From Atribacterota bacterium (GTDB lineage: Bacteria > Atribacterota > Phoenicimicrobiia > Phoenicimicrobiales > Stramentimicrobiaceae), in assembly GCA_028717805.1 (NCBI GenBank), contig JAQUNC010000026.1:1-33747 (forward strand): a DNA stretch of 33,747 nucleotides, given 5' to 3'. The position numbers and the translations under genes are program-made. Below the pieces are notes generated by a model that ran no database searches, was not told the origin of the DNA, and was given only the letters and a program-made list of their open reading frames with translations. Shown piece after piece: positions 1-33,747 of this stretch (positions are counted from its first letter, which is position 1; each line of letters opens with the position of its first letter).

Positions 1-102
1 CGGAGGGGAACCACCTGTTCCCATACCGAACACAGAAGTTAAGCCCTCCAGCGCCGATGGTACTGCAGTCTTTTCTGCGGGAGAGTAGGATACTGCCGGG
101 AA
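1..102 (+). rRNA. rrf: 5S ribosomal RNA, 3' part (5' end outside window)
   Basis: The first ~100 bases carry the conserved 5S core: CCATACCGAACACAGAAGTT at 21-40, then AAGCCCTCCAGCGCCGATGG and the 3' arm GAGAGTAGGATACTGCCGGG. Only the first dozen or so bases of the gene are missing at the left edge. The exact 3' end is estimated near 102, where the terminal helix strand meets a run of six T (103-108). That helix plus U-run could act as a terminator. The next gene starts at 121, so this is the end of an rRNA operon or a lone 5S gene. Confidence 0.95.
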
Positions 103-120
103 TTTTTTATTGGAGGGGAC

Positions 121-873
121 ATGGAAAAAAATATACCATCAAAAGTAAAATTAATACAGAAACGTGTTGAAAAGATAATCATCTGGATTAAAAAAAGGGT
201 GCAGGTAGCCGGAAAAAAAGGTGTTATTTACGGTTTGAGTGGTGGAATAGATTCAGCTGTTGTTGCTGTTTTGTGTCAGAAAGCTTTTCCTGAAAATACT
301 ATGGCTTTAATATTGCCTTGTGAGAGCAGTGATAATGATATCCATGACGCAATGAGTATTATTGAAGAATATCATATAGATTACCGAAATATTGATCTTA
401 CCCAAATATATCAACAGTTATTGTCGCATATTGATATTGATACCACTTATGATAATAAAATAGCCAGAGCTAACATTAAACCAAGATTAAGAATGATAGT
501 ACTTTATTATTTTGCCAGTATGCTTGGGTATTTAGTTGTGGGAACAGGAAACAAAAGTGAAATTTCTATTGGTTATTTCACTAAATATGGTGATGGTGGC
601 GTTGATATTCTTCCTTTAGGAAATATTTTAAAAAGCGAGATCTTTGAAATAGCTAAATTTTTAGCAATACCTCAAAGTATAATTTCCAAAACTCCTTCAG
701 CGGGTTTATGGAAAAATCAGACTGATGAACAAGAAATGGGTTTTAGCTATGAACAATTAGATTATTTTCTTAAATATGGGAAATTACAGGATCAGGAGAT
801 AGAAAAAGCTATTAAAAGAATGAAAAGATTAAGTGTTCATAAACGAAATATACCTTCTGCCCCAAAATTTTAA
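121..873 (+). CDS. nadE: NH3-dependent NAD+ synthetase
   Basis: This cytoplasmic enzyme carries out the last step of NAD synthesis: ATP adenylates deamido-NAD and ammonia displaces AMP. The protein is 250 aa, normal for the ammonia-dependent form, with no glutaminase/nitrilase domain. Visible signatures are the PP-loop SGGIDS (residues 40-45), GTGNKSE and the GYFTKYGDGGVD segment in the middle, and PSAGLW followed by TDE near residue 200. The ATG is preceded by GGAGGGGAC at good spacing. It lies about 18 bases after the 5S gene with no room for a separate standard promoter, so it may be read through from the rRNA operon. Family assignment is firm; ammonia rather than glutamine as donor is inferred from length. 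Confidence 0.96.
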   Translation: MEKNIPSKVKLIQKRVEKIIIWIKKRVQVAGKKGVIYGLSGGIDSAVVAVLCQKAFPENTMALILPCESSDNDIHDAMSIIEEYHIDYRNIDLTQIYQQLLSHIDIDTTYDNKIARANIKPRLRMIVLYYFASMLGYLVVGTGNKSEISIGYFTKYGDGGVDILPLGNILKSEIFEIAKFLAIPQSIISKTPSAGLWKNQTDEQEMGFSYEQLDYFLKYGKLQDQEIEKAIKRMKRLSVHKRNIPSAPKF

Positions 874-951
874 TCTATGGGGTACATACTTCAAATAACA
901 AATAAATCAAAGAAAAATCTATTACTAAATTATTTACAATATATTCAGTGA

Positions 952-980
952 TTGAAACGGTTTTTTTTATATGCTAAAAT
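952..980 (+). promoter_or_regulatory. sigma-70 type promoter for yebC-ruv
   Basis: TTGAAA (952-957), a 17-bp spacer and TAAAAT (975-980) preceded by TGC, an extended -10. The predicted start near 987 gives a leader of about 20 bases carrying the SD AAAGGGG ahead of the yebC ATG at 1008. This is a sequence match only. Confidence 0.65.
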
Positions 981-1007
981 AAAAAAAACTTTAAAGGGGA
1001 AAACCTT

Positions 1008-1757
1008 ATGTCAGGACATTCTAAATGGAGTACCATTAAGAGAAAAAAAGGTAAAGCTGATGCTGAGAGGGGTAAATTATTTGGTAAAATTAATCGACTT
1101 ATTTCTGTTGCAGCACGACATGGTTCCGATCCGGAAACAAATTCTGACTTACGAAATGCCATACAATTAGCTAGAGAAAATAATATGCCTAATGATACTG
1201 TTGAACGAGCAATAAAAAGAGGTACTGGTGAGATTGATGGAGTATCATATGAAGAAGTTATATATGAAGGTTATGGGCCTGGTGGGGTAGCTGTACTAGT
1301 AAAAGTACTCACCGATAATCGGAACAGAACTGTTTCCGAAATAAGGAGAATTTTTTCCAAACATGGAGGAAATCTTGGTTCTTCTGGCTGTGTTGCCTGG
1401 ATTTTTTTTCAAAAGGCTTATTTCTTATTCGATAGAGCGAAAGTAGACCAGGATAAGATACTTGATTTAGCCTTAGAAGTAGAGGTAGATGATATTGAGA
1501 TTGATGAAAAAAATGTTGAAGTTACTTTATCTCCTACCGAATTTGAAAAATTTAAGAAATTATTGGAAAAAAATCAGGTAGAATACTCCCTAGCGGAAAT
1601 TACTATGATTCCCCAGACCACTGTAGATTTAGAAGGGAAAAAAGCAGAACAAATGTTAAATCTGATGGAGCAATTAGAAGATCATGATGATGTACAAAAT
1701 GTATATGCTAATTTCAATATTGATGATAAAATCATTGAAGAACTTACAGCAGGATAG
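1008..1757 (+). CDS. yebC: YebC/PmpR/TACO1 family protein
   Basis: This 249-aa protein has the YebC N-terminus MSGHSKWSTIKRKKGKADA, the NMPNDTVERAIKRGTG stretch near residue 60, and the EGYGPGGVAVLV and DNRNRT motifs typical of the family. Members are cytoplasmic. They were first described as transcriptional regulators (PmpR), while mitochondrial TACO1 and recent bacterial work point to translation, relieving ribosomes at difficult proline stretches. The ATG follows AAAGGGG, and a clear promoter lies just upstream. It is the first gene of a block with ruvC, a common linkage. The stop is 9 bases before the ruvC start, so the two are probably co-transcribed. The sequence alone does not show which molecular role applies. 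Confidence 0.95.
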   Translation: MSGHSKWSTIKRKKGKADAERGKLFGKINRLISVAARHGSDPETNSDLRNAIQLARENNMPNDTVERAIKRGTGEIDGVSYEEVIYEGYGPGGVAVLVKVLTDNRNRTVSEIRRIFSKHGGNLGSSGCVAWIFFQKAYFLFDRAKVDQDKILDLALEVEVDDIEIDEKNVEVTLSPTEFEKFKKLLEKNQVEYSLAEITMIPQTTVDLEGKKAEQMLNLMEQLEDHDDVQNVYANFNIDDKIIEELTAG

Positions 1758-1766
1758 GGGAAGAAT

Positions 1767-2243
1767 TTGGTTATTTTAGGTATTGATCCAGGTCTTAACC
1801 ATACTGGCTATGGATTAGTTGAAATTCAAAAAGATAAAATAAGAGCTATCAAATATGGATGTATTGTTAATAATATAAGCGAAACCTTAACTGAGAAGAT
1901 AAAAAAAATACATTTAGAGATAGATGATCTTATTAAAACTTATTCTCCTCAAGAAATAGTTCTTGAGGAGATATTTTTTAGTAAAAATACCAGAAGTGCA
2001 CTCAATGTAGGAAAGGTTGTAGGAGCAGTAGCATTAACTGCTACCTTAGCCGGAATTGATTTTTTTGTTTATACCCCTTTACAGATAAAGCAATCTGTTG
2101 TTGGTTATGGCAGAGCCACCAAAAATCAGGTACAGGAAATGGTTAAGGTCTTATTAAAATTATCACAAAAACCTAATTCTGAGCATGCTGCAGATGCTCT
2201 GGCGGTAGCCATTTGCCATATTCACAACAGGTATTCATATTAA
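1767..2243 (+). CDS. ruvC: Holliday junction endonuclease RuvC
   Basis: RuvC resolves four-way DNA junctions by paired nicks, working with the RuvAB motor encoded next. The protein is 158 aa, standard length. Catalytic acidic residues of the RNase H-like fold are visible: Asp7 in GIDPG, Glu67 in VLEEIFF, and His140/Asp143 in EHAADALAVAICH. The start is TTG at 1767, with AGGGGAAG just upstream; starting there gives the expected MVILGIDPG N-terminus. The yebC stop is only 9 bases away, so it belongs to the same transcription unit. Confidence 0.96.
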   Translation: MVILGIDPGLNHTGYGLVEIQKDKIRAIKYGCIVNNISETLTEKIKKIHLEIDDLIKTYSPQEIVLEEIFFSKNTRSALNVGKVVGAVALTATLAGIDFFVYTPLQIKQSVVGYGRATKNQVQEMVKVLLKLSQKPNSEHAADALAVAICHIHNRYSY

Positions 2244-2337
2244 AATGATACTAGTAAGTTTTAATAAAAACAAATTCAAATAGGAAGAGGTATTTTGAGG
2301 GTTTTGGTTTTATATATCTCTGGTGAGGATAAGTATT

Positions 2338-2925
2338 ATGATATCTTCTTTAACAGGAAAGTTGGAATCAATAGAGCTCGGCTCACTTGTTATTAATGTA
2401 AATGGAGTTGGTTATTTAGTTCATATTCCGTCAAGTAATAATTTTGATATTAATGAATTTCCTCAGACTATATATACCTATTTATATGTGAGGGAAGATC
2501 GTATTGCTTTATATGGTTTTTCAAACAAGAATGAACGAAATTTTTTTAAAATGTTAATTGATACACCTGGAATTGGACCTAAGGTAGCATTGAATATAAT
2601 CTCTGATATGGGACCGGAACGTTTTCAATTTGCTGTTCTGTCAGAAAATTTAACCACCATAAGCAGTATATCGGGTATCGGTCTAAAATTAGCTAAAAAG
2701 ATAATCCTGGAGTTAAAGGAGAAATTTAAGCAGTATCATATTGAACAGGATCTGATAGTTAAAGAAGGGAAGCAAGATATTGTAAACGAAGGCATTGAAG
2801 CTTTGAAGGGTTTAGGTTATTCTGAGAGAGAAGCAAAACAAAGAATTTTAAAGGTTCTGGAGAAAATATCAAATCAAAGCTCACATAAAATTGAAGATTT
2901 AATAAAAGAAGCTTTAAAAAAGTAG
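2338..2925 (+). CDS. ruvA: Holliday junction branch migration protein RuvA
   Basis: RuvA forms tetramers that hold the Holliday junction and recruit RuvB. The chosen start is ATG 2338, with GAGGAT 8 bases upstream; it gives 195 aa and the family-like MISSLTGKLES start. An upstream in-frame GTG (2323) would add five residues and would have to use the same SD. Domain I (OB-fold) includes NVNGVGYLVH. Two helix-hairpin-helix motifs follow, PGIGPKVAL (77-85) and SGIGLKLA (112-119). The C-terminal RuvB-binding domain includes GLGYSEREAKQRI. It is separated from ruvC by 94 bases with no clear promoter. Confidence 0.95.
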   Translation: MISSLTGKLESIELGSLVINVNGVGYLVHIPSSNNFDINEFPQTIYTYLYVREDRIALYGFSNKNERNFFKMLIDTPGIGPKVALNIISDMGPERFQFAVLSENLTTISSISGIGLKLAKKIILELKEKFKQYHIEQDLIVKEGKQDIVNEGIEALKGLGYSEREAKQRILKVLEKISNQSSHKIEDLIKEALKK

Positions 2926-3052
2926 GTCGATATTTTTTGGTATTAATATTAATATTTTTATAAAGCACAAATTGAATAAGGATTAATAACAAGGAATTTT
3001 TTATCATAGTTAGAAATATTTTAAATGAACTACGAGATAGAGTTATTCAATT

Positions 3053-4087
3053 ATGAATAAAAAAGAAGATTTAATTGAAAAAGATTTAAAAACAGAAGGT
3101 TCAGATTCTGAAGTAAATTTAAGGCCGCAAAAATTAATGCATTTTATTGGTCAACAGAATGTAAAGAACAATCTTTCTATTTATATCAAAGCTGCTCTTA
3201 AAAGAAATGAGCCGATAGATCATATCTTACTATATGGACCACCTGGATTGGGAAAAACAACATTAGCTAATATAATTGCCAGAGAAATGGGAGTAAATAT
3301 TAAAATGACTTCTGGCCCAGTTATTGAAAGAGCAGGCGATCTGGCAGCTATTTTAACTAATCTCAAAGAGAAAGATATTTTGTTTATTGATGAAATACAC
3401 CGCCTTAATAGAGCTGTTGAAGAAATCTTATATCCCGCATTAGAAGACTTTGCTCTGGATATTCTGATTGGTAAAGGTCCTAGTGCTCGATCAATACGTA
3501 TTGGTTTATCAAAATTTACTTTGATAGGAGCTACTACCAGGACCGGTCTCATAACTTCACCTCTAAGAAGTCGTTTTGGCGTAATCTCTCGAATTGGATA
3601 TTATAATGAGGAAGAGCTTCATCAGATTATTACCCGTTCATCCACTATTCTGGGAATCAAGGTAGAAGAAGCTGCTTCCAGGGAAATTGCCAAGCGTTCT
3701 CGGGGAACACCCAGAATAGCCAATAGATTATTAAAAAGAGTCCGTGATTATGCCCAGATTGAGGGGATGGGAGTTATAAGTAACGAAATAGCTTTTTTTG
3801 CTCTGAAAAATATGGGAATTGATGACCAGGGTTTATGCGAAATTGATAAGCGTTTACTTTTAACTATAATGGATAAATTTAAGGGTGGACCGGTGGGGCT
3901 GGGAACTCTGGCAGCCTCCTTAAATGAAGATAAAGAAACGATATGTGATGTACATGAACCTTATCTTTTACAGAAAGGATTTTTAACCAGAACTCCTCAA
4001 GGAAGAAAAACAACCGAAATGGCTTATCGCTATTTTTACCAGCAAAAATATAAGTTAACTGGAGATGATAATTCAACACTATTCTAA
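3053..4087 (+). CDS. ruvB: Holliday junction DNA helicase (ATPase) RuvB
   Basis: This AAA+ motor drives branch migration as a hexameric ring on RuvA-bound junctions. At 344 aa it has the usual length. Walker A is GPPGLGKT (62-69) and Walker B is FIDEIH (111-116). Sensor 1 and the arginine-finger region lie in IGATTRTG and SPLRSRFG near residues 158-176. The C-terminal winged helix contains [11 protein letters not shown] and ends with a TPQGR motif. The SD is weak (GAGATAGAG about 12 bases before the ATG). The N-terminus has a charged run of about 20 residues before the conserved LRP motif, a little longer than average. Confidence 0.97.
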
Positions 4088-4105
4088 AGGAGAATCCAAA
4101 AGAAG

Positions 4106-4327
4106 ATGAATAACCTGAATGCTATTGCTAAAATACTAATTATAACTGGAATAATGATATTAGTTGTTGGCGTACTTTTCTTATTATTGGATAAATTCAC
4201 TTCTTTTTCTTTTCGCTTACCAGGTGATATCTTGATTCGCAAAAAATATTTTGTATTTTATTTCCCATTAGGATTGTGCATTCTAATAAGTATCTTATTA
4301 ACATTTCTCTTACGAATTTTTAGGTAA
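4106..4327 (+). CDS. DUF2905 family small membrane protein
   Basis: A 73-aa protein with two predicted transmembrane helices (about 8-28 and 50-70). Between them is the short loop FRLPGDILIRKKYFVFYFPL, which matches the DUF2905 pattern of LPGDI, basic residues and an aromatic FP motif. Function is unknown; the family is often found beside ruvB, queA or spoIID. It starts 18 bases after ruvB, with AAAGGAG across the end of ruvB, so translation is probably coupled. Assignment rests on length, topology and the loop motif. Confidence 0.85.
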   Translation: MNNLNAIAKILIITGIMILVVGVLFLLLDKFTSFSFRLPGDILIRKKYFVFYFPLGLCILISILLTFLLRIFR

Positions 4328-4377
4328 TTTATATTTGTTCTGTATCAAGATAGATTAAAGTAAATGGAGTAGGTTTA

Positions 4378-5784
4378 ATGAAACAATTATTGAACAATAT
4401 TCAAAAAAGTAAAAATCCCAGATTTTACCTGCAGTCTAAATGCATTTTTATCATCGTAATTATTTTTTTAGTGATTAATCTAAAGACAATGGCAGCAATT
4501 CCCGTTTTAAGAGTAGGAATATTTATTGATTATAAAGAGATTAACTTGAAAGGTGACAAGGGATTACAGATTTATGAAATACCTACTGGAAAAAGCTTAT
4601 TGATTCAAAAAGATAACCAATCATTGAAAGTAGTTGCCCAACCACAAGGGATAAAAATTAATAACAATTCTTTCAATGTTAATAAGGGTATTAAGGTGAT
4701 ACCAGCAGGTGAAGGTTTTGTTCAGGTAGAAGATAAAAAATATAGAGGTGAAATTGAAATTAATGTAAATAATTCGCTTCTGAATGTTATAAATGTAGTG
4801 GAATTAGAAAAATATCTCTATGGAGTTTTAAAGAAAGAAATATCACCAAATTGGCCTGCTGAAGTGCTAAAAGCCCAGGCTATTGCTGCTAGAACTTTTG
4901 CTCTCTCCAATATGGATAAATATATTGATCAGGGTTATAATATCTGTGCTACGACTAGCAGTCAGGAATATGGTGGTGTTTTGTCTGAACATCCTTCCAC
5001 TAATCAAGCAGTAAATAATACCAGGGGTATCGTTGCAGTATATGAGGGGCAACCTATTAATGCAGTTTATCATTCTGATAGCGGTGGTTATACAGAAAAT
5101 TGTGAAGATGTATGGGGCGGTTATGTTCCCTATTTGAGAAGTGTTCCTTCAGAATATGAATCTATTGTCTCACCACCTAATCATCATTGGAGCTACTCCA
5201 TTACAGAAAAGGAATTTTTAGCAAAAATATTGGAGAAGGGTTGGCAATTAAATCATATTGAAGATATTATTATAAGTAAAAAAACAGAAACCGGTAGAGT
5301 AAAAGCTATAGATATTGTGGGAGATAATGGGAAAAAGATTGCTCTTAAGGCTAACGATTTTAGATTAATGATAGGCCCTAATTTGATTAGAAGTTCACTA
5401 TTTAATGTGGAAAGAAAGGGTGGTAACAAAATAGAAGTAAAGTCCGAAAAGAGTAATCCCGAGATAGTAAAAAAAACAGATGAGAATCCTCAAAAAACAG
5501 TGAGTGATATTCTTAAGGAAGATAGAGATTTTACCATTACAGAATTAATTGAGTTATTAAATCGACCAAAAAAATTAACAGAACCAAAAGACATCCCATT
5601 ATCAGCAGTTATAGAAGAGATTCAAGAATCCGGTAATTTAGTCGTTATTTTTAAAGGTAAAGGTAGTGGACATGGGGTTGGGCTTTCTCAGTGGGGAGCT
5701 TATGGAATGGCTACACTGGGATTCAGTTATGAAGAAATTTTAAAATATTATTACCAGGGAATCCAATTAACCAGGTTATACTAA
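4378..5784 (+). CDS. spoIID: SpoIID/LytB domain protein (peptidoglycan lytic transglycosylase)
   Basis: A 468-aa exported or membrane-anchored protein. Residues 22-37 are a hydrophobic signal-anchor after a basic N-terminus. The SpoIID core shows LEKYLYGVLKKEISP (143-157, with Glu154 at the catalytic position of SpoIID), the AQAIAARTFAL helix, YHSDSGGYTENCEDVW (231-246) and a C-terminal GKGSGHGVGLSQWGAYGMA block. SpoIID cuts stem-stripped glycan during engulfment in spore formers; non-sporulating bacteria carry homologues of unclear role. About 70 Lys/Glu-rich residues (roughly 345-415) separate the two halves of the core, and nothing in them is recognised. It is placed between DUF2905 and queA, a context seen in Firmicutes-like genomes. 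The name indicates homology and is not proof of sporulation. Confidence 0.9.
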   Translation: MKQLLNNIQKSKNPRFYLQSKCIFIIVIIFLVINLKTMAAIPVLRVGIFIDYKEINLKGDKGLQIYEIPTGKSLLIQKDNQSLKVVAQPQGIKINNNSFNVNKGIKVIPAGEGFVQVEDKKYRGEIEINVNNSLLNVINVVELEKYLYGVLKKEISPNWPAEVLKAQAIAARTFALSNMDKYIDQGYNICATTSSQEYGGVLSEHPSTNQAVNNTRGIVAVYEGQPINAVYHSDSGGYTENCEDVWGGYVPYLRSVPSEYESIVSPPNHHWSYSITEKEFLAKILEKGWQLNHIEDIIISKKTETGRVKAIDIVGDNGKKIALKANDFRLMIGPNLIRSSLFNVERKGGNKIEVKSEKSNPEIVKKTDENPQKTVSDILKEDRDFTITELIELLNRPKKLTEPKDIPLSAVIEEIQESGNLVVIFKGKGSGHGVGLSQWGAYGMATLGFSYEEILKYYYQGIQLTRLY

Positions 5785-5804
5785 AAGATTTTTTGAGGCC
5801 TCTA

Positions 5805-6827
5805 ATGGATATTACTATATTTGATTATAATTTATCAAATTGTTTTATTGCCCAGGAGCCACTGGTACAGAGAGACAAAAGCAGATTAATGGTTCTTGAT
5901 AGAAAAGATGAAAAGATTAAGCATAAGAATTTTTTTCAGATTATTGATTACCTGAAACCGGACGATTTGCTAGTTTTAAATGATAGCAAGGTAGTTCCTG
6001 CTCGTTTATTTGGTTATAAGAAGGAAACTGGTGGAAAAGTTGAAGCTTTACTCCTTAATTCCCTGTCTGATTATCGCTGGCAGGCTTTATTAAAACCTGG
6101 CAGGAAAGCTTCTCCTGGAACTGAAATAATATTTACTTCACAGTTAGAAGCTATGGTTATTAGCAAGGACGAAGAACAGGGAGTTTTCGTTCTTGATATG
6201 AAGACCGAAGGAAATTTTCAAGAAATTTTGCAGAAAATAGGTAAAGTTCCAATCCCGCCTTATATTAAGAAAGAACTGAAAAATCCTACTTGTTATCAAA
6301 CAGTTTATAGTCGAAGGGAAGGTTCCATAGCAGCACCTACTGCAGGTATTCATTTTACTAAAGAACTTTTAACTAAGATTAAGAAAAAAGGAATTGAGAT
6401 AATTTATTTAACCTTACATATCGGAAGAGGAACTTTTGAATTAGTAAAAGTTAGCCATGTTGAACAACATAGGATGAAAGAAGAATTGTATACCATAACT
6501 TCTGAAAATGCCAAAGCCATTAACCAAGCTCTTTTGGAAAAACGTAGGATTGTAGGAGTGGGAACATCTGTCACCCGTGCTCTGGAATCTGCTTTTATCA
6601 ATGATAGAATTACGGAAGGTACACGTTGGACTAGTTTATTCATTTATCCGGGTTATTGTTTTAAGGTAATTAATGCTTTAATTACAAATTTCCATCTGCC
6701 ACGATCTACACCGCTAATGTTAGCATCTGCCTTTGCTGGAAAAGAGTTTCTTTTTAAAGCTTATCAGGTGGCTATGCAGGAAAACTATCGTTTTTATAGT
6801 TTTGGAGACTCAATGTTTATTATTTAA
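5805..6827 (+). CDS. queA: S-adenosylmethionine:tRNA ribosyltransferase-isomerase QueA
   Basis: QueA moves the ribosyl part of SAM to preQ1 in tRNA to make epoxyqueuosine; it acts after Tgt, encoded next. The chosen ATG (5805) has TTTTGAGG 6 bases upstream and gives MDITIFDYNLSN, matching family N-termini and 340 aa. An in-frame TTG 12 bases earlier lies on top of that SD and is unlikely. Family motifs include QRDKSRLMVL, LLVLNDSKVVPARL, REGSIAAPTAGIHFT, THIGRGTF-like LHIGRGTFELV, and the C-terminal NFHLPRSTPLMLASAFAG. It starts 20 bases after spoIID. Confidence 0.95.
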   Translation: MDITIFDYNLSNCFIAQEPLVQRDKSRLMVLDRKDEKIKHKNFFQIIDYLKPDDLLVLNDSKVVPARLFGYKKETGGKVEALLLNSLSDYRWQALLKPGRKASPGTEIIFTSQLEAMVISKDEEQGVFVLDMKTEGNFQEILQKIGKVPIPPYIKKELKNPTCYQTVYSRREGSIAAPTAGIHFTKELLTKIKKKGIEIIYLTLHIGRGTFELVKVSHVEQHRMKEELYTITSENAKAINQALLEKRRIVGVGTSVTRALESAFINDRITEGTRWTSLFIYPGYCFKVINALITNFHLPRSTPLMLASAFAGKEFLFKAYQVAMQENYRFYSFGDSMFII

Positions 6828-6978
6828 TTTTTATTATACTAACAATGCTGCCTTCTTTTTATTAGCAATGATTAGATGAAACAGTTTTGCTTAAAAATTA
6901 AGATGTGTTAACTTGGATTTTTTTGCGAAGATCCAGGAATAAAGAAATATCGATGAACATATTGGGTGAAAAATAAAA

Positions 6979-8133
6979 ATGTCTATTGAATTTAAGGTTA
7001 TTAAAGAGATAAATAAAATTAATAATAAAGCGAGACTGGGAATTATTAAGACTGCACATGGTATCGTTGAAACTCCAGTATTTATGCCCGTAGGGACTCA
7101 GGCTACTATTAAAGGAATTTTACCTAAAGAAATAAGTGATCTGGGATTTTCTATAATATTATGCAATGCTTATCATCTCTTTTTAAGACCTGGACATCAG
7201 CTTATTTTAAAATGTGGTGGATTACACCAATTTATGGGTTGGGATAAAGCAATTCTAACCGATAGTGGAGGATTTCAGGTATTTAGCTTAGGTAAAATAA
7301 ATAAAATTAACGATGATGGAGTTACATTTCAATCTTATATTGATGGATCAAGACATTTTATTAATCCAGAAAAAGCGATGGAAATTCAGATGGCTTTAGG
7401 TTCTGATATTGCCATGGTTTTTGATCAATGTGCACCCTATCCGTCAAATAAATTTGAAACAAAGCTAGCAGCTGAACGGACCTATAAATGGGCAAAGGAT
7501 TGCCGGAAGTATCATAATCAAAAGGATCAGTCTTTATTTGGAATTATCCAGGGTGGTCTTTTTCAGGATATTCGCAAGGAAAATACCTTCAGGTTAATTG
7601 AACTGGATTTTCCAGGATATGCTTTAGGTGGACTGAGCGTAGGAGAACCAAATTCCTTAATGTATGAAATATTGGACACTATAGTCCCGTTATTACCAGC
7701 AGAAAAACCAAGATATTTAATGGGAGTGGGAGCACCTGAATCAGTTATAGAGGGAGTTATTAGAGGAATCGATCTATTTGATTGTGTATTGCCGACCAGA
7801 AATGGGAGAAACGGCTGTCTCTTTACTCGTAATGGGAAAATATCCATTACTAATGCTATATATAAAGAAGACCTTAATCCACTTGACCAATATTGTCAAT
7901 GTTATACCTGTCAGAATTTTACTCGTGCTTATTTACGCCACCTTTATATAGCTAAAGAGATGTTAGCTCCAATTTTAGGAACAATTCATAATCTATATTT
8001 CATGAATCAACTGATGAAAGAATTAAGAAAGGCGATTTTAGAAGACAATCTAGAATCTTTTCAGAAAATATTTTATGATAATTATTTAGTTCAAGAGAAA
8101 AAAACTAAAAATAAAATAAACATAATATATTAA
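6979..8133 (+). CDS. tgt: tRNA-guanine transglycosylase
   Basis: Tgt swaps guanine-34 for preQ1 in Asn, Asp, His and Tyr tRNAs, feeding QueA. At 384 aa the length is normal. It has TDSGGFQVFSLG (94-105, Asp95), the catalytic-nucleophile segment IDLFDCVLPTRNGRNG (Asp268), and the zinc site C306, C308, C311 and H337. One feature is unusual: the base-pocket motif normally written DEC reads FDQC (148-151), so a Glu is replaced by Gln while Asp149 is kept. The SD is weak (GGGTGA about 10 bases before the ATG), and 151 bases separate it from queA without a convincing promoter. Overall identity is firm. Confidence 0.95.
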   Translation: MSIEFKVIKEINKINNKARLGIIKTAHGIVETPVFMPVGTQATIKGILPKEISDLGFSIILCNAYHLFLRPGHQLILKCGGLHQFMGWDKAILTDSGGFQVFSLGKINKINDDGVTFQSYIDGSRHFINPEKAMEIQMALGSDIAMVFDQCAPYPSNKFETKLAAERTYKWAKDCRKYHNQKDQSLFGIIQGGLFQDIRKENTFRLIELDFPGYALGGLSVGEPNSLMYEILDTIVPLLPAEKPRYLMGVGAPESVIEGVIRGIDLFDCVLPTRNGRNGCLFTRNGKISITNAIYKEDLNPLDQYCQCYTCQNFTRAYLRHLYIAKEMLAPILGTIHNLYFMNQLMKELRKAILEDNLESFQKIFYDNYLVQEKKTKNKINIIY

Positions 8134-8157
8134 TTTAGAAATAGAATCTTAAAATAT

Positions 8158-8186
8158 TTGATAAAAACTAATTAATTAGGTATAAT
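8158..8186 (+). promoter_or_regulatory. sigma-70 type promoter for yajC
   Basis: TTGATA (8158-8163), 17 bases, TATAAT (8181-8186): a near-consensus promoter. Predicted transcript start is about 8193, giving a leader of about 30 bases with the purine-rich SD AAAGAAAGGTG ahead of ATG 8225. The gap between tgt and yajC is 91 bases. Confidence 0.7.
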
Positions 8187-8224
8187 TTAAAGGAATTAAA
8201 AAAAGAAAGGTGTGGATTTAATAA

Positions 8225-8488
8225 ATGAATCAAGGAATTCAGCAATTTTTACCTTTAATAATAATATTTGCCATTTTTTATTTTATTCTGATTCGTCCTC
8301 AACAACAAAGGCAGAAAAAACATAAAGAAATGTTAGATAGCTTGAAAGTAGGGGATAAAGTAATTACTATCGGTGGGATTTTTGGTATTATCAGAGAAAT
8401 AAAAGGCGATGTATTTACTTTGGAAATTTCTAAAGATGTTAAAATAAATACTACTAGAAACGCTATTGGTTCAAGAAGAGAAAACTAA
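8225..8488 (+). CDS. yajC: Sec translocase accessory protein YajC
   Basis: An 87-aa protein with one N-terminal transmembrane helix (about 8-25), followed by the family hallmark FILIRPQQQRQKKHKEM and a small soluble domain with LKVGDKVITIGGIFGII. YajC associates with SecDF at the inner membrane and aids Sec-dependent export and insertion. It is followed by a terminator and a gap of 462 bases before secD, so unlike in many genomes yajC and secDF look separately transcribed here. Confidence 0.95.
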   Translation: MNQGIQQFLPLIIIFAIFYFILIRPQQQRQKKHKEMLDSLKVGDKVITIGGIFGIIREIKGDVFTLEISKDVKINTTRNAIGSRREN

Positions 8489-8518
8489 AACCCCAGGAAT
8501 AACTGAAGGGAAGGACTT

Positions 8519-8550
8519 AAGGGCAGGTTTAAAACCTGCCCTTCTTCTTA
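8519..8550 (+). terminator. intrinsic terminator after yajC
   Basis: A perfect 12-bp inverted repeat, AAGGGCAGGTTT (8519-8530) and AAACCTGCCCTT (8532-8543). The GC-rich core forms a GGGCAGG/CCTGCCC stem around a short A/T loop. The downstream T-tract (CTTCTTATTTT) is interrupted, so efficiency is uncertain. Confidence 0.75.
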
Positions 8551-8624
8551 TTTTGCTTTCCTTATTAAATTAGAAAAAGTAATCAAATATTTTTATGGTC
8601 AGAGCATGATAGATGTCAAATAAA

Positions 8625-8654
8625 TTGACAGGAGAATTTCTTTGATATTATAAT
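8625..8654 (+). promoter_or_regulatory. consensus sigma-70 promoter upstream of secD
   Basis: Both hexamers are exact consensus: TTGACA (8625-8630) and TATAAT (8649-8654), 18 bases apart. Predicted transcript start is near 8661, about 290 bases before the secD ATG. No other promoter in the window has both hexamers perfect. Confidence 0.65.
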
Positions 8655-8660
8655 CATATG

Positions 8661-8950
8661 GTTTTGTATTACCAGAAATATTTTCTTTTACTTTAAAGAG
8701 CAACTTTTCTGCATCATTATTAATTAAAAAATAGTTAACTATAGACAATAAGTCATATATATCGATAAAAATTATTAATTGAAGCTCTGTATTCAAAGCT
8801 CATTTAATTTACAACCTATACAGTATATTGGTCACTAATTAAAAATATTTAATATCAAAGTACAAAGAGAATAAATTAAAGAATATTATCAAAGAAAATT
8901 ATAAAATTAAGGGTAATAACTACCCTTATGTTTAGAGGAGTTATTTAAAT
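8661..8950 (+). other. long untranslated leader of secDF, no gene seen
   Basis: This is the rest of the 462-base yajC-secD gap, downstream of the consensus promoter. It is very AT-rich, with no + strand ORF that has an SD. Two AAGCTC copies occur at about 8782-8800. A small hairpin, AAGGGTA (8909-8915) pairing with TACCCTT (8921-8927), lies just before the secD SD AGAGGAG (8934-8940). This arrangement could tune ribosome access to secD, but no known riboswitch class is recognised. A 65-codon minus-strand frame (8599-8796) has no supporting evidence. Confidence 0.35.
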
Positions 8951-10141
8951 ATGAAACAGTTAAGAATATTAAGATTAGCATTTATTATTCTGGTTATAGG
9001 AATTGCCCTGTTTTATGTCTTTCCTTTAGATAAAAATATTAATCTGGGTCTTGACTTACAGGGTGGTTCTCATATTGTTTTAGAATGCGTTGATTCACCA
9101 AATGCACCAGTCGATAGTGATGCAGTGAACAGAGTAATAGAAATTATTACCAATCGAATTAATCCGGAAGGAGTGAAAGAGCCAATCATACAACGTCAGG
9201 GAGAAAGAAGAATTCTAGTACAGTTGCCCGGGATGGATGATCCCCAGGAGGCAGAGAACCTTATTGGCAAGACTGCTTTATTGGAATTTAAAGATGAAAG
9301 CGGTGAAACATTGTTAACCGGAGCTTACTTGAAGAATGCTCAAACATCTTTTGATCGATTTGGTAGACCCAATGTTATACTTGAGTTCGATGAAGAAGGA
9401 GCAAAATTGTTTGAACAGGCTACAGTTAGAAATGTAGGGAAAATATTGGCTATTACTCTCGATGGACAGGAAATTTCAACTCCTGTAGTACAAGAGCCAA
9501 TTCCCAGTGGGGAAGCTTCTATTGTAGGTCAGTTCACTGTAGAGGAAGCACAGAGATTGGCATTATTACTGAGAAGTGGTGCTCTGCCAGTAGAGGTTAG
9601 AATTTTAGAAAACCGTTCGGTTGGACCGACTCTGGGAAGAGACTCTATTAACCGCAGTTTAAAAGCGGGAATTATAGGTTTAAGTTTGATACTCATATTT
9701 ATGGTTATTTTCTATAAAGGATTCGGCCTTATTGCTGATCTGGCATTATCAATATGTATGCTACTAATAATGGGAGCGATGGCAATATTGAATGCCACCT
9801 TAACCTTGCCAGGTATAGCTGGTATTATTCTAACTATTGGAATGGCAGTAGATGCCAATATATTGATATTTGAGAGAATAAAAGAAGAATTACAAATGGA
9901 TAAAACATTCAGGGCTTCTATTGAAGCTGGCTTTTCTAAGGCATTCAGAACGATTTTCGATTCCAATGTTACTACATTAATTGCGGCAATTGCTCTTCTT
10001 TATTTTGGCAGTGGTCCCATTAGAGGATTTGCCGTTACTTTAAGTATTGGTATTGTAGTTAGTATGTTTACCGCAATTGTAGTAACTAAGTTGATTCTAG
10101 AATTAATAGGGCAGCACTTTTCTAAGAACGCTTTAGTTTAA
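8951..10141 (+). CDS. secD: protein translocase subunit SecD
   Basis: SecD and SecF form a proton-driven membrane complex that pulls exported proteins out of SecYEG after SecA has pushed them in. The protein is 396 aa with a first transmembrane helix at about 6-25, the NLGLDLQGGSHIVLE motif, the large extracytoplasmic P1 domain, and five further helices in the C-terminal third. That third includes the conserved GMAVDANILIFERIKEEL. The length matches short SecD proteins of Firmicutes and other anaerobes. The SD AGAGGAG is 10 bases from the ATG. secF begins 23 bases after the stop. Confidence 0.96.
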   Translation: MKQLRILRLAFIILVIGIALFYVFPLDKNINLGLDLQGGSHIVLECVDSPNAPVDSDAVNRVIEIITNRINPEGVKEPIIQRQGERRILVQLPGMDDPQEAENLIGKTALLEFKDESGETLLTGAYLKNAQTSFDRFGRPNVILEFDEEGAKLFEQATVRNVGKILAITLDGQEISTPVVQEPIPSGEASIVGQFTVEEAQRLALLLRSGALPVEVRILENRSVGPTLGRDSINRSLKAGIIGLSLILIFMVIFYKGFGLIADLALSICMLLIMGAMAILNATLTLPGIAGIILTIGMAVDANILIFERIKEELQMDKTFRASIEAGFSKAFRTIFDSNVTTLIAAIALLYFGSGPIRGFAVTLSIGIVVSMFTAIVVTKLILELIGQHFSKNALV

Positions 10142-10164
10142 TATTGTATATTGGAGGATTTTTG

Positions 10165-11139
10165 ATGGATATAATTAAAGATACAAATATTCAATTTGTT
10201 TCTCGTAGAAAAATATTTTATATAATTTCTGGCCTAATAATTTTAATAGGTATAATTTCTTTATTATTTCTAGGATTTAATTTTGGCATAGATTTTGCTG
10301 GAGGTACACTGATACAACTGGAATTTAATCAGGAAAACATTACCGTTGCCGAAATTAGAAATGTATTAGGAGAAATAAATCTTGCCAGTAGTACTATTCA
10401 ATTATTATCTGATAATGAATTTGTAGTCAGGACAGCCCAAATAGGACTTCAAGAAAGACAGAACATATTAGAGACAATCGAACATAAAATTGGACCTTTT
10501 GAGGTATTGAGAGTAGAAATGGTTGGACCGGTTATTGGTGAGAGTCTAAAACGTTTAGCTGTTCTGGCAATTATCTTTGCTTTTATTGGTATTATTTTAT
10601 ATATCACAATTAGGTTTCAATTCAGATATGCCATTACTTCTATTATAGCTTTGGGGCATGATGTCTTAATAGCTCTAGGGATCATTTCTATCTTACAAAA
10701 GGAAATAACTATACCTATCATAGCTGCTATACTGACCATTGTGGGTTATTCTTTAAATAATACTATTGTAATCTTTGATAGATTGAGAGAAAATCTAAAG
10801 TTAAAGTTACACTCACCTCTGGAGGAGGTAATTGATTTGAGTATAAATCAATCGTTAAGTAGAACCATTAATACCGCTCTTACTACTTTATTACCAGTGT
10901 TAGCATTATATTTCTTTGGCGGTACATTATCCGACTTTGCTTTTGTTTTATTAGTTGGTATAACTGTCGGAACCTATTCATCTATTTGTATTGCTGGTCC
11001 TTTACTTTTAGAATTAAAGAAAAGAGGTAAAGTATCAACCAAGACCATACCCTCAACCAACCAAAGAGTTAGAGAGCAGGAGGTTAAAATTACTAAAAAA
11101 GTTAAAAGTAAAAAGGTGAAAAAAGAGAAACGGCAATAA
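10165..11139 (+). CDS. secF: protein translocase subunit SecF
   Basis: Partner of SecD, with six predicted transmembrane helices. It includes FNFGIDFAGGTLIQLEF after the first helix and GYSLNNTIVIFDRLRENL in the fourth/fifth helix region, the SecF counterpart of the SecD motif. The chosen start is ATG 10165, with TTGGAGGA 6 bases upstream, giving 324 aa. An in-frame TTG at 10144 would put that SD inside the coding region. The last 40 residues are a highly basic tail (many Lys), plausibly cytoplasmic and touching membrane lipids or the ribosome; that role is inferred. Confidence 0.95.
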   Translation: MDIIKDTNIQFVSRRKIFYIISGLIILIGIISLLFLGFNFGIDFAGGTLIQLEFNQENITVAEIRNVLGEINLASSTIQLLSDNEFVVRTAQIGLQERQNILETIEHKIGPFEVLRVEMVGPVIGESLKRLAVLAIIFAFIGIILYITIRFQFRYAITSIIALGHDVLIALGIISILQKEITIPIIAAILTIVGYSLNNTIVIFDRLRENLKLKLHSPLEEVIDLSINQSLSRTINTALTTLLPVLALYFFGGTLSDFAFVLLVGITVGTYSSICIAGPLLLELKKRGKVSTKTIPSTNQRVREQEVKITKKVKSKKVKKEKRQ

Positions 11140-11182
11140 AAAATTTAGTTAGTCAATTCTAATATCAGGAGGATGAAGCCGA

Positions 11183-11701
11183 ATGGATTTAAGAAATAGA
11201 ATTAGAAATATACCGGATTTCCCGGTTAAAGGGATACAATTTAAGGATATTACCACATTACTAAAAGATAAAGATGCTTACCGGTATTGCATTGACCAGA
11301 TTACCCAACACTGTAAAAATTTAAAAATTGATTTTATTGCTGGCATTGAAGCGCGTGGTTTTATTATTGGTGCTCCAGTTTCCTATAATTTACAGATAGG
11401 ATTTATACCCATTCGTAAAGGAGGTAGGCTCCCATATGAGGTTGAGAAAATTACTTATCAATTAGAATATGGAGAAAATGTATTAGAAATCCATAAAGAT
11501 GCATTTCAAAAAGGCAGTCGCATCATGGTAATAGATGACTTACTTGCTACTGGAGGCACAACCCTGGCTGTTTTTCAACTTATTGAAAAACTAAATGGTA
11601 TAGTTGTAGGAGCTGATTTCATTATTGAGTTGGAAATGCTAAACGGAAGAGAAAAGTTAAAGGGATATGAAATATTTTCTCTGGTAAAGTATAATTTATA
11701 A
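11183..11701 (+). CDS. apt: adenine phosphoribosyltransferase
   Basis: This enzyme salvages adenine, joining it to PRPP to make AMP. The protein is 172 aa, normal for Apt. It opens with RIRNIPDFPVKGIQFKDITTLL, the family's N-terminal signature. It carries GIEARGF (54-60), RKGGRLPYE, and the PRPP loop VIDDLLATGGTT (116-127). The ATG follows a strong AGGAGG about 11 bases upstream. It sits between secF and relA, as in many Firmicutes (often secDF-recJ-apt-relA), but recJ is absent from this spot. Confidence 0.96.
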   Translation: MDLRNRIRNIPDFPVKGIQFKDITTLLKDKDAYRYCIDQITQHCKNLKIDFIAGIEARGFIIGAPVSYNLQIGFIPIRKGGRLPYEVEKITYQLEYGENVLEIHKDAFQKGSRIMVIDDLLATGGTTLAVFQLIEKLNGIVVGADFIIELEMLNGREKLKGYEIFSLVKYNL

Positions 11702-11806
11702 TATATAAAATGTTAATATTAATATAAGATAGAAAGTTAATTTATCCGTTCTCATCATCCTAAAACATTTCAAAAGAGTATATCAATAAATATTTTCATT
11801 ATTTGA

Positions 11807-12040
11807 TATTATCAAAATTTCAGAAATTCAGATGCCTTGATTAAGGGGTATTCTTTAAAAACCATAGATGCTAATCTAACAGGATTGATAGGTAAAATTT
11901 TAGAGAAAATCTTCATAGATTAAAAAAATAGTTAGAGAAGTTATAGAAGAGATGGCTCCCCTGACAATCCTGAGATAGATTATAAAAATCCAAAAAAATG
12001 TATTTTTAAGTATGATAAAGTATTTTCTATTGTTTTATAA
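11807..12040 (+). pseudogene. possible decayed coding remnant in the apt-relA gap
   Basis: The 496-base gap between apt and the relA start has no intact gene. One frame looks protein-like across internal stops: a segment beginning DALIKGYSLKTIDANLTG and running to TAA 11921, TAG at 11933, then 34 open codons (11936-12037) including DGSPDNPEIDYKNPKKC. There is no start codon or SD for it. The family is not recognised. It may be the worn end of a lost gene, or chance in AT-rich DNA. The rest of the gap (12041-12160) shows nothing further. Confidence 0.3.
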
Positions 12041-12163
12041 TAAAACTATTTGCTAATTTAAGTTTTTCTTTCAGAAAGAGTTTGAGTGACAAGAAATAAA
12101 TTACTAATAATTAATTAGTAAATAATACTGCCATGCACCCTAAGAAGCACACAATATTATATA

Positions 12164-12172
12164 TGGTATACT
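12164..12172 (+). promoter_or_regulatory. candidate extended -10 promoter for relA
   Basis: TGG followed by TATACT (12167-12172) forms an extended -10; no good -35 is seen 16-18 bases upstream. The implied start near 12179 would leave a leader of only about 20 bases before the proposed AUA start at 12198, carrying the SD AAAGAGGT. This is weak evidence. Confidence 0.4.
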
Positions 12173-12197
12173 ATATCCTATTAAAGAGGTACTCAAA

Positions 12198-14351
12198 ATA
12201 GATAAACCTATTAAAATTGAAACTTTAATTGATAAAATTAAATCTTATAATCCAGAAGCAGACATTGATTTTCTTTGGAAAGCCTATACCTTTTCCCAGG
12301 GAGCCCACCAGAATCAGAAAAGATATTCCGGTCAACCATATTTATCCCATCCTTTAGAGGTAGCTGATATATTGGCAGATTTAAATATGGATATTATCAC
12401 TATTGTAGCCGGTTTGTTACATGATGTTGTAGAGGATACACATGTAAATCTGGAGGAAATAAGCGATGTTTTTGGAGAAGAAGTAGCAATGCTGGTCAAT
12501 GGAGTAACCAAGTTAAGTAAGATTTCTTTTAGGACCAAGGAAGAAAGACAGGCAGAAAATTTCCGAAAAATGTTTTTGGCGATTGCTGAAGACATCAGGG
12601 TTATTCTAATTAAATTAGCTGATAGGCTAAATAATATGCGTACTTTAAAATATATGCCAGCTCCCAAGCGTTTGAAAAAGGCCCGTGAAACATTAGATAT
12701 TTATATTCCTATTGCTAATAGATTGGGTTTATATCGAGTAAAGTGGGAATTAGAAGATTACTCACTTCTTAATTTAGATCCTAAAAAATATAGTGAATTA
12801 GCTAAAAAAGTTGCTAGAAGTAGAGCTGAGAGAGAACAATATATTGAATTTGTTAAAAAGAGAATGGAAGAAGAATTACAGAAGTTTGGCATTAAAGCCA
12901 GAATACAGGGTAGACCAAAAAATATTTATAGTATCTATAAAAAGATGGAAGAGCAGGATAAAGATTTTTTTCAAATTTTTGATTTGATGGCTATTAGAAT
13001 CGTATGTAACACCATCACAGATTGTTATGCCTCCTTAGGTCTTCTCCATTCCATCTGGAAACCCATGCCTGGAAGATTTAAAGATTATATCGCTATGCCA
13101 AAATCAAATATGTACCAATCTTTACATACTACTGTTATAACTTCTGAAGGTGAACCATTAGAAGTACAGATTAGAACAGAAGAAATGCATCGAACAGCTG
13201 AATATGGAATTGCTGCACATTGGAAATATAAAGAAAAAGGGGATTTTTTAAAGAATAGTAAATTTGAAGAAAGATTAACCTGGTTAAGACAAATACTGGA
13301 TTGGCAAACGGAGTTAAAAGATCCACGTGAATTTATGGAGAATCTAAAAATTGATCTGTTACAATACGAAGTATATACTTTTACTCCTAAAGGAGATGTA
13401 AAAATATTACCTCTGGGTTCCACTCCGGTGGACTTTGCCTATTCCATACATACCGAAATTGGTCATCATTGTGTGGGGGCAAAGGTTAATAATAAAATAG
13501 TACCTCTTGACCGTAAATTAAAAAGTGGGGATATTGTAGAGATAATAACATCAAAAACCTCTGCTGGACCAAGTAGAGATTGGTTAAAATTTGTTCAAAC
13601 CTCTGGTGCTAAAACCAGAATCAAGGCCTGGTTTAAGAAGGAGTTTCGAGCAGAAAATATAGAAAAGGGGAAAACATTGATATTAAGGGAATTAGAAAAA
13701 TTGAGAGTTCCCTGGAATTCGGAGTTTGAAAAAAAACTTGCTGGTATTTGCCAACCTATGGGCTATACCGATCCCGATTCTTTATTTGAGGCAATTGGCT
13801 ATAAAAAATTGAATCCCACTCAATTGATTAATAAACTTTTACCACAGGAGAAAAAAAAGGGAATCCAGGTTAAAGAAGAGGTAGTTAAAGAGAAAAGAGT
13901 TGAGAAGGGAGTAAAAATTGATGGAGTAGACAATATTTTAATACGATTTGCTAAGTGTTGTCACCCTGTTCCTGGTGATGATATCATTGGTTATATTACC
14001 AGAGGAAGAGGAGTTACTATTCATCGGGTCGAATGCCCCAATCTAAAAAATTTTTCTCAGGAAGAAGAAAGGTTTATTAACGCTGAATGGTATGAAACAG
14101 AGGATACTTATTTTCCAGTAAACATTAAAATTGTATCAGTAGATAGAAAAAGTTTAATTTCAGATGTTTCAATGATAATTTCCAATTATAAAGCGGGAAT
14201 TAAATATATCAATGGGGTAGCTAATAAAAACAACATTGCTATAATTCACCTAACCATTGAAGTTAGCACGCTTGATCATTTAAAGGAAATCATGGCTCGC
14301 CTGAGAAGTCTAAAAGCTGTAAAAGAAGTAAAAAGAATGGAAGGAGATTAA
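12198..14351 (+). CDS. relA: bifunctional (p)ppGpp synthetase/hydrolase, RelA/SpoT family
   Basis: Makes and degrades the alarmone (p)ppGpp during starvation. Starting at ATA 12198 gives 717 aa, the normal full length. That start follows AAAGAGGT by 7 bases. No ATG, GTG or TTG lies in frame between the upstream stop (12141) and 12372. A TTG start at 12372 would give 659 aa and lose the metal-binding His51 (HPLEVA). Domains: HD hydrolase with His51 and the HD pair 75-76 in HDVVEDT; synthetase with RPKNIYSIYKKM, a KPMPGRFKDYIAMPK stretch, MYQSLHTTV and EVQIRTEEMH; TGS beginning VYTFTPKGDVKILP; a CCHPVPGDDI zinc/CC motif; and a C-terminal ACT domain. dtd follows 20 bases later. The product is firm; the AUA start is an inference (or a base error). 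Confidence 0.93.
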   Translation: MDKPIKIETLIDKIKSYNPEADIDFLWKAYTFSQGAHQNQKRYSGQPYLSHPLEVADILADLNMDIITIVAGLLHDVVEDTHVNLEEISDVFGEEVAMLVNGVTKLSKISFRTKEERQAENFRKMFLAIAEDIRVILIKLADRLNNMRTLKYMPAPKRLKKARETLDIYIPIANRLGLYRVKWELEDYSLLNLDPKKYSELAKKVARSRAEREQYIEFVKKRMEEELQKFGIKARIQGRPKNIYSIYKKMEEQDKDFFQIFDLMAIRIVCNTITDCYASLGLLHSIWKPMPGRFKDYIAMPKSNMYQSLHTTVITSEGEPLEVQIRTEEMHRTAEYGIAAHWKYKEKGDFLKNSKFEERLTWLRQILDWQTELKDPREFMENLKIDLLQYEVYTFTPKGDVKILPLGSTPVDFAYSIHTEIGHHCVGAKVNNKIVPLDRKLKSGDIVEIITSKTSAGPSRDWLKFVQTSGAKTRIKAWFKKEFRAENIEKGKTLILRELEKLRVPWNSEFEKKLAGICQPMGYTDPDSLFEAIGYKKLNPTQLINKLLPQEKKKGIQVKEEVVKEKRVEKGVKIDGVDNILIRFAKCCHPVPGDDIIGYITRGRGVTIHRVECPNLKNFSQEEERFINAEWYETEDTYFPVNIKIVSVDRKSLISDVSMIISNYKAGIKYINGVANKNNIAIIHLTIEVSTLDHLKEIMARLRSLKAVKEVKRMEGD

Positions 14352-14371
14352 AAAATGGAGAGGAGTAGCTT

Positions 14372-14818
14372 ATGAAGGCAATAATCCAGAGGGTGAGCAA
14401 AGCTTTAGTAAGAGTGGAGAATGAGAAAATAGCTCAAATTGAATGTGGCATGTTGGTTTTATTGGGTGTAAAAAATGATGACACTGAAAAAGAAGCAGAA
14501 TTACTGGCCAAAAAAACAGTAAATTTACGAATCTTTAGTGATAAAGAGGGTAAGATGAATTTATCTTTATTAGACATACAAGGTGAGGCCTTAGTAGTAT
14601 CACAATTTACCCTTTATGGAAACTGTAAGAAAGGGAGAAGGCCAAGTTTTATTGATGCTGCTTTACCGGAAAAAGCCGATTTACTTTATCAACATTATGT
14701 ACAGTGCTTAAAAAATGATAACATTTCTGTTCAAACCGGACAATTTCAAGCAATGATGCAGGTTGAATTAATTAATGAAGGGCCGGTTACTATTATTTTA
14801 GATAGTGCTGAGTTGTAA
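14372..14818 (+). CDS. dtd: D-aminoacyl-tRNA deacylase
   Basis: This proofreading enzyme removes D-amino acids (and glycine from tRNA-Ala) from mischarged tRNAs. The 148-aa length is standard. It shows MKAIIQRV at the start, the active-site SQFTLYG motif in the middle and the cross-subunit Gly-Pro motif as NEGPVTI near the C-terminus. GGAGAGGAG lies just upstream of the ATG. It follows relA by 20 bases, a very common bacterial pairing. Confidence 0.96.
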   Translation: MKAIIQRVSKALVRVENEKIAQIECGMLVLLGVKNDDTEKEAELLAKKTVNLRIFSDKEGKMNLSLLDIQGEALVVSQFTLYGNCKKGRRPSFIDAALPEKADLLYQHYVQCLKNDNISVQTGQFQAMMQVELINEGPVTIILDSAEL

Positions 14819-14855
14819 AATAAGTAATACCGGAAAGATTGGAAAGGAAGATCTT

Positions 14856-15494
14856 ATGAATAAGAGCAAGGTAGATTTTTATTTAAAGAGAATAGTCCTG
14901 GGTGCACTAGCTACCAATTGCTATATTATTGGATGTACCAAAACTAAAGAGGCAGCAATTATTGACCCAGCTGAAGAAAGCAGGGTTCTTTTAAAGTTAA
15001 TAAAAGATAATGAATTTCAGTTAAAGTATATTATTAATACTCATGGTCATGCTGATCATATCGGTGGGAATAAATTATTAAAAGAAAAATATTCCGCAAA
15101 ATTATTGATACATATGTTGGATGAGAATATGCTGATAGATTCTAAAAAGAATTTTTCTTTTTATACCGGCATACCTGTTCAATCTCCTCCATCGGATGAG
15201 TATCTGGAAGATGGAATGAATATAAGTTTAGGCTTTCTTAATCTTTTTATCATTCATACTCCCGGTCATTCTCCAGGAAGTATTTCTATTAAGGTAGATA
15301 ATATGATATTCACAGGCGATACCCTATTTAAGGATGGTATTGGACGTACTGATCTTCCGGGAGGATCTATCTCTGATATAATAAAATCTATTAAAGAAAA
15401 ACTCTTTGCTTTTGATGGTTTCTGTGAGGTATTGCCTGGTCATGGGTCTGCTACAACTATAAAACAGGAATTACAGAATAATCAATGGTTATAG
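14856..15494 (+). CDS. MBL-fold metallo-hydrolase (glyoxalase II-like)
   Basis: A 212-aa cytoplasmic metallo-beta-lactamase-fold hydrolase. The metal motif THGHADH (62-68) is followed by HTPGHSPGS, the bridging-Asp region FTGDTLF and LPGHG near the end. This matches the short YcbL/glyoxalase II-like proteins often found after dtd in Firmicutes. The substrate is unknown: candidates are S-lactoyl-glutathione-like thioesters or other esters. It lacks the C-terminal glutathione-binding domain of true glyoxalase II. The ATG (14856) follows GGAAAGGAAG; a GTG start at 14805 would overlap dtd by 14 bases and lacks a good SD. Confidence 0.9.
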
Positions 15495-15532
15495 TAAGAA
15501 TGATATCAAATGAAATTAATAAGGAGAAAGAT

Positions 15533-16792
15533 ATGTTACCATATGATATAAAAGATATTAATCTCGCTGAAACGGGTTTGAAAAGGATAAAATGGGCACT
15601 AAACCAAATGCCGGTATTGGAAACCATTAAAAGACGTTTTAAAAAGGAAAAACCATTAAAAAATATTAATATTGCTGCCTGTCTGCATGTAACCACTGAA
15701 ACTGCCAATTTAATGATAACCTTAAAAGAAGGTGGGGCTAACCCAGTTTTATGTGCCTCTAATCCTCTAAGTACACAGGATGATGTTGCAGCATCATTAG
15801 TGCAAGATTTTCAAATTTCGGTTTTTGCAATAAGGGGTATTGACCAGAAGGGCTATTACTCTCATATAAGCAGTACATTGGATTGTAAACCACATATAAC
15901 TATGGATGATGGGGCTGATTTGGTTACTATGGTTCACAATAGTAGAAAAGAACTGATGACCAGGATTATTGGTGGTACTGAGGAAACTACTACTGGTGTT
16001 ATACGTTTAAGAAGTATGGAAAAAGAAGGTGTTTTACAATATCCTATTATTGCTGTGAATGATGCTTTGACGAAACATCTTTTTGATAATAGATATGGAA
16101 CGGGACAGAGCACAATAGACGGTTTATTAAGAGCGACTAATATCCTATTAGCAGGCAAAGTAATGGTAATATGTGGTTATGGTTGGTGTGCTCGAGGATT
16201 GGCGAATAAAGCCAGGGGAATGGGAGCCAGAGTGATTATTACTGAAATTGATCCATTAAAAGCTTTGGAAGCAGTTATGGATGGATTTCAGGTAAGTACT
16301 ATTTATGAGGCAGCTAAAATAGGGGATATATTTATTACTTTAACCGGCAACAAAAACGTTATCAGCAGAAACGAATTTTTAGTGATGAAAGATGGATCTA
16401 TTTTGGCCAATGCAGGACATTTTAATGTGGAAATCGATATTCCTGCTTTAGAAGAGTTAGCTTTAAGAAAAGAAGTAGCCAGAAATGGAGTGGTTTCATA
16501 TATTTTTGATGACCAAAAAAGATTATTCTTATTAGTTGAGGGTAGATTATTGAATCTCGCTGCAGCTGAAGGCCATCCAGCCAGCGTTATGGATATGAGC
16601 TTTGCAAATCAGGCCTTATCAATTGAATATATACTTAAAGAAAGTGGTTCCTTATCTAAAAAGGTTTATACTGTTCCAGAGGATATCGATAAGCAGATTG
16701 CCTTATTAAAATTGAGAAGTATGGGAATTGAAATTGATAAACTTACTGCTGAGCAAAAAAGGTATTTAAATAGCTGGCAGGAAGGTACATAA
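15533..16792 (+). CDS. ahcY: adenosylhomocysteinase (S-adenosylhomocysteine hydrolase)
   Basis: Splits S-adenosylhomocysteine, the by-product of SAM methylations, into homocysteine and adenosine using bound NAD. The start is ATG 15533, with AAGGAGA 5 bases upstream, giving 419 aa. The frame is open to ATG 15485, which would overlap the upstream stop and has no SD. Motifs: [19 protein letters not shown] at the N-terminus, HVTTETANL, the NAD-binding [18 protein letters not shown], and [10 protein letters not shown]. It is shorter than the eukaryotic/proteobacterial type, as in archaea and thermophilic bacteria. The hydrolase suggests a SAM cycle without the Pfs/LuxS route; this fits the SAM-using QueA and KamA-type enzymes nearby but is not specific to them. 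Confidence 0.95.
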
Positions 16793-16836
16793 TTATTTGA
16801 TTTTAATTAAAATTGAACGTAGTAAAAGTTAGTAGA

Positions 16837-17592
16837 ATGACTAATAATAGTTTTTGGGAATACTTAAAAGAAGGATTCCTTAATCTTATTTATCCCCTTA
16901 GTTGTGAAAACTGTGGTAAACCAATTCAGGAATCCAGAGGGTATAGCATTTGTGACGATTGTCTTCAGTTTATCAAATTGATTTCTTCTCCTTATTGCTA
17001 TCATTGTGGCAAACCCTTCTCTCCGGAGGTAGAATTTGAGAAAGAAGCCTTATGCACTGATTGTCTGAATAAAAGAGATCATTTCTATTTTGTTAGATCA
17101 GTCGCTTATTATCAGGAAGTATTGAGAAAATGTATCCATTTACTTAAATATAAAAAACAGGTAAAATTAGTGAAACCATTAGCAAGTTTAATGATTAATT
17201 ATCTTTTAAGAAATGAGTTGATAGATATAAGCGATATTGAATTGATTATTCCGGTTCCTTTATTTAAAGATGATTATTTAAAAAGGGGTTTTAATCAGAG
17301 TGGTTTGTTAGCAAAATGTATTGCTGATTATTTTTCCATTCCCTTTTCCGAAGACTTATTATTAAAAATTAGAGGCAATCTTTCTCAGGTTGGTTTATCA
17401 AAAACAGAGAGGAAAAGTAATGTAAATAAAGTTTATTCTCTTAATTCCTCTTTCCCAACAAGCACTATTTCAGGGATTTTACTGATAGACGATATCTTTA
17501 CTACCGGTGCTACTATTGAAGCTTGTTGTAGGGAATTAAGAAAAACAGGTATAAAAAAAGTGTTTGTTTTAACATTAGCCAGAGGAGTGTGA
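16837..17592 (+). CDS. comFC: ComFC-type phosphoribosyltransferase-domain protein
   Basis: A 251-aa protein. The N-terminus carries four paired cysteines in a double zinc ribbon (CENCGKP, CDDC, CYHCGKPF, CTDC). The C-terminus is a PRTase-like domain with LIDDIFTTGATIEAC. ComF proteins are needed for uptake or processing of transforming DNA in competent bacteria, but family members are also widespread in bacteria not known to be competent. The start is uncertain: ATG 16837 or an in-frame TTG at 16813, neither with a clear SD. The gene sits directly upstream of the structured RNA and hpf, the usual setting of the raiA-motif RNA. Confidence 0.9.
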   Translation: MTNNSFWEYLKEGFLNLIYPLSCENCGKPIQESRGYSICDDCLQFIKLISSPYCYHCGKPFSPEVEFEKEALCTDCLNKRDHFYFVRSVAYYQEVLRKCIHLLKYKKQVKLVKPLASLMINYLLRNELIDISDIELIIPVPLFKDDYLKRGFNQSGLLAKCIADYFSIPFSEDLLLKIRGNLSQVGLSKTERKSNVNKVYSLNSSFPTSTISGILLIDDIFTTGATIEACCRELRKTGIKKVFVLTLARGV

Positions 17593-17597
17593 ATAAT
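17569..17597 (+). promoter_or_regulatory. candidate promoter of the raiA-motif RNA
   Basis: TTAACA (17569-17574), 17 bases, AATAAT (17592-17597); each hexamer has one mismatch to consensus. It lies over the last codons of comFC. The predicted start near 17604 is just 5 bases before the closing stem of the RNA at 17609, which supports both calls. Confidence 0.55.
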
Positions 17598-17608
17598 TTT
17601 TAAGTAAT

Positions 17609-17825
17609 CCCTCCTTAGAGCTGTGGTTGAAAGTCGATGCCAGCCGCAGGCAAAACGACCCACGTAAGGTAACAATTATAAGTTACTGAGCATGGTGCGG
17701 TTTTGGAGTTAGTCCTGCCTTATCATGTGGACATGATATATGATAAGAGAAGAGTAGTAGTGAAAAGATAGCGAGGCTCTCAGCAGGCGAGTGTGGGGGA
17801 AAAGACCAGGTCAGTCTAAGGAGGG
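17609..17825 (+). ncRNA. raiA RNA: structured RNA between comFC and hpf, likely raiA-motif RNA
   Basis: A noncoding stretch of about 217 nt, clearly more GC-rich than its surroundings and without an ORF. A perfect 11-bp closing stem joins CCCTCCTTAGA (17609-17619) to TCTAAGGAGGG (17815-17825). Inside, GTAAC (17669-17673) pairs with GTTAC (17682-17686), and CTTATCAT (17719-17726) with ATGATAAG (17740-17747). The second hairpin competes with a TATCATG/CATGATA pairing (17721-17727/17732-17738). CCTGC (17714-17718) can reach either of two GCAGG copies (near 17646 and 17783). The raiA motif is a published structured RNA of Firmicutes and Actinobacteria found just upstream of raiA/hpf, and linked in Clostridium acetobutylicum to sporulation and aggregation. 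Position, size and folding fit; its consensus was not aligned here. Confidence 0.75.
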
Positions 17826-17908
17826 AACAGATATTTTTGGGAAAGAAAAGATATGGATATCTGTTATTAAATAGAAAAAGTAATTTTTTTCCAATAAATT
17901 GGAAAAAA
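17826..17908 (+). other. two hairpins just 3' of the raiA-like RNA
   Basis: AACAGATAT (17826-17834) pairs with ATATCTGTT (17857-17865), directly against the closing stem of the RNA. A second, A/T-rich inverted repeat, TTTTTTCCAAT (17885-17895) and ATTGGAAAAAA (17898-17908), follows. Together they may form the 3' end or a weak terminator. The T-run precedes the second hairpin and does not follow either stem closely, so this is not a standard terminator. Confidence 0.45.
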
Positions 17909-17974
17909 TATTAATATCAATGTTATAATATAATACAATATAACACAATCAATAATAGTTAATAGAAAAATAGT

Positions 17975-18003
17975 TTTAGTTAATAAGTATTTGGGACTAT
18001 AAT
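17975..18003 (+). promoter_or_regulatory. candidate promoter for hpf
   Basis: TTTAGT (17975-17980), 17 bases, and a perfect TATAAT (17998-18003). The -35 is poor. A start near 18010 would give hpf its own transcript, separate from the upstream RNA, with a leader of about 59 bases. Confidence 0.4.
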
Positions 18004-18068
18004 TAAGCAAAGTGTTAGCATCTATTTCCTATTTTTTGAAGTTGACTTAACTGAAGGAGGAAAGGATA

Positions 18069-18614
18069 ATGAATTTGATAATAAAAGGAAAACAGTTTGA
18101 GGTAACGGATTCCATAGAAAATTATATTAGAAAAAAAATGAAGAAATTAGAAAAATATTTTGATCAGATTATAGAAGCGGTGGCTACTATTAGTGTGGAG
18201 AAGAACAGGCATATATTTGAGGTCACCTTACAAGCCAAAAAGGCAATGATTAGGGCAGAGGAAGAAAGTGATAATATATATAATTCCATTGATAGAGTGA
18301 TTGAAAAACTGGAGAGACAAATTGTCAAATATAAAGAAAAACTTTACTCTAAGTATGCTAATGAATACAATAGAGAAGTAAACAATATTTCAGAAAAGGA
18401 AGAATATGAAATAGGTTCTAATTCCGACCAGGATAGGAAAATTGTCAAAACCAAAAGATTTGCTATAAAACCTATGTCTCCAGAAGAGGCGAGCTTGCAA
18501 ATGGAACTTTTAGGGCATAATTTCTATGTTTTTAGCAATGAAGAGACCGCTCAAATTAATGTTATCTACAAGAGAAAGGATGGCAATTTCGGTTTAATAG
18601 AACCTGAAGTGTAA
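18069..18614 (+). CDS. hpf: long-form ribosome hibernation promoting factor
   Basis: Hpf binds idle 70S ribosomes and pairs them into inactive 100S dimers in stationary phase. At 181 aa this is the long form. The N-terminal S30AE domain starts MNLIIKGKQFEVTDSIENYI and is followed by KLEKYFDQI. After a Glu/Ser-rich linker (about 105-125) comes the C-terminal dimerisation domain, with KRFAIKPMSPEEASLQMELLGHNF and YKRKDGNFGLIEP. The ATG has a strong SD, AAGGAGGAAAGG. The gene lies downstream of the structured RNA; family knowledge ties it to (p)ppGpp-linked growth arrest, and relA is 4 kb away. Confidence 0.96.
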   Translation: MNLIIKGKQFEVTDSIENYIRKKMKKLEKYFDQIIEAVATISVEKNRHIFEVTLQAKKAMIRAEEESDNIYNSIDRVIEKLERQIVKYKEKLYSKYANEYNREVNNISEKEEYEIGSNSDQDRKIVKTKRFAIKPMSPEEASLQMELLGHNFYVFSNEETAQINVIYKRKDGNFGLIEPEV

Positions 18615-18630
18615 AAAATAGGGGGACCTA

Positions 18631-19299
18631 ATGAATAATATCTCTGTTAATGATTTTCGCAATTTTATTATTTCACCTCAGTTTGCTTCCAGGATAAAAG
18701 ATATTGAAAAATCTATCAACTCTTTAAATGGTATATTGTTTTCTAAAATTGTGTTAGCTGATAATAAAGAGATTAAGGAAATCCATATTATTACTAAGGA
18801 CTTTTATAGTCCTAAAAAGATCAGCCGAGATGTAGAATCTCTATTAATGGCAAAATATAATATTGCCATAGATTATCGTAAAATCAGCATTGCCCAGGTG
18901 ACCGAAGAAAAAAACCATTCTCAAAGATTGAAATTTACCGATCTGTTAATTACTTCTGAGGGAGATAAATTACAGGTAGTAGTTAAACTGGAAAACAATG
19001 ATAAAACCTTTGAAGGGAAAATAAAATGTGCCAATTGGGATAAAAACAGAGAATATATTGTCACTAAGGCTACTCTGGAGGCAATTACCTCTTTCTTAAG
19101 TGGAAAGGTATTTTTTCAGGTTGAAGAGATTAAAAAAGTCAATTTGGAGGACCGAGAAGTAGTTTTAATTTCTATTAATTTAATTAATGAAGGAGGAAAG
19201 GAGAATTTACTTGGAACTGCCTTGATAGAGGATGATCAATATAGGTCTTTAGTTAAGGCAATACTAAAGGCAGTTAATAGAAGAATCCTGATTAAATAA
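18631..19299 (+). CDS. conserved-looking hypothetical protein, 222 aa
   Basis: Not assigned to a named family. It has no signal peptide or transmembrane helix and looks cytoplasmic. The N-terminal half contains a long charged helix and an alpha/beta segment with IKEIHIITKDFYSPKKISRD and YNIAIDYRKISIAQV. The C-terminal half shows a repeating strand-helix pattern and ends in LLGTALIEDDQYRSLVKAIL and AVNRRI. Both halves could be small ACT/BON-like alpha-beta domains, but that is only an impression of secondary structure. The ATG follows AGGGGGA and starts 16 bases after hpf, so it is very likely in the hpf operon. Base composition matches its neighbours. Confidence 0.75.
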   Translation: MNNISVNDFRNFIISPQFASRIKDIEKSINSLNGILFSKIVLADNKEIKEIHIITKDFYSPKKISRDVESLLMAKYNIAIDYRKISIAQVTEEKNHSQRLKFTDLLITSEGDKLQVVVKLENNDKTFEGKIKCANWDKNREYIVTKATLEAITSFLSGKVFFQVEEIKKVNLEDREVVLISINLINEGGKENLLGTALIEDDQYRSLVKAILKAVNRRILIK

Positions 19300-19401
19300 A
19301 AATATTAGAAAAAATTGATAGCATCATATTAATTAGAATAGAGATAGGTCGGTGATTCTTAGATAAAACCATTTAAAAGGAGATAATAAGTAGCAAAAAA
19401 C

Positions 19402-19470
19402 GTTCTATAACCGAGCGAAGCGAAGCGGTTTTTGCTTGTTCTTTTAGAACAAAGAAAAACCGTGGAGGTG
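19402..19470 (+). promoter_or_regulatory. structured leader with competing hairpins ahead of a mini-gene
   Basis: The left strand CGGTTTTT (19426-19433) pairs with AAAAACCG (19455-19462). Inside, GTTCT pairs with AGAAC around a TTT loop, so 19426-19462 forms one long hairpin ending two bases before the SD GGAGGTG (19464-19470). The same left strand can instead pair with AACCG (19409-19413), and GTTCTA (19402-19407) with TAGAAC (19445-19450). The two folds exclude each other. GCGAA repeats (19414-19425) fill the 5' loop. There is no match to either known c-di-GMP riboswitch class that I can recognise. Confidence 0.5.
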
Positions 19471-19474
19471 CGAC

Positions 19475-19561
19475 ATGAAAATTAATAAAGCCAAACTCAT
19501 TAGCTTTTTAATTAGTGTCATGGCCTTGCTGCTGGCCGGTGGCGCCAAAGTTAGATGGTAA
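19475..19561 (+). CDS. 28-aa hydrophobic small protein
   Basis: A short gene with ATG 5 bases after a perfect GGAGGTG SD and a stop at 19559-19561. The product is a basic start (MKINKAK), one hydrophobic helix with FLISVMALLLAGGA, and a short KVRW end, so a single-span membrane peptide. Its codons are more GC-rich than the neighbours, and it is preceded by a strong hairpin and followed by further pairings that include the SD of the HD-GYP gene. It could be a leader peptide controlling that gene or a small protein acting on its own. No family is recognised. Evidence is SD, codon structure and topology only. Confidence 0.6.
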   Translation: MKINKAKLISFLISVMALLLAGGAKVRW

Positions 19562-19570
19562 ATAACTGAG

Positions 19571-19606
19571 GGTCGCCGACCTATTATTGTTTAAGTTAGG
19601 TGGGAG
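19571..19606 (+). promoter_or_regulatory. alternative hairpins overlapping the HD-GYP SD
   Basis: GGTC (19571-19574) pairs with GACC (19578-19581) as a tight stem around GCC. The bases ACCTA (19579-19583) can instead pair with TAGGT (19597-19601), which is part of the SD AGGTGGGAG of the next gene. Only one can form at a time, the usual design of a translational switch. The upstream mini-gene stop is at 19561, so a terminating ribosome would cover the first hairpin. The stems are short (4-5 bp). Confidence 0.4.
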
Positions 19607-19614
19607 AATATACA

Positions 19615-20850
19615 TTGAATTCTAAGTTAAAAATATTTATATCAGTAGTTTTTTTATCAGCCATCCTTCTTTTTATTTTATTGCTTCCTACCATGCCTGT
19701 AATATCTGAAATATGGCTTCATTTATTATTTTTTACTGTTGTTGCTGTACTGGCTGAATATCTGCCTGTTGTTTTACCTACTGGGGGTAAGATTTCTGTA
19801 TCCTTCCCAATTAGCTTTGTAGTTATATTGGTTTATGGACCTGCTGCAGCGATGGTTTTTGAAGTATTAAGTATTATTTGGACTATTTTTAACAAAAAGG
19901 AATTATGGTACAAATCTATATTCAATGCTACTCAATATTCTTTATCTGCTGGATTAGCTGGATTAATTTATCTATTTGCTGGTGGTATGATTGGGAAACA
20001 GAATTTTATTAATTATTTACTCCCGGCGGCGCTATGTGCTTTAACTTTTTGTTTCATTAATCTTTTTCTTGTTACTTGTGTTATTTCTCTTGATTCCGGA
20101 ATGAATATTATTAAAGTATATCGAATTAACATTAAAGATATTATTCCAAGCTATTTAGCTGAGGCACCTATGGGCTTTATCATGGCAATTATCTATGTAC
20201 AAATTGGAATTTTAGGTATTCTTTTATTCTTCTTTCCCCTCTTTTTAGCTCGTCAATCATTTGAATTATATACCAGAATGCGTAAAATGTATTTAGATAC
20301 TATTCGTACCCTGGCAGCCACCATTGATGCTAAAGATCCTTATACTCATGGACATTCAGAAAGAGTATCTCTTACGGCTGTGCAATTAGCTAAGAAATTA
20401 GACTTTGTAGAACCGGAAATAGAATACCTTGAATATGCAGCTATCTTGCACGATATTGGTAAAATTGGGATAGAGGACCGTATACTGGGGAAGAAGGATA
20501 AACTAACTGAAGAAGAATATGAAAAAATAAAAGAACATCCTGTAATAGGAGCGAGTATAGTTGAATCCATTGAATTTTTGAAAAAAAGTTCTAAGGCTGT
20601 GTTATATCATCATGAACGTTATGATGGCAAAGGTTATCCACACGGGCTGAAAGGAGAAGAAATTCCTAAAGCAGCCCGATTACTGGCTGTAGTCGATGCC
20701 TATGATGCTATGAATTCCGATCGTCCTTATCGTAAAAAATTATCAGAAAATGATATTTTAAATGAATTAGAAAGGGAAGCCGGTAAACAGTTTGATCCTA
20801 TCATGGTAAAGTTATTTATTTCTTTGTTGAAGGAAAAGAGGGCAGACTAA
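19615..20850 (+). CDS. membrane-anchored HD-GYP domain phosphodiesterase
   Basis: The 411-aa protein starts at TTG 19615, 8 bases after the SD AGGTGGGAG; a GTG at 19600 would sit on the SD itself. About 210 residues of N-terminal membrane domain with six to seven helices are followed by a cytoplasmic HD-GYP domain. That domain has HGHSERV, the metal pair HD (279-280) in HDIGKIGI, HHERYDGKGYP (332-342), and DAYDAMNSDRPYRK. HD-GYP enzymes break down cyclic di-GMP; the intact motifs suggest activity. The membrane part probably senses a signal but is not a sensor family I can name. The stop overlaps the next ATG (TAATG), so the DUF5317 gene is translationally coupled. Confidence 0.92.
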   Translation: MNSKLKIFISVVFLSAILLFILLLPTMPVISEIWLHLLFFTVVAVLAEYLPVVLPTGGKISVSFPISFVVILVYGPAAAMVFEVLSIIWTIFNKKELWYKSIFNATQYSLSAGLAGLIYLFAGGMIGKQNFINYLLPAALCALTFCFINLFLVTCVISLDSGMNIIKVYRINIKDIIPSYLAEAPMGFIMAIIYVQIGILGILLFFFPLFLARQSFELYTRMRKMYLDTIRTLAATIDAKDPYTHGHSERVSLTAVQLAKKLDFVEPEIEYLEYAAILHDIGKIGIEDRILGKKDKLTEEEYEKIKEHPVIGASIVESIEFLKKSSKAVLYHHERYDGKGYPHGLKGEEIPKAARLLAVVDAYDAMNSDRPYRKKLSENDILNELEREAGKQFDPIMVKLFISLLKEKRAD

Positions 20851-21428
20851 TGTTATATATAATAATAATTGTTATTAGTATTATCATTGGTTTATTGCGT
20901 GGTGGTGAGTTAGAAAGATTAGCTAATATCTCGGTGGAGGGAGTCTTACTATTTGCTATTGCTCTTTTGTTAAGATTAGGAGTTTGGGCTCTTGGACTAA
21001 TGGGATTTACTGGTATTTTAAGTTATAGTCCTTATTTAATAATTTTTTCTTATGTTCTATTGGTATTTGTGTCCATACGTAATATAAAATTACCTAGTTT
21101 TAGATATATTATTCTGGGTTTACTGCTCAATGCATTTGTTATTGTAGTAAATGGGGGCAGGATGCCGGTATTAGTAAAGGAGGGAGTGATAGAAAGCATT
21201 AATTCTACCAGTTTTTTAGAGGCAGAAACCAGAGTAGTTCATTCATTGATGAATAATAACACCCTATTTGCTTTTTTGGGGGATGTTATATCAATTCCAA
21301 AACCTTTTCCTGATAATTCTATTATAAGTGTTGGTGATATAATGATTTTTGTCGGTCTATTTGTACTTATTCAGAAAACAATGATGAGAGAAGATAAATT
21401 ACCACAGGAAGATGAGGGTATAGAATAA
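20850..21428 (+). CDS. DUF5317 family membrane protein
   Basis: A 192-aa protein with about five predicted transmembrane helices. Conserved-looking features are the N-terminal LLRGG, VVNGGRMPV (about residues 99-107), and SVGDIMIFVGLFVLI near the C-terminus, which fit DUF5317. The family has no known function and is often next to HD-GYP genes. It begins in the TAATG overlap with the HD-GYP stop. A partner role in membrane sensing for the phosphodiesterase is inferred from that coupling alone. The last 20 residues are acidic and probably cytoplasmic. Confidence 0.8.
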   Translation: MLYIIIIVISIIIGLLRGGELERLANISVEGVLLFAIALLLRLGVWALGLMGFTGILSYSPYLIIFSYVLLVFVSIRNIKLPSFRYIILGLLLNAFVIVVNGGRMPVLVKEGVIESINSTSFLEAETRVVHSLMNNNTLFAFLGDVISIPKPFPDNSIISVGDIMIFVGLFVLIQKTMMREDKLPQEDEGIE

Positions 21429-21449
21429 AATAGGAAGGAATAGCATACA

Positions 21450-23978
21450 ATGATTAATATTGCCAGTAGATTATTCGGTGACCCTAATACCAGAGAATTA
21501 AATAAATTGAAAACAATAGTGGAAAGAATTAATCAACTGGATTCAGAAATAAAGGACCTCAGAGATGCTGAGTTAAAGGGAAAAACTGAATACCTCAAGA
21601 AAAAGATTGCTGATGGCATTTCCTTGGAGGAAATACTTCCAGAAGCCTTTGCCGTTGTAAGGGAAGCTGCTTCCAGAACTATTAGTATGCGCCATTTTGA
21701 TGTTCAGTTAATTGGGGGTATGGTATTGCATCAAGGAAAGATTGCCGAGATGGCAACCGGTGAAGGAAAAACCCTGGTGGCCACCTTACCCGCTTATTTA
21801 AATGCTCTTAGCGGAAAGAGTATTCATATTGTAACGGTTAATGATTATCTGGCTAAAAGAGATCGTTTCTGGATGGGTCCTGTTTATGAATTTCTGGGAT
21901 TGAAAGTAGGTCTAATTCAACATGATATGAATACCGAGCAAAGGAAGGACGCTTATCAATCAGATGTAGTCTATGGGACTAACAATGAATTTGGGTTTGA
22001 TTATTTAAGGGATAATATGAGTATTAGCCCTGAGGAAATTGTACAACACGAACATGAATTTGCCATAATTGACGAGGTCGATAGCATTTTGATTGATGAA
22101 GCCAGGACGCCACTAATAATATCCGGACCAGCTGAGGAATCTACCAATAAATACTTTCAAATAGATAAACTAATCTACCAGTTAAAGGAAGAGCATGATT
22201 ATAAGATTAATGAAAAGGAAAAGACAGCCTATTTGACTGAAGAGGGAGTAGCCCTGATGGAGAGATTGCTGGGGGTAGACAACTTATATGCTCAAAATAA
22301 CGTTCATTTACAACACCACATTATTCAGGCTCTTAGAGCCCATAAGTTATTTAAAAGAGATGTAGATTATGTAGTAAAAAATGGGGAAGTAATTATTGTA
22401 GATGAATTCACCGGACGTCTTATGTTTGGTAGGCGGTATAGCGATGGCTTACATCAGGCAATTGAAGCAAAAGAAAATGTGGCAATTGCCCGTGAAAGTC
22501 AGACTTTGGCAACCATAACATTTCAAAATTTCTTCCGATTATATCAAAAGCTGGCAGGAATGACTGGTACAGCAAAAACAGAAGAAGATGAATTTATTGA
22601 AATATATAACTTAACAGTAGTAGTAATTCCTCCCAATAGAAGATTAATAAGATATAGCTATCCCGATGTTATTTATAAAACTGAGAGGGAAAAGTTTGAA
22701 GCAGTAGTTAGAGAAATAAAAGAATTAAATCAGCAGGGAAGACCGGTATTGGTAGGCACAGTATCGATTGAGAAATCAGAAAGATTGAGTAAAATGTTGC
22801 ACAAGGAAAATATTGAGCATAATGTCTTAAATGCCAAAAATCATGAAAAAGAAGCAGAAATAGTTGCTGAAGCAGGTCAAAGAGGGAAAGTAACCATTTC
22901 TACTAATATGGCTGGAAGAGGTACTGACATTGTTTTAGGTTCTGGTGTAGCAGATATGGGAGGATTACATGTCATTGGCACTGAGCGGCATGAGAGTAGA
23001 AGAATAGATAATCAATTAAGAGGGAGAGCTGGTAGACAAGGAGATCCAGGTTCCTCACGATTCTTTTTATCCCTGGAAGATGATCTTTTACGTTTATTTG
23101 GATCAGAACGCATTGCTGGTTTTATGGAAAAATTGGGAGTAGAAGATGGAACTCCTATTGAACATCCTTTTATTACTCGTTCTATAGAAGGAGCTCAAAA
23201 AAGAGTTGAAGCAAGGCACTTTGAAATTAGAAAACAATTACTAGAATTCGATAATGAAATGGAGTTCCAGAGAAGGATTATCTATGAACAGAGAAAGACG
23301 GTTTTGTTAAGCAATAATATTAAGGATATTATTTCAGGTATGGTTGACGATACTGTAGGCAATATGTTACAGCGGTATACCAGCAAAGATGTCTATCCGG
23401 AAGAATGGAATTTAGTGGCATTAAAAGAGCATTTTTATGAAACGTTTGGAATAGCAATAGATTTTCCAAAAGATGTTACTACCTTAACGATTCAACATCT
23501 ACAGGATAATTTATTAGGAAAAGCCAGAGAAGGTTACCAGAATAAAGAAAGGGAACTTAGTTCCCCATTAATGAGACAGATTGAAAAGATGATTCTGCTT
23601 AGAATTGTTGACCGAGAATGGAAGGACCACCTAAAGAGATTAGATGATTTGAAGCAGGGCATTGGTTTAAGAGCGTATGGGCAAAAAGATCCGTTAACTG
23701 AATATCACTTTGAAGCCCATAATATGTTTCAAAATATGATTGAAAATATCAAAGAAGATTGTATAAAGTTTATTTATCGGGTGAAGATACAACAAAAATC
23801 CCAGGCAGTAGAAGCAAAACAGGAAGGAGAGATGCCAGCTCAATTTTCTGGCAAAGAGGTGAAGAGTGAACAAAGAAAAGCAAAGACTAAGATTGTATCT
23901 CCAAAAAAGAAGATTGGTAGAAATGAACCCTGTCCTTGTGGAAGCGGATTGAAATATAAATATTGTTGTGGCAAATAA
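21450..23978 (+). CDS. secA: preprotein translocase ATPase SecA
   Basis: SecA is the ATP-driven motor that pushes unfolded preproteins through SecYEG. It has 842 aa, normal length. Walker A is ATGEGKT (102-108) and Walker B lies in [21 protein letters not shown] and [10 protein letters not shown] mark the second nucleotide domain. The C-terminus holds the zinc-binding tail CPCGSG...YCCGK, which contacts SecB or ribosomes in other species. The SD AGGAAGG is about 12 bases from the ATG, and DUF5317 ends 22 bases earlier. It lies about 10 kb from secDF and is probably controlled separately. Confidence 0.97.
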
Positions 23979-24056
23979 GAAATCTAAAGATAATATTTTT
24001 AGAGAAATGAAAATTAGTTTGATGAGGAAATTAAATTTAATGGGAGTGATTGACTA

Positions 24057-25179
24057 ATGATAGATATTGATAGCATTGAGTTAAAATCAAGAATAAATAT
24101 GTTGAAAAATAAAATAAAAGAATTAGGAGATCACCTTTGAAGTCCAGAAAAAAGAAAAACAAGTAAAAGAAATTACAGAACAAATGAATTTAAATTCATT
24201 CTGGCAGGATCAAGCAAGAGCAAATTTAATAAGCAAAGAGCTTAAAGACCTAAAAAATGTAATAGAGGAATATCAAAAAATAAATGAACAATTGGAAGAA
24301 TTGGATATTCTCTATGATTTAAATAGTCAGGAAAATAATGGCGAGATATGGCAGGAGATTTTATTTAAAATTCAGGATTTGGAGAAGGATGTTAGTCATC
24401 AGGAGAGAAGCCTTCTCTTCTCTGGAGAATATGATAAGAATAATGCAATTTTATCAATTCATTCTGGTGCTGGTGGCACTGAATCACAGGACTGGGCAGA
24501 GATGCTTCTCAGAATGTATCTTAGGTGGGCAGAAAAAAATAATTTTAAATCCGAAATAATTGATTTAATGCCTGGGGATGAAGCGGGAATTAAAAGTGTT
24601 ACTTTTACAGTTAGTGGTAGAAATGCCTTTGGTTTATTGAAATCAGAGAAGGGCATTCATCGTTTAGTTCGTATCTCACCTTTTGATGCTAACAAGAGAA
24701 GACATACTTCCTTCGCTTCAGTTGAGGTAATACCGGAAGTTGAGGAGGATGTAAAGATTGATATTGCAGAATCAGATTTGAGAATAGATACATATCGGTC
24801 TACTGGTGCTGGAGGACAACATGTAAATACTACTGATTCAGCTGTGCGTATAACGCATTTACCTACCAAAATTGTAGTACAATGCCAGAATGAGCGTTCC
24901 CAGTATAGTAATCGGCTAACTGCTATGAAGATCTTAAAAGCCAGATTATTTGAGTATTATCAGAGAAAAAAGGAAGAAGATCTAGAAAGGATAAGTGGGG
25001 ATAAAAAAGATATTGCCTGGGGAAATCAAATTCGTTCCTATGTTTTCCAACCCTATCAAATGGTCAAGGACCACCGAACTAAAGTAGAAAGCAGCAATAT
25101 CCATCAAATTATGGATGGAGAAATTCAAATATTCATAGATGCTTATCTGCGATTTTCCCAGAAAAGAGGTATTGGTTAA
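24057..25179 (+). CDS. prfB: peptide chain release factor 2, with +1 programmed frameshift
   Basis: RF2 recognises UAA and UGA stop codons. The zero frame starts at ATG 24057 (SD GGGAG) and ends after 27 codons at CTT TGA (24135-24140). Skipping the T at 24138 continues in the +1 frame with GAA GTC CAG and runs 346 codons to the stop at 25179, giving 373 aa, the usual RF2 size. Signatures are SPF (the RF2 stop-reading tripeptide, in RISPFDANKRR) and GGQ in STGAGGQHVNTTDSAV. Translating only from an internal ATG at 24184 would give a truncated 331-aa protein. secA ends 78 bases before. Confidence 0.96.
24125..24140 (+). other. prfB programmed +1 frameshift site
   Basis: AGGAG (24125-24129) acts as the internal SD-like stimulator, followed by CTT TGA (24135-24140). 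RF2 autoregulates this way in most bacteria: when RF2 is scarce the ribosome pauses at UGA and slips +1. Spacing from the purine run to CTT is about two bases longer than the E. coli AGGGGG-TAT-CTT. Confidence 0.9.
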
Positions 25180-25447
25180 TATTTTAAATATGAAAAACAC
25201 ACTCTTCACTTATGTTAGTAATTAGTTAAAGAATCAAGCTATAAAGATTAAGATTTATAAAATAAAATTATTACCTGAAGTCTAGAGAAATGACAATACT
25301 ATCAATAAAGTGTCGATTAGAAGATGGAAGAACCAAAAGAAAGAAAATGGCAACCGGTGGTTATTAAAAGGTTAGTTTTTTTAGAGTAAGGTCAATAACA
25401 GCCGCCATTCGGCAGGTGTTTTACTACTTATAAAGGGAGGATATGTT

Positions 25448-26071
25448 ATGCTAAAAGATATGAAAATAAAGAATTTTATGGATTTACTTGCTTCAAGATC
25501 TGCTACACCAGGAGGAGGAAGTGTGGCAGCATTGACTGGCGCTATGGGAGCTGCTTTACTTTCCATGGTCAGTAATCTAACAGTGGGGAAAGAAAAATAT
25601 CAGGACGTGGAGGAAGAAATTAAAGAATTACTTAAAAAAAGTGAAAGATTAAGAGCAACTCTGGAAGAACTTATGGAAAAAGATATAGAGGCATTTAATC
25701 AACTTATGGCAGTTATGAAATTACCTAAGACCAATGAGGAAGAAAAGAAAGACAGAAACCAGAAGATGCAAATTGCTTTAATAGAAGCAGCTAAAGTACC
25801 ATTAGCAGTAGCCCGAAAAAGTAAAGAATTAATAGATATGTGCCAGGAGATGGCCAGAAAGGGAAATAAGAATGCAATAAGTGATGTAGGGGTGGGAGTG
25901 TTACTGGCAGAAGCTGCCTTTAATGGTGCTGTAATTAATGTAAAAGTAAATATGAATTTGATTAAAGATGAAAATCTAAAAAAGGAACTCACTGAAGAAA
26001 TAAAAAGCCTTACTGGTTTGATAAAAGGAGAAAAAGACAGAGTTTTAGAAATAGTATTACAAAGACTATAA
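25448..26071 (+). CDS. fchA: cyclodeaminase/cyclohydrolase family protein (FchA-like)
   Basis: A 207-aa, mostly helical cytoplasmic protein like formimidotetrahydrofolate cyclodeaminase. That enzyme releases ammonia from 5-formimino-THF to give methenyl-THF. Members appear in histidine or purine fermentation and as methenyl-THF cyclohydrolases. The signature is near the N-terminus: FMDLLASRSATPGGGSVAAL, then GAMGAALLSMV; ISDVGVGVLLAEAAFNGA is near the C-terminal third. The ATG is 7 bases after AAAGGGAGG. No other folate or histidine genes are beside it, so which reaction applies is open. A 268-base gap upstream shows only a small GCCG/CGGC hairpin. Confidence 0.88.
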   Translation: MLKDMKIKNFMDLLASRSATPGGGSVAALTGAMGAALLSMVSNLTVGKEKYQDVEEEIKELLKKSERLRATLEELMEKDIEAFNQLMAVMKLPKTNEEEKKDRNQKMQIALIEAAKVPLAVARKSKELIDMCQEMARKGNKNAISDVGVGVLLAEAAFNGAVINVKVNMNLIKDENLKKELTEEIKSLTGLIKGEKDRVLEIVLQRL

Positions 26072-26267
26072 GTATGCAGTTATACTTAAGGTTAAATATA
26101 CAGCAGCTTATAACTTTTACCGGTAAGCCGAATAGCCTCGTGACATTAATTAAAACACTCAGATAGAAGAGAATAGTATGCTAATAAAAGTAAGGTCAAA
26201 AATCTTCTAGTATACTGGTGTAAATAATATTATTCTGTAATCAATCCTCAAAAAATTTCAAAATTAT

Positions 26268-26295
26268 TTGTTTTTTTTCTGGCATATGTTATAAT
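26268..26295 (+). promoter_or_regulatory. promoter for the RpiR-type regulator
   Basis: TTGTTT (26268-26273), 16 bases, and TATAAT (26290-26295) preceded by TGT, an extended -10. Predicted start about 26302. It lies in a 309-base gap after fchA whose upstream part (26072-26260) shows nothing further. Confidence 0.6.
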
Positions 26296-26317
26296 ATTTA
26301 TAATGATGATGGATAAA

Positions 26318-26353
26318 TTGCATCATTTTTATAAAATGCAACAATAATTGCAT
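26318..26353 (+). promoter_or_regulatory. candidate operator: three TTGCAT half-sites
   Basis: TTGCAT (26318-26323) faces ATGCAA (26336-26341), and a second TTGCAT follows at 26348-26353. The sites lie just downstream of the predicted transcript start of the rpiR-like gene. Repeated half-sites placed there suggest a roadblock-type autoregulatory operator; binding by this regulator is inferred. Confidence 0.5.
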
Positions 26354-26380
26354 ATTATTTAGGAAGATTTAATTCAAATT

Positions 26381-27241
26381 ATGGCTAAACCATCCTCTTT
26401 GCAAGACAAGATTGAAAAGGTGCTTTCCCAGATGAGTGAAAGCCAGAGGAAGACTGCTTATTACTTACTAGAAAACTATGATAAAGCTGCCTTTTTAACT
26501 GCTGCCAAGATGGGCAAAGAAGTAGGTGTTAGTGAATCAACCATTGTCCGTTTTGCCAGTTTATTGGGGTATAATGGATTTCCGGAACTGCAAGAATCTC
26601 TTCAAAATATGGTTAAAAGACAGTTAACAACAGTTAACCAGTTGAAGAGTTCTATCAATAAAGTGTATAAGGGCAAGAACGTATTATATCAGATTTTGCA
26701 GTCTGATATAGATAATTTAGAAAAGACTATGAATGAGATTTCGGCCCATTCTTTTGAAAAAATAATATCTTATATTTTAAATGCAGATGTAATTTATATT
26801 GTTGGATTGAGAACCGCTACTTCAGTATCTTTGTTTTTTTATCAAGCTTTAAGTCTTTTCCTAAGCAATGTCAGGAGTATTACCTCCTTTGGTATGGAAG
26901 ATTTATTTGAGCGGATTGCCGATATAAATAATAAGGATCTGTTGATTGCTATCAGTTTTCCTCGTTACACCAGAAGAACGGTGGAAATACTGGATCTAGC
27001 TATTAAAAAAGGTGCTAAAACAGCTGCTATAACCGATAATATTATTTCACCTATTGCCCAGAAGTCAGATATTGCGCTAATAGCAAGAAGCAATCTCAAT
27101 TCTTTTGTTAACTCCTTTACTGCTCCTTTAAGTGTTATAAATGCTATTGTTACAGCAGTAAGTATAAAAAAAGGAAAGCAAACCTTCGAAAAATTATCTA
27201 AACTGGAAGAAATATGGGATGAATATAACATTTTTTATTAG
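26381..27241 (+). CDS. MurR/RpiR family transcriptional regulator
   Basis: The 286-aa protein has an N-terminal helix-turn-helix of the HTH_6 type (about 1-77, with VSESTIVRFASLLGYNGFPEL). The C-terminal SIS sugar-isomerase domain (about 110-250) includes VIYIVGLRTATSVSLFFY and ITDNIISPIAQKSDIAL. SIS domains normally bind phosphosugars, but some members sense other small molecules, so the ligand cannot be predicted. It is followed by the KamA-family gene after 136 bases and preceded by its own promoter and operator-like repeats. Either itself or the neighbouring amino-acid genes may be its targets. The SD AGGAAG is rather far (14 bases) from the ATG. Confidence 0.92.
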   Translation: MAKPSSLQDKIEKVLSQMSESQRKTAYYLLENYDKAAFLTAAKMGKEVGVSESTIVRFASLLGYNGFPELQESLQNMVKRQLTTVNQLKSSINKVYKGKNVLYQILQSDIDNLEKTMNEISAHSFEKIISYILNADVIYIVGLRTATSVSLFFYQALSLFLSNVRSITSFGMEDLFERIADINNKDLLIAISFPRYTRRTVEILDLAIKKGAKTAAITDNIISPIAQKSDIALIARSNLNSFVNSFTAPLSVINAIVTAVSIKKGKQTFEKLSKLEEIWDEYNIFY

Positions 27242-27377
27242 TTTTAAATGGTAGTTCCATTTAATAATAAAAAACAATATTTTGCCAGTGAAGATTTATA
27301 AATAAAATTGTTTTTATAATAGAGATTAAGCCACATTATGTTATTTGCCCATTTTGGCCTAAGAAAGGAGTATTATT

Positions 27378-29213
27378 ATGAAGACTAAAGAAAAGCTGAA
27401 GGAAAAATTATGGTATATTCTACCCGAGATATATGATATTTTAACTGCCAGCCAGGATCTGGAGGAAGCCAGGAAAAAACTTTTTAATTTCTGTAAGGAC
27501 TTAGAATGGACTTATCGTGAGGGATTAAGGCCACTTCATAAATTAGATTTTGGAATTACCTTAGAAGCAATTAAGGTATTTACCAATCTAATATCAAAAC
27601 GCAATGAAAAGATAGCAGGATTCAGTACTCTGCAGTATCTATGGGAGCAAGTGCAAAATGAGCTTGAAGGGCATCGAGAACCATCAGAGTCTTTTTTAGA
27701 AGAATGCCGCCACCTCTTTTTAGCTATGTCTGGAAAATCAAATATAGCTCGCGGTTGGTTAGGTCCTGTTCTAGAAAAAGAAGGTATTAAAATGATTGAC
27801 TTTCAGAAGCTTAAAGGAAGGGAAGCCGGTAAAGCACGATCAAATTACCTAGACCAACTCTATAATAAAGTAGATGAATATATTAACCGTTATCCCTCCG
27901 GTTTAGACAATAAATTAATCAGAGAACGACAGCAGAATGTCCATAAAATTAGAGATTTCTTCTCGGCAAGCGAAGAGGACTGGTATGACTATCAATGGCA
28001 GATTAAGCATATCTTTAAAGATAAAGAGGGATTGGAACAATTAAAACAGCTGGTTCCTATGACCCAGGAGGACATCAAGGCTATAGAGCTTGCCTTAGGT
28101 CAAGGTATTCCCTTTGGTATCACTCCCTATTATCTGTCACTCTTTGACTTCTCCCGTGCCGATCGGAAACATGATTATCAAGTACGTTCCCAGGTAATTC
28201 CACCCATGCATTATGTGCAATTGATGGGAGAACATCGTCAGGAAAGGAATTATTATTTTGACTTCATGGGAGAGCATGATACCTCTCCGGAAGAACTTAT
28301 TACCAGACGCTATCCCATGATCTCCATACTAAAACCTTATGATACCTGTCCCCAGATCTGTGTTTATTGTCAGCGTAACTGGGAAATTACCGGACCCATG
28401 TTGCCAGAAGGAATGCCCACCAAAGAAAAGATTGACCAGGCCATTTCCTGGTTTTCGGATCATCCATCCATGCGTGACGTACTGATTACCGGAGGAGATC
28501 CTTTAGCTTTAGATGATGAACTTATTAAGTACATAATGGATAGATTGTGTTCCTTCAAACATGTGGTTAATATTCGCTGGGGAAGTCGTATCTTTGTCAC
28601 CTTACCCTATCGTGTCACACATAAGTTAGCTGAATTACTATCGAAATATGTAGAACCAGGCAAACGTAATGTTGCTATGGTAACTCACATTGAAAGTGCT
28701 GCGGAGATAACTCCTGATTTATCGGAAGCGGTAAGAAAGATAAGGAATAAGGGTATTTATATCTATAATCAATTGGTTTATACTCTGGAGAACAGTCGCC
28801 GTTTCCAGAATGCCTCTACCCGTATTGCCATGAAGAAGGCAGGGGTTGATCCGTACTACACTTTCTATCCTAAGGGTAAGATTGAACATAAGGATTATCT
28901 AATTCCCGTAGCACGTCTCTGGCAGGAGCGCAAGGAAGAAGCTCGCCTCTTACCTGGAATTTTCCGTACTGATGAGCCGGTATTTAATGTACCTCGTCTG
29001 GGGAAAAATCATATTAGAGCCTGGCAGGATCGAGAATTAATAGCTTTAACTCCTGAAGGACAGAGAGTCTATCTCTGGCACCCGTGGGAAAAAGGGATTG
29101 CGCCAGTGGAACCCTATCTATACCGGGATATCTCTATCTATGAATATTTACAGGAATTACAGGACAGGGGAGAAGATATTAAGGAATACAGTTCTATTTG
29201 GTATTATTACTAA
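27378..29213 (+). CDS. KamA-family radical SAM aminomutase, long form
   Basis: A 611-aa protein, about 200 residues longer than lysine 2,3-aminomutase. The N-terminal 240 residues are helical and unrecognised. The radical SAM core has the [4Fe-4S] motif C324, C328, C331 (CPQICVYC), TGGDPL (371-376) and a region with THIESAAEIT. A likely PLP lysine, Lys543, lies in NVPRLGKNHI. By eye, the two aspartates that bind lysine's side chain in the Clostridium enzyme are replaced by Pro/Lys (YPKGK, 497-501) and Asn537. That resembles glutamate 2,3-aminomutase. The gene uses CGT/CGC arginine codons far more than its AGA-rich neighbours, hinting at transfer. AAGGAG precedes the ATG. The substrate is not proven. 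Confidence 0.87.
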   Translation: MKTKEKLKEKLWYILPEIYDILTASQDLEEARKKLFNFCKDLEWTYREGLRPLHKLDFGITLEAIKVFTNLISKRNEKIAGFSTLQYLWEQVQNELEGHREPSESFLEECRHLFLAMSGKSNIARGWLGPVLEKEGIKMIDFQKLKGREAGKARSNYLDQLYNKVDEYINRYPSGLDNKLIRERQQNVHKIRDFFSASEEDWYDYQWQIKHIFKDKEGLEQLKQLVPMTQEDIKAIELALGQGIPFGITPYYLSLFDFSRADRKHDYQVRSQVIPPMHYVQLMGEHRQERNYYFDFMGEHDTSPEELITRRYPMISILKPYDTCPQICVYCQRNWEITGPMLPEGMPTKEKIDQAISWFSDHPSMRDVLITGGDPLALDDELIKYIMDRLCSFKHVVNIRWGSRIFVTLPYRVTHKLAELLSKYVEPGKRNVAMVTHIESAAEITPDLSEAVRKIRNKGIYIYNQLVYTLENSRRFQNASTRIAMKKAGVDPYYTFYPKGKIEHKDYLIPVARLWQERKEEARLLPGIFRTDEPVFNVPRLGKNHIRAWQDRELIALTPEGQRVYLWHPWEKGIAPVEPYLYRDISIYEYLQELQDRGEDIKEYSSIWYYY

Positions 29214-29356
29214 TAATTGTTCTGAAATATTAAAATACTTCTAAGTACGAGCACTGAATTTCTTTAGGTTAGAAAAAGAGGGGGTGGTCAGATATTAAGA
29301 GAAAAAAAGAACAACATTTTTCTTATTAATTTAATTAAAAAAAGAAGGAGGAGAAG

Positions 29357-30310
29357 ATGAGAAAACTGGGATGTTTTTTATTAACAATATTTCTTTTATT
29401 ACTAGTATTTAATGGAATTGGTTCAGCAACTGAGTTTTTAACCTTTGGTACCGGTAGTCCAGGAGGAGTTTACTATCTTTTGGGAGGAGCAATGGCGGAT
29501 TTCTGGACCAGATTACTTGATGTTGATGTTACAGCAGAGTCTACCGCGGCTTCGGTTGAGAATTGCCGGCTAACTGGAAGCAATGAAGTTCAACTTGGTA
29601 TGGCGATGAGCGATGTAGCTTTTAAGGCTTATCATGGACAGGTGCAATTCGAGAATGACAAACAACCTATATTAGCATTGTTTTCTATGTATCCAGCTCT
29701 TCAGCATTTCATTAGCATTGATCCAGAAATTAAATCGGTTAGTGATTTAAAAGGCAAGAAAGTTTCTGTGGATGCTCCTGGAAGTGGATGTGAAACAATG
29801 GCCAGATTAATTATAGAAGCTGCCGGTTTGTCTTATGATGACATGCAAGTAAGTTATTATTCCCAACCAGAAGCAGCTCAAGCCATGAAGGACATGAATA
29901 TTGATGCCCTTTTCTATAATTTTGCCTATCCTGGGGCATCAGTTCAAGAAATAACTGCAGTTCGGGATGTCTATTTTGTGCCTATAGATGATGATATTAT
30001 AGAGAAATTATCGGCTGAATACGGTTATTATATGAGAGGAGCCTTTCCTCCTGGAGTTTATAAAGGACAGGATATGGAAGTTCCTTCAATCCAGGTAGGT
30101 AATGATGTAGTTGTTAATGCGAACATTGATGATGAAATTGCATATCAATTGACAAAAGCATTGTTTGAAAATGCTGAAGACTTGCATGATGTGCACCCTG
30201 CAGCTCATCAGTTTGTAGCGGAAAATGGTGTAAAAACGTCTATTCCTCTCCATCCCGGTGCTGCCAGATACTTTGAAGAGATAGGTTTGGGAGAATTTGT
30301 ACGTAAATAA
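29357..30310 (+). CDS. TAXI family TRAP transporter solute-binding protein
   Basis: An exported 317-aa receptor of a sodium-coupled TRAP transporter. The signal peptide spans residues 1-24, with cleavage likely after GSA. The mature start TEFLTFGTGSPGGVYYLLGG has the TAXI hallmark, and SDLKGKKVSVDAPGSGCE is the central lobe motif. It lacks a lipobox. A TAXI receptor from Thermus thermophilus was crystallised with glutamate or glutamine; the ligand here is unknown. The SD AAGGAGGAG is strong. A hairpin terminator starts 10 bases after the stop. The DUF1850 and permease genes follow as the rest of the system. Confidence 0.94.
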   Translation: MRKLGCFLLTIFLLLLVFNGIGSATEFLTFGTGSPGGVYYLLGGAMADFWTRLLDVDVTAESTAASVENCRLTGSNEVQLGMAMSDVAFKAYHGQVQFENDKQPILALFSMYPALQHFISIDPEIKSVSDLKGKKVSVDAPGSGCETMARLIIEAAGLSYDDMQVSYYSQPEAAQAMKDMNIDALFYNFAYPGASVQEITAVRDVYFVPIDDDIIEKLSAEYGYYMRGAFPPGVYKGQDMEVPSIQVGNDVVVNANIDDEIAYQLTKALFENAEDLHDVHPAAHQFVAENGVKTSIPLHPGAARYFEEIGLGEFVRK

Positions 30311-30319
30311 GCATGATAA

Positions 30320-30361
30320 AAGAGTCAGGGAAAAAGTGATTTTCCTGACTCTTCTTTTTTT
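30320..30361 (+). terminator. intrinsic terminator/attenuator after the TAXI receptor gene
   Basis: A perfect 10-bp stem, AAGAGTCAGG (30320-30329) and CCTGACTCTT (30344-30353), can extend by an A-run/T-run, and is followed by T7 (30355-30361). It lies inside the 5' end of the next gene, so only readthrough transcripts would reach the DUF1850 and permease genes. This fits the common need for more binding protein than permease. Confidence 0.8.
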
Positions 30362-30830
30362 ATTTCTTTTATGCTTTTTATGGGTAAGCATAATAATACA
30401 TGCCAGCCCTCAGGGGGTACATTATTTTCTAAAGATTATCAAAAGGGATAATCAGGTATCTTTGTTATCAATAGAAGTATGTTATGATGAAATTTTTTAC
30501 CTTGTATTTACCAATTCCCGAGATTTGAATCCAATTATTGACGTATTTCAGGTAGGAGAAAAGGGCTATTTTTATCTTCTAGAGGAAAGGTATCCCTGGT
30601 ATGGAGTAGGTCAGGAATATCATCAATCAAAAGATATCTTTTTTGAAGATGGTATGGTAGTTGTTAGATTAAATAAAGAGATGAAAATATTACCGTTAAG
30701 AGTTGCCTATACTGTAGAACAGATATTAAAAGTAAATAATAAGCAATACTGGCTTAATAGTTTAGCAAAAAGCGGAGAAGCCATTGATTTGTTAGTTGAA
30801 GTAAAAGGAGGTCAGGGAAATAGTGAATAA
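30336..30830 (+). CDS. DUF1850 family TRAP-associated membrane protein
   Basis: A small protein of TRAP-TAXI operons with no known biochemical role. With GTG 30336 (AGGG five bases upstream) it has 164 aa: a hydrophobic N-terminal anchor (about 1-22), then a beta-rich extracytoplasmic domain. An in-frame TTG at 30297 would overlap the receptor gene. The DUF1850 core is recognisable (YDEIFYLVFTNSRDLNPIID, then a YPWYGVGQEY segment), but the usual His-Ser pair reads Asn-Ser. Both candidate starts are in or before the terminator hairpin, so this N-terminus is uncertain. The stop overlaps the permease start by 8 bases. Confidence 0.8.
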   Translation: MIFLTLLFLFLLCFLWVSIIIHASPQGVHYFLKIIKRDNQVSLLSIEVCYDEIFYLVFTNSRDLNPIIDVFQVGEKGYFYLLEERYPWYGVGQEYHQSKDIFFEDGMVVVRLNKEMKILPLRVAYTVEQILKVNNKQYWLNSLAKSGEAIDLLVEVKGGQGNSE

Positions 30831-32817
30831 AAGTGGAGCAGATAAACAACAGGAAAAGGAAAATTCATTATCCAAACAACCACTCAGTGAAAACGATAAA
30901 ATTACCAAAGAGCTGGAAGAATTTGAATTTAAGGCAAAAAGAACCCTGGAGGGATATTGGTTTATACCTATTTTAATAGCTTCTGTGGGTTTATTTCTCT
31001 TTCATATGTATACAGGATGGTTTGGTGCTTATTTTAGTTTAATTCAACGGTCTATACATTTTATGTTAATTCTAATTATTAGCTTTTCTTTATTTGCTCG
31101 GACAGAAAAGATTAGAAGGGATATAATTCAGTGGTACGATTTTATTTTTATCGGTTTGGCTATAATTCTCTGTTTTTATATTTTAACCAATATTCATGAA
31201 TTAGTATGGAGAGCTGGCAATCCTAATCGAGTTGACGTTATTCTGGGAGTAGTTCTTATTCTAATTACTTTAGAAGCAACCAGAAGGGCAGTGGGGAAAC
31301 CATTAATGTTTGTAGCCATTTTTTTTCTACTTTATGCTCTGGCATTGGGACCCTATATGCCTGGTAGATTTGCACATGGTACGTTTTCTCTCAGGAGGGT
31401 AGCTTATTACCTGTATCTAACGGATGCTGGAATATTTGGAACACCTTTAGGTGTATCGGCTAACTTTGTCTATCTTTTTATCCTTTTTGGCTCCATTTTA
31501 AATAAAACCGGTGCTGGCCAATTTTTTATTGATTTTGCCACAGCGGTAACCGGTTATACCAGGGGAGGACCTGCTAAAGCTGCCGTGGTATCCAGTGGTA
31601 TGATGGGAACTATTTCTGGTAGTTCTACTGCTAACACGGTTACTACTGGAAGTTTTACCATTCCTTTAATGAAAAGTGTAGGTTATAGTTCTATCTTTGC
31701 TGGAGCGGTTGAACCGGTTGCTTCAACAGGTGGACAGATTATGCCTCCCATCATGGGTGCAGCTGCCTTCATTATGGCTGAATTTTTAGGAGTCCCTTAT
31801 ATCGAAGTAGCTAAAGCGGCCATATTGCCTGCCTTTTTCTACTACCTGGCTCTTTTTATGGCAGTTGATTTCAGGGCAGCCAGAATTGGACTGGTTGGTC
31901 TTAAAAGGGAACAATTGCCTAATTTAGTGAAAACTTTAAAAATAGGATGGATTTTATTAGCTCCCATCTTTGCCCTAATTTATCTATTAATAAATGGTTA
32001 TTCACCACAAAAATCTGTGGTATCCAGTATAGCTATTTTAATAGTTATCAGTATGTTCAATGCCAGGACAAGGTTAACTCCCAAGAAATTAGTGGAAGCA
32101 TTGGTTGATGCGGGAATGGCAGCAACTACAGTAGCGGTTGCTTGTGCAGCTGCTGGAATTATTGTAGGAATTACTACTATGTCTGGATTAGGCTTGAAAT
32201 TTACCGGTATCGTTTTTAATTTATCAAGAGGTATTTTACCCATTGCCCTATTTTTAGCTTCAATATCATCACTGGTTTTAGGAATGGGAGTACCTACCAC
32301 TGCTAATTATGTTATTATGGCTACCTTAATTGCTCCAGCATTAATAAGACTCATGGTAGCTAATTCTCCATTGATTCTTCCTCATTTATTTGTTTTTTAC
32401 TATGGAATTCTGGCCGATATTACGCCACCAGTTATGCTGGCAGTCTTTGCAGGTGCAGCTATTGCCAGGGCACCTTCTTTGAAGGTTGGAGTAGAAGCGA
32501 TGAAATTAGCAATACCTGGATATATATTACCTTTTATGTTTATCTATCACCCTGAGATAATTGCCTGGAATTTTATGCCAGATTTGAATTTAGCCCGGTT
32601 AGTCTATGGTATTGTCATGGCTTTAACTATGTCACTTGGTTTTGCAGGTGCAACACAGGGATACTTTTTAAGAAAGACTTCCCAATTAGAAAGAATACTT
32701 CTTTTTGTAGGGTCATTTTTGGTAATACCAGCACAGTTATATCTTAATATATTAGGAGTTGGTATCATTATATTAGTGTTAACATTACAAATTATGATTA
32801 AACCAAAGAATTTGTAA
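30823..32817 (+). CDS. TRAP transporter permease, fused 4TM/12TM subunits (TAXI type)
   Basis: This 664-aa protein joins the small (DctQ-like) and large (DctM-like) TRAP subunits in one chain, as usual for TAXI systems. After a charged cytoplasmic N-terminus (about 45 residues) come four helices, then twelve. Conserved large-subunit motifs are GTISGSSTANTVTTGSFTIP, PVASTGGQIMPPIMGAAAF and MGVPTTANYVIMA. It should move the receptor's ligand with sodium. The GTG start lies in the DUF1850 end, with AGGAGG 9 bases upstream, so translation is coupled. The gap after it holds a promoter and operator for the next regulator gene. Confidence 0.95.
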   Translation: MNKSGADKQQEKENSLSKQPLSENDKITKELEEFEFKAKRTLEGYWFIPILIASVGLFLFHMYTGWFGAYFSLIQRSIHFMLILIISFSLFARTEKIRRDIIQWYDFIFIGLAIILCFYILTNIHELVWRAGNPNRVDVILGVVLILITLEATRRAVGKPLMFVAIFFLLYALALGPYMPGRFAHGTFSLRRVAYYLYLTDAGIFGTPLGVSANFVYLFILFGSILNKTGAGQFFIDFATAVTGYTRGGPAKAAVVSSGMMGTISGSSTANTVTTGSFTIPLMKSVGYSSIFAGAVEPVASTGGQIMPPIMGAAAFIMAEFLGVPYIEVAKAAILPAFFYYLALFMAVDFRAARIGLVGLKREQLPNLVKTLKIGWILLAPIFALIYLLINGYSPQKSVVSSIAILIVISMFNARTRLTPKKLVEALVDAGMAATTVAVACAAAGIIVGITTMSGLGLKFTGIVFNLSRGILPIALFLASISSLVLGMGVPTTANYVIMATLIAPALIRLMVANSPLILPHLFVFYYGILADITPPVMLAVFAGAAIARAPSLKVGVEAMKLAIPGYILPFMFIYHPEIIAWNFMPDLNLARLVYGIVMALTMSLGFAGATQGYFLRKTSQLERILLFVGSFLVIPAQLYLNILGVGIIILVLTLQIMIKPKNL

Positions 32818-32835
32818 TTTTATAAAAATTTTAAA

Positions 32836-32863
32836 TTGACAAATAAAAGAGATATGGTATTCT
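32836..32863 (+). promoter_or_regulatory. promoter of the GntR-family gene
   Basis: TTGACA (32836-32841), 16 bases, TATTCT (32858-32863) preceded by TGG, an extended -10. Predicted start about 32870, inside the palindrome that follows. Confidence 0.65.
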
Positions 32864-32865
32864 AT

Positions 32866-32882
32866 TAATGGTTAATCCATTA
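32866..32882 (+). promoter_or_regulatory. candidate GntR autoregulatory operator
   Basis: TAATGG, five bases, CCATTA: a perfect 6-bp-arm palindrome over the predicted transcript start. Two ATTAGTC copies (32879-32885, 32887-32893) follow and overlap it. The placement suggests repression of the gene at 32917; binding is inferred. Confidence 0.5.
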
Positions 32883-32916
32883 GTCAATTAGTCCAATTTA
32901 CAAGGTTTTTAATACA

Positions 32917-33747
32917 ATGGAAATCGAAATCAACAGAAACAGCAGAATACCATTATATCTTCAAATTAAAGAACAGCTCAAAGAGCTTATCCAGAATGGT
33001 CAAATGAAAAAAGATTCCCAATTACCTACCGAAAGATACCTTTCCCTTAAACTTAAAGTTAGCCGTAATACTGTTAGCATGGCATATAAAGAGCTTATTC
33101 AAGAGAAAATTATTTCTTCCATTCCCGGTAAGGGTACTTTTGTCATTACTGAACCAGAGCAAGGAATTTATTCATATAATAATATAAATAAATCACCGGT
33201 AATCAAGAATGTTGATTTGGCTATTCATAAGGCTTTAGAGTTAAATATTCAATTTGAAGATTTTATGCGTTTAGTCAGTCATCGATTCAAAGAAAAGAGA
33301 AATCTTTTTAGTAATGTACATATAGCTTTTATTGAATGTAACCAAGAACAATTACTTTACTTCTCCCAAAGATTGGAATTAGGTACAGGTATTCATATTA
33401 CTCCTATTTTAATAGATGAAATGTATAATCAAAAAGATTATTTCCTGGAAAAAATGAAGTCAGTTGATTTGGTAGTAACAACTTTTTTTCATCTCCAGGA
33501 AGTGCAAGATTATTTAAAGCACGAGAACAAGAAAATTATTGCCATAGCATTAGATCCACAAATTGAAACCATGGTTAAAATTGCCCGCAGTACTTCCTCA
33601 GATATGAATATTGGTTTAGTTTGTTTAACAAGTAAATTTGCCGAAAGAGTTGTAAAATCTATTAATAATGCAGGTATAAAATTCAAAAAAATAATATTCA
33701 CCACAACTCGGAAGGCAGATGAATTAAAAGAATTGATTAATAACAGT
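32917..33747 (+). CDS. GntR family transcriptional regulator, 3' end outside window
   Basis: The 277 codons present are open to the window edge. The N-terminal winged helix (about 1-75) is typical of GntR/YtrA-like proteins: RIPLYLQIKEQLKELIQNGQ, LPTERYLSLKLKVSRNTV and a wing ending IPGKGTFV. The C-terminal part (about 110 on) shows alternating strands and helices, such as NVHIAFIECNQEQLLYF and VDLVVTTFFHL, like a small-molecule-binding alpha/beta domain; the ligand is unknown. The SD is weak (AAGG 11 bases before ATG 32917). It has its own promoter and palindrome and may control the adjacent TRAP genes or whatever lies beyond the window. Confidence 0.9.
   Translation, partial: MEIEINRNSRIPLYLQIKEQLKELIQNGQMKKDSQLPTERYLSLKLKVSRNTVSMAYKELIQEKIISSIPGKGTFVITEPEQGIYSYNNINKSPVIKNVDLAIHKALELNIQFEDFMRLVSHRFKEKRNLFSNVHIAFIECNQEQLLYFSQRLELGTGIHITPILIDEMYNQKDYFLEKMKSVDLVVTTFFHLQEVQDYLKHENKKIIAIALDPQIETMVKIARSTSSDMNIGLVCLTSKFAERVVKSINNAGIKFKKIIFTTTRKADELKELINNS

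Follow-up and report, generated by a model that had tools for sequence, protein, structure and literature searches.

The window, that is, the whole 33,747-nucleotide stretch of Atribacterota DNA analysed here, carries in this order a raiA RNA (17611-17823), hpf (18069-18614), gene X, the element described below (19343-19585), a MASE9-HD-GYP gene, a DUF5317 gene, secA, and prfB. The raiA RNA (Rfam RF03072, 170.7 bits), riboswitch-type in its listing, precedes hpf and belongs, like the element, to this run of genes. The features of the locus are given below, f1-f6 denoting Atribacterota families, with f1, f2, and f3-f6 treated as three clade groups.

18631-19299, + strand: gene X (222 aa), without Pfam family, profile A9; partner gene on the 5' side of the element, both in Atribacterota and at some outside loci.
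19343-19362, + strand: 5' strand of P1, a long-range helix around the micropeptide cistron, with a homologous helix in alignment A10.
19413-19422, + strand: GAGCGAAGCG motif, without variation within f1/f2 and with a GAGCG[A/G]AGCG-like form at most of the remaining P1-type loci.
19426-19462, + strand: P2 hairpin, whose stem (19426-19433/19455-19462) stops one base short of the Shine-Dalgarno (SD) region, with covariation in sister clades.
19463-19471, + strand: SD GTGGAGGTG of the micropeptide gene, invariant in alignment A8.
19475-19561, + strand: micropeptide gene of 28 codons (ATG 19475 to TAA 19561), product MKINKAKLISFLISVMALLLAGGAKVRW.
19515-19545, + strand: hairpin within the ORF (stem 19515-19525/19534-19545), with a compensatory synonymous C-G to U-A change between f1 and f2.
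19566-19585, + strand: 3' strand of P1, directly 5' of the HD-GYP ribosome-binding site.
19615-20850, + strand: MASE9-HD-GYP gene, predicted c-di-GMP phosphodiesterase with HD and GYP motifs; SD at 19599-19606.
20850-21428, + strand: DUF5317 membrane protein gene, adjoining the HD-GYP gene on its 3' side.

The product of the downstream gene returns hits with MASE9 (38.0 bits for a cut-off of 24.3) and HD_5 (133.6 for a cut-off of 27.2), possesses the HDIGK and GKGYP motifs, and has HD-GYP enzymes as its nearest solved chains. Both the domains and the catalytic motifs of a MASE9-HD-GYP c-di-GMP phosphodiesterase are present, and the gene is predicted to encode such an enzyme, starting, as judged from the alignment, more likely at TTG 19615 than at GTG 19600, where the ORF opens. 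The DUF5317 gene is found 3' of the HD-GYP gene in Atribacterota and also in G223 (L110 1641-2273), which makes it a further candidate member of the module. Gene X, whose family is found in 63 of 386 genomes, is often followed, outside the micropeptide cluster, by a purM-like gene (L265, L268, L269, L272, L278-L280; a resemblance only, without profile), and the element was not seen in the flanking DNA of those X loci where the purM-like gene follows.

The micropeptide gene lies directly 5' of the MASE9-HD-GYP gene. All 10 genomes of the window's family carry it, with a locus DNA identity of 82-100%, one main copy each, and the consensus MKINKAK[LIV]ISFLIS[VA]MALLLAGGA[KR]xxW, which drifts across the phylum to M[AK]KLxSILLGLLAIVLASGAGFxWR. 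The terminal Trp is present in 19/19 f1/f2 genomes, and pN/pS amounts to 0.115 in f1, 0.181 in f2, 0.199 in f3-f6, and 0.092 between f1 and f2. In our sample of 50 Atribacterota genomes, the profile search finds the micropeptide in 38, always 5' of a MASE9-HD-GYP gene; in the other 12, the HD-GYP orthologue was not found, the HD-GYP gene or X is cut at a contig edge (G019, G041, G022, G037), or, in G044, the sole HD-GYP match is partial and devoid of MASE9. No intact locus without the micropeptide was seen among these 50 genomes. A mobile or inverted-repeat element was rejected, the locus being single-copy and at the same site in every genome. The initial annotation had described an SD followed by a 28-codon ORF for a conserved membrane-type peptide, written in unusually GC-rich codons, and had proposed purifying selection on these codons as a check. 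The SD (19463-19471) and ORF (19475-19561) are indeed as drawn, the check was passed (pN/pS 0.092-0.199), and conservation is borne out by these values (0.09-0.20) together with the profile matches in 38/50 Atribacterota. The GC-rich codons are real and coincide, in the window's family, with the ORF hairpin 19515-19525/19534-19545. The 28-codon frame is, on this sequence evidence, a true micropeptide gene. Its product returned no match at the curated cut-offs of Pfam and NCBIfam, and a contig scan with a narrow peptide pattern gave matches in Atribacteria only.

Regarding the RNA, the motif, P2, the SD, and the ORF are enclosed by the covarying helix P1 in the stretch between X and the HD-GYP gene, in Atribacterota as well as in several other phyla. 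The fold energy of 19300-19630 has a z of -7.4 (0/100 shuffles), owing to the 20-bp long-range helix P1, and that of the 5' part alone a z of -2.5. The P1 arms are located 80-135 nt 5' of the ATG and within ~50 nt 3' of the stop codon. Where Atribacterota loci have enough flank (flanks are incomplete or masked at some loci, e.g. G107), P1 is nearly always present, with arm sequences that are unlike between loci (e.g. GATAGGTCGGTGA/TCACCGACCTATT, TTCAGGGCAGGCCAG/CTGGCCTGCCCTGAA, GGACCGGGACGAGCC/GGCTCGTCCCGGTCC, and ATCCGGAACGGGCCACC/GGTGGCTCGTTCCGGAT); at L026 and L065 the search chose another pairing. Mean P1 complementarity in Atribacterota is 38.4, as compared with 18.5 (sd 3.0) for shuffled arms and 20.8 when arms are re-paired across clade groups. 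RNAalifold analysis of A10, an alignment of 16 sequences from the sister clades f3, f4, and f6 built without structure, recovers P1 and P2 unaided, with 93.3% of the cells of these helices paired and two-sided compensatory changes at 17 of the 20 pairs (12/13 in P1, 5/7 in P2). Cells with two-sided changes number 57, versus 17.6 in shuffles (0/500) and at most 17 with slid partners. Within f1/f2, one P1 pair is two-sided (A-U/U-A) and six are one-sided, P2 is nearly invariant, and the ORF hairpin exhibits its compensatory C-G/U-A change. The counterpart of the ORF hairpin in f3-f6 does not rise above shuffles; it was rejected as a selected structure, and the claim is therefore limited to the f1/f2 version. 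The GAGCG[A/G]AGCG-like motif, 5' of P2 in most P1-type loci, occurs once in the window for 0.01 expected. A weak sigma-70 consensus scan reports as many sites as in shuffles.

Several elements of this fold had been anticipated. The hairpin 19426-19462 just 5' of the SD is confirmed, and the compensatory changes proposed as its check occur in the sister clades (5/7 P2 pairs) alongside near-invariance in f1/f2; the structured leader is likewise borne out (z = -7.4 for 19300-19630). The anatomy drawn at the time was right for the hairpin and the small gene and missed P1, the main RNA feature. A competing 5' pairing (AACCG...CGGTT) does not hold, being absent in L007, L008, L010, and all f2, and neither do two mutually exclusive short stems before the HD-GYP SD, which have a z of -0.1, are not kept in relatives, and reuse the P1 3' strand. 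The leader-peptide or riboswitch switch put forward from these stems is unsupported, since the stems are not conserved and the peptide is kept in lineages without the leader fold. The statement that no described class has such an arrangement stands, none matching in Rfam, Pfam, or NCBIfam: Rfam covariance models, GEMM included, report no match over the gathering score, the sole hit being a sub-threshold plastid psbA 3'UTR (E 0.12).

Outside Atribacterota, where phyla were counted by kinship and by the family labels of the genomes, the micropeptide ranges down to 16 residues (16-29 across bacteria) and comes with or without P1. Peptide profiles report it in 10/17 genomes of a second small phylum, that of G223; several of these genomes display two or three head-to-tail copies, each with its own SD, followed by MASE9-HD-GYP (L122/L129, L123/L130/L134, L118, L110). 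They also report it in the Thermus-like genus g41 (26 genomes) and in others of the Thermaceae, an assignment inferred from the near-identity of an L111 protein to Thermus homoisocitrate dehydrogenase, and the HD-GYP gene comes next in nearly all g41 genomes. The Thermaceae layout comprises a TTGACA-type promoter, the micropeptide, an intrinsic terminator, and then HD-GYP. At loci L137-L160 the promoter region CTCTTGACAGTATTGACNGACCCCCCTAAAGTGAAAGACAAGCAAACGGGG 5' of the ORF is strongly conserved, which suggests regulated or strong expression of the micropeptide. P1 is absent in both the Thermaceae and the second small phylum, where the micropeptide-HD-GYP pair is kept; the leader fold is also absent in f53, which keeps the micropeptide. 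G370 and G095 carry the micropeptide gene as an isolated unit, with a terminator of its own and away from HD-GYP. Free-standing relatives (MKRLFAILASCIALLLAGGANLKWW, L109 3996-4070; MIKILAILASCITLLLAGGANLKWW, L112 1305-1379) have a promoter-like sequence and a terminator, and HD-GYP is not adjacent.

The P1-type loci outside the phylum were reached from MASE9 genes or gene X, both anchors independent of the peptide, by reading the flanking DNA. The full layout (P1 arms, SD, micropeptide, HD-GYP, and, in most, an AGCG[A/G]AGCG-like motif) is found at 10 loci from eight families outside Atribacterota: in G241 (micropeptide MKKLWKILILTGSFLALLISAVGNIELW, P1 arms TGCCGGGGTGCA/TGCACCCCGGCA), in G323 (micropeptide MWLLDLIINLLGKGGDTDW, P1 arms TGGACCGACATCGAA/TTCGATGTCGGTCCA), and in G259, G115, G256, G251, G381, G243, G374, and G110. 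Mean P1 complementarity at these loci is 33.7, versus 22.7 for swapped partners. All ten loci, for 1.8 expected, have an SD-led ORF between the arms, and this ORF has a Trp among its last six residues in 9/10, for 0.2 expected; three of the ten loci (L261, L267, L277) were picked through a Trp filter, and the fair Trp count is therefore 6/7. The peptides of these loci have 16-25 residues, some being acidic, and in most of them the basic start and the GA site are missing.

We consider it probable, on balance, that the locus encodes a structured-mRNA micropeptide regulating the MASE9-HD-GYP enzyme, and that P1 serves to insulate or excise the micropeptide cistron. The micropeptide would be made as a separate product and would enter or bind the membrane through a single helix with a small-residue patch (AGGA/ASGA/AAGA) and a Trp near the C-terminus. 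It would then regulate the MASE9 sensor domain of the neighbouring phosphodiesterase, its level or processing setting c-di-GMP breakdown. Through double-strand cleavage or local protection, P1 would set the cistron apart as an RNA unit that is closed, protected, or excisable, and the peptide could therefore be made in amounts that do not follow those of the enzyme. The private promoter and terminator of the Thermaceae would perform this separating job there. MgtS, KdpF, and AcrZ are small membrane protein regulators encoded beside the membrane protein they modulate. Another such regulator, reportedly encoded beside its target, is DbfQ of Vibrio cholerae (PMC12714742). The micropeptide resembles this type in its position beside a membrane protein target, a conserved pairing that makes it a candidate member of this class; it differs in that no sequence family matches, the cistron lies within a conserved RNA helix, and its action on the neighbour is inferred. 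The element as a whole matches the definition of no testable named family, except for this general pairing with a neighbour. Counting against the favoured reading are the free-standing genes of G370 and G095, the weak individual P1 scores of some outside loci (L216, L227, L261, L217), the mostly modest fold z-scores of the outside loci, the peptides at the short end of the range (16-20 aa, such as MDLILELVTFFGRAGW), which look amphipathic rather than membrane-spanning, and several MASE9 genes (G125, G151, G159, G186) at which no micropeptide with a near-terminal Trp was found.

The alternative that survives best, though we judge it rather unlikely, is a cis-regulatory leader, in which HD-GYP expression would be under the control of P1 and P2 and of the small ORF being translated, whether by long-range termination, by sequestering or bridging the SD, or by a ligand riboswitch, the peptide serving as a translation sensor. 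It keeps some weight because P1 ends just 5' of the HD-GYP start and can hide or supply its SD in some clades. Indeed, the P1 3' strand is able to pair with the HD-GYP SD in some genomes (L004, CCTATTTT/AAAATAGG; L054, CCACCC/GGGTGG), and a U-run follows P1 in about half of the loci. In part of f3 (L060, L062, L064, L066), P1 is closely preceded by a perfect orphan SD TATAAGGAG and closely followed by an HD-GYP start that is devoid of an SD, so that the helix may bring the two together. These loci resemble the RNA-bridged SD of the phage T4 gene 38 type, except that the looped-out piece is ~230 nt long and carries a gene, and that only some clades have it. However, the U-run, the SD pairing, and the orphan SD are each confined to some clades. 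A universal role of P1 as a terminator was rejected, the U-run being absent in f4, f6, and several outside loci; a universal role in bridging the SD, or as an anti-SD switch, was rejected too, being found in some clades only. Like the c-di-GMP riboswitches GEMM-I and GEMM-II of Rfam, the element is a structured RNA tied to c-di-GMP genes, but it matches neither them at any threshold used nor any other Rfam riboswitch, encloses a translated cistron, and has a peptide that persists without the fold. The micropeptide gene also recalls the arrest uORFs TnaC, SecM, and ErmCL in being a short SD-led ORF 5' of the gene that would be regulated. Unlike theirs, its terminal motif is not fixed, the residues around the terminal Trp being variable, and it is not confined to the leader of one transcript, as the Thermaceae terminator between the two genes and the free-standing copies of G370 and G095 indicate. 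Lastly, the micropeptide is kept beside HD-GYP without the leader fold in f53, in Thermaceae with their terminator, and in the second phylum with its tandem copies; therefore the peptide, and not the transit of the ribosome, is the conserved thing.

A peptide signal is less probable still. The product would be a precursor resembling a signal peptide (basic start, hydrophobic core, putative [GSA]GA cleavage-like site), from which an aromatic/basic tail of 4-6 residues (KVRW, GFHWR, HFRW) would be released and sensed by MASE9. The tripartite architecture shared by the peptides of Atribacterota, Thermaceae, and the G223 phylum, the fixed spacing of the Trp after GA, the genetic pairing with a membrane sensor, and the tandem copies are consistent with this, but the P1-type peptides outside the phylum, short and some of them acidic, mostly have neither the basic start nor the GA site. 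Finally, a type I toxin-like gene is very improbable: hok/sok and AapA1 toxin mRNAs encode a small hydrophobic peptide and have long-range 5'-3' pairing, and the element shares the size and hydrophobicity of the peptide, the closure that would restrain it, and, in one phylum, tandem copies, but it has a strong SD of its own, is single-copy in most genomes, and occupies a fixed site before the same enzyme across phyla, in conserved synteny and with no known antisense RNA.

Returning to the micropeptide as a regulator of its neighbour, literature searches found no published description of either the peptide or the RNA, and the micropeptide-RNA-HD-GYP arrangement appears to be categorically new as a layout, the functional link being a proposed one. 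To our knowledge, no input is known for most HD-GYP phosphodiesterases, nor for MASE9. The peptide-enzyme pairing recurs in many unrelated bacteria, and the peptide may therefore be the missing regulator of the MASE9-HD-GYP enzyme. More tentatively, we could be looking at a widespread, unrecognised module, in which a micropeptide provides the MASE9-HD-GYP input, as ligand or as regulatory subunit, and in which the peptide gene is kept a separate RNA unit within the operon by a new class of RNA, made up of the GAGCG[A/G]AGCG-type motif, P2, and P1 around the cistron. By its pairing with MASE9-HD-GYP across several phyla, the peptide gene offers a concrete candidate input for this enzyme, and a covarying helix around a translated gene of 20-30 codons is an RNA layout without any family on file, which poses the question of how bacteria produce one small product in excess from mid-operon.
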